A stretch of DNA of 64,000 nucleotides, taken from Aurantiochytrium sp. KH105 (lineage: Eukaryota; Sar; Bigyra; Thraustochytrida; Thraustochytriidae). Position numbers and translations under genes: made by a program. The notes beneath the pieces were generated by a model that worked only from the letters and a program-made list of their open reading frames with translations, was not told the DNA's origin and made no database searches. The number at the start of each line of letters is the position of its first letter. Position 1 is the first letter of the stretch. The DNA is taken from NCBI GenBank assembly GCA_003116975.1, contig BGKB01000163.1, positions 1 through 64,000 of the forward strand, in the 5' to 3' direction. Of this stretch, positions 1 to 64,000 are shown in pieces.

Positions 1-1054
1 GGCTTGGTTGCCCGACAACCACTCCAACATTTAAAAGATGGAAAATAATTTATAAGATATTAGTATATATCCATAGACAAATTTTGTGATTTATGCAAAA
101 TTATACTTCAATTTTAGAAATAAAAAGTTTCTTTGCTTCAATTTTTTGTTCAATTATATAATATTTTGTAATAAGCATATAAATTTGTATTTCAAGAATT
201 ATTATTGGCATCTTAAATTTTGTCTCCTTCAAAATGCGAATCAAAGTCTGATACGTATTCTAAAAAATCACGTTCAAGAGTATGCTCGAGATTATGTTCA
301 TAATAAATGTTAGGACTTCTGAAGAACAGAATGGCAAAAAGAGGATGATGGCTTAGTCCTTTCTTTCCTGTTAGTACCTTGAAGGAAAAAGGAAACAAGA
401 ACTTCTGAAAAGTTGATTGACTATTTTTTAGGCTCGTAGTTGTTGCTTGGTTGACTTCATTTTGAACGTGCGAGAAGGGTGAGATTCTCTCTAAAATCAA
501 TCATTTACATGAGCGATCTGAATGGAATGAGCTGGCTCAGCATTCAACATTCGGCATACTTTTATTTTATCTCACTCTTTGACCTGAAATGTATGTAAAC
601 TTATCTGCTGCTAAAAAATTTAATCTCTTGCTGAGAATGAATGCAAATGTGTGAAGTACTAGCTAGACTTACTTCGTTCGCACCATTGATTGACGCATTT
701 TTCTTCGTTTAGGTCTAAATTAACAAGAAAGACTGTTTGTGTGTATTGATTTGTTTGTTCGCTCTTTGCTTTCTAAGTAACTTTCTCGCACCAACAAGCT
801 GCGCAGTCTAACTAACCTGTAAGAAAAGGATAAGTCTGGCTTATAGGCTACTGTACGATCGCTCGTCATTGCTTCTCTCTGTTTCACTCTCGTATTTTCA
901 CAGGTCTTCTTTTCTCGTTCCCACGGGCTTTTTTGTTTGATTCTTTGTTTGTTGCGTGTGCCTTTGGAATCTGAGAAAAAAGATTTTTTTTGTTTCTTCT
1001 GTCAAACTGGAGACTTCTCCGAACCAGCAGCATTCGCGCGAGAAGTCAGCCACG
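1..1054. other. AT-rich intergenic region, no gene seen
   Basis: The first ~900 bases are visibly AT-rich, with long A/T runs, in contrast to the GC-rich remainder. Open frames here are short, have no recognisable domain and look like chance products of the composition. The last ~150 bases are the 5' leader of the zinc transporter gene, whose frame is open upstream of its ATG but without an earlier ATG. Confidence 0.6.
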
Positions 1055-2539
1055 ATGGCAGGGGCTCGAGGTGGTGCGACAAGGGCGGCGGGCCGAGTGC
1101 TCCTCTTTGCGCTGGCAGTTTTCCTCGTGTTCACGCTAGCATGGACCCCCAAGGTTGCAGGCGATGCAACATCGTCGTCACCTGCAGCCGTTGTTGCGTC
1201 CTCGTCTTCGGTAGCTGACGAACACGACGCAGGGCCGGGCGGGGACGCAAACGCGCATAACGAGGCGATGGATACACATGCGCATGCGCAGGGCCATGTT
1301 CACGGCCACGAAGAGCATTCGCACGCCGCTCACGCTTCCTCTACCTCTATGCAAAAGGACCACGAACACACGCACTCGCACTCGCACGAAGAGCACTCGC
1401 GTGAACAACAACAACATTCGCACTCGCATGGTCATTATGATGAGGATGATGAAGGGCACAGTCATGGTCATGGTCATGGGCATGGACATGGACACGGACA
1501 TGGACACGATGATCAGGGGAAAAAATCGGTTCAGGATTTCTTGCAACGCGGCCTCGCATACGCCCACGAGGAGCTGGCGCATCATTCGCTAGCCACCAAG
1601 GCAGTTGGGGCGACGCTCTTGGTGACATTTGGAGGGAACGCAGTAATTTTGTTGTTTCTCAAGCTTGAGCTGTCCAAGTCACAGCTCAATGTGATGGTTG
1701 CTTTTGCCGTCGGTGGCTTGCTGGGCGATGTGTTTTTGCACCTTCTCCCGCATGCGTTAGAGACTCATGGTCAACACGGGCATGCGCAGGATCACGGTCA
1801 CGGTCATAGCCACGGAGACGATGCTCATGGCCACGAGGAACATGGCCACGAGCATGACTTGACTGTGGGCCTGGCGGTGCTTGCTGGGATTCTTTGCTTC
1901 TTTGTGGTGGAGAAGCTCCTTCGTGTCGCTGGAGGCAGTGGGAGCCACGGGCATGCGCATCACAGTCATGATGACTTGGTTGCGCGCAAGAAGAAGGATG
2001 ATGATGCAGACTTTGGCGCTGAAAATGCCACGAGCGCGGGCGCAGCAGCAGCAGCGCATGGGCCCCCGTTGATCCTTGGTCTGCGGCCCGGTGCGATCCT
2101 GAATATGGTTGCGGACACAGTGCACAACTTTACAGATGGAATGGCGTTGGCTGCCGCTTTCCAGGCGAGTGACGCAATTGGGCTGACCATGACGATTGCC
2201 GTCTTGGTGCACGAGGTTCCGCATGAAGTGGGCGATTTTTCGGTCTTGGTGTCTCAAGGTCTCTCCAAGTGGGGCGCCCTTCGCGCTCAGTTTGTCTCGG
2301 CCTTGGGTGCTCTGGCCGGCTGTGGCTTTGGTCTCGCAGTGAGCTCCTCGCAGCCTGCAGCAATTTTGTCTTTTACTGCGGGCGGCTTCATTTATATTGC
2401 GCTCGTGTCCATTGTGCCAGAGCTTCTCGAGGAGCCTGCCACAGTCTCGAACACCATTTTGCAGACGTTGGCGGCTTGCTGTGGTATATACATGATGATT
2501 GTCATTGCGGATTTGGAGGCTGCCTCGCATGCGCACTAG
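1055..2539 (+). CDS. ZIP-family zinc transporter, ZIP7/KE4 (SLC39A7) type
   Basis: Predicted 494-residue Zn2+ transporter of the LIV-1 ZIP subfamily. The ATG at 1055 is chosen because it opens a clear signal peptide (hydrophobic stretch LLFALAVFLVFTLAW); the upstream open frame begins at a GTG. Next comes a very His-rich lumenal region (repeats of GHGHGHGH and HSHSHE, about residues 60-150), then transmembrane helices, a second His-rich loop, and the two ZIP signatures HNFTDG (helix IV) and HEVPHEVGDF (helix V). The HEVPHEVGDF form is that of the KE4/ZIP7 branch, which in animals releases zinc from the ER/Golgi. Location in the secretory pathway is inferred from the family and signal peptide. 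The extreme 3' end (last few codons plus 3' flank) is repeated in tandem downstream. Confidence 0.93.
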   Translation: MAGARGGATRAAGRVLLFALAVFLVFTLAWTPKVAGDATSSSPAAVVASSSSVADEHDAGPGGDANAHNEAMDTHAHAQGHVHGHEEHSHAAHASSTSMQKDHEHTHSHSHEEHSREQQQHSHSHGHYDEDDEGHSHGHGHGHGHGHGHGHDDQGKKSVQDFLQRGLAYAHEELAHHSLATKAVGATLLVTFGGNAVILLFLKLELSKSQLNVMVAFAVGGLLGDVFLHLLPHALETHGQHGHAQDHGHGHSHGDDAHGHEEHGHEHDLTVGLAVLAGILCFFVVEKLLRVAGGSGSHGHAHHSHDDLVARKKKDDDADFGAENATSAGAAAAAHGPPLILGLRPGAILNMVADTVHNFTDGMALAAAFQASDAIGLTMTIAVLVHEVPHEVGDFSVLVSQGLSKWGALRAQFVSALGALAGCGFGLAVSSSQPAAILSFTAGGFIYIALVSIVPELLEEPATVSNTILQTLAACCGIYMMIVIADLEAASHAH

Positions 2540-2876
2540 CTATAAAATGGATCAATCGAACACAATTTGACAACAAAATTCTTGATCGCTCTCGGAATTT
2601 GATGTTTTTGCCCACCGTCCTGCGAATTGACTTTTCTTGTCATCTGCCTCGCATGTGCACCGGTTGTATACATGAATTTAGCGATATGATTGGCGAGTGG
2701 TCGAAACAATACAATTTGGTTGCTCTCAGGTATTTGATGATGATGCTCACCGTCCTGCGGAATTGACTATTCTTGTCGTCTGCCTCGCATGCGCACCTTT
2801 TGTACATAGATCAATTGATATCATTGGCGAGTGGTCGAAACAATACAATTTGACAATAAAATTCTTGATCGCTCTT
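2521..2876 (+). repeat. Three tandem copies of the zinc transporter 3' end
   Basis: Three diverged direct copies start at 2521, 2645 and 2781 with TGCCTCGCATGYGCAC, the last codons of the ZIP gene. Shared blocks follow: ACCGTCCTGCGRAATTGACT (copies 1 and 2), ATTGGCGAGTGGTCGAAACA (copies 2 and 3), and AAAATTCTTGATCGCTCT (copies 1 and 3). Units are 124 and 136 bp, the third partial. Only the first is coding. The block AATAAAATTC could serve as a poly(A) signal. Confidence 0.85.
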
Positions 2877-4012
2877 GCGCTGCTTCCTACTGATGCTTGC
2901 TTGTCTAAGGGCCTCATGACGACGCCGACCGTCCCGCTGCCCCCGTCTCTCCATCGCCTCTCTGCTCCGCGTGATCTGTGACCGGCGTCATCTGCAGCTG
3001 CTGCTACACCGACAGTGAGTGAGTGGGTCGGTCGGAGGCCCCTCGGAGGCGGGTTCCAGGATGTCTGACAGAGAGTACCACTAGCCTCTGCCTCTGAGGC
3101 AAGCAAGCATGGCATGCCGCATCAGCCTCACCCGACTCCTCGCGTTTCTGCTCGCTGTCGGGGCTGCCCGTGCAGATCTCCGCACCAGCAGCAGCAGCAG
3201 CTGCAGCAGATGTTTCTATACATCTTCGTCGAGCGGGAAAGTAGCGGTGGTGTGCATGCTGGGCGTAATAAATAGCGGGACCCGATCGATGCGTATACTA
3301 CTCCGCTCTCAGAGCGATGGGTGGATTCCTCGACGGAGCGAAGAAGCGCGCTCGGCTGGCCTGCCTCCGGTTCTCCTGTCTAGAAGAGCTTGCCTGCGTC
3401 CGCCACGCCCCAGCTGCCGCAGTCTCCCTCCCTCCCTCCCTCCCTCGCATCCCCAGCCAGCCTGGGCTGGCAGAGGCTGGCTGGGCTGGCTGGGCTGGCT
3501 GGCTCTGGCTCCGGCGGCTGGAGACGGAAGACTCCGAGGGATGGATGAACGAACGAACGAATGAATGAACGAATGAGCTGGGATGAACGGAGAACAACTT
3601 GAAACGACTGCGACAGACTTGAACTTGAACCGGAGCCTGTTTCTTTCACAACTTGAAGGCGGGTGAGTCTGCTCCGTTCCGCTCCGCTCGGCTCCATCTA
3701 CGCTACTAACGCGCAGCCTGTGAAGCTACTGCAGGCCAGCTACGGTAGTCGTAGGCCTACACTACCGCTGGCAGTAGGCGCATGCTACGCATGCAGACGA
3801 GACACGGAAGGCGCGGAAGCAAGCAGGCAAGCAGGCAAGCAGGCAAGCAGGCAAGCGAGCAAGCACAAGACAGACGCAGCAGATCGAGAAGAAAGCGCGA
3901 AGAGCGAGCGAGCGCGGCCGCAGCAGAGCAGCAGCGGCGGCAGCAGGCAGCAGAGCAGCAGCGGCGGCAGCGGCAGAGAAGAGCGGCGCGCGCGCAGAGA
4001 GCGGCGAGCAGG
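2877..4012. other. Intergenic region with simple repeats
   Basis: No convincing gene. It holds (CCCT)n near 3425-3445, (GGCTG)n near 3461-3512, GAAC/GAAT tetranucleotides at 3547-3576 and a GCAAGCAG array at about 3817-3863. An open frame from 3109 starts with a signal-peptide-like stretch but continues into simple repeat, so I do not call it. The last ~150 bases are the probable 5' leader of the ISD11 gene. Confidence 0.5.
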
Positions 4013-4375
4013 ATGGCGGCGAGCTTGGGATCGGCGGGCGTCGCGCTCCGAAGCGCGGCCATGAACGCGGGCGCGGTCCGCGGACTGGCGGCGGCCGCGA
4101 CGGAGGGCGGCAACGCGGCGGAGGCGAGGTCGCTGTACAGGCGGTTCCTGCGCGCCGCCAACGGCTTCGGCGACTACAACCTGCGCGAGTACACCAAGAG
4201 GCGCGCAGGAGAGGAATTCCGCGCGCACGCCGACGCGCCCTCGGATAAGATCGCGACGCTCCTTACCCGCGGAGCCAACGAGCTCGAGGTCATTGAGCGC
4301 CAGGCGGCCATCTCCAAGCTCTTCAAGCACGTGAACTCCGTGATGGATCTCCCCTCGAAGAAGCGCATGGAGTAA
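4013..4375 (+). CDS. ISD11: LYR-motif protein ISD11 (LYRM4)
   Basis: A 120-residue protein. After an Ala/Arg-rich N-terminus that could be a mitochondrial targeting sequence (about residues 1-35) comes the LYR-type motif SLYRRFLRAANGFGDYN, then REYTKRRAGEEFR and an LEVIERQAAISKLF helix. This matches the ISD11/LYRM4 family (LYR, then FxxYNxRxYxxRR, then LxxIxRQ). ISD11 binds and stabilises the cysteine desulfurase NFS1 with acyl carrier protein in the mitochondrial Fe-S assembly complex. The ATG at 4013 is chosen because the frame upstream is low-complexity Gln/Arg/Ala encoded by a microsatellite. It is longer than human LYRM4 (~91 aa), mainly at the N-terminus. Confidence 0.85.
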   Translation: MAASLGSAGVALRSAAMNAGAVRGLAAAATEGGNAAEARSLYRRFLRAANGFGDYNLREYTKRRAGEEFRAHADAPSDKIATLLTRGANELEVIERQAAISKLFKHVNSVMDLPSKKRME

Positions 4376-5239
4376 GAATGCGACCCCTTTTACCCAATCC
4401 CCGTTCAAGTGTTTGGCCCCGCGTGCCCGACCCAACCATTAATATCGCTTTTGGCTGGCCTCTCATAGCCGAGCAGGTCGCCACCCGCTCGGCTGCCATG
4501 TCTGCCAGCCTATCTACTTCCCATAATGGTGATGATGATGATGATGACAGGTTATCCTTGTGAGTGGGCCAAGAAAGTCCCCGCCAGCAAGTATCTGCCA
4601 AGCGATGGAGCTTCCTCTTCTCTCATTCATTGCCATTTTGTCCCCAACCAACTCTTCTATCCCCTTGAGACGTTCGTTTTCTCGCATTATGCCTTTCATC
4701 CAAGTGCCTTTTTGCGCGCGCGAGCGGCCCATAGTCTCGTAAAGAAAAGATAAGAAAAGAAAAAAAGGTCTCACTCACATCAATCAAGGTCTTACGTCAT
4801 CATTTTGCCTCGTCATCGCGTTTCCTCTCGGGGACTTGAGAAAACCCGAACGAAACAGGCGTCCATCCGCAAAATAGATGGCTAAAAGCTGTTCTCTGAT
4901 CGTAGCCAGCCAAACACAGCAATGTTGTCTTGCCCGAACGAGAATGGTTTCAGAACACAATCCTTGCCAACGGGAACGAAAAGGGACAAGGTGAGGCAAC
5001 GCTCTGTGTTAGCCTGCAGCCCCTTTTATTTTTATAAAACAAGGAGAGCTACGCTGATCGCAATGACAAAGCAGAGACGTGTTGCACGCACCACGCTTGA
5101 TACTTGGACGCGAAAATGAGGAACGAAAAAGAAGGAGAAGAAGAATGGAAAAGAACAGGGTTGTGTGTGTGTGTGTGTGAAAAGGCGTTGAGAGCCCGAG
5201 TCCGACGCGCGCAGACCCTTGCGCTCGCGGAGCCGCTGA
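4376..5239. other. Convergent intergenic region
   Basis: It lies between the 3' ends of ISD11 (+) and CHMP2 (-). It contains a GATGATGAT run near 4527-4546 and a (TG)n tract at about 5164-5179. I see no gene or structured RNA. Confidence 0.5.
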
Positions 5240-5899
5240 TCAGGTTCCGCGACGAAGGTTGTTGAGTCGCGCCTCGAGGTCGCTGACCGCGGCGTCCTCC
5301 TCGGCTTCGGCGCTGACCATGGCGGGTTGCTTCTCCTGGCCGGCGCTCTCCCGAACGGGCTGTTGCGGGGCAGACTGGAGATCGTCGTGCATGGTGACGC
5401 CGATTTCGTCGAGAACCTGGTTCACGATGGCGTCCTCCTCCTCCTCGTCACCCTCGTCGAAGGCGTCGTCCATGACATCGTTCATCATCTCTTCCGTGAG
5501 GCCAACCTTTTCGTTCTCCATTTCGAACTCGCGCACCATCTTGCTAAGGCTGGCGGCATTCATTTTCTTGTTCATGCGCTTCATTTGCTTGGTCATCTTG
5601 CCCATTGCCAGGCCCATCTCGTGCTGTGTCTTGATGGTCTGCATCTTGAGCGAGAGACTCTGCAGGTTGCTGCGCATGACGTGGAATTTGGAAATGTACT
5701 GTTTGGTGCGCACGAGGTCCTTGGCCATGACGCGCACGGCCTGCATCTCGCCCTTGGCCGCCAGCTTCTTGATGTCGCGCTCCAGCTTGGCCTGCTCGCG
5801 CTCGAGCGCCGCGCGCTCGCGGTCCATCTCGCGGACGGCGCGGTTGATGACGCGCTTGTTCGCGCGCATCTGCTCCTGCAGCGTCATGCGGTTCCCCAT
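5240..5899 (-). CDS. VPS2: ESCRT-III subunit CHMP2/VPS2
   Basis: A 219-residue Snf7-family protein. The basic helical N-terminal half contains AVREMDRERAALEREQAKL and VRVMAKDLVRTKQYISKF, close to the CHMP2A pattern. The acidic C-terminal half has EEMMNDVMDDAFDEGDEEEE and VNQVLDEIGV, and it ends in a MIT-interacting motif, DLEARLNNLRR, which recruits VPS4. VPS2 caps ESCRT-III polymers during multivesicular body formation, cytokinesis and membrane repair. The length is typical (human CHMP2A 222 aa). The start is the only plausible ATG, giving MGNRMTLQEQ; the N-terminus lacks the usual LFG block, so a small upstream exon cannot be excluded. Confidence 0.93.
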   Translation of the reverse strand: MGNRMTLQEQMRANKRVINRAVREMDRERAALEREQAKLERDIKKLAAKGEMQAVRVMAKDLVRTKQYISKFHVMRSNLQSLSLKMQTIKTQHEMGLAMGKMTKQMKRMNKKMNAASLSKMVREFEMENEKVGLTEEMMNDVMDDAFDEGDEEEEDAIVNQVLDEIGVTMHDDLQSAPQQPVRESAGQEKQPAMVSAEAEEDAAVSDLEARLNNLRRGT

Positions 5900-6743
5900 C
5901 TTGCCTCGCGCGCGCCGCGCCTCGCCTCGCCTCCCCTCGCGCGCTCGCCTCCCCTCGCGCGCTCGCCTCGCGCGCCGGCTTCGCCCGCCGCTCCTCTCGC
6001 GCCGCCCGCCCTGCGCGCGCTCCGCCTCGCGCGAACGCGCCGCCCGCCGCCCGCCGCTCCGCCCGCCGCGCCGCGCCGCCGCTCCCTCTCGCGCCCGCCC
6101 GCGCTCCCTCGCCCGCCGCCGCCGCTTGCGGAACTGGCTCGCCGCGCAGCGCAGCGGAGGCAGGCACGCAGAGGCAGGCAGGCGACGAAGCAGGGCGAAC
6201 GAGCCCGGGCTCTCGCAACGAGGGAGAGAGGAGGGAGCACGCCGGAGGAGGAAGGAAGCGCCCGCCTCCGCGGAGGATGGATCTCAGCCCGCTGCGCTGC
6301 GCCGGGCGCCCTTCTTCTCTTCGCCCAGCCAGCACGGCGTGCTCTCTCGCCCTCCTCTCTCCCTCCACCCCGCCAGCCCCAAGAAGTCCGAGTCCAGCCC
6401 GCTCGAAGGGACACGGAGCGGGAGCGGGAAGTGCCAGAAACAACAAGCAAAAGCAAGCCGGCCAGAGAGACCAGTGCGCGCACACACTCACTCTTTCATT
6501 GCAGCTCTGCCGCTTCTCCGACCTCGGCTTTCTTGCCCGGCTGGCTGGCTGGCTGGCTGGCTGCCCACCCAGCGACCACGTTGGGTCAGAGCCATCCAGA
6601 GAGATTGAAGAGGATCAAGGGAGAGGCAAAATACAACTCACGTTGAATATTTTGCTAAAATCGTTTGGCCTATCAATGGAGTCATTTTTTTTTTACTTTT
6701 GGCACGGAGGCAGAGAGCAATTAAGACACACACACATACTCAC
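5900..6743. other. GC-rich 5' region of CHMP2 with repeats
   Basis: Bases 5925-5975 hold a minisatellite (unit like CTCGCCTCCCCTCGCGCG). Bases 6537-6563 hold a (GGCT)n array. Long open frames on both strands here are Arg/Ala/Pro-rich and overlap one another, which is typical of composition rather than coding. It contains the CHMP2 leader and the phosphomannomutase 3' flank. Confidence 0.5.
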
Positions 6744-7592
6744 TCACTCCTTCTTCTCAGACAGAAAGAGCTCCGTGCAGATGCGCATGGTGTCCTCGTA
6801 GGTGGTGACCGAATGGCCAATGGTGCGCGGGTCGTTGAAGATCTCGTAATCGTTGCCGCCCTCATAGGTCTTGTCGCCGAAAAAGTGAATCTCCTCGTAG
6901 CCCTCGTTCTCTACAAATTGCAGGCAGTATGTCTTGTCCCAGCCCTTGGGGAAAACGTCAAAGGAAATCTGGCCGCCAATCGAAAACTTGAGGTTGAACT
7001 TGTCGCCAAACTCCTTGTCCAAGGCCGCAACCATCTTCTCGCGGACCTTGGCCTCCTTGTCGTAGGCCTCAAAGGCGTTGCGCTCTTCGCGGGAGCACTG
7101 ACGGCCAATGGGCGAAATGTTGAGCATGCCCTGGCGGTACTCCACAAAAGTGCCGCGCTTCACCGGGCAGTCCACGTCCGCAAGGTACTTGAGGACAAAG
7201 TTGAGGAACTCCTTCATCTTGTCTTCGCCAAGGTACTCCACGAAAGACTGCGTGTGAAACAGCTTGCCAGCCTTGTAGCCCATGAGGCCGTTCTCCGAAA
7301 AGCTGTAGTCGTACTCGTCCGTAACGTCGGCGCCGAGCTGCTCTTGCTGCTTGACGAGATCCGATCCGCCCACGACGCCCACGACAATGTGCTCGCGCAG
7401 CTTCTTCATGAATGCGTCCATCTCCGGCGTGATTTCCTGTGTTTCGTCAACACGTTCAACAGCGTTTCATTTGCGATACATTCATTTCCCAAACCCAAGT
7501 AAAGTTCGAGCGAGATCGCATGTAATTTCCACCATATGGCTTGCTTCGTCAGTCAATCGTTCTTCTGCCCGTCGACCACTCACCCATAAAAG

Positions 7593-7651
<59 letters not shown>

Positions 7652-7789
7652 TCGTCCGTCTGTCTGCCTGTCGGTCTTCCCCTTCGCGCAGTAACCCTCG
7701 CGCATCTCGTTTCCACTTACCTTGCGCGCGACGGTGAGGGTGCCGTCGACGTCAAAGAGCGCCAAGATCTTGGTGTTCTTGGTCGTCAT
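6744..7789 (-). CDS. PMM: Phosphomannomutase (two exons)
   Basis: Exon 1 is 7721-7789 and exon 2 is 6744-7436, separated by a 284-bp intron (donor GTAAGT, acceptor ACACAG, phase 0). The 253-residue product converts mannose-6-P to mannose-1-P for GDP-mannose, N-glycan and GPI synthesis in the cytosol. Exon 1 carries the HAD-superfamily catalytic motif FDVDGTLT, with two Asp as nucleophile and acid/base. Exon 2 carries [14 protein letters not shown], the substrate-binding block [35 protein letters not shown], and the metal-binding end [16 protein letters not shown] plus DPRTIGHSV. Joining gives an uninterrupted family match (human PMM2 246 aa). Without the first exon the enzyme would lack its nucleophile, which supports the splice model. 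Confidence 0.95.
7594..7650. repeat. Hexanucleotide (GAGCAC)n inside the PMM intron
   Basis: About nine uninterrupted copies of GAGCAC lie within the phosphomannomutase intron at 7437-7720. Confidence 0.9.
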
Positions 7790-7853
7790 CGTGCTTGCTC
7801 TTCTCTTCTCTTGCCACTTGCGTGTTGCTGCCGCTGCTGCTGCTCGTTGCTGT

Positions 7854-7894
<41 letters not shown>

Positions 7895-8429
7895 GCTGCT
7901 CGCTGCTCGCTGCTGCGTGTCGCGTGGCGCTTCTCGATGCTGGTTTGGCCCTGCGTCCACCTCTGTCTGGCAGGCTGGCTTGGCTGCCGTGCACACAACA
8001 ACATCGCGTGCCCGCTCTTGCGAATGAATCCTGGGTGGTAGTAGTGCTACTACCGTAGAGTAGCAGCCAGCTACTGTTTCCCCTAATTACCCTCTTCCAC
8101 GGGGGCCATTGTCGGAGCCCAATCGGCTCCTGTTGCGAGTCCATTCGCTCACAGCCAAGCTGGCGGCTGCTGCCCGCTGCCGGCGGAGACCGAGTGGACT
8201 CGTCTGCCAGAAGAATGGACCCGAGGATGACGGTCGAGTGAGAACGATTCGCATCTGCCAAGCCGCAGACAAGCAAGGAAGTAGAAGCGAGAGAGAGAGA
8301 GAGAGGCTCGTGCCTTTCCTTTACATTACTAGTAGTGGCCGCATCTTTGCGTTTGATCCAAGCACAGCTTTGCATTTACTAGACACTTATAAAATTTGAT
8401 CCAGTTTGTCTGCATGCCTTTGCCTATTT
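7790..8429. other. PMM 5' region with CTG repeat
   Basis: Bases 7856-7893 are a perfect (CTG)n tract (CAG on the PMM sense strand, probably in its leader or promoter), followed by a GCTCGCT minisatellite to about 7912. Bases 8289-8306 are (GA)n. No gene seen; the right end is the NOC4 3' flank. Confidence 0.5.
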
Positions 8430-10469
8430 TTATACGAGGGAAAAGACAGCAGGGACGTCATCGACCTCGGCCTTGTCTGGAGCGACAAAGTTGAGCGCCA
8501 CCGCGCGCCGCTTTTGACCCCGACGCAACTCCTGATCAAAAAGAGACTTGTACGTGATAGCAACAAAATCGTCGAGCGGGACCGGAGGCTGGATCTTCTT
8601 GCTCTCCATGCTAGCCTTGATCTCCGTCTCGAAAATTGAGTGCACCAGACTTGCCACCTTGGGGCAGTAGTGCTTCGACAGCGCCTGGATTTCCCACAAG
8701 CACGAGTCCACCGCGCCGCACTTGGAAGGGTCTTGCTCTTCGATATCAAAGGGATCTTCCGTGAGTTCCGAGGTCGAAAGCGCGCCCAGCGTTTCGCCCA
8801 GCTTGCGCTTCTTCATCTTTGCTGTCGTCGCCGTCGTTGTCTTCTTTCTCTGCTGTGTGCCCTTGCTAGCCGTCTTGACTGAATCCTTGGACTCTTCGTT
8901 GCCACCATCTTCCTCGTTTTCGCTCTCGCTCTCGCTCGCGCTCTGATCCTCGCTGTCGCCGCCCACCGGTCCAAGTGCAAGACGCAAAGAGGCTTCCTTG
9001 ATGGCATCAATCTTGGCGCGCTTGTCAAAGTCCGCGTCCTCCTCAACACGCTCGCCACGTTCACGCTTGAGCTCCGTTGCCGTCGGGCGGTGCAAAAGCG
9101 TCAAACACGTAGGATGACGCTTGAGCAAATTGCCAATGAGGACCACTGCAAACATGGCACCGCTCGGTGGCGCATACAATGCCAAACGCGCAATACGCTT
9201 GGCAAAGGCAGCCACCAGGTACGAAGCCAAGTGGGTCGACGCCATCACGCGACTGAGCAGCTCGAAAAACTGCGCGCGGTGCTTGACGTGAAAAGTATCG
9301 TGGTCCAGCAACCGGTAGAGCTTGGGGTAAAAGTCAGGATAGTCCAAGTGGTGCTCCATCATGAGCTGAAAAAGCGAGTTAAGCGCCAGCATTGCCGTGG
9401 GGCCGCGCTGCTCGTACGCGTCCGTGAGAAAGTCGCTCAGCAAAAGCGGATCTTGCAGGTACGGGACCACACGCTTCGGCAGACACACGAGAACACGCCT
9501 GTAGACGCGCGGGGAAAAGTCGCCGAGCTGCAAAAACGCGAGCCACGCGCCCTGGAACGCGCGTCGGTGCAACTTGGCGGCGCGCTTGTTTGCACCCTTA
9601 ACACGAGGCACCCACGCCTTGGTCGAGTCCTTGAAATCATCTGCGTCAACCTCGGAGGGCGTTGCGTACAAGAGATCAAAGACGTTCTCGCCCAAAACAT
9701 CGCGATCAATACTGCGAGGGATCTCTGCAAGAGCGGCAAATCCACCAACAGGTTTCGGCTCCATCTCGTCTTGATCCGTGCCTGCGTTGCTGTCTTCCTC
9801 TTCGTTGTCCTCCTCGTTGAGAGCCTTTGGTCGCTGCTGGCTCTGCGCAGCGCAAATGCGCTGCACTGCCACCAACGTGTAGTAACGAACGTCCGTGTAG
9901 GAAACAATGTACTCGTCGCGAAGGGTGCGCAAGAGCTGGCTCTCCAAACCGCCTGCAATGGGGGCCTCCACAAGTGAGCGCACGACAAAGGTATACAGCT
10001 CGACGCCAAAGGTTGCCGTCGTTGCCCCGCTGGCAGCCGCATCTCGCTGCACCAGGTGCATAAGGGTTCGCAAGGCCGCCACCTGGTACGTGTCCTTTTC
10101 GTGCCGAAGCCACGCAGCCAAGAGCTTGCAGTACGTCACGTACTTTTCGCGAAGCCATCGTGTAAATTTGAGAACTTTGTCCTTTTTGGCGGCCTCTTCC
10201 GCAGTCTCTTGGTCGTCATCCTTGTCTCCCTCTTCAATGCCGCGTCCGCGCTTGCCTGTCTGGGTCTGGCACAGATCACCCTGTTCCAGAAATTGTGAAA
10301 ATGTGCGTCGCAGCGCATGCATGGCTGTGAGCGCCTCGGAGCTGTTTCCCTCGTCATCGTCATCGTCATCTTCACGCATTGTCCGCAAGAGTTTCACGAC
10401 ATTGTTCACGCTACTCACGCCGCCCTCGCGGACGTCCTCCTCGAGCGCCCGCACGCGGGACTGCGCCAT
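8430..10469 (-). CDS. NOC4: Nucleolar complex protein 4 (NOC4, CBF/Mak21 family)
   Basis: A 679-residue ribosome-biogenesis factor. The CBF/Mak21 signature is clear in the C-terminal half: LDYPDFYPKLYRLLDHDTFH, then FFELLSRVMASTHLASYLVA, RIARLALYAPPSGAMFAVVL and LLKRHPTCLTLL. Then come an acidic, Lys-rich disordered insert (EDQSASESESENEEDGG), DPFDIEEQDPSKCGAVDSCL and ALSKHYCPKVASL, which are typical of NOC4. In yeast Noc4 acts with Nop14 in 40S pre-ribosome maturation and export. The frame is open upstream to about 10790 but that extension reads low-complexity sequence, so the ATG at 10469 (MAQSRVRAL) is chosen. The promoter is shared with the divergent UbiA gene. Confidence 0.92.
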   Translation of the reverse strand: MAQSRVRALEEDVREGGVSSVNNVVKLLRTMREDDDDDDEGNSSEALTAMHALRRTFSQFLEQGDLCQTQTGKRGRGIEEGDKDDDQETAEEAAKKDKVLKFTRWLREKYVTYCKLLAAWLRHEKDTYQVAALRTLMHLVQRDAAASGATTATFGVELYTFVVRSLVEAPIAGGLESQLLRTLRDEYIVSYTDVRYYTLVAVQRICAAQSQQRPKALNEEDNEEEDSNAGTDQDEMEPKPVGGFAALAEIPRSIDRDVLGENVFDLLYATPSEVDADDFKDSTKAWVPRVKGANKRAAKLHRRAFQGAWLAFLQLGDFSPRVYRRVLVCLPKRVVPYLQDPLLLSDFLTDAYEQRGPTAMLALNSLFQLMMEHHLDYPDFYPKLYRLLDHDTFHVKHRAQFFELLSRVMASTHLASYLVAAFAKRIARLALYAPPSGAMFAVVLIGNLLKRHPTCLTLLHRPTATELKRERGERVEEDADFDKRAKIDAIKEASLRLALGPVGGDSEDQSASESESENEEDGGNEESKDSVKTASKGTQQRKKTTTATTAKMKKRKLGETLGALSTSELTEDPFDIEEQDPSKCGAVDSCLWEIQALSKHYCPKVASLVHSIFETEIKASMESKKIQPPVPLDDFVAITYKSLFDQELRRGQKRRAVALNFVAPDKAEVDDVPAVFSLV

Positions 10470-11233
10470 GCTTGCCTTGCCTTGCCTTGCCTTATTTCGC
10501 CTGGCTTGCGTCTCTTCCGTTCCTCTCCGTGCGCCAGTGACTTCGACGTTCACGCCGTCTCTGCGCTGCTGCCCTTCCCTTGCCCGCGCGCGACCCGCTG
10601 TCGCGCTTGCTTTGCTGAGTTCTGCGAGCGAGTCCCCACGGCGCTGGTTGGTGGCCACGCCCGCCACCTCTTTCCTTTTGGTTTTCGTGCACGATAACTT
10701 TTGCAAAAACAAAACAAAAATAAAAATGAAAAATAATAAAAATTGCAATCGATTGCAATGAACAAAAGAATGCAAAGTAAAGCAAAGCAAAGCAAAGCAA
10801 AGCAGACAACGATTTCGGGCTACTAGGCCTACCTCGCCTCACCTCCCTCACCTCATCTCACCTTTAGCATGTACGCGTAGGCGGCGGGCGAGACGCTTGC
10901 CTGCCTGCGTGTCTGTCTACGCCTCGCTTTTCTAAGCCTTTCTCGCTCGTTCAACACCCGCGTCAACTTTGCTCAAGTGGTGAGTGACAACACCTCCGTC
11001 CCTGGAGCTGCGGCAAATCAGCTCGCGACTTGGAAAGCTTTCCTTCCTTCCCTCCTTCCTCCCTTCCTTCCTTTCTTGTGCGACAACAAGTCTCGTCAGC
11101 ATTTTCGAAGAATAACAGAGGTTTGCAGGCCGACATCCAACAAGTCTTCTCGACTTTGTCGACTCATATCAGGGCTTTGCGGGCGACTCTAATTCCCAAA
11201 TCATTTCGTTGGGGAAACTAAAAAAAGGAGAAG
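10470..11233. promoter_or_regulatory. Bidirectional promoter region NOC4/UbiA
   Basis: This 764-bp interval separates two divergent starts, so both promoters must lie here. It includes a (GCAAA)n array at about 10779-10804, an AT-rich patch at 10695-10760, and CCTTC-rich pyrimidine tracts near 11041-11075. No gene is seen in it. Confidence 0.5.
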
Positions 11234-12145
11234 ATGAACACGTCGTCTTCAACCAAGACAACTTTCGGGGCCCGCACGCTTTTCGAGGCTTCCAGACCAG
11301 GATTTTGGATTATTACGCTTTGGTGCTATGCAGTTGGAATGCAAGGGCAGGCCATGCGACTCGCAAGTGCAGGCGACCCCTTCTTCTATATGGGCCTCAT
11401 CTATGCGAGCTTTCCCGTCAACGCTCTGCTGTACGCCTGGAATGATCTCGGCGATGGCGCCCTCGATCGAACAAATCCGCGCAAAGGCCCGTACCTCTTG
11501 GGCGCAGTGTATGCAAACGAAGAGCAGGTGCGCCAAGTCTTTCTCGCGGCGCTCGGCCTGAACCTTGGAATTCTTCTCTTCTTTGCAGTAGTCTGTGGAC
11601 CGGTGCTTATCGGCATCTGGTGGGCTGCCGCCTGCGCCACCAACTACACGTACAACAACTACCCGCGCTGGCGAGAAGGCCCTCCTCCGCTCGATTTTGT
11701 TGGTCCTCTCGGCTACATCTTGCTCATCCCATTTGCCGCCATCGTCAATGGCCTGGAGTTTCCATCATTGTCCACCCTTTTGTTCCACATTTTCATGGTC
11801 CTACGCTCACAACTTTGGGGCCAGATCATCGACCTTGGCCCAGACGCCCGTGCGCAACGGCAAACGACAGCCGTGGCGCTAGGTATTCGAGGCGCCCGGG
11901 GACTCCTTGTCCTCTTGCAGCTTTGTGAGCTCTTCGTTGCAATCTACGGCGTGCAAAATACCTACGTTGAGGCTTTTTCGGCACTCAGTATGGCTACCGC
12001 TCTTCTCGAATTCTTCGTGTATCCGAATCGAGCCCCTTCGCTTCATGAGGCAGCGCTCACGGGTGCGCTCATGACTCCAGCGGCGGCCGTACTTCTTCTT
12101 CATGTGCTTTTCACACCCGCGGGTGAAAGCGCGCCATTTACATAA
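11234..12145 (+). CDS. UbiA-family prenyltransferase
   Basis: A 303-residue polytopic membrane protein. The first Asp-rich motif NDLGDGALDRTNPRKG (NDxxDxxxDxxNPRKG) and the second, DLGPDARAQRQTTAVALG (DxxxDxxxxxxT), are in the usual places for the UbiA superfamily; both bind prenyl diphosphate through Mg2+. The N-terminal SRPGFW resembles the RP.W of UbiA helix 1. The family attaches or rearranges polyprenyl chains (quinones, hemes, chlorophyll, diterpenes). The acceptor substrate cannot be told from sequence; the protein does not look like COQ2 or COX10 by length or motif detail. The start is the first ATG after a stop-rich leader. The 3' end is only 73 bp from the convergent YccF gene. Confidence 0.82.
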   Translation: MNTSSSTKTTFGARTLFEASRPGFWIITLWCYAVGMQGQAMRLASAGDPFFYMGLIYASFPVNALLYAWNDLGDGALDRTNPRKGPYLLGAVYANEEQVRQVFLAALGLNLGILLFFAVVCGPVLIGIWWAAACATNYTYNNYPRWREGPPPLDFVGPLGYILLIPFAAIVNGLEFPSLSTLLFHIFMVLRSQLWGQIIDLGPDARAQRQTTAVALGIRGARGLLVLLQLCELFVAIYGVQNTYVEAFSALSMATALLEFFVYPNRAPSLHEAALTGALMTPAAAVLLLHVLFTPAGESAPFT

Positions 12146-12218
12146 CGACTCAGGCTCAGGCTCAGGTTCAGGCTTGGACCAAAGCTCAATTTTAAAACCA
12201 ATCAATGTTTGCAAAATC

Positions 12219-12917
12219 CTATGGGTAGGCGTTAGTCGACTTGGCGTACTGCCCAGAGTAGCCATTGGCATCTCCGCTGCGCACAGCCGTTGCATATGCC
12301 GCCGCACCCGGAGCTTTCTTCTTCGCGCCATGATCGTTGCCATAGTGATCATACTGACGGTCCCCATACATGTTGTCATTGTCGTACATGTCAGTACGAA
12401 GATGCGTCGTCTCCTCGTGGCGCGACACCCGCTCAAAGACACCATGCGAACCAAATGGACACAAGGCCAGCTGCGCAAGCTTAAAGTGCTGGTACGAGAA
12501 AACAATGCCGTAACATGTGCAGGCGCAGAGAATGCCCGCAAGAATGTGAAAGGCCAGCATAATCAGACCAATTGGCAAAAAGAGAATGTTGCCCACCACG
12601 TTGCCCAAGCCCGCGCACCTGTACTCATTCCATTCCGCTTCCACGGACATGCCAAAGGGAAAGAGGGCCACCTTTGAAATCTTGAGCAGCTGCCATCCGA
12701 ATGGGGACAGCACAATGGTGGCCATGAGCAAGAGCCCGAGAACTGCGTAAATGGCTGCCACCACGGCGCCTCCGGCGAGCCAGATCCACAAAAAGTTACC
12801 GACCCAGGTCACCGGCGTGCGCTGGTCCTCTCGCGTCTCGTACGTGACCGTCCGCGTTTCGTGTTGAACGCGCATGGGCGCTGCCGCTGCCACGGGTATA
12901 GCCTCCTCCAGACTCAT
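12219..12917 (-). CDS. YccF-type (inner membrane component domain) protein
   Basis: A 232-residue membrane protein with two tandem YccF/DUF307-like units. The first is GNFLWIWLAGG...LLLMATIVLSPFGWQLLKISKVALFPFG (about residues 40-89). The second, about residues 103-153, is a diverged copy ending QHFKLAQLALCPFG. Each holds two hydrophobic helices and ends in (L/A)xxPFG, as in bacterial YccF, which also has two repeats. The C-terminal ~75 residues are polar, Tyr/Asp/Asn-rich and probably cytosolic. The family has no established biochemical function. The ATG at 12917 follows a purine-poor leader and gives MSLEEAIPVAAAA. Confidence 0.8.
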   Translation of the reverse strand: MSLEEAIPVAAAAPMRVQHETRTVTYETREDQRTPVTWVGNFLWIWLAGGAVVAAIYAVLGLLLMATIVLSPFGWQLLKISKVALFPFGMSVEAEWNEYRCAGLGNVVGNILFLPIGLIMLAFHILAGILCACTCYGIVFSYQHFKLAQLALCPFGSHGVFERVSRHEETTHLRTDMYDNDNMYGDRQYDHYGNDHGAKKKAPGAAAYATAVRSGDANGYSGQYAKSTNAYP

Positions 12918-13443
12918 CTTGCTTCACCAACTCTGGTGCGAGACGAAAAGGGGGGCCCTGTCTGCTCGGCGCGAAGAAGGTGCGGCGACGGCGGCGGCGG
13001 CGGCGGCGGCAGGGACAGGGGCGGGGACGGAGGCGGGGGGTTGTGCTGTTGAAGGCCTGCCACCGCGTGCGCTTCGCTCCACGAATCGATGGAGTTCTGT
13101 AACTTCAAAGTCTCCGTCCCCGGGCCTGCTGTCTTGGCAGGCAATCTTCCGCCCATGGGTAACGGTAACCGCGTCAACCGCAGAAACGGTAGGTCCTGAA
13201 ACGTCTATAAACCGCCAAAAATGAACGGTGTTTATAACGAACAAATGCCCTCTTTCGAGCGATATACATAGTAGGCATGGCCTGCAAGCATGGGAGCAAG
13301 CAGACAAACAAACAGCTCAGGCGTGCACACGCTCTTTGAGCAAAACATAGAAAGCTAGACTGTACAACGGGTAGTACGCGCGAGCGCGCGCGTGCGCACG
13401 ACCCGTGCCGCCGCTGCAGGTCAGCGGAGGCAAGCAAGACAAG
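12918..13443. other. Intergenic region with GGC repeat
   Basis: It lies between the YccF start and a small downstream gene. Bases 12988-13010 are a (CGG)n-like tract. Open frames here are compositional. It probably carries divergent promoters. Confidence 0.4.
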
Positions 13444-13650
13444 ATGTCGACAAAGAGCAGAAACGGTACGGACGTGGCGGAGACAACGCGCGTCTTCAAG
13501 TCCTTTGGGGCGCTGCTCGTCTACGCGGGGTGCCTGTACATTGTCCTGCAAAACGATCACTGGACGACGGTCGACCGCTACGGCAACGTCGCCCTTCTTA
13601 CCTTTCTACTCATTACCTTTATCGCCTACGTGTACACAGTACCGGGTTAG
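13444..13650 (+). CDS. Small two-helix membrane protein, unknown
   Basis: A 68-residue protein starting MSTKSRNGTDVAETTRVFKS, with two predicted transmembrane helices (about residues 21-35, FGALLVYAGCLYIVL, and 47-63, NVALLTFLLITFIAYVY) joined by a polar loop NDHWTTVDRYG. I do not recognise the family. The frame extends upstream only from a GTG, so ATG 13444 (context CAAGATGTC) is used. Coding status is suggested by the amphipathic layout and by a long antisense-free stretch, but a short chance frame cannot be ruled out. Confidence 0.5.
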   Translation: MSTKSRNGTDVAETTRVFKSFGALLVYAGCLYIVLQNDHWTTVDRYGNVALLTFLLITFIAYVYTVPG

Positions 13651-14048
13651 AGCTTGCGCCCAAAGTAGTTCTCGATGTCACCGTCATGAACGCGTCGTCA
13701 TATCAAAAGGTCCTTGTCAAGCTTTCTTGCACAGGGTTGACCTTGCAAGCTCGATCGATTTCTTCTCTCTGGACGACACCAGCATTGCGCTGCTCCGTCA
13801 AGAAGGAAAAAATGACCAGACCAAACAACACTGAAACGCGCTCCTCTCCTCTGTTATTATTGATGCAAACTTGTACGACCAGGCACATGCTGCTTTCAGA
13901 AGATGACAGTTTGTTGATGTAAAATTATACACGTAGTACTTTCACACGATACATAGACGTGCGTGGCTGGTTGGTCAAAAGGGAGTGGTGACAATCTACT
14001 TCAAGTGATTGCCCCATCTGCCCTCGTGACATGCTTCACTTTAAAAGA
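13651..14048. other. Convergent intergenic region
   Basis: 3' flanks of the small membrane protein (+) and of the MORN gene (-). I see nothing structured in it. Confidence 0.45.
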
Positions 14049-16736
14049 TTAAAGTCCGACGGGCGGTAGCGGCGGACGCGCAGGCGGGCGTGGCGCGTGC
14101 GGGTCTGATGGTGGTAGAGGCGGACGCCGAGGCGGATATGGAGGCCGCAACGGCGCGAGCGGCGGCGCAGTCTTGGGTCGTTGCGGCGGAACTTTGGCTC
14201 GCAAAGTACTGCTGGATTTCGCCCGGTGCGCCATGCGGTTCCGCGCCCGCGGAGACGGCGTTCTCGGCAATCGCTCTTCTCCAACATCGAAAAGTCTATG
14301 CCCACGTCCGTGTTCTTGACCTTGCCCATGTCCATTTCGTAAGCCTGCACCCAGGGCGTCAGAGTCCCAAGTCATCTCGGAACCTGCCACACTTGGTGGT
14401 GGATGCGATGGCGGGGCCAGATACGACATGGTCGTCCCAGAATCGCTCTGCGTGTCGCCACGCTCAGATGCTAACGTGGACACTGTCGGCGGCGGCGGCG
14501 GGTGCATTGGAGGACGCAACTCTCGCGGGTCCAGCGACGAGGCACCTCCGATCGACGCACGGTCCCCACGACCTTGACGCGAGCTTTCATACATGGACGA
14601 CGTTTCTCGGTGCAAGTCACCCCCCACTAGCTGTCTGTGCTCGTCCCTAGCATTGTCGTTGTTCGCAATAAAATCATCACCATCCTCCTCCTCATCTTCC
14701 TCTTTCTCCTTTGCCTTATCCTCTGGCCCATACGAATGAGCTCTGTTTTTGTCATATCGAGGCGGCACTGCAGCATGCGCGTCTGCATCATCCATGTCCC
14801 AGCCTCCGGCCTCGAATCCGGCAGCAAGTTCGCGCATCGACATGGCGGCTGGACCTGGGCCTGAGCTCCCGCGCGCAGGATTCAAGCTCTTCCACAGCAA
14901 GGCATATTGCCGTGCGCTCAGCACCATATCCCCGTCGTCTTCGCCGTCATTACTGCGGTCCTGGACACCAGCGTCTTTCAAAGCTTGCGTCCAGGCTGCT
15001 GTTGCTGCTGCTGTGGCTGCCTCATTTTCGTCTTCACCTTGTTGGTTGGCGCCTGTTGTCTTTAAACGCATTTGGCCCGCAAACTTGCTCGAGATGAAAT
15101 CCCGAATCGACAACAGCTTGCTCCCGGCCAAAGCAGGCGCTGAACCGGGCCGACGAGGGCCCCCGACACTAAATTCCTCGTATTCGCCATCTTCGTCATC
15201 CTCGTCGCTGTCTGTACCCTCAAGATCCTCGAAATTGCCCTTTCCCGAGGATCCAGTCCCGTGATGATTTTTGCGTTTCGTTGCAGCAGCAAAGGGGCTT
15301 GGGAGATACGAACCTCCCTTTTTACGAAGGCGAGATAGCGATGCCTGCATGGCGGCATGCGCCTCTGGGTTCGAAGGCGCGCGCGGCACTGCCGGCGCCG
15401 CTGGCAGACTCTCGAGATCAGCTTCGCTGACAGCGTAGGCGCCTCCACCATTCCTAGTAGGGTCGCCTCGATTGTCGTTGTCGTCGTCATGATCATTGTA
15501 ATCATCATCATCCTCATCATCTTCCCCTTCTTGCCCTCCTCCCTGCGATGAGAGCGACGATCTCTGGCTCATCGAGACGGAGTCCCACTCGTGGTCTCGC
15601 TTGCCATGCCGGTGGTGGCGCTGGCGCTGGTGCTGGTGCGATGGCAATGAGTTCGTCTTCCTTTCGCTTGCGTGATCGCCATCATCATCAATCTCACCTG
15701 CATCGCCACCATCCGCAATGCTTTCTTGCCAGGTTGCCGTGGCAAACGACATGGTTTCGCTCGCAGCGCCATCATCGTCGGGCGGTGGCCGCGGCGCAGG
15801 GCGTCGAGGCACACGCGTCGGGCTGCCGTGCAAAGGCGAGGCATTCTTTCTTCGATTGCTACCGGTCCCATTCTCGCTCGTGTTCTCACGGGTCGTCCTC
15901 GTGGCGGCCGGCGATAAGGCGGCGGGATCTTCGATCGAGTCACGCTGGGTCTGCACTTGCGTTTGCGTTTGCGCGGCCCCGGCCTTGGGGGCACGCTTGC
16001 AAGCCTCGTACAGATAGTCATCCACGTCGAGGCCGAGCTCTTCCCTTGCAGCGACACACAACGCGTTGGCTTGAAGCGTTACATCGCGGACGCGCATGAG
16101 GAGCCCCTGCTGAACCTCTTCGCAAAAAGCCATTGCACCTTCTGCCGCGGCTTCTGCGGCCTCAATCACACCACAGAGCTCGGCGTCCTGGTCGTCCCGC
16201 AGCGCAGAGAGCGCTCCAGAAACCCATTCGCCTCGCTTGGGGCCAGCGCTCGTGCTCACGCCCTCGATCGTTTTCTCCCCGAGCCCGTGCGGTTTGCCGT
16301 CTTTGAAGGCGCCGACGTAGCAGTCGCCATTGACAAAAAAGGTTTTCCCCAGGCCATTGCACCTGCCCTCAGAGAACTCCCCGCACGTAGTGTCTCCAGC
16401 AAGGTTCTGGTACATGCCGCGTCCGCTCGGCGCGCCGCGCACGTCAAAGTCGCCCACAAAGAAGGCCCCCGAGGGCCACAGTTTGCGGCCGGGGCCGCAC
16501 GCGGCGTCTCCCTTGAAGACGCCTTCGAAGCGCACGCCCGTGGTCTCCTGCTCCAGCGCGCCCACGCCCTCGCGCGCCCCGCGCCGCCACTCCCCGCGGT
16601 ACAGCGCGCGCTCGCGCCCCAGCCGCGCCGCGCCCACGCCATCCCACCTGCCCTCGCGCCCCACCTCGCCCGCATGCGCGCCGCCGAGCCCATCGCGCCG
16701 CGCCGAGACCTCCGCGCCCGCGCGCGTGCGCCGCAT
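14049..16736 (-). CDS. MORN-repeat protein with long disordered tail
   Basis: An 895-residue protein. About five or six MORN repeats occupy residues ~30-175 (for example YRGEWRRGAREGVGAL, FEGVFKGDAACGPGRKLWPS, CYVGAFKDGKPHGLGEK), including a GEFSEGRCNGLGKTFF unit. A helical stretch follows (~185-250, EVQQGLLMRVRDVTLQANAL). The rest is disordered: acidic runs (EDDEDDDDYNDHDDD), Ser-rich patches, and a proline-rich C-terminus (PPYPPRRPPLPP) of the kind that binds SH3/WW domains. MORN proteins are membrane- or cytoskeleton-associated scaffolds; no catalytic domain is seen. The ATG at 16736 lies directly beside a (CCG)n tract. Confidence 0.8.
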   Translation of the reverse strand: MRRTRAGAEVSARRDGLGGAHAGEVGREGRWDGVGAARLGRERALYRGEWRRGAREGVGALEQETTGVRFEGVFKGDAACGPGRKLWPSGAFFVGDFDVRGAPSGRGMYQNLAGDTTCGEFSEGRCNGLGKTFFVNGDCYVGAFKDGKPHGLGEKTIEGVSTSAGPKRGEWVSGALSALRDDQDAELCGVIEAAEAAAEGAMAFCEEVQQGLLMRVRDVTLQANALCVAAREELGLDVDDYLYEACKRAPKAGAAQTQTQVQTQRDSIEDPAALSPAATRTTRENTSENGTGSNRRKNASPLHGSPTRVPRRPAPRPPPDDDGAASETMSFATATWQESIADGGDAGEIDDDGDHASERKTNSLPSHQHQRQRHHRHGKRDHEWDSVSMSQRSSLSSQGGGQEGEDDEDDDDYNDHDDDNDNRGDPTRNGGGAYAVSEADLESLPAAPAVPRAPSNPEAHAAMQASLSRLRKKGGSYLPSPFAAATKRKNHHGTGSSGKGNFEDLEGTDSDEDDEDGEYEEFSVGGPRRPGSAPALAGSKLLSIRDFISSKFAGQMRLKTTGANQQGEDENEAATAAATAAWTQALKDAGVQDRSNDGEDDGDMVLSARQYALLWKSLNPARGSSGPGPAAMSMRELAAGFEAGGWDMDDADAHAAVPPRYDKNRAHSYGPEDKAKEKEEDEEEDGDDFIANNDNARDEHRQLVGGDLHRETSSMYESSRQGRGDRASIGGASSLDPRELRPPMHPPPPPTVSTLASERGDTQSDSGTTMSYLAPPSHPPPSVAGSEMTWDSDALGAGLRNGHGQGQEHGRGHRLFDVGEERLPRTPSPRARNRMAHRAKSSSTLRAKVPPQRPKTAPPLAPLRPPYPPRRPPLPPSDPHAPRPPARPPLPPVGL

Positions 16737-17255
16737 GGCCCCGCCGCCGCCGCCGCCGCCGCGCGCAAGCTCCGTCTGCTCGGCTGCTGCCGTTCTGCTC
16801 TGCGCTGCGCTGCGCTGCGCTGCGCTGCGCTGCGCTGCTCGACGACTTTGGCCTCAAGGTGCTGGCTCGCTTGCTTGTTACGTATACAGGGCTTGCTTGC
16901 TTGCTTGCTTGCTTGCTTTTGCTTCATGCTTTGGCCTGAGAACGACATGTGCCGAGCGAATGAAACGGCGCACAAACATCACGACCAGGGCCCGGCTGCT
17001 CGAGAGTTCCTGGGACCCGCGCTGGCTGGCTGCTCAAGCAAGCAAACCGAAGCCTTGGTCGATCGCCACGACAAGCTCCGCGCAACGTCGCGCAAGACGG
17101 ACTCTGGCATGAGCTGAGCTGGCCGGGGGCTGATTTCGACCGACCACCTCTCTTCAGGTCAAGCTTGATGAGGTGACGTTGCGAGCAACACGTGTCTCAC
17201 GCACAGCTCAGCTCAGCCCAAAATCAAACGCACAAACGCACAAACGCACGCAGCC
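16737..17255. promoter_or_regulatory. Divergent promoter region MORN/sideroflexin with repeats
   Basis: This 519-bp gap between divergent starts carries (CCG)n at 16740-16763, a pentanucleotide (TGCGC)n at about 16800-16838, and (GCTT)n at about 16890-16918. Confidence 0.5.
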
Positions 17256-18296
17256 ATGGAGGGGTCCCCCGCGCCGGTGCCCCCGGCGGAGCGCGCAGGG
17301 TCGCAGCCGCGACGGCGGGAACATGATACCTGTACGTGAGATTTTAATGGCCCCGCCTCAAGAAACAGTCCAGCCCCACTGATGAGACGAGCCCGGACGA
17401 GCCGCGGCACAGACTGGCAGCGCGTGGCAAGGATTTTCTTCATGCTCGACGTGAGGCTTGCCTTTGTGACCGCCAATGAGGCAACGTGTGCCATGCACGA
17501 GCTTCAAGTCCTTGACGATCTTGCAGAGACGCGCGAGCTCAAAGAGAGCGAACGCTTGCGGCACGCCGAGCTCGAGCGCATGCGCGATGCCGTCATTCAC
17601 CCACAGACCCACGAGGCGATCTTTGCGCCTCTACGGCTCAGCACAGTCGTGCCCATGAATATGATTCTCGACGCCGTCATGCTCAGCGCCTGGACGCCCA
17701 TGCAAACTATCTTCGCGCAATGGCTTAACCAATCGTACAATGCTCTTCACTACCACGCAAACCGCAATACGACGAACGAGGAATCCTTTTCGCAACGCGT
17801 CATGGCGTACCTCGCAGCCACGGCCTCTTCGGTCGGCGTAGCCCTTTTTCTTACAAGCGGAAGATTTCCACAGCTGCGCAAATTTGCGCCCTTTTGCGCT
17901 GTGGCCGCAGCGGACACCTTTAATCTTTCCATCATGCGCAAGTCAGAGTTCTTGCGTGGCATCGACGTCTTTGACGCAGCTTCCGGGGACCATGTGGGCA
18001 CCAGCCGTCGCGCAGGTCTGATGGCCACAGGATCCTGTATCGTTGCTCGCGTCGCTGCAGCCTTTCCTATTCTTGTTGGCTCGCCACTCATCATGGATGC
18101 CCTGGAAGGCCCAATTGCTCGTCATGCACCTTTTTTGCGCGTTCCTGTAATGCTTTGTACCGTCGGCCTCATGATTCAGCTTGCCGTCCCGGTGACCTTT
18201 GGGCTCTTTCACCAGCAAATGACCGTGTCCACGTCGCTCCTCGAACCTACGCTTCACACGCGAGCGGAAAGAGTTTTTTTCAACAAGGGTCTGTAA
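17256..18296 (+). CDS. SFXN: Sideroflexin, mitochondrial amino-acid transporter (two exons)
   Basis: Exons 17256-17331 and 17413-18296 are separated by an 81-bp intron (donor GTACGTGAG, acceptor GGCACAG, phase 1). The join reads EHDTYWQRVARIFF, restoring the family's N-terminal (D)xxTYxxRxxxFF block; starting instead at the ATG at 17382 would lose it. The product is 319 residues, matching the family (human SFXN1 322). Signatures are IHPQTHEAIF, the VPMNMILD segment, QWLNQSYNALHYHANRN, and FAPFCAVAAADTFNLSIMR followed by GIDVFD. SFXN1-type proteins are inner-mitochondrial-membrane carriers importing serine for one-carbon metabolism; substrate specificity here is inferred from the family. The usual HPDT reads HPQT. 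Confidence 0.92.
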
Positions 18297-18795
18297 AGTG
18301 CATACTTTTCGGTGCCCATCTCACCTCCTTCATCGGCCCTTTGCTCCCTGTGTCGTGCACGAAAGGCTGTCTTGTCCGTCTATTCATGGACAGGAGAACA
18401 AAATCTAACGTTAGGAGAATGAAGACTTCGCAACACACGTGACTGACGATCTGTCACTAGGGTTTAGAAAGAAGATGAGAAAAGCACATGCTGGGGTGAC
18501 AGTGAGGCTAAACTAAGTGCTGCAGCCAAGATCGTGATATTCGACAAGTGTTGTGTGGTACACCCAAAATTTAGATTTGGCCAAGCAGAGACCCTTTTCT
18601 CGACTCTTTCGCAATCAGGCTTGCCTCACATAACAGTATGAAGTTCGTGAGGTTTTTGTTTTGTTTTTTGAAAATGAGCTAGAGCTACAAAAGCAATGCA
18701 TTCAGGCACTTACGACCTCGGACGCGATTTCTCCCAAAAGAGAAGAGACTCTTTCATTCTTTACTCTCTCTCTCTCTCTCTCTTCGTTTCCTTTC
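18297..18795. other. Convergent intergenic region
   Basis: 3' flanks of sideroflexin (+) and the Mad3 homologue (-). A (CT)n tract lies at about 18766-18783. No gene seen. Confidence 0.45.
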
Positions 18796-21327
18796 TTAGT
18801 GATGCCTGGACATCGATGAATTCACAGATTCGTCAGCCTCGCCAGTTGACTCCAAGATGGCTTCCAACGGCGCAAATGAGAGAGTGGACACATCGCCGTT
18901 GCCCTCGTCAGCGTCCTCGTCTTCAGCCTCGCTAAAGATGGCAAAGGGTTTCCGAGACCTTGGCGGATCCTGCTCCAGCTTTTCGCTGGCCATGTCGCTG
19001 TCGCCAAAAATGGAGAATGGCTTCGTAGGCCGAGACGCCGGCGCTTCCTGCTCCTCCCCCCCCTGCTCCTCCAGACCAGCTTCTTCGCCGCCAAAGATCG
19101 AGAAAGGTTTGTTTGCTCTGGACGTGCTTTTGCTTGTAGGCTGGAAATCAGCATCTGCGACTGAATCCGCTGACGTGCTGTCCCCAAAAATTGAAAACGG
19201 TTTGCTTGGTCGCTGGACTGTTTCCTCGTGCCTCGAATCATCCTCATCGCTTCCAAAGATTGAGAATGGCTTACTTGGCCGCGATGCGTCCGCACCGTCA
19301 TGCATTTCGGGGTCTCGAGCATCCTCGTGCGATGATGTGCTGTCTCCAAAAATCGAGAATGGTTTGCGTTCCGAAGTGTGAGACTTGCCCTCTTCCTCGT
19401 CACCACTAGCAGCGCTCTCTCCACCTGCGTCACCGAAAATCGAAAACGGACGGCGTGCCTTTGGAGAGGGCGCATCATTAACTCCGGCTGTGCTCTCGGT
19501 ATCACCCTTTACATGGGCTTCATTATCAAAGATAGAGAACGCTTTGCGCAAAGGTTCGGCAGCCACCTCTTTGTGTTGCTTTGAAGAACCCTTGTGTGCT
19601 GGCGAATCTTCCGCGCCAAAAATAGAAAACGGAGTGGCACCAGTTCTGCAACTCAATGTCTCCTCTCCAGTACCGCGGGCCTTGGCTTCTTGTCTTTGGT
19701 CATCCTCATCATGCAGCTCGTAAAAGCTCTCTGCCATTGCATCACGGGCCTTTTCTGTGTTGTGGTCTCCATCCTCACTGTCGTTGTTGCTCTTCTTCGT
19801 AGACTTGCCCTCGGCAGACGCGCGCTTCATGCTCGGGGACCCGAACATCTCAAACATATCGTCCAGCGCAAGTCTCGTGTTGATGGTCATATCTTCCTGA
19901 TCAGCGACGTCGAGAGCCTCCTTCACATCGGCAGGACTTTCAGGCTCGGAGACTCTGGACTTCTCGGGCTTGTGTCTGGACTCTTGCTTGGGGGGCGCCG
20001 CGTGAGAGGGCGTTTCCACAGTTCGTGTGGTCTGAGGCGGTTTCTTGGCGTCAAAATTCTGTAGAGGCTTCTTCATGAGCATTTCAGCCTCCGATTTCTC
20101 AGCCTTTGCCCTCACCTTGAGTCCTGCGCCTTCCTCAATGCTGGATCGCGGCGAGCGAACTCCACCCGGACCATCTTCCACGTAAATGTCAAACTTGGGT
20201 TCTGCGTCAGCGTCCTGCCCATCAGTAGCACCTCGTTCGTCCCGCGTAGGCCGTCGCGCTGGAGCAGTACGTCCTGGTCCAAATCCTTGATGTGTCCAAG
20301 GCGCAGGGTCGAGTGCGTTTTCCTTTTGCAAGTCGCTCACGCTCGCCAGATGCTTCCAGCCCGGGCCGTCATCTCGCGCGGCGCTGTCGGAAGCACGATT
20401 TTCGTCACCCCAGTCGTCCTTCCGCCAGGGATCAGCAGAGGACGTTTGCTCGAAAATAGCAAAGCGGGAGCCCGCGCGGTCTGCCTGCGCATTGGCCTCA
20501 TTTCCAGAAGTGGAAACACCAAGGCCTGGTCGTCCCGAAATATTCGGATTGGCCGCTGCAGCACGTCGAGAGTTAGCAGCAGGACGATGCATGGAGGCAG
20601 CCTCGCTACGAGAAATGGTCTGCAGGGACCTTGCACGGGAGGCCTCGGCCTCTTCGGTCTCAGGGTCAGTCTCACCGTTCCGTTCGCGCTCTGCCTGCTC
20701 GAGCCAGCGACGGCTCATCCGGCGCTGAAATTCACGATGTCGCTTTTTGAGCAACTCGACCGGAGTGGCTTGTTTCTCGAGGCCCACAGAGTACGCCTTG
20801 TCCGCGAGGGGAAAGTCGCCTCGTCGTTCGGCGGTCCAGGCTGTGGCCACATAGTAGAGCGCGAGCTTCTCGCCAATTTTGTTTTCTCGCAGGTACTTGA
20901 AGACTGACGATGGATTCGTGAGCAAATCAGCATACCCGATCCAGACCTTGAGGTACTTTTCATTATTTTTGTATCGCTCGTCACCCTTGAACTCGCGCGT
21001 GCACCTTTCGAGCAACGAAAGGAGGTCATTGCTTCCCGAGGGAAAGTTGTCTTGCGTCCATTTGATGTAGCGAATCCACGTGCTTAGAGGGTCTTCCATG
21101 GGGCCATCGCTTGTGGCTTGTGCGAGCGCCTCTTCAAAGGCCTCTTGTTCTTGGGCCAGCTTTGCCTTGCGGTTTGCGATTTCGCTTTGCGCCCCGAAGG
21201 GCTTGAGCTTTTTCGGGTCGCGCCCGCGCTTGATTGGCATTGCGTTTTCCTTGCATTGCTCCCAGGCTTCTGCGTCCACGCCGCCGCCCTGCGCGGCGGC
21301 GGCGTTGCTATTCTCCACGTCGGGCAT
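18796..21327 (-). CDS. MAD3: Mad3/BubR1-type spindle checkpoint protein with ABBA-motif array
   Basis: An 843-residue MadBub-family protein without a kinase domain. The ATG at 21327 is the first in frame. KEN box 1 (CKENAMPIKRGRDPKKLKPF) is at residues 26-28, in the context needed for mitotic checkpoint complex assembly. The Mad3/BUB1 homology-I (TPR-like) domain spans about 70-205 (LSTWIRYIKWTQDNFPSGS, WIGYADLL, LREN.IGEKLALYYVA, GVGLEKQA-type end). An FAIFEQ motif at ~289 precedes KEN box 2 (QKENALDP, 335-337), the known ABBA-KEN2 arrangement. A TINTRLALDDMFEMF block resembles a conserved MadBub motif. Nine further FSIF(G/D/S) motifs then fall between residues ~567 and ~800. The protein should bind Cdc20 and inhibit the APC/C until kinetochores attach. 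Confidence 0.93.
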   Translation of the reverse strand: MPDVENSNAAAAQGGGVDAEAWEQCKENAMPIKRGRDPKKLKPFGAQSEIANRKAKLAQEQEAFEEALAQATSDGPMEDPLSTWIRYIKWTQDNFPSGSNDLLSLLERCTREFKGDERYKNNEKYLKVWIGYADLLTNPSSVFKYLRENKIGEKLALYYVATAWTAERRGDFPLADKAYSVGLEKQATPVELLKKRHREFQRRMSRRWLEQAERERNGETDPETEEAEASRARSLQTISRSEAASMHRPAANSRRAAAANPNISGRPGLGVSTSGNEANAQADRAGSRFAIFEQTSSADPWRKDDWGDENRASDSAARDDGPGWKHLASVSDLQKENALDPAPWTHQGFGPGRTAPARRPTRDERGATDGQDADAEPKFDIYVEDGPGGVRSPRSSIEEGAGLKVRAKAEKSEAEMLMKKPLQNFDAKKPPQTTRTVETPSHAAPPKQESRHKPEKSRVSEPESPADVKEALDVADQEDMTINTRLALDDMFEMFGSPSMKRASAEGKSTKKSNNDSEDGDHNTEKARDAMAESFYELHDEDDQRQEAKARGTGEETLSCRTGATPFSIFGAEDSPAHKGSSKQHKEVAAEPLRKAFSIFDNEAHVKGDTESTAGVNDAPSPKARRPFSIFGDAGGESAASGDEEEGKSHTSERKPFSIFGDSTSSHEDARDPEMHDGADASRPSKPFSIFGSDEDDSRHEETVQRPSKPFSIFGDSTSADSVADADFQPTSKSTSRANKPFSIFGGEEAGLEEQGGEEQEAPASRPTKPFSIFGDSDMASEKLEQDPPRSRKPFAIFSEAEDEDADEGNGDVSTLSFAPLEAILESTGEADESVNSSMSRHH
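18931..19637 (-). repeat. Nine coding repeats of the FSIF (ABBA-like) motif
   Basis: Copies lie near 19615-19637, 19523-19545, 19433-19453, 19344-19366, 19252-19272, 19183-19203, 19091-19110, 19001-19023 and 18931-18951. The core reads (K/R/T)(P/A)F(S/A)IF(G/D/S) followed by acidic or Ser residues, spaced about 20-45 residues apart in disordered acidic sequence. Confidence 0.95.
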
Positions 21328-21954
21328 GCTGGCCGTGACGCCTTTCAGGTTTTGCGTTTTGTTGTTTGTCTGTTTCAAAGTTGTCTGTCCGAGTCTATGT
21401 CTGGCTGCTGACAAGAGCGAAGTCTCGGTTCACGCGTACTCCTCGAGCCTGTCGGCTATCTGTTTGCCGCCTCCGTGACGGCAAAGACCTCGCGTCTGCA
21501 ATGGGAGTCTCCGGGAATGGAGATCGGGAGGGCGGCAAGAATCACTAGGCCCGCCCGCACGCACGCACGCACTCATTTGTTCATTCATTCGCACAAGCAC
21601 TCATGTTACTATACGATGATAACCGTCGAGAATTTGCAATTCAAAGTGTGCACCGTGTCTGGTGAAAACGCACACAAAAGGAAGGGGCGTCTTTATAACC
21701 TGCAACAACTTGAAATGAGAATCGACTGGCGATGATAGCGGGTGATGGTGACAGCAACAGGCTTATCAAAAGTAGGGCATTTCCAGAGACGACGCTTTTA
21801 TTCAATTATTTTTTACGTAAAATAGGGATCAGATTATCAGGCAACGGCACTGACATAAAAGAAGAAGAAGAAGAAGATCATCCTCATCACTATCAACCAC
21901 AGCAAACAAGCACCGACCACCAGAAGTGAACGATCTCCAAGGAGGTCGTGCCTT
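21328..21954. other. 5' region of the Mad3 gene and 3' flank of the Dot1 gene
   Basis: No gene seen. It includes GCAC tetranucleotides near 21559-21571 and a (GAA)n run near 21862-21875. Confidence 0.45.
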
Positions 21955-23952
21955 CTAATCGTTAATTTCAATGACCTCTGGCTCAGAAGTAGACGAGGCC
22001 TTCTTGGAGATGATGGTTTTGCCGACCTTTGCCAATGAAGGTGACGAGAGGGGAGAAGAAGACCGCTCCGAACTCGGACTTGCAGTGCGCAAACAGTGAG
22101 CCATACTTGCACCTATAGCAGCAATTTTTGAGGGCATCGGAGGACGTGCTTTAGGCTTAGATTTCGACGCCGATTGTCTATCTTGCTTGACCTTGACAAG
22201 ATTCTTCTTTGTCAAAGACTGCTGCTTGACGCTGGGGCCGGTCAAATCCTGCATTGGGGTCGGCGCGGTCCGGCGTCGCGTAACATAACTCTCCCTCTGC
22301 ATTCCATTCGGATCCTCATCACACACTTCGCAAGAGGTAACAGGCTCGCCAGCCGCATTGAGGAGCTCATTGGCAAATGTGCAGCGCGAACAGGTCCACT
22401 TGTTGGCAATCTTCACGTACAGGGTGAGTTCGAGCGAATCCGTAGACCAATCTGTCGCAGAAGGCAACGTGCGAAAAGTTCGTCGACGAAATACTCGCGA
22501 AAGCTCGGCGCTTTCCAGTTCGTAGATGGGATCGAAGCAGATGAAACGAGATCCAAGCCCCACAGATCGGGCGAGAGCCGCCAGTTGCATATCGAGGGTC
22601 ATCGTCCCTGCCTTCACGCAGCGCACTCCAAAGGTTCCCTGCGCGTTATTCACAAAGAAGACGGTCGCCTTCGAGACCAGCTCCTGATTCTTTGGCGCTG
22701 TAAAGTCTCCGTGAATGAATAAGGTGGATCCAGGAGCAATCTTGGACGCTTGTGCAAAGTGCCGATGAAGGCGCTCGAGCTCCTTTGCCGTATCGTGGCG
22801 ACCGCCGAGGAGCTCAATGCCAATTGATGGACAGCCAACACATGAAGCGATCTGAAGGACGACTTGACCAATGCCAGAACCGATGTCGATGAACCGGTCC
22901 TTTCGAGTAATTTGGGCCTCTTGAATGCAGGTTTGTACCAAGTGTGAATTCGCGCGTCCATACTGGGCTCGAAATTGGTGTCCTGAGACAGACTCTGCAA
23001 GTGGGGCTCGATGGAAGTCATTCGAGCCCTCTCGGATCGAAGAGCACTCGAGCGCGCGCCAGCCTCCAAAGCTCATCACTGTCCGCTCTAACCATAGGTT
23101 CCAACCAGAATAGCTCAGATGCTGCGATGATTCGTCGAGCATACTTGCAATTTCAGAATCAGTCCACGTCAGCGGCTCGGGGCTGACCAAGTCTTTGCGA
23201 ACGGATGCGGATCTTGACGTCCTTGACCGCGGACGCTGCGCCTCCTGATCGGAGCCAATGCGGACAGTTTCTGAGCTCGAGCTCACCTCAGATGCATGAC
23301 TCGCTTTCGATATTGATTCTGCCTCACCTAGTGCACATGGGTCGACCTTGCTAGTAGTGGTGGTTGAAGTTGTGGTGGTGATGCTTGTAGAAGTAGCAGC
23401 GAGTATTTGATGAGCTGGCCTTTTGCGTGTGGGCGTCGGGAGTCCGTCTTGGTTCGTTTGGTGGTGAGGTGGCGTGAAGGGGCTCCGTGAGGGACTCGAG
23501 CTTTCGTATACGCCACCATCCGCGCGCATCCTTTTGCTAGCGCTGCTTGCTCTTTTAACAGGCGTCGCTGCCCGGCACGCGTCCGAACTTGATTCGTTGT
23601 TTGTTTGGTCTAGCATGTCTGCACCAACCAGGGCTTCTAAAGCGCGACTTTCCTTGTCGGTGAATCCATCGGTCTTTTTCTCTTTCTTCTTCTTCTCCTC
23701 TTGCGACATTTCATTGCTCGATTGGTAGACGGCAAAAGCGAGGACTACGTTTTCACGCTCGTTCACCCAGGTTTCGACGTCGTTTTTCTTCTTGAAATAG
23801 TCGATACCTTCTTCAAGATGTTCAATCAGGAGACCAAACCTCTTGACCTTGGACGTTGGGCGCACGTACAGGAAGCCGCCGCCGTCTCCATCCTCGATCA
23901 TGGCCCATCCTTGATTCTCAAGAAACGGAAACAGCTTTTCAAATTTGGCCAT
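21955..23952 (-). CDS. Dot1-like histone H3K79 methyltransferase with RanBP2 zinc finger
   Basis: A 665-residue protein. The N-terminal ~65 residues (FLENQGWAMIEDGDGGGFLY, then RP..K and GIDYF) resemble a GW...YxxP...GxDYF module common in stramenopile nuclear proteins. A Ser/Thr-rich linker with basic patches follows. The catalytic region (about 250-505) has the DOT1 SAM-binding motif DIGSGIGQVVLQIA (356-369), SIGIEL, a GDFT motif, and FVNNAQGTFG in place of the usual VNN.AFG active-site loop. A RanBP2-type zinc finger follows at about 519-545: W-T-C-x2-C, then C-x2-C (SCEVC). DOT1 methylates nucleosomal H3K79. The zinc finger suggests an added RNA- or ubiquitin-binding role; that is inference. 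Confidence 0.88.
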   Translation of the reverse strand: MAKFEKLFPFLENQGWAMIEDGDGGGFLYVRPTSKVKRFGLLIEHLEEGIDYFKKKNDVETWVNERENVVLAFAVYQSSNEMSQEEKKKKEKKTDGFTDKESRALEALVGADMLDQTNNESSSDACRAATPVKRASSASKRMRADGGVYESSSPSRSPFTPPHHQTNQDGLPTPTRKRPAHQILAATSTSITTTTSTTTTSKVDPCALGEAESISKASHASEVSSSSETVRIGSDQEAQRPRSRTSRSASVRKDLVSPEPLTWTDSEIASMLDESSQHLSYSGWNLWLERTVMSFGGWRALECSSIREGSNDFHRAPLAESVSGHQFRAQYGRANSHLVQTCIQEAQITRKDRFIDIGSGIGQVVLQIASCVGCPSIGIELLGGRHDTAKELERLHRHFAQASKIAPGSTLFIHGDFTAPKNQELVSKATVFFVNNAQGTFGVRCVKAGTMTLDMQLAALARSVGLGSRFICFDPIYELESAELSRVFRRRTFRTLPSATDWSTDSLELTLYVKIANKWTCSRCTFANELLNAAGEPVTSCEVCDEDPNGMQRESYVTRRRTAPTPMQDLTGPSVKQQSLTKKNLVKVKQDRQSASKSKPKARPPMPSKIAAIGASMAHCLRTASPSSERSSSPLSSPSLAKVGKTIISKKASSTSEPEVIEIND

Positions 23953-25041
23953 GTTTTCTATTGAACCCTCGTTACTTGATGCCGTCGCCGCCTCCGCCGC
24001 TGCCGCGCCGCTCTAGTACGTCGTGATGCGCACCACACCTTTACACTCTATACTCCGCGTGCTTTCGCTCGTGTGCGCGCGCGAGACGTTTGATTGACTA
24101 TGAGTAAGTCCTCAACCAGCAAGCCTTCGCGCCTCCGCCGGTGGTTAGCGCGCTGGCGAAGAGGTTGCGCCTCCGACAACACAAATGCGCTCTTCCGTTG
24201 CCGGCCGGCCGGCCGGCCCCGGCCTCAGCCTTCGCGGCAGAACGCGCCTGTGCGCACGACTGCGCGACAGCGCGACAGCGCACGGCCTCGTCGCGCACGC
24301 GCGCGTCCACCTGCCGGCGCGCTCGCTCGCACACGCGATTGGAGTTTTGCTCGATAAGAGCCCAAGGCCCTGCTTTCTGTCGAGCTCTGAGACGTTCGCA
24401 GAGCGAGGCGTAAACTTTGTGGCGGTGGAGGACGGCCATATCGGCTGCAGACTGCCAAGTGTTCACAAGGTTGGAGAGATCCCCATTATTGAAAAAGGTG
24501 GTCATCAGCATGAGTATCTGCATCTGCATGTGTATCTGCATGCATTTTACTCCATCTCATACAGTTACATACTCGACGTGAAATTAAAGTGGTGCGGAAG
24601 AAGGCTCGCGCTTGCGTCGTGGTAGCCATGTCGAATTGGCGATTGGTACACTAGGAAGACCATGATATCGACCATTATGGGAGAACCAAGCTCACGCATT
24701 GAATGTATGCTTCAAACAAACGAACGAATGAACGAAAGCATCCCTCTCTATCAGAGTTCGCTCGTGAAGTCTTCGTCAAACGAGGACGAACAGCAAACAT
24801 TGCCGCGCGGCCATGGACCACTCGATATTAGTAAATGTTCCAAAATAGAGAGTGCAATTAGGGCATCTCTGTTCATTGTTTACAGATCTGTTCGCCGAGT
24901 CAGGAATCTACGAGGTTTACACGCACACGGGACGGAGTATCTCCCTGTGCGCGGCAAATACCCTTACCTTGTTTGCGCACCGGTAGGTGAAGAAAAGGAT
25001 ACGACAGGCAGGGTCATGGCGCGAACGCAATTTCTTTCAGT
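23953..25041. other. Intergenic region, no gene called
   Basis: This 1.09-kb gap separates the Dot1 start from the 3' end of the Sec14-like gene. A GC-rich patch at 24200-24340 contains a GGCCGGCCGGCCGGCC palindrome near 24204. An open frame on the minus strand (24098-24541) reads helical sequence without recognisable domains; I leave it uncalled. Confidence 0.4.
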
Positions 25042-26658
25042 TCAAGCCTTCTTGGCTTCCTCCTTGAAGACGCGGTAAAGCAAGGTGCGAGACCACCAGT
25101 TGGGATGCTCCCACACGGCCTGAATTTCGCCATCCGCGGGACAGTCGACCGTACCGCTGACAACCGAGCCATTACTACATTCTGCCTCGGTAAAGGCACG
25201 CGAAGGGACGAGTTCGACGGGTTCCTGAGCATTTGCCGTAGGTTTGAACACGAGCTTGAACGTGATATTGCCCGCGGGCCTCGTGAAGAAGCGATACGTG
25301 ATGAAGTCGCCCGATTCAACAGACAAGACTTCCTCGACGCTGGTTCCACTCGCCATCTCCTTTTCCGTAAAGGGGTTTTCCAGAGAAAGGCACGGAGGCC
25401 CTGTGCCGCCAAGCTCTGCTGGGAGCTGGTCCTGCTCAACGAGTTCAGCGAGTCTGGCTTTCCAGGATTTTTCGTCGCCAAAAATCTCGATTTTGCTGAC
25501 CGTACGGGGGTCGAGGAATCCCTTGATCATCTTCCATGTGACCTGGAAAATGGCCGGGGCATTAATGATGAGCATCTTTCCCATGGTTTCCGGATAATTG
25601 TTGCTATCGACTTCAGCAACGCACTTGACAAAGTTGAGCGTGTCCGAGTTAAGCTTGGCCATGGTGAGTCCGCGCAGGTCAAGAATCGAAAGCGTCTTGT
25701 TAATGGTGCGCTGAAAGAGCTCCGTGCTCTCGGCGTACTTGTCTTGGAGCTCTTCCATCAGACATACGTGGTACTTTGTGAATTTTTCGTTCGTCGTCAA
25801 GCAGTGCAGAGCGGTGAGGTCGACGCTGCCCGTCTGCTCGTACCAGATACTGCGCGCGAAGGAAGAGAGGAAAGGGGGAATCGGCTGGTCAGTCTTTTCT
25901 GTTTCCGAAATTGCTCTGCACAGAGCTGGCTGTGCAGATAGCTTGATACTGTTGCGGGTGGTGGTGGTGGTGGTGGTGGTGGTGGTGGTGGCGGCAGTGA
26001 AAACTTACGGCCTACCTTCCTTGCAATGACCGGCATAACCCCCTCTGTAGAACTGCTTGACCTCGAGCTCGTCTGCCTGAAGGCACGCGGACTTGCCCTC
26101 GGCGACCCACTTGGACGCGTTTTCGGACCTCCATCGAATGGCGTCCTCGATACATTTAAGCGTGTTCCCGAGGTCGAACTTGCGGGCCTGCAGGAACCTC
26201 TGCAAAGCCTCGTCGAGGGGCTCCTTCTTGAAGCAGATGACGTTCAGGTCAAGTCCTTTTTCCGCGGCGCGTTCCTCGATCTGCTTCTTACTGTGCACCT
26301 CGCCAGCGTCAGCGTCGTTCGCACGTACGGCAGCCAGTCAGCCAGCCCGTCAGTCAGTCAGTCACCCCGTCGATCGTTCCTTCCCTCCACACGGTGTCCT
26401 CCCCGCCTGCCTCGCGCGCCCTGCCTTGGTTCTCCTCCTGCCGCGCGGCCCCGCCGTCGCCAGCGTGTCGCCGTGGCGCTCCCTCGCCATGCAGAACCTC
26501 GTTTCCGCGTCAGGCCTCTCTCTGGGCGTCGGCCGGTCGGTCGGATCGCGCCGCTCGCTCGCGCGGCCGCCCGGCCTCCGCGCCCGCGCCTCGCCGCGCT
26601 CGCCTCCGCTCCGCACGTACAGCTGCGCGCCCTCCCGCGCGGCGTCCTCCTCCGCCAT
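25042..26658 (-). CDS. Sec14-like CRAL-TRIO lipid-transfer protein (three exons)
   Basis: Exons are 26621-26658, 26009-26290 and 25042-25849; introns are 330 bp (GTACGT...CACAG) and 159 bp (GTAAGT...CGCAG), both phase 2. The splice joins give AQLKKQIEER and GRPIWYEQTG. The product is 375 residues. CRAL-TRIO_N spans about 15-85 (LQRFLQARKFDLGNTLKCIE). The lipid-binding CRAL-TRIO domain (about 105-260) has GRPIWYEQTGSVDL, YPETMGKMLIINAPAIFQVTW, IKGFLDPRTVSKIEIFG and the end block LPAELGG. A GOLD-like beta domain closes the protein (about 280-375), as in SEC14L/patellin proteins. The family moves phosphatidylinositol and other lipids between membranes. Exon 1 is short, but its ATG context, donor and phase all fit. 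Confidence 0.9.
25956..25990. repeat. (GGT)n in Sec14-like intron 2
   Basis: A run of about 11 GGT units ((ACC)n on the sense strand) lies 18-52 bases downstream of the donor of the intron at 25850-26008. Confidence 0.9.
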
Positions 26659-28182
26659 GCTGCGCCGCTGCTCCTCCGCTCTCGCTTTTCCGGCTCGGGC
26701 TCGCCTCGGTTCGGGCTCTGCTGTCTGTCTGTCTGTCTGCGCCGCCGAGGCACGGGTGCGGACCCACGAAGACACAGAGAGAGAGAGAGAGCCGGGCGCC
26801 GCTGCTGGCCGTCATGAAGGCTGGCAGGCGGCGGCGCTCGTGCGCCCTCCGCGCGCGGCGCTGCTGCCGCTGCTCGCCTCGCAGCGCCGCGCCGCGCCGG
26901 ACGCCATCGCCGGAGAACGAGGAGCGCAGCGGCCTCTTCAGGCGGGAGGCCAGGGCGGAGAGGCCGCCGCCGAGGTGCCCTGCCCTCACCGGACCGGGCC
27001 CTGGCTGGGAAGACAAACAAACGCACACGCGCACGAGACGCGTAAAGAGCGAGCGCAGGCAGCGGCGGCGTGCTTCACTCGAGCGCGGCTGGAGCCTCCG
27101 CGGCCAGCTGCCTGCAGATGCAGACGGACAGGCGAGGCGAGGCGAGGCGAGGCAGGGCAGGGCAGGGCAGGCTAAGCTTGCGCGTGGACCTGGTCACTTT
27201 TGGGGTGCTTTGGGGGGTGGGGAGGATGAGCCTCGAAAGTGAAGTGAGGTGAAGTGAACGAACGACGTGAGCCCTGCCTCGGCGGCGGCACGGCGCCCTG
27301 CCTCCGTGTCCCTCACGACTCCCTCTCTCTTGCAATGCACTGCCTTTGACACCTTCAGTGCTGCATTCTGCATCAATGCAGCTGCAGCAGCTTCACATGC
27401 GTCGTGATGATCCGCCTCACAGCACGACGCCAGTGGCCGCGGTGAGCCGCAGGTTGAGGCCAAGATTGAGGCGAAGGATACTTTTGTCGTGCAGGCCCTA
27501 GGCCCCGACTTACGAAAGAGCGGCCGCTGCCGCACCAGCCACACCAGCAGCAATGACACCAGGCAGCTTCGTCCGCATCCCTCTCCCGCGTGCGTCAGGC
27601 CATGCCATCTGCCACGGGCTGTCGACTTCCCGCGAGGAGAGGACACCAATGGCCGCGGCGCGGCACGCAGACGCTGACAGCCAGCCCAGCGACGCCTGCC
27701 TGCCGATCTTCGCCTCGCGTGGCGCCGAGTCGGCTTGACTGTGACAGTGACTCGGACGGCAGCGGAGCCCGCTCATGTCACGGCAATTTTGCTTGTAACT
27801 TGTACCAACGCGCACCCTCGGGGCACCTGCACGCTCCATGCCCCTGCACCGCTCAGTCTGGGGCGCGACAAACCTACTACTGCACACGAACGCGGGCCGC
27901 CGCGCGCCTTCTTGCCGGAGCTTCTCGCCGGAGCTTCTCCGCCGCCAGAGCGGATTGTGTGGAGGCCGTGCCGCCGAGGCAGACCGAGCTAGCTAGCTAT
28001 AGCTGTCTATCCAAAGCTATCTAGAGCTGGTTGCGCTTTGCGACGCTTTCTTTGGGAGCGACCAAGCGAGTCGCAGTCAGCCGCAGCAAAGCCGAGCGAG
28101 CAAAGCCCGAAAGCTGGAGCTCGCGGGAGGCAGCAGCGGCAGCAGCGCAGCGGCAGCGGCAGCGAGCAGCAGCGGCGGGGAG
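26659..28182. other. 1.5-kb divergent intergenic region
   Basis: It lies between the start of the Sec14-like gene (-) and the DUF2252 gene (+). It is GC-rich with repeats (GGCGA and GGCAG runs at 27131-27170, CAGCAG-type runs at 28128-28180). Open frames on both strands are Arg/Ala/Pro-rich with no domain. No RNA gene recognised. Confidence 0.45.
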
Positions 28183-29964
28183 ATGTACACCCGCGTGGGG
28201 CCGACGCCCCCGCGGCGCCGCTCGCGCGCGCTCGCGTGGGCAGCGGGCGCCGGCGCCGCGGTGGTCTTTCTGTGCGTCGTAGTCGCCAGGAACGGACGCG
28301 GCCATGAGGAGACCGTGACCGTCAGCCCCGCGGAAGCGGACATCGTCGGGATCGGCGCGACCCTGGACATGGAGATGGCAATGCCCAGCAATACCAGCGA
28401 CGCCGCGCTCATGGACGCCGTCGCGACTGATTTCTACGACGGCGTCGAGGCCTACGGGGCCGGGGACGAAGACCACAACCACACCCTCTCGAGCCGCAAC
28501 AACAGCCTCTGCGCCGGGTGGTGCGCCAACCAGTACCTGCCGCTCGTGGAATGCACCCAGCATGGCCTTCCGCGACTGCGTGCGGCCTTTCAGATCGAAA
28601 ACTGCGCCGCCGCGCTCCAAGGCGGTAAAAACCTCGAGGCGGTCAACTCCAAGATCGAAAAGATCGCGGACAACACCGCCTTCGTCTTTTTCCGCGGCGC
28701 CGCCGCTTTCTTCGATTACAACATGATGTGCTCCGACCCGCAATTCGCGGCGAAGCGACTCACCATGCCCCGTGTGTACTCGAACGGAGACTGCCACCCA
28801 GAGAACTTTGGGGTCATGGTCCAGGCCAACGGCGATCTCGTCTGGGGCGTCAACGACTTTGACCAGTCCTTCACAACGCCCTTTAGCTGGGACGTCAAGC
28901 GCGGCGCCACAGGCTTTGCGCTTGGGTCCGTAGCTCGAGCCTGGGCAGACGAGGACCACTCGAACGCCGCGCGCGCCTTTGTCGAGGCCTATGTATCCAC
29001 TCTTGTCGACCACCCGAACTGCGAGTTTGCAAACACGGAGCGCTTTATTGAGCATGGCCGCTACGTCGAGGGCCACGCTTCCCTTATCAAAGACCTCTTC
29101 AAAAAGTCACGCGACCGTGAATCGAAAAAGGAGACACTTCATTTCCTCGAAGACAAAATGTCCATCGACCTCAAAAATGACCGCTTCATCAAGACCGACA
29201 AAATCCATCCCGTCAACGAGAGCCTCATCCCCGAGTTTCAGGAGTCTGTCGACGCCTATTTGTACCACGGTGTCGCGGCGCTGGCCAAGTTTCCCAACGA
29301 CGGTAAGTTCTACAAGGTCGTCGCCGTCGCGCGCAAGGAAGGCAGCGGCACGGGCTCGATTGGTCTCAACCGATTCTATCTGCTCATCAAGGGCCGCTAC
29401 GAGTCGCAAAAGCATGGCTACATTATCCTCGAAATGAAGGAGGAGGTCAACTCCGTCCTTCAAGTGTTCTTTCGCTACTCTTATACCGCCTCGCAAGAGG
29501 GAAAGCGCGCCGTGGACGCTGAGCGCTCCGCGTGGCCCTACACGAACCTGTTTTATGGCTGGACTACCTTTCGCGACAAGTCGTACATTATTCGCGAAAA
29601 GTCCAAGCACAATGTCGATGTCAATCTCGAGAAGCTCAGCAAGGACGAGTACATTCAATACTCTTCGCACGGCGGTCGCGCCCTCGCTCTCTACCACATT
29701 CGTGCGCGCTGTAACAACCACGAGTGCGAGCCGCACGCTCAGTCGGCCGTTGACAAGGAGATTTGTTCTCAGATCCAGACGTATTTGCACAAGAACGTTG
29801 GCGTGCAAAACTTCACGAACCAGGTCCATCAATTTGCCATTGAGGAGACCAACCGCGAGATCAAAGCGTGGAAGCTTTTGCGCAGCTTCGTCAACCCGCG
29901 TCGTGACACGAAGACGTCCTACAAGCTCCTCAACGGAGGCGAAAGGCCGCACAGCTGCTCGTAA
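28183..29964 (+). CDS. Membrane-anchored DUF2252-family protein
   Basis: A 593-residue protein with a short basic N-terminus and one hydrophobic helix (about residues 16-36, ALAWAAGAGAAVVFLCVVVA), a type II anchor or signal sequence. Residues ~130-560 match DUF2252: AFVFFRGAAAFFDYN, NGDCHPENFGVMVQANGDLV, then WGVNDFDQSFTTPFSWDVKR. These correspond to the family's FLRGAA, GD.H.ENFG and NDFD...WD.KR motifs, which resemble the catalytic HxxN and DFD elements of aminoglycoside-phosphotransferase-like kinases. Several NxS/T sites and Cys residues (CAGWCANQ) suggest a lumenal or extracellular fold. The family's biochemical function is not established. Bacterial members are soluble, so the anchor is unusual. 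Confidence 0.85.
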   Translation: MYTRVGPTPPRRRSRALAWAAGAGAAVVFLCVVVARNGRGHEETVTVSPAEADIVGIGATLDMEMAMPSNTSDAALMDAVATDFYDGVEAYGAGDEDHNHTLSSRNNSLCAGWCANQYLPLVECTQHGLPRLRAAFQIENCAAALQGGKNLEAVNSKIEKIADNTAFVFFRGAAAFFDYNMMCSDPQFAAKRLTMPRVYSNGDCHPENFGVMVQANGDLVWGVNDFDQSFTTPFSWDVKRGATGFALGSVARAWADEDHSNAARAFVEAYVSTLVDHPNCEFANTERFIEHGRYVEGHASLIKDLFKKSRDRESKKETLHFLEDKMSIDLKNDRFIKTDKIHPVNESLIPEFQESVDAYLYHGVAALAKFPNDGKFYKVVAVARKEGSGTGSIGLNRFYLLIKGRYESQKHGYIILEMKEEVNSVLQVFFRYSYTASQEGKRAVDAERSAWPYTNLFYGWTTFRDKSYIIREKSKHNVDVNLEKLSKDEYIQYSSHGGRALALYHIRARCNNHECEPHAQSAVDKEICSQIQTYLHKNVGVQNFTNQVHQFAIEETNREIKAWKLLRSFVNPRRDTKTSYKLLNGGERPHSCS

Positions 29965-30001
29965 AAAGAAAATTTCTGCGAGATGCGGGAGCGAGCGAGC
30001 T

Positions 30002-30035
<34 letters not shown>

Positions 30036-30710
30036 TGGTCTTGCCTGCATCTGAACAAGACAAGGAAGAGAGAGAAGAGAAGTAGATTATTATACGTAGT
30101 TTATACACGTTAGATTGTCTTTTGTCACAGTGATGGCTGGCCCATCGTAGTCATAGATGTTCGGCTGTTCTGGGCTTTGCCATGAATATACAAACCAGAA
30201 CTCACTCAGCCTCCGCTTTTCTGCCTCTCGTGGTTCCTCCATGCATGACATTCATCCAAGCCAACTCTCGATTCTGGCAGCGCGTGCCACCATCAGATTC
30301 CCCATGTCGTCGGCACGAAAGAGCCTGGCCTTCTTGCAAAGAGCCAAGAGCATCGACCATTCAAGTTGAGCGATTCGGAGGAAACAAGGAGATCTTCGAA
30401 TTGGCGGGCGCAGCGCAGCAGCAGCGCGCGGCACGCAGCAAAGCCGTCCGGCCGCAGAGCGCTCGCTCGCGGAGACGATCGAGCGCGCAGGCAGGCGGGC
30501 AGGCAGACGCGCAGGCACGCAGACAGGCAGACGCGTAGGCACGCAGGCGCGCCTGCGAGCGAGCGGTGAGCCAGAGGATCAGCAGAAAGCTCGGGGGACG
30601 AGAGGTGGTGGCAGCAGCTGCTGGCGCAGCGCATCTTGGTCCTGGTCGGGACCCCGACGCCTCGCGAGGCCGAAGCGCGCGACACCTCGGGCCCTCGGAC
30701 AAGGCCGAAG
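29965..30710. other. Intergenic region with GA and CAGG-type repeats
   Basis: Bases 30005-30032 are (GA)n. Bases ~30487-30550 are a GCAGGCRSRC-type minisatellite. It lies between two genes on the plus strand; no gene seen. Confidence 0.45.
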
Positions 30711-33700
30711 ATGGTGAGACGGAACCGCAAACTCGTGCTGCGCGGCAGACAGCCAGTGCCGGCGCACGGTCGCGACATCTATGCGGCGAAAGACGGCCCT
30801 GGAGGCTCCAGAACGCCCAGCCGCGAGGCGCTCTGGCAGCAGGTGGCAAAATGCAGCAACGCGTCCGCCGCGCGCAGACTCGTGGAGGCTCTCTTGCACG
30901 CCGACCATTTGCTTGGTCGCGTGGCCAAACTATCGAGCGCAAAGGGCGCCGTGAAAACCGGAAAATGGTGCGCACTTGCCGCGCATTCCGAGACCCCATG
31001 TAGTTGCCAACGCCAGGGCGAAGCCATGCATTGCGAAGACCATGCCGCTCTAATCAGCATATGCACTCATATCCTTGGTGCCCCGGTTCCGCTCAAGCTG
31101 CGCCAGGCGGCGTCTGCTGTACTCCAAGCTTGTCTCGACAAGCACCCGAGCCTCGAGACCGTGCTCGCTGCGCGCATCGAGGCTCGTGTCGCAGAGCTCT
31201 GCGCACGAGCCTCGCGTGTTGTGGACAAGATTGACGTCGCACTTGGTATCCGCAACTTTGTGCTATCCAGCGCTTGCCGCGACATCCTCGTCGATCGTGT
31301 CGATCCAGGTCTCCTTTTGCGCACGCTTCGACTGCTTCAGCGCGACCTCAATATACCGGCACTAGCTGCCGGCCCAGACACTGCACTCGACGCGTCTGTG
31401 GCTCTAGCAAACGCCGAAGTTCCAGTACAAGCGCTCATGGAGTACCTTCAGGCGCCAGGAGCCTGTACTCGTATTGCCTCGACGGGACCTGCAGACCGCG
31501 AGGAAGCCCGTGGCATGGCACAAGAGTCTCTCTTTCCCTGGGTCAATGCCGCTGCTGATTCTGACGTTGCAGCAGCAACAAAGAGCATCGAAATGTTTGC
31601 GGGCATTTCCATTGTTCGTCTCGATCTCACCTTTTGTGCCCCGGATGAGGTCCGTCGCGCCATTGTTAAGCTGTGCGAGGTCCAATCGGGCTCTCAGGTC
31701 GGCGGCAAGTCTACAGACACTGTCACTGGTGCTGGCGCTAGCGCTGGCGCTGGCGCTAGCGCTGGCGCTGGGACTGGTGCTGGTGCTGGTGCTGGTGCTG
31801 ATACCGCGTGCAGCGCTCCGAATGTCGCGGCGTCATCCGCTGCCAGTGTCCACAGCTCATCCATGCCCTCGTCTGTCGCGGCTCCAGCCGCAAGCGACTC
31901 TCTCGATGACAAAGCCAGTGAAAATAGCGATCCGCGTGCGCTCGTGGCCCTACTTGCTGCATCGTGCACCGAACCTGCCGCTGCTCTGCTGCTTCGCAAC
32001 CTTCTTGCATGCGTACCGCGATCTCTCTTGCTTGCAGCGGATACAAACACAAACGAGACTGCTCAGGACAATGTCGAAACGGTATCCGAGCGCATATTTG
32101 CCAAGCTCATGGCCATCTCAGAAGCACACGTTTTTAATGCTACGGTGCAGGGGTACTGTCTCACGGGCCTTGAAGCATGGTGCAAGCTTTTCAAGCAAGG
32201 ACTCCATCTCTTGGAAATGCCGGCCCTATTGCTCTGGCGGAGCCATGGCAAAAAGTGCTGCCTTGCGCTTCTCGACTTTGTCCTGGACAATTGGAGTCAA
32301 GGATCTCGCAAAGCGCGCTATTACCTCGAGCCGCTCTTCAATGCCTCTCTCGAGGTTCTCGAGGCAGTCGCCTTCGCAGATCCAGCGTCTATTCCTCAAC
32401 CTTTTGTAGCCGAGCGCGACCACGCTCTCGCAGCGCGAGGGACGCTTCTCCGTCGTCTCTTGCAAGAAGTCACTTTGCACGAGCCAGGATCACAGACCAC
32501 CAACCTCCGGGCCGCGCTCTTGGCTGTTGGGCGCTTTCTCGAGCACGACGGTGCGCGCGGCTTATTGGATGTGGATCCAAACATTATGCCAGCGCTATTG
32601 CGCTGCTTCGAGGAGCACGGGCAGGTCTTCACCGTGAGCACCAAGCTATTTCGAGACATGGCAAGCAATCTCGAGGAGCGTGAGGGTCTTGATGCACGAC
32701 CCATCTGGCTCGAACCGCTTCTGGATGCCATCACAAAGGGCGATACGAGCGCCGCGGAGCAGGTCGCGACTCGAATCGTACCCGAGCTGCTCAGTTCCGT
32801 CAGCGGCATTACCTGTCTTACGCTCCAAGAGGCGCTGGAGAAGCGCAAGCCGGCGCTGGAGGACCAGCTTCGGCTCTGGGGCGCACTCTCAAGCGCGGGG
32901 CTTCGCGTCGAATTTGCTGCCTTCGACGACAACAGCTCGAGTGGCAAATCGCCCCGGTCACCGCGCTCGCCCATGTCAAGGTCACCTGCTCTCGCTTCGA
33001 CAAAGGTTGTGCGTATCCCTTCCGAAGCTGTGCGGCACGGACTCGAGCACGCCGATGACCTGGTCCAATTGCGAGCTGTCAAGCTTGTACTTTGTCCCAC
33101 CAAAAAACAGCGCATGCCAAGCGCCGAGGTCCTCCGCCTTGCAAGGGTTGTCTATAGCTGCACTGTGCACAAGTCGGTCTCGGAGAGCTGCGCGCAGGGG
33201 TTGCGCCGCAGCTCGCAACTGTTTTTCGAATGGATCAGCATCGCTCTTGTTCAAAGCAGACGTGCCGACGACGAGCATGTGACCGATAAGGATCGCGCCG
33301 CCGTCCTTGACTTTCTCAAATGGTTCAAGCGCACCATGATCGAGCAAATTTATCCCGACATGCCGCGCGAGCGATCGAGCATGGTGCTTTCGCATTTGTC
33401 CATCATGTTTGAAGTCTTTTCGACCTCGCCCGATATCTGTCGCCTCGAACATCAGGATCACACCTTTTCCCTTCTCAGTCTCGTGCGCGACGTGCACGAG
33501 CAGCCGCGGACGCTTGCTCTGCAAGTGCTTCGACGCGTCCCTGCACCTCTTCCTGGACTCGACACGTGGACTGCAGTGCACAAGCTCGTCAAGTGGGCGC
33601 TCTTGCTCGCCAAGAGTCTCAAGGTTCGCAATGCTCGAGGAGGGAGCACCCTCTTGCAGCTTGTTTACGAGCGTTATGTCCTCGGCGAGGGCTGGGCCGT

Positions 33701-36700
33701 GGGTCTGCGTGGCGAGCCAACGTCGCGTGAGGATCCTGGCATCCAGGCGCGCATGGACGTTGCTCGGATGCACTTGTCCTGCGCCGAGGCGTTCAAGTGT
33801 GAGCGTGCCGAGAAGGCGTACAACGTTGGGTCCATTATCGTTCGCGAGGCGGACGTGGATATTTTGGCGCGCGGTTTTAGCCGCGAGCTTCCGGGCAACA
33901 CGCACGCAGAAGAAACGGCATTCATGAAGATTGGCGGCTTTGACGAAAAGGACGAGGACGTGGATGATATTGCTCGGGGCGGAGCCAAAGGTACGACAAT
34001 CTACACGACCATGGAGCCTTGTAGCAAGCGTCTGTCCGGCAATCGCCCTTGCACCTCGCGCTGCATCGCTGCTGGCGTCAAGCGCGTCGTGGTTGGCGTG
34101 CGCGAGCCGTCAAAATTTGTAGAGTGCACAGGAACGCGCGAGCTGCGCGAGGCCGGACTCCAGGTTGACTACCTCACGGGCACTGACCAGCGGCTCAAGG
34201 AGCGCTGCATGGAACCAAATATGTTTTTGTTCCCTGACGAGGGTCCTGTGGAACCCTTTCAAGAGCAAGCGAGCGACAACTTTGAAGCAGAAGCAGTGGG
34301 CCAGAATCTCCCGCGGGACCTTGTGGCACGCGCCTTCTTGGCCGACCTCATCAAGCTGTATCGCGAGCCTGGGGCCGAGTCGTGCTTTGGCCTCCTTCAA
34401 GCCTTTCGCAACTGCTGGGAGGTGAGCGAGTCCACGCTTCGCCGTGATCCGGATGCCTGGGTGCAAGTGGCTGAGGATTCACTCAACGTACTCAACAAGG
34501 CGTGTGAACTCGCTGCCGCTGTCGTGTGCAAGAAGCAGACAGACGCAGATGATGGCAGCGACTTGGACGATGAGGACGAGGACATGGAACAGCTCTCCGA
34601 CGACGACGACGGTGCCGTCGATGCAGACAACAGCGGCGATAACACCACTACTATGAATGCAGCCAGCAAGGAAGGCGGGTCGTCGAGCAGGAGAGGTGAC
34701 GACAACCTCATTCTCATGGATCGACCTATTCACAACAACGAAAACGTGGTTGTCAGCGACTGGCTGGTCATTCGCGAGGTGACAATGTGTATGGAGACGA
34801 TTGTGCGCACCTGTCCACTTGAGTTGGAGACGGACGCCTTTGTGCTCGCTGCCCCTCGGGTTGCAGCAATTGGCGTCGTGCAGCTGCAGCTGCTGATTCG
34901 CTTGCGACACATGGGCGCAATTCGCGTGGTCGGCAATTCTTTTCAAGGCATTGCAGCGCGCTTGCTTCGCCTGCGCAAAAGCCCGGCGTTGTCCAAGCTT
35001 CCAATGCAGTGGACCAACTATTTGCTGCATCGACTCGAGGGCGGGCTTCAAGGTTTTTACTTGAGGCGGTCCGTCGGGTTTGCAAGCGCGTTTTTGGCTC
35101 TTGCGTGCGCCGAGCCTCGCGCGGGACGCACCGTGCTGCTGGAACGCATGGTGACCCGTCTCATGCTGCTGGCAAGCAATGCTGAGGATATGCGCATTCG
35201 CGTGCACGGGCTGAATATCTTGAAGATGCTTTTCGAGGACGGCTCGCTGCAGCACGAGCTGCAAGAATACCTTCCGCAGCTCTTGCTGCTGTCGTTGCGT
35301 GGCTTTAGAAATGACAATTGGCAAGTGCGAAACTCGTCCATGATGGTGTTTGCCCGTGTGATCCAGCGAGCCTTTGGCCAGGAGAACATGCGCGTGAGCC
35401 GCACGATGGGGGCCGTGCTCGTGAACTCTGCTTTTTTCATGCAGCGTTATGGGGATGTCTTTTTGGCGGTGCTCGAGAATCTCCGACGCATCGTCAACGA
35501 GCAGCGTCTTGGGCACAACAAAATGGGCGCGATGGATCCCAGTCTGTACCCCATGCTCTTGATTCTGTCCCGATTGCGACCAGCCTTTGTGTCTCCCGAA
35601 GGGGAGGAAGAGGCCTTTGTCGGAGAGCACAAGGAGGCGTGGGAGGCGGGAAATAAGGACGTCCTTCCCTTTTTACCGCTCCTCCTTGCGTGCGCTTCTC
35701 AACCGCACGTGATGGCGCGCTCGATGGCCTCGCGAGCGCTGGCCAGTCTTTGTCCGGAATTCCGACTTCTCGACACAATTCGAGAGATTCTTGCCATGCT
35801 GAGCGATAGCTGTGCCTCGTCGCCGCCACGTCTTGGCCACAATCACGCGCATGGCCTCTTATTACAACTTACCCAGTTGTTGGTGACAATTCGTGAACGT
35901 AAGCTGCACACGGGTCCGCGCGCAAGCGAGGCGATTGGAGCCCTTGAGACGCCTCTGAGCAATGCGCTGCGCGCCGTCCTGGAATCGTGCGGGCCCTCTT
36001 CGATGGTGTACACGGCCACCTGGGACGCCCTTTGGAACTTTTCATTGCTACGACCGCGCGCGGCGCTCTCTGCGCCGATCTTGGATCTCGCCAAGCGGGC
36101 CGGAGACAGTCCCTGGCAGACGGAGGACAGTGTTGCGCTTTCGTGCCGGCTGTTGGCGTCGAACTTTTTAGTGGAGAATCTGCGCAGCGAGGACTGCCGC
36201 AGGCGTCTTGCGGCGCTGCGGGCTGCCAAAGACGTAGCGACGGGGTCTTCACCTTTGGCGCAAGAGGTCCTCGAAGCAGCTGAGCATGTGACCTTGACTG
36301 AAGCGGGCGTATTCTTCTACCCAGAACTAATTGCACGAATGGACTTGCTAGCCTCCAGCGAGAGTCAGCGATCGCCCGCAGTTGCCCAGCGGCTTTTGAC
36401 CATGTTTCACTCGCAAGTATGCGTTGGCGAGGGCGCCCAGGGCGCAGTGGTGCGCGCCTTGGGCCGGTACGCTGCCTCGCAAAGAGAGGTTCAGGTTGCC
36501 CTTGCGGCGATCATCCATGACTGCGCCAAGCCTGTGCAAAGCACGCTTCTGCGCAGCGCTGCTCTCGAGGCGCTCGGGACGTCTGGCGTTTTGGAGGTCT
36601 CGAATCCGTCGCTTGCGTTCGCGTGGCGGGCCCTGCTCGCACTTGCGCAGGACGAAGTGGACAATCTCCGGCGCGGGGCGCTCGCCATGGCGGGGCGCCA

Positions 36701-37238
36701 GGTCCCTTCGCTGCGTGCGCTCCCACAGTGCGAGCCTCTCGTGGTGCGGGCCTTGCTGCGGCACATGTTTGAGACGTTGGACGGGTCGGCTTGGGTCGAA
36801 GTACGCGCCGCTGCGTGGGCGCAATGTGGCGAGTTGCACCCTGGCCCCCGCGCGCTGGCGGCAAGTCCGCGCGACCTCGGGCTCCTCAAGGAACGCGTCT
36901 TTATGGTGGAGCCGGACAACATCTACGCCGAGCCTCTGAATCTTTTGCGAGATGTGATGGAGGCGCAGCAACACACTCATGATGCCGTTGTACAAGAGGC
37001 CGGAGTCCAGGAAGTGCTCGACTTTACTGCTCTCGAGCGTCTTGTGCGCGAGACGGCGTGGCCAGGCGGCGTTTCCTTCCACCACGATGCCTTTGCGCAC
37101 CTGTGTCGGGCGGCGCTGGCGGGCTCTCGTGAGTGCAAGGCGCGTTTGCTTCGAACGCTTGATCCAGAGGGCGTCGCGCCCTTGCATCCGGCTCTCCGAA
37201 GGCTTCTCGCCGTCGCGCGAAAGCGTGCTCTTGAATAA
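30711..37238 (+). CDS. THADA/Trm732-type HEAT-repeat protein with internal RIB2/RibD-like deaminase domain
   Basis: A 2,175-residue single-exon protein; ATG 30711 is the first in frame (MVRRNRKLVL). The N-terminal half is helical-repeat sequence with THADA-like blocks (CLALLDFVLDNWSQGSRKAR; LDFLKWFKRTMIEQIYPDMP). A Gly/Ala low-complexity insert sits near 340-365. Residues ~1018-1175 form a cytidine-deaminase-fold domain: GFSRELPGNTHAEETAF (His1065, Glu1067) and TTMEPCSKRLSGNRPCTSRC (Cys1104, Cys1114), the RIB2/DRAP-deaminase pattern with all zinc ligands and the catalytic Glu. After it the THADA/DUF2428 region resumes (~1330-1660): LRHMGAIRVVGNSFQGIAAR, LRRSVGFASAFLALACAEPR and NWQVRNSSMMVFARVIQRAF. 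Yeast Trm732 partners Trm7 for 2'-O-methylation of tRNA position 32. Confidence 0.88.
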   Translation: MVRRNRKLVLRGRQPVPAHGRDIYAAKDGPGGSRTPSREALWQQVAKCSNASAARRLVEALLHADHLLGRVAKLSSAKGAVKTGKWCALAAHSETPCSCQRQGEAMHCEDHAALISICTHILGAPVPLKLRQAASAVLQACLDKHPSLETVLAARIEARVAELCARASRVVDKIDVALGIRNFVLSSACRDILVDRVDPGLLLRTLRLLQRDLNIPALAAGPDTALDASVALANAEVPVQALMEYLQAPGACTRIASTGPADREEARGMAQESLFPWVNAAADSDVAAATKSIEMFAGISIVRLDLTFCAPDEVRRAIVKLCEVQSGSQVGGKSTDTVTGAGASAGAGASAGAGTGAGAGAGADTACSAPNVAASSAASVHSSSMPSSVAAPAASDSLDDKASENSDPRALVALLAASCTEPAAALLLRNLLACVPRSLLLAADTNTNETAQDNVETVSERIFAKLMAISEAHVFNATVQGYCLTGLEAWCKLFKQGLHLLEMPALLLWRSHGKKCCLALLDFVLDNWSQGSRKARYYLEPLFNASLEVLEAVAFADPASIPQPFVAERDHALAARGTLLRRLLQEVTLHEPGSQTTNLRAALLAVGRFLEHDGARGLLDVDPNIMPALLRCFEEHGQVFTVSTKLFRDMASNLEEREGLDARPIWLEPLLDAITKGDTSAAEQVATRIVPELLSSVSGITCLTLQEALEKRKPALEDQLRLWGALSSAGLRVEFAAFDDNSSSGKSPRSPRSPMSRSPALASTKVVRIPSEAVRHGLEHADDLVQLRAVKLVLCPTKKQRMPSAEVLRLARVVYSCTVHKSVSESCAQGLRRSSQLFFEWISIALVQSRRADDEHVTDKDRAAVLDFLKWFKRTMIEQIYPDMPRERSSMVLSHLSIMFEVFSTSPDICRLEHQDHTFSLLSLVRDVHEQPRTLALQVLRRVPAPLPGLDTWTAVHKLVKWALLLAKSLKVRNARGGSTLLQLVYERYVLGEGWAVGLRGEPTSREDPGIQARMDVARMHLSCAEAFKCERAEKAYNVGSIIVREADVDILARGFSRELPGNTHAEETAFMKIGGFDEKDEDVDDIARGGAKGTTIYTTMEPCSKRLSGNRPCTSRCIAAGVKRVVVGVREPSKFVECTGTRELREAGLQVDYLTGTDQRLKERCMEPNMFLFPDEGPVEPFQEQASDNFEAEAVGQNLPRDLVARAFLADLIKLYREPGAESCFGLLQAFRNCWEVSESTLRRDPDAWVQVAEDSLNVLNKACELAAAVVCKKQTDADDGSDLDDEDEDMEQLSDDDDGAVDADNSGDNTTTMNAASKEGGSSSRRGDDNLILMDRPIHNNENVVVSDWLVIREVTMCMETIVRTCPLELETDAFVLAAPRVAAIGVVQLQLLIRLRHMGAIRVVGNSFQGIAARLLRLRKSPALSKLPMQWTNYLLHRLEGGLQGFYLRRSVGFASAFLALACAEPRAGRTVLLERMVTRLMLLASNAEDMRIRVHGLNILKMLFEDGSLQHELQEYLPQLLLLSLRGFRNDNWQVRNSSMMVFARVIQRAFGQENMRVSRTMGAVLVNSAFFMQRYGDVFLAVLENLRRIVNEQRLGHNKMGAMDPSLYPMLLILSRLRPAFVSPEGEEEAFVGEHKEAWEAGNKDVLPFLPLLLACASQPHVMARSMASRALASLCPEFRLLDTIREILAMLSDSCASSPPRLGHNHAHGLLLQLTQLLVTIRERKLHTGPRASEAIGALETPLSNALRAVLESCGPSSMVYTATWDALWNFSLLRPRAALSAPILDLAKRAGDSPWQTEDSVALSCRLLASNFLVENLRSEDCRRRLAALRAAKDVATGSSPLAQEVLEAAEHVTLTEAGVFFYPELIARMDLLASSESQRSPAVAQRLLTMFHSQVCVGEGAQGAVVRALGRYAASQREVQVALAAIIHDCAKPVQSTLLRSAALEALGTSGVLEVSNPSLAFAWRALLALAQDEVDNLRRGALAMAGRQVPSLRALPQCEPLVVRALLRHMFETLDGSAWVEVRAAAWAQCGELHPGPRALAASPRDLGLLKERVFMVEPDNIYAEPLNLLRDVMEAQQHTHDAVVQEAGVQEVLDFTALERLVRETAWPGGVSFHHDAFAHLCRAALAGSRECKARLLRTLDPEGVAPLHPALRRLLAVARKRALE
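31725..31802 (+). repeat. In-frame GCTGGC-type repeat (Gly-Ala linker)
   Basis: GCTGGTGCTGGCGCTAGC-like hexanucleotides encode an AGAGASAGAG-type stretch within the THADA-like protein. Confidence 0.85.
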
Positions 37239-37608
37239 TTGATGACCACAAAGAGCGAGAGGGAGAGAGAGAGAGTTGGAGAGGGAGCTAGTCAAGGAGA
37301 AGGGATATGGTTGTCTTTGATGCGTTGCAAAACATTTTCAGGCTGGGCAATAAATGAATGACTTTCTGGTCTGCGTCGAGTCGCCGCGCAACGCTTGAGT
37401 TTGGGTGTGTACTCTGTATCCAAACCAAAGTGGCGATTGATGGAGCGGGGCCTTTGGTTGGTATACATTCACCCTTCTCTCTCTGTTAGGCTGAATGGGC
37501 CATCTGAGGCTTAGCATCGGTCTTTGGATCAATATTATGGTAATTCTACACAAGGAAAATGAAGCAAATCGTAGATGTGTTTGCTATTGCTTATACGTAA
37601 GTGACTAC
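37239..37608. other. Convergent intergenic region
   Basis: 3' flanks of the THADA-like gene (+) and the TMC gene (-). A (GA)n tract lies at 37254-37275. Nothing else seen. Confidence 0.45.
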
Positions 37609-40600
37609 TTATTCAACCTTCATCTTTTCGATTTTGGCTGTGAGCTTTTTAATCTTTGACTCGAGATTTGCCACGAGGTTTCGAAGCGAAATCTCCTTCT
37701 CCTCCTGGAGCTCAAAGAGGACACCGATTGTGTTCTTGGTGAAAAGGTACCGAAGTAAGAAGATGATGGCAATGGCCCAAACGAACAAAGGGCTCTGCGT
37801 TGCGAGGGTGTATAACGTCTTCAGGTAGTTGCTCAAGTATGTGTCGAGCGAGGAGTAATAGTTCATGTTGTAGACAAAAGGTCCACAACTGAGCGAGCAG
37901 ACAACGAGAGAGGAAAAGCTGACAGTCGTCTGATTTGGGTACCCGAGCAAGGCACGCAGTCGCGCCTCTGTGTCAATGATCGCATCGTCTGCAAAGGTGC
38001 CGTCCGGGACGCTGGCAACAAAGTATTCTTCCCAGAAGCGCAGCTCTTCGAGTCCCGGAGCCCGTGCTTCACCAAGCGCAATTTCAGAGGCCGTACGGTC
38101 GCTCATGAAGCAAGTCGGCTCACTGTCAGCAGCCGTGGGATTTTCGTCAAAGCACTGTTCAAGCGGATCGCTATCAAAAGAAGCCTGTACAAGGTGTTCC
38201 TGAAGCGAACAGGCCTTGGGAAGCGTTTCTGAAGCGAGCATGAACCAAAGTACGGCAAAGCTGAGGACGAAAGTGAGGAAGAAGAACTTGATGAAAAAGT
38301 TGGCGGCGTCGCGTGCGCTCCAAGGTTTCTTTGGTTTCTGCATGAAGCCGTTAAGAACGCGCAGCTGCAGCTTGAAGCCGAGAAACATCATGCCAGCGAT
38401 AAAAATGGTGCCAAAAGGGAAGAATGGAAAGGACATGAAGCAGAGCTGCTGAAAGAAAAGGAGGTCGACCATGTGCTTGGCGACGTGGAACTCGTTGCGC
38501 TCGTAAGGGCGCTTGCGCAGCTTGGCGATGAGGTACTTGGCGGCAGGCACGATCGCAAAGGCGGTCTTGGAGACGACAAATTCCGTAATTACGAGCTGGA
38601 AAATGCCTGCACCGTAAAGGTCGGCCCGGCACTCGTCGAGACCACGTGGCACAGTGCCGGCGGCCCCATAGGTGGATCCGACGGAAACAAGACGTTTTTC
38701 CGTGTTGGTCCGTGCGGTGAGAGAAAAGTCGCGACTAATTATAGGGTCCCCTCGTAGCATGTACGGATCGAGAAGTTGCAGAAAGGAAAAGACCTGAATG
38801 AAGGCGTTGAGGATCTTGGCCACAAAGAGGCGGGAGAGCATGTACTTTGTGTGAAAGCCGCCATCGTCCCACTTTTCAAATGCCGTGACGAAGGTGACAA
38901 CAGCTGGCAGTAAGGCGTTGATGACGCTGACGGCGAGGGGGACAATGGACCCGGATATGAGCGTGACGATGGGGAGCAGCCACTGCAGGGAGGCGTTATC
39001 GCTGATGATTTGCAGGACATTTTGGCTCATTTGCGCTGAAGTTGCGGTCAGGTAGATGATTGCCGCGGCACTGGATCCTTGAACGGAAATATAAATGAAA
39101 TTGGCGGTGATGCGGCGCGCACGAAGCGTGAGACGCTCCTTAAAACTGCGGCTCTTTTTCTTGTTGGCAGTATTGAGTTCGTGCGTGGTGAGAAAGTATT
39201 GGTCAAGAAGCGTGTGTTTGAGATCCTCGACCTCGCGAGGGTCGCTGATGCTATGGTCCCAGGCATTGAGAGCGCTCTGCGCGAAGCGCGACTGACTGTC
39301 GAGGTCCTCAAAGAGGCCAAAGGCCTTGGCGCGGCGATCCTCGCGGATCCACTTGTTGATGGAAGATCCGAGAAGGACAAGATTGCAAAAGATGAGAAGA
39401 CTGATGTAGTCCATGCGTTCGCCAAGTTCCGCACCCGGGTTGTAGGACGTGGCACTCACTTCAGCACCGCTTGCGTCGCGGATGGGCGTTCCGGCATGTA
39501 GATTGTCTGCGAAGAACTGCGTCGCCGAATCCCCTGGATTGAAGCTGGAAATCATGAGGAACTTTGGCAAGAAAGAGGAGAGTGCAGACCAATCGCTCGA
39601 GGACCAATCAAAGGCGAGCCTCGGCTCCCCCGCAGAGTTGTAAAACCGATTGCGGTCGTCCTGGCTTAGGTTCTGGTACCACAAAAGCGCAGTGATATGC
39701 CGAATGAGAAAAATCAGGCAAATGAGCGCAAGAGCAATGTAGTTTGCAATCATCCATCTGAAAAAGTAAAAGTACGAGGCAACAGAACTACCAAATCGCG
39801 CCTCTGCGCGACGCACGTCTCGCTGCAGAGGCGTGTATTTCCGCTGTAGGCGCGCCATGAGCTTGTATACACTGGCAAAAAGACCTCCGGCGCGCCTTGT
39901 GTCTTGCATGCCGAGAATGACATCGTAGTCATCGCCCTGATCGTTTGTCGCGGCGTACATTTGGCGGCGAGCCTCTTCTCGTTTGCGCTGGGCTTCAAGG
40001 TCAGTGGCTAGATGACGACCCGCGGCACCGCCGCCCCCCGCGGCAGCGCCAAGGTTTTTGAACTGTATGAGGCGTAACTCACGCTCGGCGCGCAGTTCGG
40101 CCTCTTCCTTTTCCTCTTCGAGCTTTTCGAGTGCCTCGCGGAGCATTTTGGCGTCTTTGGCGGCCTTGTCGTGCTTTTCGCGCAGCTTGCGATTCTTTTC
40201 TCTATAGACTTTGACGGCTTGAGCGAGCTGCTCGACCTTTTTTTCGATTTCTGGATTCATGAATGCGGAAGGTCCAGCGCCGGGGAGTTGGGCGATGCCG
40301 AGAAGTTCCTCAGCACCATCGTCGATACCGAGTAGGTCAGCTTCCTCATCTTCCTCATCTCCCTCGTCTTCATCCGAAGCTGCAGCGTTTTTAGCATTGC
40401 CGGCGAGAGTACTGGGCAATTGATTATGTTTCATGCTTGCGTTTAGCGCGCTCGCAAATTGTGGTACTTCTTGCGTGTCTGGACGCCGTCTTCCACCACG
40501 ATCACCACGAGCGTCAGAATCATCGTCGTCAAGATCGAGGAAGTCGACTTCGAGAGCACGCTCGGTCGCTGCGTTCGTGGCAAAGAGCTCGATGCCGGCG

Positions 40601-40839
40601 TCGCTGCCCTGGGACGCTTGATCGTCAATAGCAAGGTCTGTCTGGCCCTCTTCAAAACCTCGATCTTGCCTTGGTGTTCCGCCCGTGCCGTAGTATCCGC
40701 CACCTGTTCCCGGCGCGTCGAGACCGGCTAAAGTTGTCCACGCCGTTGTGTTTGCATTTGCATTATCCTCGTCGGCGTCGAGGGAGAGCTCGCTCTCAAG
40801 CGCGCCGGGCTCGGGATGAACCCTCCTTTTGCCTGGCAT
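37609..40839 (-). CDS. Transmembrane channel-like (TMC) protein
   Basis: A 1,076-residue polytopic membrane protein. The N-terminal ~330 residues are cytosolic: acidic and disordered, then a charged coiled coil (about 195-290, KVYREKNRKLREKHDKAAKD). About nine or ten hydrophobic helices follow, beginning SSVASYFYFFRWMIANYIAL, the usual first TMC helix. The region ADLYGAGIFQLVITEFVVSK aligns with the TMC signature (family form CW..xxGQExxxLxxxDF), although the CW is missing. The segment KPWSARDAANFFIKFFFLTF resembles the conserved block before a late helix. The last ~40 residues form another coiled coil (ELQEEKEISLRNLVANLESK). TMC1/2 form mechanotransduction channels in animals; protist members are little studied. 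TMC is preferred over the related anoctamin superfamily because of the first-helix and KPW motifs. Confidence 0.75.
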   Translation of the reverse strand: MPGKRRVHPEPGALESELSLDADEDNANANTTAWTTLAGLDAPGTGGGYYGTGGTPRQDRGFEEGQTDLAIDDQASQGSDAGIELFATNAATERALEVDFLDLDDDDSDARGDRGGRRRPDTQEVPQFASALNASMKHNQLPSTLAGNAKNAAASDEDEGDEEDEEADLLGIDDGAEELLGIAQLPGAGPSAFMNPEIEKKVEQLAQAVKVYREKNRKLREKHDKAAKDAKMLREALEKLEEEKEEAELRAERELRLIQFKNLGAAAGGGGAAGRHLATDLEAQRKREEARRQMYAATNDQGDDYDVILGMQDTRRAGGLFASVYKLMARLQRKYTPLQRDVRRAEARFGSSVASYFYFFRWMIANYIALALICLIFLIRHITALLWYQNLSQDDRNRFYNSAGEPRLAFDWSSSDWSALSSFLPKFLMISSFNPGDSATQFFADNLHAGTPIRDASGAEVSATSYNPGAELGERMDYISLLIFCNLVLLGSSINKWIREDRRAKAFGLFEDLDSQSRFAQSALNAWDHSISDPREVEDLKHTLLDQYFLTTHELNTANKKKSRSFKERLTLRARRITANFIYISVQGSSAAAIIYLTATSAQMSQNVLQIISDNASLQWLLPIVTLISGSIVPLAVSVINALLPAVVTFVTAFEKWDDGGFHTKYMLSRLFVAKILNAFIQVFSFLQLLDPYMLRGDPIISRDFSLTARTNTEKRLVSVGSTYGAAGTVPRGLDECRADLYGAGIFQLVITEFVVSKTAFAIVPAAKYLIAKLRKRPYERNEFHVAKHMVDLLFFQQLCFMSFPFFPFGTIFIAGMMFLGFKLQLRVLNGFMQKPKKPWSARDAANFFIKFFFLTFVLSFAVLWFMLASETLPKACSLQEHLVQASFDSDPLEQCFDENPTAADSEPTCFMSDRTASEIALGEARAPGLEELRFWEEYFVASVPDGTFADDAIIDTEARLRALLGYPNQTTVSFSSLVVCSLSCGPFVYNMNYYSSLDTYLSNYLKTLYTLATQSPLFVWAIAIIFLLRYLFTKNTIGVLFELQEEKEISLRNLVANLESKIKKLTAKIEKMKVE

Positions 40840-41295
40840 TTATTTGGGTTTGCTTTCGTGTCCTGCAGCGATGCGCTGCAAGGCGGTTCGTTGGCGGCAA
40901 TCGCACGCACAGGCTTTGCCACCTTCACGGTCACGTCTCCATGCAGAAGCCCGTCCTTCTTCTTTGGGTGAAGGAGGAAAGGAAACGTGAACGTCTCGTC
41001 TATCCCAAAAGGCCTATCGTGGTCACCGACGGCCGTGACGTTTACTAGTAAGTTGAATACTCTTTGTTCAGGGGCTTGGGAGTGACTGTGTAAAAAAAAA
41101 AAGCGGCTCAACGGACACGCGCACAGCGATGCACTAGAATAGTATGATGAGAGCGGCGCAAGCCCAGTAGTCCGGGCTGCGGCAGAGCACAAGAAAGCAA
41201 AGCTAAACGGAGAGAGACGACGCATCGTGCGAGGACGTTCTCGCGTGATTTGGGCTTCCGCAGCGAGGAGACGCGAGCGAGAAGAAGAAAGGGCA
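40840..41295. promoter_or_regulatory. Divergent promoter region TMC/Tctex
   Basis: This 456-bp gap between divergent starts has an A-run at 41091-41101. No gene seen. Confidence 0.5.
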
Positions 41296-41988
41296 ATGCC
41301 TCGGCGACACGATGCAGACGAGATTGTGGTTCTCGCGGACGAGGGCGACGAGGACCTTGCGAGCGAGGGGCTCCTACAAGCCGACGAAGGCGATGGCGGA
41401 AGCGACGAAGGCAAAGTGGACGTCGATCCAATCAACGATGACGCGGAGGGCAAAACTCCAGAGACCCAAGGAATGCGACGAAACTCAAGGGATGTGGAGA
41501 TGAATCATGATGTTGATGATGATGATGGTCATGCAAATGATGATAGGAAGGAGGATGACGATGAAGATGAAGATGAGGAGGCCAAGTGTGCATTGCGTGG
41601 TCGTACGTCACGCCATCACAGCTCGCGCCCAGAAGCAGAATCCTTTGGGGATGTGAGGGGCGCCACACGATTTGTAGACGTGGTAAATGTAGCGCAAAGC
41701 ATCGCTGAGAGAAGCATCTCCGAGCACTTGGAGGGCCGGAGCTTTCGTTCGGCGACAGTACCGCGATGGGTGGAGGCGATCAATCAACAATGTGTGCAAG
41801 ACCTGTCTGCAGCGTGCAACAATCTCAAATATATTGCGTCCACGGTTGTGTACGAGGCTTCGCGAGGTGCGGGCATGGAGGTAGCTTCCTCGATGTTTTG
41901 GAATGCACAGGCCGACGACAGCGTGACTGTGTCGTGGGAGAACGGTTCGGTTGGCTGCATTGTAACAGTTTTTGGCGTGTCGTACTGA
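41296..41988 (+). CDS. Tctex-type dynein light chain with acidic N-terminal extension
   Basis: A 230-residue protein. Residues ~125-230 form a Tctex-1 domain: VVNVAQSIAERSISEHLEG, VPRWVEAINQQCVQDLSAA, NLKYIASTVVYEASRGAGME, ASSMFWNAQADDSVTVSWEN and the final CIVTVFGVSY. This is the dimeric dynein light chain that binds the intermediate chain in cytoplasmic or axonemal dynein. The N-terminal ~120 residues are very acidic (DDDDGHANDDRKEDDDEDED) and disordered; plain DYNLT1 is only ~113 aa, so this resembles the longer TCTEX1D/DYNLT2-like members. The frame is open upstream to a GTG; ATG 41296 (MPRRHDADEI) is used. Confidence 0.9.
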   Translation: MPRRHDADEIVVLADEGDEDLASEGLLQADEGDGGSDEGKVDVDPINDDAEGKTPETQGMRRNSRDVEMNHDVDDDDGHANDDRKEDDDEDEDEEAKCALRGRTSRHHSSRPEAESFGDVRGATRFVDVVNVAQSIAERSISEHLEGRSFRSATVPRWVEAINQQCVQDLSAACNNLKYIASTVVYEASRGAGMEVASSMFWNAQADDSVTVSWENGSVGCIVTVFGVSY

Positions 41989-42459
41989 TGGAAGAGCCAG
42001 ACGTAAGAAAGAGAAAATGTAAGAAGTTCAAATTGCTTGATGTCAGCAGGTCGCGTGCGAGATCGTGTAGCACAAGAGTATGTTTACATTGGCGAGCTAG
42101 CAAGGCAGCTGGCTAAGTTTGTCGGGGAAAGAAGCAAGAAGCTGATATTGTTGTGATATTCCTGGTGCTTAATGTTCGCGGAGGGAGAAGAGAAGTGTAT
42201 CGAAAGAAATCAAATTGAATTGGATTGTATCAATTTTGTGACAAGAGAGGAGAAAAGAGAAAGCAAAGCGAAGCAAAAAGAATCTCGAAAATCTCAAATC
42301 ATGAATCAAAATCAGTCGCTTCCCCAGAGAAAAGGACTTGTGAGTAAACAAACTGGCGGCGCGTGGAGTGCGCCGCAGCCTAGCGCACGCGTGGGCGGGC
42401 ACTGTGTACATTAAGGTATATCGTGCATAATCGGTCAAGGTCAAGGTAAAATCGCATCA
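41989..42459. other. Convergent intergenic region
   Basis: 3' flanks of the Tctex gene (+) and an orphan gene (-); moderately AT-rich, nothing else seen. Confidence 0.4.
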
Positions 42460-43174
42460 TCAACGAAAGGTGTTGCTGAGGCAGCTCAGAACGCTCATGT
42501 CCATCCAGTCGTCCGAGGAGGATGTGGCGGCGGAGGATGAAGAAGAGGACGAGGAAGAAGGTGCCAAGGGCTGGTACGTGGCGGCATTGATTTTGCGCTC
42601 GAGGGCGCGCACGGTTTCAACGGCGAGGCAGGAACCCTCGACGAGAACGCCGAGGATGTAAGCGGACCATTGTTCACAGTCGGACACGTTGGTATCGAAA
42701 GGCAAGTCCCGGTCTTGCGTGGCGGTTGCCGTTGAGGTCTGCACGGGTCGAAGCCGGACTTCCATGGTCCGGGGTCGACCTACGCATGATGACCTGCTTG
42801 GGAAGATCTGCACGGGGGCGGGGGCGATGGCGGCCTCCGCTGCGCCTGCTGATGGTTCTGCCGCGATGGCGTGAGCGTGGGAGAAGGGGCTCGAGCAGGA
42901 GAACGAGGTTTGATGTGAAGGTCCTGCGTGCGCCCGGCGTTCGGCAGAGAGCGTCCTTGCCCTGGGCCTCGAGATGGCTTGCGAGGGCGAGGGCGAGGGC
43001 GAGGGCGAGGGCGAGGAGGAGGGTGAGGACGAAGGAGACGCCTCCTTTTGCTCTTCCTCTTCCTCCTCTTCTTCTTCAACTACTTCTTCTCCTTCCTCTG
43101 CGTCAGCGAGATGCGGGACGTGGTTCGCGTTGCGTTGTTTGGACCCCCATGCGAGACAGGTGAGGTTGATATCT

Positions 43175-43206
<32 letters not shown>

Positions 43207-43491
43207 GCTGTCGTTGCTGAAGGTGCTATTGTGGAGATTGTGCGATGCTTCGGCGGGCATGTCGATGAGGAGCTCGAGCGACTTGAGCGGGCCGCACTCC
43301 TTTTGCTGGAGCTGCGCTGCGTCTGTCCTTGCCTGCTGCTTCATCTGCACGAGCTTCTGCCGCTTGAGCGCGCGCTTGAGCGCGACCATGCGCTCATAGT
43401 TCTCGGCGCTCCAGTGCTGCTTGAGCTCCCTCTCCTCGTCGCTCAGGTAGTAGCCCAGCACCTTGACGCTGCGGTTGAAGTGGACGACCAT
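42460..43491 (-). CDS. Hypothetical low-complexity protein (poly-Asn, poly-Glu, Ser-Pro)
   Basis: A 343-residue protein that I do not recognise. Two stretches look ordered: the N-terminal ~75 residues (VKVLGYYLSDEERELKQHWS, then a helical Arg/Lys/Gln segment LKRALKRQKLVQMKQQ) and residues ~270-310 (CEQWSAYILGVLVEGSCLAV, then ETVRALERKI). Between them are N10 (encoded by (AAC)n), a Glu run, SPSPSPSP and poly-Ser. The start is the ATG at 43491 beside a GC-rich leader. The two ordered ends, and a C-terminal end without a compositional bias, support a real gene. Confidence 0.6.
43176..43208. repeat. (GTT)n coding for poly-Asn
   Basis: About eleven GTT units on the + strand, read as (AAC)n within the orphan gene at 42460-43491. 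Confidence 0.9.
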
Positions 43492-43757
43492 TCGCGCGCC
43501 GCCCGCCCCGCGGCCCCCGCCCGCGGCTCTGCCGCCCGCGCCGCGCGCGGCTCAGCCTCGAGCCTGAGGCCGAGCCCGGGGCCCAGGCCGCGCCAGCCAA
43601 GATGGCGCTCCGCCCTGCGCGCTCTCTCTGCCGTCTCCGCTCTCTGTCTCGCCTGCTCAGCTGCTCTGCTCGCTCGCGCCCTCTCCCGCGGGGCCGCGCG
43701 CTCGGGCTCTGCGGCGGCGCGCAGAGGACGGCTGCGAGAGAGTCCGGCGCCTCGCGC

Positions 43758-43802
43758 GAGGGAGGGAGGGAGGGAGGGAGGGAGGGAGGGAGGGAGGGAG
43801 GG
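43758..43802. repeat. (GGGA)n tract with G-quadruplex potential
   Basis: About eleven GGGA units, giving far more than four G-triplets in a row on the + strand. Confidence 0.9.
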
Positions 43803-46800
43803 CGAGATCGGCTGGCAAGATGGATGATGATGATGGATGGTGATGGATGGAGGAGCGAAGGATGACAAGATGACCCGATGCAGAGACACGGACGGCCTGG
43901 GCGATCTGCCCGCCCGCCCGCTCGCCTGCCTGCCTGCCTGCCTGCCTGTGCAGACGACGCTCGGCGCGCGAGCCGCGGACCTTCGCGCTCGCCTGCCGGT
44001 CTCCCTGCCTCCTGCCAACGCGGTCTGCCTCGCCTGCCTGGTCGGGTCTGTCGCGGCCTCGCCCTGCCTGCGCCGCCATGGCGGCCGTGCGCCCATGATT
44101 GACTCCCGCACTCATTCCTCTTTTTCCTTTTACATTTTTCTTTTTTCCTTCCTTTTATTATTATTATTTTTTTCTGTCAGATCTTCCTCTCTCCCAGCCA
44201 TTCCACCCGCCGGCGACCGCACATCCGCAATCTTCGAAGAATCAACCGCCTCAGCTTCCTTGGCCGCCCCGGCGCCCGGCGTCCCGGTCCCTCCCTCCCT
44301 CCCTCTCCTCCTCCTCGCGCTCCCTGCCCCCGCCACCTCCCTCCGCGCCAGCCGCTGCCGCTGCGCCGCGGCTTCGTCACGGGCGATCGAGTGGAAAGAA
44401 AAAAAAGAAAGAAAGAACTCGAAAAGGAAGAACTTGAAAAGAAAGAAAGAACTCGGAGAAAAACGGAGGCGCAGCAGCCAGCAGGCGGCGGCGAGGGAGC
44501 CCGACCGTCCGCTGCTAGTGCTTCTGCTAACTGAGCCCGCGACGCCTAACTGCCGCGCCAGAGCCGCCTGAGGCGCGTGCGTGCGTTGCCACGATGAACT
44601 GCCTGGCCGGTCGGTCAGCCGGCCGGCCGGGCTGCGCGAACAGATGCTGCTTGGGAGCGGGCTCGGGCCTGCGCCGCTGCACTGCGCTGCGCCATGCTGT
44701 GCAGTCATGGTCTGCCTGCCTGCGACGCGCTCGCTCTCGCGCTCGCTGTCTCCAGCCCGCCAGCTAGCTCACTTACGTTATGATCTTATCTGGTGCTGGT
44801 GAAGCCTCTCTCTCTATTCGTAGATAAAACTACGACCGACTTGGACCGACCGACCAGCCACAGCCAGCTGCAGATGGCGCCTGGATTCTTCGTACCAGCA
44901 CGCACGCACGCAAGACAGCGCCCGCAACAGCAACCGCCGAAGCAGCGCGGGCAAGCAAGGCAAGCAGGCGAAGAAGCAGGCAGCTCTCGCCATCTCAACT
45001 GCCGCTGCCTCGCCTTCCTCGATTCCTCGCACGCCTTTTTTCTTCTTTCCCTTCTTTCCCTTTTTCTTTCCTCTTTTCCTTTCCTTTCTTCCTTTCTTTT
45101 CTTTTCCTGTCTTTTCTCTGGCTGGCTGGTGGAGTCCCCCCCTTTTCCCTGGTCTCGCGACGCGCAGGATCCCGCACGAACGCCTCGCCTCGCTCGCGAG
45201 TCCGGCACATCACGGGTGGCGCAAAAAAGAGCGCACGCAGGCGCAAGGGACGGGGTCCGCCTGGCAGACCGACAGACAGACAGACAGACAGACGCGTAGA
45301 CACGCAGGGAAAGGTGCGCAGGCACGCGCAGGCTGGTGGCCCGTGCCGCTCTTATAAACTTTTTATTTTCTTCTTTCTCTCTTTTTTTTTCTTTTACCTT
45401 TGTGCTCCTCCGCAAATGGACAGATCATGAGGCATGGATGGTCCTCCGCCTGCCCGCTCGCCGCTCGCAGCGCCTCGCCCGCTCGTTTCCTCCTCCTCCT
45501 CCTCCCCCCCCGCCCCCTCCGCCCCTCCGCCGCCAGGCCGCCAGCACCCGGCCACGCCGCGCATCGAGCCTCCTCGCCCTCGATGCCGCTCATCCATATC
45601 CCAGTGACTGGACCGCCGCCGCTCGGCTTCACGCGTGCGTGCTGCGCGCCCGCTCGCCTTCTGCACCGCGCGATGAGCCCTCCTCCCCTCGCGCCGGCCG
45701 GGCCGGGCTCGCCTCCTCAACATGCATGCATGCACGCATTCGTTCCTCGCGCGCATCCACGCTTGCATGCACGCGCCCACGCGCCGTCCATGGCCGTCAA
45801 TGGACGCCCTGTGCCAGGCCCGCCTTCCCACTCGCGGCCGCGTCGTAGCAAGGAAAAAGTTGACTTTTTTGCTTGATGTGAGGGAGTGAGCCCTTTCTTT
45901 CCCGGAGTTCCTGTAGTAGACCGCCGGGTTCTGCTTCTTCTGCCTCTTCTGCTTCTTGTTCTTCTTCTGCAGCAGGCGCGGGACTTGGAAAGCGATTCGA
46001 CCGCGGTCTGAACCGCCGCTTCGAACCCGGGAAAGAATGAAAGCAAGAAAGAAAGCAAGAACGAGCGAGCGCTCGAGCGACTCGGAAAAAGGAGGGAATG
46101 AATGGTCCAACCACGAACGAGCGAAAGATCGCAGATTGCGACAAAGCGCGACAGCCTGGCTGACTTCCCACGCGCGCTCGCGGGCGTTGGGTCGCGGCCG
46201 CCTGCAGGTTCGCCTTCGCCAGGGCCGGCGATCTCGGCGGAGCAAGCGAGGCAAGCGGGCAAGCGAGCATGCGGGCGAGGAAGCAGGCAAGTAAGCAAGC
46301 AAGGAAGCAAGGAAGCAAGCCACCCTCTTTGTAAGACGCGCGCACACACTATGGGAGACTCGATTGGAGGGCCGAGATTGTGCGAGGCGCCTCCGATCCT
46401 GGAAACAAGTCTCGCCTCGAACGAGTGGCCATCGTCGCAGCCCTTGGGCAGGAGGGAGCGAGCGAGCGAGCGAGCGAGTTTGTCGCAGTCGCAGTCGCAG
46501 TCGCAGTCGTGCGCTGGCGCGGGTTGCATAGCGGCCGGTCGCGTCTCTCCGCGAAGGGCGCATGCAGGTGCTCGGCGCGCTGTCTCGCGCGTGGCGGATT
46601 GGATCTCGCTCGTTAAACCGTATACAACTGGCGGTTAGCCAGTTCACAGATTTTTTTCACCTGCTCCCTGTTCTTTTCCTGCACGCGCCGCGCGACCGAA
46701 CGCCCTGGCCCCGGCCCCGGCCCAAGCAGACAGACACACGCCACGTTGCGCTCGCACCGCTATCGGCCGCGGCCGCACCTGGTGGCTGCCTCTGCCGCGC

Positions 46801-46885
46801 ACTGTCGTCTCATCCGTCATCCACGCCACTCATCGCGGCGGCCATCTTGTGCGCACCATCGACCAACATTGGGTGCAGCAACTAA

Positions 46886-46978
46886 AGAAAAAGAAAAAGA
46901 AAGAAGGAAGAAAAAAATGGAAAAAGAAAAAGAAAAGGAAAAAGAAAAAGGAAAAAGAATAAAAGAAAGAAAGAAAAT
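46886..46978. repeat. Homopurine tract (AAAGAAAAAG-like)
   Basis: Over 90 bases are almost wholly A and G, broken by only a couple of T residues. Confidence 0.85.
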
Positions 46979-47447
46979 GTCGCTCCGTACGTCACCGTGA
47001 CTGTGGGGGGCCCGCGGGACCTTTTGCGAAAATCGCGCCGCGCGTGTCCACCTCGTGTGCCTTATCCCATCTCCCTTTCAATGGATAAAGGTACACGCTA
47101 ACCCCTTAATTGCGTGTGGGTGGCAGGAAGGACCGCCATGTTGGCGCGGGTTCCCCTCACGCAATACCACAGTGGAGGGCAGGAAGCGCGAGTGGGCGCC
47201 TCCAGCATCGGCGGATGGCTGGCAGAGCAGTCAGTCCCGGCCGTCCCTAGCCGCGACAGCCCATGCCGACAGTAGGAAAAGGAAGCAAGCAAGGGGAAGG
47301 GGGAAGCAGGGACGCATCGACATTGTGCCATCTCTGATCAAAGAAATTTTCGGTGATACTTGATTCGTTGAAATAGTGTCCGCGCGTGAAGTGTACTAGC
47401 GCCTGGGAGCCAGCGTAGACGCGGAAGTCCATTCATTTTGACTTCTC

Positions 47448-47785
47448 TGCTCACCATGAATCGTTCTCTGCGCACCATGAATCGTCCAGCCGCTTATGCC
47501 TAGGCTTAGGCCTAGACCCAGACCTAGGCTTGTCTGTGATTTATCATTGCCTCCTTGATCACATGCGGGTCTAGCTAGGCCTAGTGTGAATGGTGTCCTC
47601 AGCAAATATTTCCGGCGCGGAATGACACTCTCGCTCGCCACTCAAGTTCGCGGAAAAATCCAGCCATTCTGGCTTTCATTTGGGTTGGCTTGCACTCCTG
47701 GCCTGGATCTAATTTGCACTCCTAGCCTGTATCTAACTTGCAAACAGAGCCTGTATCTGGCTTGCACACAGAGCCTGAATCTGGT
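47448..47785. repeat. Short tandem repeats upstream of the AlkB-like gene's 3' end
   Basis: Two copies of a 21-bp unit containing CACCATGAATCGT lie at about 47450-47490. A TAGGCTTAGGCCTAGACC-type palindromic patch follows at about 47500-47530. Four ~25-bp units of the form TTGCAMNCNRAGCCTGTATCT lie at 47688-47785. Confidence 0.7.
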
Positions 47786-47944
47786 GGAGCATATTTCTGG
47801 CATCCATTGCCTCACCTCGCCCTCAACTTCACCACCTCAGCTCTTCTCTCTGACTTATTATGAACAGAATTTTGGAAAAACAACAATATCATTTCACAAC
47901 CATTGCATTGCATTGCATTGCAATGTATTGCATGATTTGATCAC

Positions 47945-49405
47945 TTATGCGCGAGCGAGTGCTGCAAGCCGAGAGCGCTCTGAGTACACAAGTCCTGCGG
48001 TGGCGACGCCGCCAAAGGTCAGCGAATAAGCAGCCATCTTGAAGCGAGCCGTGCGCAGCGCCGCTTGCCACGTTCCTTCGCCATCAGGGTCGCGCTTCCG
48101 GGCATTGTTGGCCTCGACGAGCGGATTCATCACGGCGCGAAAAAGTGGAGGAAAAAAGGCCAACGTGATGAGACCAGGGTACCCCGAGGGCAACTGCGGA
48201 GACTCCTGAAAGTTGCGCAGCAAGTGGTACGGCCGCTTCTCAAAGGTGTGATGGTCGCTGTGCCGCTGCAGCTTGTACAAAAACGTGTTTGAAATGCGGT
48301 GCGGCGCATTCCACGAGTGAGTCGGGTTCACCCTCTCATAAGAGCCGTCGGGAAGCTTTTCGCGACGCAAGCCGTAGTGCTCCAGGTAGTTGACCACCTC
48401 CAAAAGACTCGCTGCGCCAAGGCCCTGCAGGTAAAAGTATCCCAGCGCACGAGGCACGCTGCCGCCCGAGCGCCGCGCGATGAAAACCGCCCACAAAAAG
48501 GGAAGTACCGCAGACCACACCATGCGGTTTTGCAGCACAGAACGCGAGCCCTCGGCGCTGAGACGCTTTTGCTCAATGCGCCACGCCGAGATCCAAGACC
48601 CGATAAAGGTGCGCGGCAGAAAGGCATACACACTTTCATTAAGTCGGGAGGTCGCCGGGTCCTCCGGGGTCGCCACGTTCTTGTGGTGACCGTCCGTGTG
48701 CTCGAATCCCCAGTGCACGTAGTTACAGTTCACCAAGAGCGCGTTCGCGCACAGCTTCTCAAACCAGTGATCCTTGTGCACGAGCTCGTGGGAGGCGTTG
48801 ATGCCAATGCCACCGTTGAAAACGGCCAGCGTCAAGACCATACCAATCTTCTCCAATGCACTCAGGCGTGACTTGGGATTGCTCAGCACCGTAATCATCT
48901 TGTACGTCGTCAGGATCTCCGCCACCGTCCACACATAGAGTGGCATACGGAAGCGTGTGTCCCGCTTGTAGCGCTTTTGGTCCTCGGGCAGAGGATTGGT
49001 CCAATCCTCGGGAAGAACAATGTCCAGCACAGGAAGCATGGCAAAGGCTGCCCACAAAATGTTTCGCGTGCGGTGCCATACGGACATTCCAGCCTTTGAC
49101 GGCGCAAACGCCGCCTCGCCCAGTCTGAACATGGTGGCTGCCTCGGCCATGCGCACCACTGAGGTGATCCAGTACTCGAGCACACCAGACCATCCCAGGT
49201 TCGTCGCCGCGCCTCGGCTCATGTTAAATCTCTTGCCTCGAATGGACACCGTCTTGTGCTCCGCGTCCTTGCTCACGCCTCGTCGCGCGGAAACGAACGC
49301 CTCGTATTGCTGCATACCCAGCACCACCACAATCCACGTGAAGAACGCGCTCTCCCGAGGATTCTCCTTGTACATGGTCCAGAGCTTGCTCATCGACGGC
49401 GCCAT
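47945..49405 (-). CDS. AlkB-type alkane 1-monooxygenase / membrane di-iron hydroxylase
   Basis: A 486-residue integral membrane fatty-acid-desaturase-superfamily enzyme. All AlkB histidine motifs are present: NASHELVHKDHW (His box 1, ~206-211), WGFEHTDGHHKNVATPEDPA (~235-241), NYLEHYGL, and LQRHSDHHTFEKRPY near the C-terminus. The block LPVLDIVLPEDWTNPLPED is also typical of AlkB. These His residues bind a di-iron centre that hydroxylates alkanes or other hydrophobic methyl groups using O2 and electrons from a rubredoxin or similar donor; no rubredoxin domain is fused here. It is longer than bacterial AlkB (~400 aa) because of an N-terminal extension with one extra hydrophobic segment. ATG 49405 (MAPSMSKLW) is the first in frame. 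Substrate is unknown; sterols or fatty chains are as possible as alkanes. Confidence 0.88.
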   Translation of the reverse strand: MAPSMSKLWTMYKENPRESAFFTWIVVVLGMQQYEAFVSARRGVSKDAEHKTVSIRGKRFNMSRGAATNLGWSGVLEYWITSVVRMAEAATMFRLGEAAFAPSKAGMSVWHRTRNILWAAFAMLPVLDIVLPEDWTNPLPEDQKRYKRDTRFRMPLYVWTVAEILTTYKMITVLSNPKSRLSALEKIGMVLTLAVFNGGIGINASHELVHKDHWFEKLCANALLVNCNYVHWGFEHTDGHHKNVATPEDPATSRLNESVYAFLPRTFIGSWISAWRIEQKRLSAEGSRSVLQNRMVWSAVLPFLWAVFIARRSGGSVPRALGYFYLQGLGAASLLEVVNYLEHYGLRREKLPDGSYERVNPTHSWNAPHRISNTFLYKLQRHSDHHTFEKRPYHLLRNFQESPQLPSGYPGLITLAFFPPLFRAVMNPLVEANNARKRDPDGEGTWQAALRTARFKMAAYSLTFGGVATAGLVYSERSRLAALARA

Positions 49406-50623
49406 GATGCCCGCCCACTCAGCGCGCGTCTCCTTCTCCTCTCCTCCGGTCCCAAACACGACAAGCAGGATCGCGCGCGTTTCCGCTGTCTCCTCTGCTC
49501 GACAGCCAGCGCGGTCTCCGCAAGAAAACCGGGGGTTCGCGCCCTCGAAAAGGGTCTGCCACTGCTCGTACCAGGCCGGGAGAATCAGATCTGCTCGCCG
49601 GCTGACCCTGCGCTCACTGCCAGCGATGCGAGCTCGCACCGGTCAGGCCCGCGCCGGTGCACGTTGGATACTTCATTCAATGTTCGTTCTCGCATCTGCT
49701 GCTGCATGCACGCACGCATACGCACGCATATCTTCGTCCGTGGCGCGCGTGGCGCGGCGTGGCTCGCTCGCCCGCCCGCCTGGCTTGACCCGGGGCTTCC
49801 CGTATGCGCTGCGCCGCGCAGACCTCCAAGTCCGTGCTCGCGACGCGCGGCGACGACGGCCGGGGCGGCCGCGCGGGGGCCGCAAGGCGCGGGGCCGCGG
49901 AGGAAGCGCTCTGGCCGGGCGCGCTTTGCGCCGGGCGCGCTTTGCGCCGGGCGCTTGCGTTCGTTCGCGCGAGCCGCCCCGCGGCGCCATGCGGGGCGCG
50001 CCGCAAACAGCTCGCGGCGCCGCGCGAGGCACGCGGGCCAAGCCGGCAGCCAGGCCCGCGCGCTCTGCGGCCGCGACGCCCCTCGGCCGCGCCCCTTCGC
50101 GCGCGCGGCGGGCCGGGTGGAGCTGCTTGCGCGCGTGCGCGCGCGCGTGCGGGCCAGCGAGCGTGAGAGCGAGCTGGCGGCGCGCTCTTGGGACGTGCGC
50201 GGGGACACCCGGTGTGCGCGGCTCGCCTGCGTGGAACGAGGCCTGTCCATCTGAGATCTTGCGATGGGCGGGGTGCAAAAGTGAGTGGAGCCGCGACGCG
50301 CTTTCTCGTGGGTGTCAGCGTCGTCTGTTGAACGCCAGAGGCGTACTTCTTGGCTGGAGTGATGCGCGGCTTCTGTAAAACGCCGGCACGCGTTTGCCTT
50401 GCGGCGTGAATCGGAGCGGCTGTTGTAGTTGTAGAATCATGTTTTTTAAAGTTTATTGCCTCTCGCATTATCCAAAAGAAGCTTGGTCCTTTCTCAAAAA
50501 GTAAACTTGAGTCTATATGCAACTTCTTTCTAGTTGAGGGCTGTGTTGATTCATGTTCCTCTCCTCTCCTTTCCTCTTTCAGTAGTTTCTCCTTCTCTCC
50601 ACGACGATCAATGTCGTCCGTCG
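49406..50623. promoter_or_regulatory. AlkB-like gene upstream region with extremely GC-rich island
   Basis: Bases ~49780-50165 are very GC- and CpG-rich, with a 16-bp tandem unit (GGGCGCGCTTTGCGCC) near 49918-49950. The right end (50400-50623) is AT-richer and is the 3' flank of the GT8-like gene. Open frames across the island are compositional. Confidence 0.45.
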
Positions 50624-52462
50624 TCACGGCAGGAAAAACCACAGCCCAGTCTTACGTTCCGTCGTCGAGTCAGAGTCAGAGATATTGTACTGTAAGCTTA
50701 GCTCTGAGATCTCGTCGAGCTTCGCGTCCAGAAATGAGCGCTCTTCTCGTGAGCCTCCTTTCTCTAGCAAATCCGTTCGAATGATCTTGGCACCAACGAA
50801 GCCAAGTCTTCGATACGGGTCGAAAGCCATCATGTTGTACTTGGGGTCAAGCAAACCATAGCCTTGCGGCTTCAAAAAGCGATAAAAGAAATCTGTCTCG
50901 CACGGAGTCCGTGATGGACTGAATCGCTTGCGACCATTCATGATTCGTCGATAAAATGCGGTGTCAGGCCGCGTCACGAGCACGCCGTCATTCGGATAAT
51001 GAGCTTCCGGCTTGTGTTCTGGCTCTTCCACGAGACATAGGTTGAACTCGCTTGGACACGCCCTCCAAAGCCTAGTTATATCGTCTAAAATGATGGTGCC
51101 GGGGTCAATGTGAACGACCACATCCCAATCCTTCAAGCCAAAGAGCTGTAGTTTTGTAAATCCGTACTTGGAACGTGCGCCACGAGGATTTGGGCAAAGC
51201 AGGGAAGGCACCTTGATGGCGTGTCCGCCTTTTGCCACGAGCCACTCACGAACTTCTGGATAGGCGTTCTCTGTGTAAATGATTGCCTGATTTTTCCAGG
51301 GGATCTTACCCAGTGCAAACTGACTGACAAAGTGTTTCATGAGCGCGGCACTGGACGTGATAACGGCCTCACCTTCTTGCGTGGGCGGGGTGAGGAGCGT
51401 CGCGTACAGAACGTGCCATGGCGTACGATTCTTCAGTTCGGCACTGAACAAATCAACGACGCGGTCAACTTTGCGAAATAGAATACTGAAATCGGCACGG
51501 GCCGTGGACGGGACGTGTGATGGAGCATACTGTATCACAAAGGCATCCTTGAGCTTGTGCACCGTCTTTGTCTCGAACGTAATAGTATTGAACCTCGGAT
51601 CTACGACCATACGCTCTTCGTAGGTAAAGTAGGTGTTAAACAGAGTCTTTGCACAGGACGCAGTGCGGAATCGAGGCATTGAAGCAATGCGCGCGAGGTC
51701 CTCGCAGCGGTCTTTGGATGGGAAAGCCACCATGACCCCTGGATCAACCTTGTAATAAGGAAGATCCTCGCCGGTGGCAACTGCACACAGTCCTACACCA
51801 TCGCCGCCTTCGCACCCCGCGACAAGACCGTTGATGTCGTGCATGACGATGGTTCTCACATCCATAAAAACGACTTGGCGGTACTCTTCCATACACCAGG
51901 CATAGGCTTGTGTCATTCGATGTCCAAACCCAGGTTGCCCGGTATTCCTCGCTGTTGCACACGATAGCTCCGACACGTTGAAAGTCGACACGCCTAAGTT
52001 TTGCGCCCACAAAACTAATTCTTGGGGCGCCTCGGGGGTGGCCAGGATACCCATGCGCTCCCATTCAATTTTTCCATACTTGTACTTTGTAACCATGTGA
52101 CGTTTGAAGATCCTTGCTCCGACGCGGCCTGTGATTGAGCTGTCGAGCACAGTTACCCAGAGTGTAGGTCTGTTATCTGGGCGAGGGGGCAATGCTGGTC
52201 TTGGTGGTCTTATTTTTGACGGCATAAGCGGTGGAAAAGGATGTAGAAGAGAGCGCGTTGCTAGTGGTCTTCCCATAGAGCTTGAAAGAGACCAATAGTT
52301 CATGATTGCAAACGTCAGAGCAAGAGCGCTCGCTACAATCATCACCACCGACACTGCGCGAGAGCGCGGGTTTGTTTGAAGCCAATTTTTTCTCGACGGC
52401 GCCGCGTTTGCCGCGGCGTGCCGATCTTCAGACAACCCGGCGCGACCCGCAGGAGACCTCAT
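50624..52462 (-). CDS. Type II membrane protein with two GT8 (glycogenin-like) domains
   Basis: A 612-residue protein. A cytosolic N-terminus of ~35 residues is followed by one transmembrane anchor (VSVVMIVASALALTFAIM) and a Pro-rich stem, the usual Golgi glycosyltransferase layout. Two tandem GT8-like domains follow. The first (about 100-320) has HRMTQAYAWCMEEYRQVVFM then DVRTIVMHDINGL. The second (about 360-570) has FTKLQLFGLKDWDVVVHIDP then GTIILDDITRL, plus PNDGVLVTRPD and DTAFYRRI. The KxxxF/W..EY..V..xD layout is that of glycogenin/GT8 enzymes. In both, the metal-binding DxD (DADT in glycogenin) has lost its second Asp (DVRT, DPGT). It probably acts in, or regulates, glycan synthesis in the Golgi; donor and acceptor are unknown. 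Confidence 0.82.
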   Translation of the reverse strand: MRSPAGRAGLSEDRHAAANAAPSRKNWLQTNPRSRAVSVVMIVASALALTFAIMNYWSLSSSMGRPLATRSLLHPFPPLMPSKIRPPRPALPPRPDNRPTLWVTVLDSSITGRVGARIFKRHMVTKYKYGKIEWERMGILATPEAPQELVLWAQNLGVSTFNVSELSCATARNTGQPGFGHRMTQAYAWCMEEYRQVVFMDVRTIVMHDINGLVAGCEGGDGVGLCAVATGEDLPYYKVDPGVMVAFPSKDRCEDLARIASMPRFRTASCAKTLFNTYFTYEERMVVDPRFNTITFETKTVHKLKDAFVIQYAPSHVPSTARADFSILFRKVDRVVDLFSAELKNRTPWHVLYATLLTPPTQEGEAVITSSAALMKHFVSQFALGKIPWKNQAIIYTENAYPEVREWLVAKGGHAIKVPSLLCPNPRGARSKYGFTKLQLFGLKDWDVVVHIDPGTIILDDITRLWRACPSEFNLCLVEEPEHKPEAHYPNDGVLVTRPDTAFYRRIMNGRKRFSPSRTPCETDFFYRFLKPQGYGLLDPKYNMMAFDPYRRLGFVGAKIIRTDLLEKGGSREERSFLDAKLDEISELSLQYNISDSDSTTERKTGLWFFLP

Positions 52463-52843
52463 CGTGTCGTTGCGTCGCGAAACTAGAATCTACGCCGCGA
52501 GACGGCACTTTGCTCCGCCCCTCTCTCTCTCCGTGCCTCTGCTTGCCGCCCCGCCTCGCGCCCCCCGCCTCGACGCGGCGCCCCGTCTACACGCGCGGTG
52601 CGCGAACCTCGAAAAAGCAGTCTGTTATTATTCGTGAGTGTGCCTGTCTCCAGTCCTAGTTGCTACACATTGCGGTAGAAGTCCTCTATGACCGGCCGCT
52701 GAAAAGGAGAGAGGCCCGAAAGCCTCCTCTCGTCCCGCCTCGCCTCCTTCGAGCTTGTCTCTCGCCGATCCGTCACTCTTCGATCCTAAGTTAACAAAGT
52801 AGTTCTTCGAGTCTGCCAGCCTCAAGTCAGAGCGATAGTATCT

Positions 52844-52858
52844 CTCTCAGCCTGAGAG
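52844..52858. promoter_or_regulatory. Inverted repeat CTCTCAG-C-CTGAGAG, copy 1
   Basis: A perfect 7-bp inverted repeat with a one-base spacer, preserved unchanged in the second copy at 53109-53123 although neighbouring bases differ. It could be a binding site for a dimeric regulator; this is inference. Confidence 0.45.
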
Positions 52859-53108
52859 TGGCAGGATTAGGCACGCGACTGCGCGAGGCCGAAGTCGTGT
52901 GCATCTCGTAGACAACTGCCAGCTCAGCAAATTTCCATCTAATGCTTTAGGTTGCTATACATATTGCGGTAGGTGTCCGTCCTCTATGATCAGTGTAGGC
53001 CCGAAAGCCCGCCTCGCCTCCTTCGAGCTTGTTTCGCGCCGATCCGTCTTCGATCCTAATCAAGTAGTCCTTCGAGTCTGCCAGCCTCGAGTCAGAGCGG
53101 TAGTATCT

Positions 53109-53123
53109 CTCTCAGCCTGAGAG
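53109..53123. promoter_or_regulatory. Inverted repeat CTCTCAG-C-CTGAGAG, copy 2
   Basis: Identical to the palindrome at 52844-52858 in the other half of the duplicated promoter. Confidence 0.45.
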
Positions 53124-53448
53124 TGGCAGGACTAAGCAAGCGACTGCGCGAGGCCGATGTCGTGTGCAACTCGCCAGCTCAGCAAATTTGCATCTAATGC
53201 GCGATAAGCACGCGAGCATAGACAAAAGGAAACACGCAGTTCTCAGTCGTGCGCGTGCCGCGCGTCGCCTCGTGCTGTGTTGTGGCGCGCCGTGGCGCCT
53301 CGCGCCCGCGCTGCAGGAAGAATCTGGTTGCCAGTCGCGAGGTACTTGGAGCTAGCAGCCCGAGTCGGCTTGCAAGGTGAACGCCATCGAAGGCTCGCGA
53401 GACGCCGGCAGCAAGAATACCCTCGACAAGACAGGAGGCAGCGGAATC

Positions 53449-55410
53449 ATGTTGCTGCCTTCGCAATTCGAAAGAAAGCAGCGTGACCTCGGGGAAGCGG
53501 CGAGATTAAATGCCAATCATGCGTCGCAAAGCCCAACAAGGACGCGCCAACAAACTCTTCCAAAGGGCTTAACTTCATCGTGCTGGTGCACCTCCCTTGC
53601 GCGAATCGGCATTTGTATAGCAATTGTAATGATCATCCCTTTCGGAATGATTGCCCGTAACTCGCCCTTTGTTCAAGAGGTACTCAACACCATGGACTCG
53701 CGTGCGCACTATCTCCGACAGAATCGCCGCTACTTTCCTGCTCCCGCTGTCATTCTCGCTGTTGTAGGGGCGTATGGCGATGAAGACACAGGCTGCGCTG
53801 TCTTCCCAAATATGGACGAAGCATCCTTGCTGCGTTTGCAAGATGGATCCCGCACAGTCGATCGGGTAGATCTTTGGACGTGCGAACTTGACCTTGACGA
53901 GATCAGCGCCCATCCACCTTTGACAAAGTGGAAGTGGCTTTCTCGCAGTACGAAGATTCTATCTCCCCAGGCCATTTTGAGCTTTTACCAGGACGCCCTA
54001 CGGCCAGACGATGTCGTCATTCTGGTGAGCAATGGACTCGCCTTTTTGGATGCGCGAAGGCTTTTTGATTTTGCTGAGCGAGTTCGCGGAAATCCTGCCT
54101 TGACGCCAAAGGGAGCCGCAGCTCAGTCAAGCGCAGGAGAAAGTCCGCACATGTGGCTTGCGAATTCCATGGGAAATCCATGGCAACTCGCAGAGGGCCT
54201 CCTTTCCGCAGAGCTGTCCGCAGATGAGGCTCACGCACAGCTTGCCAAAAACCCGCAGAGATTTACGGCGCGCAGAAGTGAAATTGCTGACGTTCTTTTT
54301 CCCAACGAGGTTGACCCTAACGGCGAAGCGATTTTCTTTGCCTTCTCTGGACGCACGATTTCTCACATTTTGCGGCAGCAGCAGCTCTCTCGCTCGCAGA
54401 CGTGGCCCGAGGTTGTCTCGACACTCATACGCGGCGGCATTCAATTCAAACGAGATCTTGGTCTTGTAGCCTCCGCATTCGTGGCGAGAACATCGGGAAT
54501 GGCCATGCCTACTCAGGTTCACCTTCCCGTACTAGACGGGCCGAGCCTTGTCTTGGCACCGCGAAAAGACCTATCCCCGAAACAGATTTGGACCAACTTT
54601 GCAGGTCGCGAGCCAGTCTACAGTCTACAGATGCGCTACGTCAAGCAGTTGCTTGATCGCGGCGTTGTCGATGAGGCGCACATTTGGGATATCACGTGCA
54701 GGACAAAATCATCCGTGAAAGACACCGACGCTTGGTACACTGACCGAAAATGGATGCACGAAATTGCGTATGGTGATCCGCGTGTGAAAATTGTCACGCC
54801 TTATGCCTGCCGCTGGTACACGTACTATGAGTTCTATGCAAGCGAAGATGTTGTGATTGTCGCGGATGATGTGATTCTCAAGGTCGACGACGATGTTCTA
54901 TTTTTCGATGTAGAGGCCGTCCCAGGCTTCGTACAGGCGGTCCGCGCATCGCCAGACACCTTTCTCTGGTCCGCTGCTGTTTTTAATAATGATGTCACGG
55001 GCGGCTTCCTCGTTCGAGACGGCGTTCTTCCACGTGAACTTGGCCCGCCACAGTGGCGCTTTCCGGACAAAATTATTCGTATGCACAAGTACATTTGTGA
55101 TAACTTGGATAAGGTCCTTTATAAAACTCGTGCATTGGGCGAAAAGCGCGTGAGCTATGCATACAAGGGTCGATGCTCCATCAACTTTGTGGCGATTCGA
55201 GGGTCCAATGTCGCCCTTGCGCATGAATACGTGTCGGACCACAGCGATGACGAGCATTTCCTCACGGAGCACGCGCAGGCAATGGGCTCACGAGAGGAGG
55301 TGTACATGGGTCTCATGGCTGCACATGCCACCTTTTTTACGCAGGTCGAAGCTACTCCGGATATCGTCAAGATTTATCATGCTGCACTCGCCGAGAAAAA
55401 GATCCCATAG
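53449..55410 (+). CDS. Type II membrane glycosyltransferase-like protein (KxDDD family)
   Basis: A 653-residue protein. One transmembrane anchor lies near residues 45-65 (ARIGICIAIVMIIPFGMIA). A first globular region (about 90-300) contains RPDDVVILVSNGLAFLDARR, reminiscent of a degenerate GT fold. The C-terminal half (about 370-650) carries FYASEDVVIVADDVILKVDD followed by DVLFFD, then LWSAAVFNND, RCSINFVAIRG and a SDDEHFLTE block. This order (KxDDDxxF, then (S)AxVxNN, then a DDExFLT block) matches a family of eukaryotic nucleotide-diphospho-sugar transferase-like proteins found in fungi and stramenopiles. DDD is the likely metal/nucleotide-sugar site. The frame is open upstream to a GTG; ATG 53449 is used. 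It is head-to-head with the GT8-like gene and 108 bp tail-to-tail from the GH127 gene. Substrate unknown. Confidence 0.75.
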   Translation: MLLPSQFERKQRDLGEAARLNANHASQSPTRTRQQTLPKGLTSSCWCTSLARIGICIAIVMIIPFGMIARNSPFVQEVLNTMDSRAHYLRQNRRYFPAPAVILAVVGAYGDEDTGCAVFPNMDEASLLRLQDGSRTVDRVDLWTCELDLDEISAHPPLTKWKWLSRSTKILSPQAILSFYQDALRPDDVVILVSNGLAFLDARRLFDFAERVRGNPALTPKGAAAQSSAGESPHMWLANSMGNPWQLAEGLLSAELSADEAHAQLAKNPQRFTARRSEIADVLFPNEVDPNGEAIFFAFSGRTISHILRQQQLSRSQTWPEVVSTLIRGGIQFKRDLGLVASAFVARTSGMAMPTQVHLPVLDGPSLVLAPRKDLSPKQIWTNFAGREPVYSLQMRYVKQLLDRGVVDEAHIWDITCRTKSSVKDTDAWYTDRKWMHEIAYGDPRVKIVTPYACRWYTYYEFYASEDVVIVADDVILKVDDDVLFFDVEAVPGFVQAVRASPDTFLWSAAVFNNDVTGGFLVRDGVLPRELGPPQWRFPDKIIRMHKYICDNLDKVLYKTRALGEKRVSYAYKGRCSINFVAIRGSNVALAHEYVSDHSDDEHFLTEHAQAMGSREEVYMGLMAAHATFFTQVEATPDIVKIYHAALAEKKIP

Positions 55411-55518
55411 TATTCACTTTGAGCAGAGTTAGAGAGGATGGAATCAACGAGCAAGGCCAAGTTAGCAAGTGATAAGTAGATGTTTGAGTTGATCTGGGAA
55501 CTTCTCAAAAGAATAAAA

Positions 55519-57783
55519 TCACCAACGAGACGCAATATGGTCACCAGAAGGTGATGTCGTCGTTGGGAACTCGGCAACCCGAAGGTTTGTTGCTCCGTAC
55601 GGGAGAAGTGTAACTGTGATTGGTTTCGCAGCGAAGAACTTCGAAGGCACCGGGCTCTGTGGCGGAATGCCAGCCCAGCCCGTGAGGTAGTCATCAATCG
55701 AACTTGTACCACGCAAGCACGTCCTGGCTTTACCGTTTGGACCACCAACGTCGTTGGCTTTGATGTCCCATGCCTCAGGAGTGAGTGCCACTACGCGTGC
55801 GCGAAGTGTCGAGGGAACCAGCGCCTCGGCAAACGGACCTTGCCCATCGGGAGCGGGCGAGAGACTTTGTGCACGATCAATAAACTCAAAGGACTCGTCT
55901 GGACGGCTCTCATCGTCGATGATGAGAGCATGTCGCCATTCTCCAACGCCAAGCAGATAATGATCCCAGGAATGAACTTGGCCCTCCGGCAAAAGTCCCG
56001 GGATCTCGATACGATTGCGTCGCGAGTCGCGCACGTAAACGCGAGGTATAGCATACATCAGTGGTCCATGCCAAACGTTTGCAGTCATTGTGTTGAGAGC
56101 TGGTGCAGGGGGGGGATGGAGCTGATACGGCTCGCGACGTTCGACACGAACTCGCATTGGCAATGACAGCAACACCTCGGAGTCCCCAGCCTCGAGGTTG
56201 ACGGTAAACATTGCGCCCGGCGGCGCGCGCAGAGCCGTGGCGTTTCCGACGCGAACGCTCGCCTCGTGACACCATTGTGGAATGCGCAATTCAAGTCCAA
56301 AACCTTGTGAGGCGTCGCTTACCTTGACGCGAATTATCTCCGAGAAGGGGTAATTCGTCTCGACAATCAAGTGTTTGATATGCGTACCCCCCGCAAGATG
56401 TACGGCGCTGCGGGTGGTGCTCGCAAAGTAGTGAAGGAGTGCAAGTTTCCCTGTTGGTGTTGTCATGAACTGGCGCGCGGCGAAGCGCACCCAACCTTGT
56501 GCATGATTGGTAATACAGCACTCGTAAACCATCCCAAAGCAATAGGTAGTGCCACTTTCGCAGCGGGGAGCACCGTCCATTGCATCGATTTTGTTCACTT
56601 GCTGAAAGTAATTCAAAGTCCACATGGTCCCGTTGAAGAAGGCTCCTGGAAGTGCATTATAGGCTAGTGCTTCGACTCGGTCCATATACTCGGTCTTGCC
56701 CGACGCCATGAACATTGTCGCTGCAGAATTCATGAGTTCCACAACTGTGCACGTTTCTGTTCCGCGTTCCGGGGTTCGACCCGAAAGACACTCATCAGCG
56801 CTCAAGGCACCCGTTGCCTGTCCATGCAGCTTCATGATGCGCTTCCAGAATGCATCTCCGCGCTCCAGCCAGGTTGTGTTTCCAGTCTGACGGTACATGA
56901 GCGCCCAGATCATCAAGCCATGGCCCACATTGACTCCGTGCGTCCACTGACGGTCCACGTGAGGAAGCCAGCTGTCGCGGCATATGGTAAAACTATCATC
57001 TGTATTGTCCGGGAACCATCCGCGTGGACGGGCACTTGTAAATGGGTTCTGCGAGGTGCTTTCAAACCACTTTGGCCACTGAAACCCTGTCCTCGCAGCT
57101 TCTTCGAGGAGTTTCCAAACCGTGTTGCGCTGCGCTGATGTCACGTGGGCACCGGAGCACTTGCTTGATTCATTCTCTAATAAATAGTGGTATCCTTCCA
57201 GGAGCTCTTGCCAGCGCACATAAGCCCATAAGGATTCCTTAAGTGGATGCACCTCAAGGTGGTGCAGAAGTCGCGAGGCAAAGCGGAACAGCGCGGAGCA
57301 GACTCGTGCATTTGGTTTGGCGTCAATGTACGTGGTCATGGCTGTTACAAATCGAAAGGTGGACCACGGATTTCCGTCGACAAGAGGACCAAGCCAACCG
57401 TCGTTTTCATCGGCCCTGTCGAGAATGTATTCCAGATAGCCATCGATCGCAGACGCAAGAGCCTGGTCTTCCAGCAGCACCGCGAGCGGCCATGCGCCAT
57501 TCAACCAGTACACAAAAGGTTCTGCCAAATCGTTTGTCCCTTTGCCGCCGAGCCACGCGCTCGCGTCCACCTTGTCCTCATCTCCCATGGCCTTTTGGCC
57601 CACGAGCCCGGCGCTCTCCGCGCCCAGCTGCGCCTTCATCCAGCCCTCAGGCGCCGTTGTGCCCAGTTTCAGGGGCGTGTACGCATTCGCGGCCAGTTCT
57701 CTGCGCAGCTCCGTGGCGAGCCCCGCCGCGCCGAGACAGCTCGCGGCCGCCCACGCCGCCGCCGCGCCCCATGCCGCCCGCAT
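55519..57783 (-). CDS. Secreted GH127-type (DUF1680) glycoside hydrolase
   Basis: A 754-residue protein with a signal peptide (MRAAWGAAAAWAAASCLGAA). The (alpha/alpha)6 catalytic region has WLNGAWPLAVLLEDQALAS, YLEYILDRADENDGWLGP, WTHGVNVGHGLMIWALMYRQ, the TETC motif (Glu343, Cys345), YMDRVEALAYNALPGA and YECCITNHAQGW (Cys422, Cys423). In GH127 beta-L-arabinofuranosidases a zinc-bound cysteine of the CC pair is the nucleophile and the Glu of the ETC-type motif is nearby, so the active site looks intact. A beta-sandwich C-terminal region follows (GLELRIPQWC, WHGPLMYAI). It probably trims L-arabinofuranose or a related sugar from extracellular or cell-wall glycans. ATG 57783 is the first in frame. 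Confidence 0.88.
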   Translation of the reverse strand: MRAAWGAAAAWAAASCLGAAGLATELRRELAANAYTPLKLGTTAPEGWMKAQLGAESAGLVGQKAMGDEDKVDASAWLGGKGTNDLAEPFVYWLNGAWPLAVLLEDQALASAIDGYLEYILDRADENDGWLGPLVDGNPWSTFRFVTAMTTYIDAKPNARVCSALFRFASRLLHHLEVHPLKESLWAYVRWQELLEGYHYLLENESSKCSGAHVTSAQRNTVWKLLEEAARTGFQWPKWFESTSQNPFTSARPRGWFPDNTDDSFTICRDSWLPHVDRQWTHGVNVGHGLMIWALMYRQTGNTTWLERGDAFWKRIMKLHGQATGALSADECLSGRTPERGTETCTVVELMNSAATMFMASGKTEYMDRVEALAYNALPGAFFNGTMWTLNYFQQVNKIDAMDGAPRCESGTTYCFGMVYECCITNHAQGWVRFAARQFMTTPTGKLALLHYFASTTRSAVHLAGGTHIKHLIVETNYPFSEIIRVKVSDASQGFGLELRIPQWCHEASVRVGNATALRAPPGAMFTVNLEAGDSEVLLSLPMRVRVERREPYQLHPPPAPALNTMTANVWHGPLMYAIPRVYVRDSRRNRIEIPGLLPEGQVHSWDHYLLGVGEWRHALIIDDESRPDESFEFIDRAQSLSPAPDGQGPFAEALVPSTLRARVVALTPEAWDIKANDVGGPNGKARTCLRGTSSIDDYLTGWAGIPPQSPVPSKFFAAKPITVTLLPYGATNLRVAEFPTTTSPSGDHIASRW

Positions 57784-58510
57784 CGGCAGCTCGCCGCTCC
57801 CGGTCTCGGTCTCGGGCGAGGTCTGTGGCGCCAGCCGGCTGCGATCGGATCGGATCGGGTTGGATTGGATCTGCGACGACAACGAACTCTTTGGACGCGC
57901 GAAGGCGAGGAAGATGGATGATCCATCATCAGTCAAAGACGACGATCGAAGATGGAAATGTCGAAGATCCCTCCTTCTTCACCACGGTCATTATGTTCAC
58001 TACTCTTCTCGCCGGTTGGCGCCGGCCTCACTTTGACGAGGTTCTCAACTTGATGAAGTTGTCAACGTCACCCTACTGGACGAGGTTGTCAACTCGATTG
58101 GGTTCCTGATTTTTCAATAATAGGAAAGCGATCAACTTCAACCAGGCCTGGGCCGCCGGTGGTGGATGGAGATACGAAGTTCAACTTCTTCGATCAGGTG
58201 ACGGATGCCTCGGAACGAGCGAACGAATCGCGCCAGAGTCGCTTCCTTTCCCTCCGCCCGGATTCCCGGAATGGCGCCCTTACCCCCCCCCCCCCCGGCC
58301 CCGGCTTTCCGGGGCGGCGTTCCTTAGATTTTCCGGGGCGGCTCGAGAAAGGAAGGAATGAATGAATGAATGAATGAATGAATGAATGAATGAATGAATG
58401 AGTGAATGAAAATGAATAAATGAATGAATGAACGAATGAATGAATGCGTGGAACCCGGAGCGAGCAAAACCTTAGCATCATCCCGACAGCGAGGCCCGCG
58501 CGGGGCGAGG
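57784..58510. promoter_or_regulatory. Divergent promoter region GH127/PARG with repeats
   Basis: It holds repeated GACGAGGTTNTCAACT segments near 58036-58095, a C-run near 58286-58297 and an (AATG)n array at about 58350-58446 just upstream of the PARG start. Confidence 0.5.
58350..58446. repeat. (AATG)n tetranucleotide array
   Basis: More than twenty near-perfect AATG units with a few interruptions, ending about 65 bases before the PARG ATG. Confidence 0.9.
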
Positions 58511-59473
58511 ATGCCGGGCCCTTCGCGCGAGCAGGTGAGGCAGCGCGCCAAGGCGCTGGCGCAGGAGACGCTCGCGGTTCTCCACGAAGGCGCGTACCTG
58601 AACGGCGCTGGCGAGGTGGTCCGGGTCAGCGACGACGTCTCGGCCGCCGTCGGCGCCTCCGAGCACTTTGCGGCCGCCCACGAGTTCCCCGCCGTGCCCA
58701 GCGCGAAGGGGGCCTTCCCGAAGACCGTCTACGCGCTCTGCACGGACTCCACTTTCGCGGCGGCGCGCGGCCTCGCGGCGCGAGAGGACCTGAAAAATGT
58801 GGCGGTTCTCAACTTTGCGTCCGGGAGAAATCCCGGCGGGGGTTTCTTGCGCGGATCCATTGCCCAGGAAGAGTGCCTTGTGCGATCCTCCGGCTTGTAT
58901 CCGTGCTTGGCGCGATTCGAGTACATGCCTAAACTCTATTATCAGACGAATCGAGATCTGCAAGGTGAGGAGCGAGCCCTCAACACAAGTTGTGCGATAT
59001 ATTCTCCAAAGGTTCCGGTTTTCCGCCAGGACAATCTGGTTGGGGCCTTCCTCGACAAGCCCTTTGCCTGTTCCGTCATTACAATCCCGGCCCCGAATGC
59101 AAATCTTGCTCATGATGCATTGCGTGGAGACCGTGCAACATGGCGTCGAAACGCGATGGAGGAACTCTTCAAGACCACCTTGGAGGATCGCATCGATCGT
59201 GTCCTTGCCATTGCGAGTGAGAAGGCCTGTGATGTTCTTGTTCTTGGTGCTTTCGGTTGTGGTGCCTATGGTAATGATCCCGATCTCGTCGCTGGTATTT
59301 TTCGCGACAAGCTGACCGGAAAGTATGCTACCTGTTTCAGAGAGGTGCACTTTGCAATTCTTGTGCTTAGAGGCAACCCTAGTGCAGATGCCAACTTTAT
59401 CGCCTTCCAGACCGCATTTTGTGATTTGCTCGCTGTCGATCCTGATGCCGACCCACCAAAAGTACCCGCATGA
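58511..59473 (+). CDS. Microbial-type poly(ADP-ribose) glycohydrolase (TIGR02452/DUF2263)
   Basis: A 320-residue macrodomain-fold protein. The N-terminal ~95 residues include RAKALAQETLAVLHEGAYLN. The catalytic signature is ASGRNPGGGFLRGSIAQEEC (GGG-x6-QEE; the Glu pair is catalytic in PARG). It continues with LVRSSGLYPCL, PKVPVFR, the VITIPAPNAN block, DVLVLGAFGCGAYGNDPDLV and FREVHFAILV. This is the short bacterial/fungal-type PARG that cleaves poly(ADP-ribose) chains to ADP-ribose. The frame extends 29 codons upstream to another ATG, but that part is encoded by the AATG microsatellite, so MPGPSREQVR at 58511 is preferred. Confidence 0.88.
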   Translation: MPGPSREQVRQRAKALAQETLAVLHEGAYLNGAGEVVRVSDDVSAAVGASEHFAAAHEFPAVPSAKGAFPKTVYALCTDSTFAAARGLAAREDLKNVAVLNFASGRNPGGGFLRGSIAQEECLVRSSGLYPCLARFEYMPKLYYQTNRDLQGEERALNTSCAIYSPKVPVFRQDNLVGAFLDKPFACSVITIPAPNANLAHDALRGDRATWRRNAMEELFKTTLEDRIDRVLAIASEKACDVLVLGAFGCGAYGNDPDLVAGIFRDKLTGKYATCFREVHFAILVLRGNPSADANFIAFQTAFCDLLAVDPDADPPKVPA

Positions 59474-60085
59474 ATAAGGTGGATCGTGAATGATCTCTCC
59501 TGCGTTGCTTGTACCAAGCGAGTCAGTTGGGTGGCGAACAACATCTGAATTCATCGATTTAATCGTAGATCGTCTTCTTGTTGGACGCCCCGAGCAAGCT
59601 TGACATGGATATGTCCCTGAATTATTGCGCAGGACACAATATCCGCTCGTTCAGTGCGGTCAACAGGATCGAAAAATTCTGGCGAAAAAGAAGATATAAA
59701 TGTGTAAAGTAAGCCTTTTCTTCAGGTTCAAGCAGTCTTTTTCCTTTTCTTGCTCCGAAACATCCCTTGGATGTATTTGACGACCTTTCAATGAAATATG
59801 CATCGTTCATGAAGCACGGACGAGCCGTCGCGTGTGCGTACGGTTCTGAAGAAATGAATCACGCGTAAGTGGGGCGAACGTGCAAACGACAGGCTTTGGC
59901 GAGAAATGAGGGTGGTTACTTAGTTACATGTTGCGAATAATACGGCGATGCCGCTGCCGGTGAAGTTGGATGCGACGTTTTGGACCCGACCCTTGCAGTA
60001 ACTGAGTTGCATCTCGGTCCCAACGCGAAAGGGGGGCGAACGTGCAAACGACAGGCTTTGGCGAGAAATGAGGGTAGGTACTTAG
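59474..60085. other. Convergent intergenic region holding a copy of the FAM184 gene end
   Basis: 3' flanks of PARG (+) and FAM184 (-). The right part is the downstream duplicate of the FAM184 3' end (see repeat entry). Nothing else recognised. Confidence 0.5.
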
Positions 60086-60190
60086 TTACATGTTGTGGAA
60101 AATACGGCGATGCTGCTGCTGGTGAAGTTGGATGCGACGTTTTGGACCTGACCCTTGCAGTAACTGAGCTGCATCTCGGTCCCCACGCGC
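59871..60190 (-). repeat. Tandem duplication (162 bp) of the FAM184 3' end
   Basis: The unit starting GGGGCGAACGTGCAAACGAC occurs at 59871 and again at 60033. The second copy contains the true last ~34 codons and stop of the FAM184 gene. The first, downstream copy differs at scattered sites but still reads LLQGSGPKRRIQLHRQRH...NM and stop in the matching frame. The offset, 162 bp, is a multiple of three. Confidence 0.93.
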
Positions 60191-63100
60191 GCGGTCATCC
60201 TCGTCATGGTCATCATCGTCCAGAGCAAGCTCTGGTCGCGATTCCGGGGTCGCATTGCTTCTGCTGCTGTATCGCGTTGCGGCTTGATTCGACATGGGTC
60301 GCTCATTGGTAGTGCTGGCAAGGCTGTGATTGTCAAGAGGTGGAAACTCAATGCCATCAGAGGCGTGCTCATGTGGTTGCTGGTGCTGGTGCTGGTGCTG
60401 GTGCTGGGATGACGACGAAGATCGGTGCTTGCTCTTGTGCTTTCGACTGCTCCGGTCCTTGTCCTTTTCCCTGTTCTTGTCCTTGTCCTTCTTCTTGTTG
60501 CTTCGACGTCGGCTTCTCTCAGAACCGTTATCGTCATCATCTCCATAGGCACCAAATGCTACGGTTGACCTCGGCGCAGCTGTTCCTACGCTCGGAGCAC
60601 TTGGTTTGAGAACCTGCATGACACCTACATTGACGTTGCGATTGAATACCTTATTGTAGGACTCCTCGCGATTGCGCAGCTCAAGCTTGTAAAACTGCAT
60701 TTCTTCGACCGCATGGCGTACCTTGGTCTCTGCATGCTCGAGTTTCTTATTCAGCTTGGCAATCTGCTTGGTATCCTCCACGCGTGGCTCGCGATGCTCA
60801 TACCTATGCTCCCAATACGCAATCGTCTTTTGTAGATTTGCCACATCTGACTCGAGCGCTTTGCGAATACGATCGCGCTCTCCTTCTAGACTGTGTACGT
60901 CATTGGCGTGAGAAGCATTGAGCGTTCTCACTTGATCATCGTGCGCCCGCCGCAAGGTTTCCAAGTGAACTTCGTGCCGCTTTTGTTCCCTCGAGCGGTC
61001 CTGCTCCAGCGCAGTCACCTTGTCATCGAAATGAATCTTGGCTTGCTCGAGCTCCTTTTCAAGAGACTGCACGCGCGTCTCGAGACGATTACGCGTCTCC
61101 TCAACAGCAGCAAGTCTTTCTTGAAGATTTTTCTCCGCCACTGCGTGCGCGTCCCGGAGCTGCTTCTCGGCAGCAGAACGTTGTTGGCCCAAATTTTGCC
61201 GCAAGGCATCCAAAGCGGCACGGTGCGCCGTCTCCAAGTGAGTTCGTCCAATTGCAGCTTCATGCTGCAATGCAGCGCGCAGGCCATCGAGGGCCGCCTG
61301 TTTTGACTGTTCCGCTTCTTTTCGTAAAGCGCGCTCCTTCTCCACATGCCGCGTCTCGAGCTTGCGCAGCGCGCTCTCACGTTCTGTAAGCAGACTTTTC
61401 TCAGCTTCTTCTAGTTTTGCGCGCCACGCGTCCTGCTCAGCAGCAAGCTTCGCCACGGCCTCTTGTCGCAAATCTTGCACCATGCGCTGTTGCTTTTGCG
61501 AGAAGATCTCGAGCTGGGCCTCGTGATGCTCGCGCAGGGCGTCAAGATCTCTGCGTAGTCGCGCACCCTCTGTGTTGCTCGCCGAGGCCTCTTGTTTGAC
61601 GCCCGCGAGTTCCTCCTTGAGCGCAGCGACTTCCTTCGCAGCGCTCGCCTGCAATTCTGCTCGCGCCAGAGCGAGCGTTTCTTCGTCACGTTGTTTTTGC
61701 TCCGCAACTGCAACACTTATGCGTGCCTGCGCATCGCGTTCGCGCTCCTGCAAAGTTTCCTTGTGATGCTGCAAGTCGCGAGCTGCTGCGGCCTCAAGTG
61801 ACGAAATCATTGTATTCGCGGCCCGCAGCTCGGTTTCGAGATCGTCTCGTTTGCGCATTGCACTTTCAAGACTCGCACCCGACTTTTCCTTGGCTTCTGA
61901 CAATTCGTCAATTGTGGCCTTTGCGGCATCGAGATCGGCGCGAAGTTTTCCAGAAATAGCCTCAGCGCGCTCACGCGCTGTTGCTTGGTCGCGTAACTTT
62001 TCAAGGAAACCAGACTCGAGCGCCTGGAGCTCAGCAATCTTAGCACTCTCCAATTTTGCGACGAGTGCGCTATGCTCCTTGTGTATTTGCGTTTCTCTCC
62101 GTGCGTTTTCGGAAGCCAACGACTCGCGCAAAGCATCAAGGGCCTCCTTGTGCGCACCTTGTGTTGCACGAGCTTCTCGCGAAGCCTGGGCAATAGCGAC
62201 GGCGTGGGCTTCCTGAATTGCATTTCGCTCCGCAATGTGGGCCTGATTTGCTACATCTAGGTTGGCCTTAGCAGACGCCAGCGCCTCTCGGAGAGCATCT
62301 GCCTCAATTCCGGCCTCCACGATCTTGGCTTCAGCCTTGGAGAGCTCGATGCGCTGCAAGTCCATTTCTTGCGCCTGCTGCGACTTGCCCGAGGCAATCG
62401 TGGCGAGTTCGGTTTTCAGGACAGTCACCCGTTCTCTTTCTCCGGCAAGAAGGTCTGAGAAGGAGCTCAGCTTTCCGGATGCTTCGGCTGCGTCAGCTTG
62501 CAGCTTTTTGACCTCGCGCTCGCGACTGGAGAGCTTATCCTGAAGTTCGCGCACATGCTGGCTCCCAAGACGAGTCTGCTCCTTGAGTTTACGCTCCAAG
62601 GAAAGAATTTGCTCGTTGGCGTTCTCTGCGGAGGACTCGACACGTCTTCGGGACTGTTTCTCGCTTTCCACAAAGGCCTGAAGTTCGTGGAGCTGCGTCT
62701 CGACAGTGGTCGTGGCTTCTCGTGCCTGCAAGAGCTCATTGCGTGCCCTTTCAAGATCTCTCGAGATTGCGCTGTTTGTTGCTGCCGCGTCCTCTGCAGC
62801 ACGTCGAGCCTCTTGCAAAGCGCTCTCGTGGGTTCCTCGGAGAGCGTCGAGTTCCTGTGAGCGCTCCTCGAGTGCAGCCACGGCGGTCTGCGTTGCCTTT
62901 TGCTCTGCCTCGATGCTTGCGCTTAAATAGGAGATGCGCGAGAGAAGCGTGGATTCGGTACTTTCCACTTCCGATCGCACGCCCTGAACAACCGAGTCTT
63001 TTTCGCGCAAAAGCTCTTCTTCCCTCTGAAGAGCTTCTTGACGCGCCTTTGCGATTCCTTCTTGTGCTCGCTTCTCTGCTCCTGCCGCTGCGCGTTGGGC

Positions 63101-63685
63101 CGCTTCAAGATTTGTCTGCAATGCCTCTGCAGCGACACGACGCTCTTCGAGCTCTTGAGCGTGGGCTGCTTCCAGTTTGGCAATAGCATTTTCGTGTGCC
63201 TTGCGCATTTTTGCAAGAGCAGCTTTGTCACTCTTATCTGTCTTTGTAGCAACCTCTGCGGCCCGCATTTCCCATTCTTCGATGCGTTTACGAAAGCCTT
63301 CTTTGGCCTCATCAAGCTCCCGTTGCATAGAGATAACTCGCGACTTAAACTCGGCGCGAAGACTGTCTTCTTTGGCAGCAACTTTGGTCTTGTACGCTTC
63401 AAATTCGCGCAGTCCGCGCTCGCGCTCTTCCTCAAAGCGCGACTCGACCAACTTGAGCTTTTCCTGGGGCACATCGGCGTTCGAGCGACTTTCGAGCGCA
63501 GTCTTGAGTTGTCGGATCTTACTGGCTGCGTCCTCCATGGCATCGTGAAGCTCGCTTTCGTGCTGTTCAGAAAGAGCCTTGAGACTTGCCTCATGGTCTT
63601 CATTTTTGGTGTTGAGATGATAGATGACCTTGGTGAGCTGCGCGATCTTCTTGCACAGCTTGAGGTGCAGATTGGGGTCCGCCAT
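60086..63685 (-). CDS. FAM184-family coiled-coil protein
   Basis: A 1,199-residue protein. The N-terminus HLKLCKKIAQLTKVIYHLNT plus KNEDHEASLKAL matches the conserved FAM184A/B start (KMSKKIAQLTKVIYALNTKND.HE), followed by LREFEAYK. Residues ~60-1030 are almost continuous coiled coil rich in Glu/Ala/Arg/Gln. The C-terminal ~160 residues are disordered: basic (RSRRRSNKKKDKDKNREKDK), a Gln-His run, and an acidic patch DDDDHDEDDRARGD, ending GSGPKRRIQLHQQQHRRIF. FAM184 function is poorly known; the family tracks with ciliated or flagellated eukaryotes as far as I recall. The start is a unique ATG giving MADPNLHLKL. The last exon sequence is duplicated downstream. Confidence 0.87.
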   Translation of the reverse strand: MADPNLHLKLCKKIAQLTKVIYHLNTKNEDHEASLKALSEQHESELHDAMEDAASKIRQLKTALESRSNADVPQEKLKLVESRFEEERERGLREFEAYKTKVAAKEDSLRAEFKSRVISMQRELDEAKEGFRKRIEEWEMRAAEVATKTDKSDKAALAKMRKAHENAIAKLEAAHAQELEERRVAAEALQTNLEAAQRAAAGAEKRAQEGIAKARQEALQREEELLREKDSVVQGVRSEVESTESTLLSRISYLSASIEAEQKATQTAVAALEERSQELDALRGTHESALQEARRAAEDAAATNSAISRDLERARNELLQAREATTTVETQLHELQAFVESEKQSRRRVESSAENANEQILSLERKLKEQTRLGSQHVRELQDKLSSREREVKKLQADAAEASGKLSSFSDLLAGERERVTVLKTELATIASGKSQQAQEMDLQRIELSKAEAKIVEAGIEADALREALASAKANLDVANQAHIAERNAIQEAHAVAIAQASREARATQGAHKEALDALRESLASENARRETQIHKEHSALVAKLESAKIAELQALESGFLEKLRDQATARERAEAISGKLRADLDAAKATIDELSEAKEKSGASLESAMRKRDDLETELRAANTMISSLEAAAARDLQHHKETLQERERDAQARISVAVAEQKQRDEETLALARAELQASAAKEVAALKEELAGVKQEASASNTEGARLRRDLDALREHHEAQLEIFSQKQQRMVQDLRQEAVAKLAAEQDAWRAKLEEAEKSLLTERESALRKLETRHVEKERALRKEAEQSKQAALDGLRAALQHEAAIGRTHLETAHRAALDALRQNLGQQRSAAEKQLRDAHAVAEKNLQERLAAVEETRNRLETRVQSLEKELEQAKIHFDDKVTALEQDRSREQKRHEVHLETLRRAHDDQVRTLNASHANDVHSLEGERDRIRKALESDVANLQKTIAYWEHRYEHREPRVEDTKQIAKLNKKLEHAETKVRHAVEEMQFYKLELRNREESYNKVFNRNVNVGVMQVLKPSAPSVGTAAPRSTVAFGAYGDDDDNGSERSRRRSNKKKDKDKNREKDKDRSSRKHKSKHRSSSSSQHQHQHQHQQPHEHASDGIEFPPLDNHSLASTTNERPMSNQAATRYSSRSNATPESRPELALDDDDHDEDDRARGDRDAAQLLQGSGPKRRIQLHQQQHRRIFHNM

Positions 63686-64000
63686 CTTTACTGCCTGCTT
63701 CGTCCGTCAGTGGGGTTAGCGCAGCGCGCCGCAGCGCTGCGCGCGTACGCGCCGGCGCACAGAAGCGGTCTCACAGCAAAGAAAGGACAGAGTCTTGCGC
63801 AAGCCGCTCCCCCTATCCGTGCGTTGTGCGAGACCGGAGCTCGGACGAACGAGCAAGTGTGCGAGCTGTTGCGGCAGGCCTTTGCTTCTGGCCGCCCGCT
63901 CGCTAGCCGGCTTGCTAGCTTGTGCGCACGTTTGTCTAAACGTGTCGCATGCGCGTGCGCCCGTCAAAAGCGAGAGCGGAGTACACACCGTTTCGCTCCT
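63686..64000. other. FAM184 upstream region
   Basis: Leader and promoter side of the FAM184 gene up to the window edge. GC-rich; no further gene can be supported. Confidence 0.4.

Follow-up and report, generated by a model that had tools for sequence, protein, structure and literature searches.

A Rib2-type riboflavin deaminase domain apparently inserted in a THADA/Trm732-like protein of Aurantiochytrium sp. KH105

By combining a deaminase domain with regions resembling THADA/Trm732 in a single open frame, one locus in the window (the whole 64,000-nucleotide stretch of contig BGKB01000163.1 that was analysed) raises the question of whether one chain could serve both vitamin synthesis and tRNA modification, and what the substrate of its deaminase might be. 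The precedent is drawn from yeast, in which Pus8 acts on tRNA position 32. A first-pass annotation had proposed THADA-like helices on both sides of a Rib2-type deaminase, and had suggested either a functional tie, for example C-to-U editing near the anticodon loop or a coupling to the riboflavin pathway, or repeated use of the tRNA-binding scaffold.

The uninterrupted 2,175-codon frame that had been reported was recovered in full (Table 1), and a second contig (G000:C25) was found to carry the same fusion ORF, there encoding 2,169 aa. The two fusion-bearing contigs, of 583,515 and 158,544 bases, are collinear and 96.7% identical over a 10-kb stretch around the gene, and because a collinear second contig encodes the same fusion an assembly error is very unlikely; the candidate assembly chimera was rejected on the shared fusion in both contigs. 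The GC3 values at three junction stretches (0.69, 0.52 and 0.68) fall inside the range of 0.50-0.75 spanned by 100-codon blocks of the frame, which also counts against two genes having been joined by an artefact of assembly or gene reading; nothing in favour of such an artefact was found, and its probability is judged very low. A less similar stretch on the second contig (84% over 3,087 positions) lies beside the gene, upstream of it and outside the ORF. The frame would presumably be expressed as a single chain.

Table 1. Features of the fusion gene, with positions numbered along the window
Feature	Position	Strand	Basis or remark
Whole fusion ORF	30711..37238	+	2,175 aa plus stop, one open frame from ATG
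N-terminal block, residues 1-1017	30711..33761	+	Weak TPR_Trm732 match; helices at 860-1010 in a low-confidence model
TPR_Trm732-like stretch, residues 770-904	33018..33422	+	Sub-threshold; profile positions 83-221 of 265
Rib2-type deaminase domain, residues 1018-1175	33762..34235	+	PF18785 E 5e-31 for the piece; AoRib2 4.8e-15; modelled CDA fold
H-A-E 1065-1067, zinc His and catalytic Glu	33903..33911	+	Mapped to AoRib2 His61/Glu63 (excerpted text of PMC8256712)
P-C-x9-C 1103-1114, including Arg1107, Leu1108, Ser1109	34017..34052	+	Phosphate/ribitol contacts in AoRib2
Glu1132, equivalent of AoRib2 Glu136 (ribitol contact)	34104..34106	+	Alignment
DUF2428 (THADA/TRM732), residues 1255-1538	34473..35324	+	PF10350 E 6.6e-42
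THADA motif 1, LIRLRHMG	34893..34916	+	4/8 identical to human (8y2o); RH and G kept
THADA motif 2, YLRRSVGFA	35058..35084	+	4/9 identical to human (R, R, S, G)
Trm732 C-terminal TPR repeats, residues 1540-1723	35328..35879	+	PF25151 (TPR_Trm732_C) E 3.8e-23
THADA motif 3 (FTSJ1-binding in human), NHAHGLLL	35841..35864	+	6/8 identical to human
C-terminal block, residues 1724-2175	35880..37235	+	No Pfam match

Pfam analysis of the whole protein placed PF18785 at residues 1040-1163 (E 3.4e-29) and PF00383 at residues 1019-1129 (E 6.3e-13), and the first of these families was also returned by residues 1018-1175 as a separate piece. An AID/APOBEC-like reading, as invited by the name of PF18785 (Inv-AAD), was rejected: Aspergillus oryzae Rib2 (AoRib2) carries the same label at a higher score (148.8 bits for a 127-residue stretch vs 107.7 for the fusion domain), so that the label is unable to separate AID/APOBEC from Rib2. 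With the whole protein as the query against PDB, the closest solved chain for residues 1047-1164 was AoRib2 (1.6e-13), while the domain alone, compared with PDB sequences only, matched 7drz at 4.8e-15 and RibD at 1.7e-9 or weaker, with no tRNA deaminase listed among the matches at E up to 0.001. The fusion scored 61.7 bits with the RibD model, and a Pfam scan of the ORF confirmed that it lacks RibD_C reductase, which is encoded elsewhere in the genome.

Alignment with AoRib2 (43 of 118 aligned residues identical) permitted a direct comparison of the active sites. In the excerpted text of PMC8256712, 13 residues of AoRib2 are assigned to zinc binding, catalysis or substrate contact; 12 of them could be aligned and 11 of those 12 are identical, the exception being Thr53, which is replaced by Ser1057. 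The remaining residue, Phe26, which makes a backbone contact, falls beyond the aligned region. The identical DARIPP contacts comprise Asn59, His61, Ala62, Glu63, Glu100, Arg105, Leu106, Ser107 and Glu136, and both zinc motifs of the Rib2 type (HXE and PC-x8-9-C) are present as H1065/E1067 and C1104/C1114, precisely where the first-pass annotation had placed them. The claimed Rib2-type assignment is thereby upheld by sequence family and substrate-contact residues alike. Between the two gene copies the deaminase differs by 11 synonymous and one non-synonymous change, a pattern that fits purifying selection, the corresponding dN/dS values being 0.026 for the deaminase vs 0.088 for the remainder.

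A structural model of the deaminase (mean pLDDT 63.9, pTM 0.65) adopted the CDA fold, and its fold matches were headed by RibD, AoRib2 being ranked 8th in the Foldseek search and 37th in that with VIA; ADAT2/3 and TadA were also matched, as is to be expected of a CDA-fold domain. With RibD at the top of the ranking, the fold taken by itself gives Rib2 no advantage over RibD; it is the sequence and the residue contacts that favour Rib2. A longer model of residues 860-1560 had a mean pLDDT of 42.7 and was left out of the fold search; helices could be seen in it at residues 860-1010.

Searches of the genome with the RibD model gave four matches: both copies of the fusion were hit by its deaminase portion, and contigs C135 and C61 by its reductase portion. 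The separate Rib7-like reductase consists of RibD_C alone in a 274-codon frame, its best solved relative being the DARPP reductase 4ha7, and GTP cyclohydrolase II (GCH2), DHBP synthase (DHBPS), lumazine synthase and riboflavin synthase were likewise found. PF00383 was detected at 17 places, two of them the fusion and the other 15 grouped into seven loci; one copy from each of the seven was scanned, and the best NCBIfam family was in every case TadA, dCTP/dCMP deaminase or cytidine deaminase, with no score reaching the curated cut-off. Weak matches to the RibD model were also given by three other genomic deaminases (28.4, 25.6 and 20.3 bits), and in six of the seven loci, all those scanned for cysteine spacing, the motif was PCxxC vs PC-x9-C in the fusion. 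PF18785 was found in the fusion only, and at none of the 14 PseudoU_synth_2 places in the genome. Profile search of the assembly, exon by exon, yielded no further clear deaminase of the RibD/Rib2 type, although a gene split by introns, or one missing from a perhaps incomplete assembly, could have escaped it. Since the fusion alone was found to supply a clear deaminase of this type, in a genome that has the other families of the pathway, a riboflavin role for it, one of the options originally raised, is strongly favoured.

In the C-terminal half, the expected THADA relationship was readily confirmed: DUF2428 scored 144 bits and TPR_Trm732_C 82.5 bits vs a curated cut-off of 27, an acidic low-complexity stretch being located inside DUF2428 at about residues 1274-1316. 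The closest solved chain in PDB for residues 1345-1732 was human THADA (5.8e-31), with 112 of 366 aligned residues identical. Equivalents of the human Trp1054, Pro1358, Arg1363, Arg1368 and Cys1393 are conserved; Glu1225, Phe1321, Phe1398 and Gln1400 are changed to His, Tyr, Leu and His respectively, and the basic residue that follows RH in human motif 1 is here Met. Mutation of the human Arg199, Gln680, Thr798 or Tyr843 nearly abolished activity according to the excerpted text of PMC12145424, and all four, and with them the key N-terminal tRNA contacts, fall outside the alignment with the fusion. No DUF2428 was found elsewhere in the assembly by profile search. The corresponding claim for the N-terminal side was borne out in part only, by the sub-threshold TPR_Trm732 match at residues 770-904 (E 0.15, 11.9 bits, with the whole protein; 0.038, 13.9 bits, with the piece; cut-off 27); residues 1-680 matched no Pfam family, and residues 1-1017 retrieved no THADA chain from PDB at E up to 10. 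This block is probably a diverged THADA N-terminal solenoid.

A gene for the potential partner, Trm7/FTSJ1, is also present, its best solved match being human FTSJ1 (3.4e-107), and both gene copies encode the THADA-binding tail CGDLSGFDSDQSY. In the excerpted text of PMC12145424, human THADA is described as bringing the anticodon loop to the active site of FTSJ1. The genome has 63 listed tRNA places.

The reading that best accommodates these results, and one that we consider very probable, is that of a single bifunctional protein serving step 3 of riboflavin synthesis and supporting the 2'-O-methylation of tRNA position 32, both halves presumably being active. As judged from sequence, the inserted domain would be the Rib2 of this organism, converting DARIPP, a riboflavin precursor already reduced by the separately encoded Rib7-like enzyme, to ARIPP by deamination; the remainder of the protein would act as THADA/Trm732 in holding both the tRNA and Trm7, and the Trm7 so held would then methylate position 32.

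One competing assignment of function is that the deaminase edits tRNA, for example by converting C to U at position 32 or close to it while THADA presents the anticodon loop, the true riboflavin deaminase being unseen or replaced by scavenging. The delivery of the anticodon loop by human THADA would suit such a role, as would the precedents for C32-to-U editing, of which trypanosomes (ADAT2/3) offer an established case and Arabidopsis a reported one, enzyme unknown, in the excerpted text of PMC6382703; the tRNA deaminases among the fold matches are those that any CDA fold would attract. Editing is nevertheless disfavoured because the site keeps the residues by which AoRib2 binds the phosphate (Asn59, His61, Arg105, Ser107) and ribitol (Leu106, Glu136) of its small-molecule substrate, none of which an editor would need; Rib2 is moreover the closest solved sequence, and the other riboflavin families exist in a genome in which no alternative clear deaminase was found. 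The earlier editing suggestion is consequently regarded as highly improbable. Scarcely more credible is a protein that now serves only as a riboflavin enzyme on a degenerate THADA scaffold: several human contacts are indeed changed, only about half of the residues in motifs 1 and 2 agree with human and the N-terminal half can hardly be recognised, but residues 1255-1723 differ between the copies by one non-synonymous vs 10 synonymous changes, motif 3 has been retained together with the Trm7 tail that matches it, and no other DUF2428 was found in the assembly.

A separate matter, compatible with the bifunctional protein, is why the two halves were joined. On balance we lean towards a neutral fusion, in which the deaminase was captured at a permissive site in THADA, the halves are independent and the likeness to yeast Rib2-Pus8 is coincidental: the mould Rib2 is a deaminase domain only, with AoRib2 a monomer (excerpted text of PMC8256712), and the domain sits at a boundary, with the weakly TPR_Trm732-like part before it and DUF2428 after it. 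Against coincidence stands the fact that two lineages have each joined the same enzyme type to a factor for tRNA position 32, the two factors being unrelated. That these independent ties, to Pus8 and to THADA, reflect a coupling of flavin supply to the anticodon loop appears rather unlikely; it might operate, for instance, if THADA-Trm7 sensed flavin precursors or if protein levels were under common control, with action of the deaminase on the anticodon loop as a minor variant. The functional tie first suggested is one that we infer from two fusions, and chance may account for it.

Comparison with known systems places the domain, by sequence and residue contacts, closest to fungal Rib2 (AoRib2; PDB 7dry, 7drz, 7ds0, 7ds1), with which it shares HAE, PC-x9-C, RLSGN and the Glu136 equivalent, although AoRib2 is a separate 222-residue protein. 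Bacterial RibD/RibG, a CDA-fold deaminase of the same pathway that headed both the Foldseek and VIA matches, is by contrast fused to its own reductase and uses other ribose/phosphate contacts (excerpted text of PMC8256712), whereas the reductase here is a separate gene. Yeast Rib2/Pus8 likewise fuses this deaminase type to a tRNA enzyme, but with the deaminase C-terminal to a pseudouridine synthase rather than internal to THADA (same source); Pfam detected no pseudouridine synthase domain (PF00849) in the fusion ORF. Human THADA (8y2o) shares DUF2428, the C-terminal TPR domain and motif 3, and its chain of 1,981 residues compares with about 2,017 for the fusion minus its insert; it is without a deaminase domain in the excerpted description of PMC12145424, and differs from the fusion in the contacts noted above and in the weakly conserved N-terminal half.

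Viral contigs yielded no relatives, whether the query was the complete protein, its deaminase or its THADA portion. Among 28 pattern-matching stretches in bacterial and archaeal contigs, three loci proved to be one Pelagibacteraceae RibD and two Actinoplanes deaminases, the latter about 40% identical over the aligned part and having PC-x9-C without a reductase domain, GNTHAE or RLSGN. In agreement with the first-pass annotation, no THADA-deaminase fusion was found in the open-licence literature searched, in which 'deaminase' beside DUF2428 referred to an assay reagent only and nothing was found that linked THADA with thraustochytrids.

The riboflavin deaminase of this organism thus apparently resides inside a protein that annotation would call a tRNA methylation partner only, and provides, after yeast, another case in which an enzyme of this type is linked to a factor for tRNA position 32, here in a different arrangement. 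In echoing the yeast fusion it hints at a link between vitamin B2 supply and protein synthesis, a possibility that becomes directly testable.

The single frame in which the first-pass annotation had placed a deaminase together with THADA/Trm732 was borne out by Pfam searches, by PDB sequence matches of the fusion to Aspergillus oryzae Rib2 (AoRib2; residues 1047-1164) and human THADA (1345-1732), and by a second genomic copy; along the chain, Pfam placed PF18785 before DUF2428 and the latter before the Trm732 C-terminal domain. The host assembly (367 contigs, 76,034,492 bases) yielded near-identical match pairs for most families searched, a pattern as in a diploid assembly. Because contig C25 carries the same fusion (2,169 residues), with 96.7% DNA identity across the 10,044 positions aligned in the region of the gene, and with collinear flanks containing a single less similar stretch (84%) upstream of it, assembly error is a very unlikely source of the fusion.

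Coordinates of the fusion gene, its domains and neighbours, and of other genes discussed (C, contig of the host assembly G000; L, excised locus)
Feature	Location	Strand	Basis
Fusion gene, 2,175 codons open in one frame	window 30711-37238	+	
PF18785 deaminase	fusion residues 1040-1163	+	Pfam, E 3.4e-29
DUF2428 of THADA/TRM732	fusion residues 1255-1538	+	Pfam, E 6.6e-42
Trm732 C-terminal domain	fusion residues 1540-1723	+	Pfam, E 3.8e-23
DUF2252 protein ORF, upstream neighbour of fusion gene	window 28183-29964	+	
ORF downstream, tail to tail with fusion gene	window 37609-40839	-	TMC match, sub-threshold anoctamin match
GTP cyclohydrolase II, 709-codon open frame (G000:C202; second copy C207)	L026:1381-3507	-	
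Second GTP_cyclohydro2 gene with GTP_CH_N domain, 582-codon frame (G000:C83; second copy C85)	L028:1357-3102	-	
Cytidine-deaminase-like domain in 2,561-codon frame (L058; second copy on C218, 2,538 codons)	G000:C8:575962-576183		

THADA-like blocks had been proposed on both sides of the deaminase, a description that held for the C-terminal side, with its DUF2428 and Trm732 C-terminal domains, and less well for the N-terminal 1,017 residues, which gave a sub-threshold TPR_Trm732 match in Pfam and no THADA match against the PDB. Since their position fits, as does the length of the fusion without its insert (~2,017 residues versus 1,981 in the chain of the human THADA structure 8y2o), we infer a diverged THADA N-terminus, this segment being the weak point of the THADA assignment.

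Identity to human THADA amounted to 112 of 366 aligned residues, including motif 1 (LIRLRHMG, 4/8 identical), motif 2 (YLRRSVGFA, 4/9) and motif 3 (NHAHGLLL, 6/8). With the 8y2o chain numbering offset by 28, anchored on Trp1054, and residue roles taken from PMC12145424, where the motif 1 His is numbered inconsistently as 1105 and 1106, equivalents of Trp1054, Pro1358, Arg1363, Arg1368 and Cys1393 were conserved in the fusion, and other contacts were changed (Glu1225 to His, Phe1321 to Tyr, Phe1398 to Leu, Gln1400 to His). Arg199, Gln680, Thr798 and Tyr843, mutations of which nearly abolish human THADA activity according to the same paper, fall outside the alignable region. The genome search detected no DUF2428 outside the fusion in the assembly, and a single Trm7/FTSJ1 gene pair, of which the one copy searched matched human FTSJ1 at 3.4e-107. 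Both Trm7 copies have the tail CGDLSGFDSDQSY, which was equated, as its putative sequence counterpart, with the THADA-binding segment of FTSJ1 (Cys238-Tyr250 in PMC12145424). Contig C366, perhaps the mitochondrial genome, is rich in tRNA places between 1.9 and 26.3 kb, every one of them on the minus strand.

Thirteen AoRib2 residues are described in PMC8256712 as zinc ligands or as catalytic or substrate contacts. The alignment covered 12 of these (Phe26, a backbone contact, lay beyond it); 11 were identical in the fusion and Thr53 was replaced by Ser1057. The fusion and AoRib2 also have in common the PC-x9-C cysteine spacing; of the genome's seven other deaminase loci, six were scanned for this spacing and all six had PCxxC. 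Comparison of the two genomic copies of the domain gave 11 synonymous changes and one non-synonymous change (dN/dS 0.026). Riboflavin deaminases were the top fold matches of the domain model (five sequences; pLDDT 63.9, pTM 0.65), and RibD ranked ahead of AoRib2, so the predicted fold does not discriminate between them; by sequence, AoRib2 (4.8e-15) was a better match than RibD (1.7e-9 or weaker). Bacterial deaminases lacking a reductase domain, also with PC-x9-C spacing, were seen in two Actinoplanes loci (L021, L022); they share ~40% identity with the insert over the aligned part and are without the Rib2 motifs GNTHAE and RLSGN.

The bacterial RibD model matched the genome with its deaminase part at both copies of the fusion and with its reductase part at a distinct pair of genes, the frame of which contains RibD_C alone and has as best solved relative 4ha7, a DARPP reductase. 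GTP cyclohydrolase II, DHBP synthase, lumazine synthase and riboflavin synthase were all found. A further 15 PF00383 places, grouped by us into seven loci, had TadA, cytidine deaminase or dCTP/dCMP deaminase as best families (one copy per locus, all under curated cut-offs), and RibD matches in three of them were weak (28.4, 25.6 and 20.3 bits versus 61.7 for the fusion). The fused domain is therefore, as judged from sequence, the only clear candidate found for step 3 of riboflavin synthesis (DARIPP to ARIPP) in a six-frame, exon-by-exon search, which an intron-split gene may escape.

The 709-codon GTP cyclohydrolase II frame also encodes a LOV/PAS photoreceptor-like domain (residues ~262-360; phototropin-2 2z6d, 8.1e-19) with a GRKCNFLQG motif. 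The enzyme that opens the riboflavin pathway may thus be fused to an FMN-binding type of sensor, FMN being the product of that pathway; titles and opening abstract lines of the open-licence PMC papers searched gave no report of such a fusion.

That the inserted deaminase edits C32 of tRNA is possible in principle, and such editing occurs in other eukaryotes (PMC6382703). However, the phosphate and ribitol contacts of AoRib2 are retained in the fusion and the genome yielded no further clear riboflavin-pathway deaminase; of the two roles first suggested, C-to-U editing is consequently disfavoured and the riboflavin pathway, whose other enzymes accompany this candidate, is favoured.

The pseudouridine synthase of yeast Rib2 acts on tRNA position 32. 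In yeast Rib2 the synthase is fused to the same deaminase type (PMC8256712), whereas the Aurantiochytrium deaminase is internal and its partner is THADA, itself the partner of a position-32 methyltransferase. The two fusions are probably independent, since their partners are unrelated and their layouts different; the pairing of one deaminase with two position-32 factors may reflect function or chance. Consistent with the initial claim of novelty, no THADA-deaminase fusion was found in the open-licence PMC papers searched.

Most likely, a single chain would carry two activities, the inserted domain performing riboflavin step 3 and the THADA part, together with Trm7, supporting 2'-O-methylation of tRNA position 32 (Nm32). 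Because mould Rib2 is active as a lone domain (PMC8256712), the deaminase is expected to function independently of THADA.
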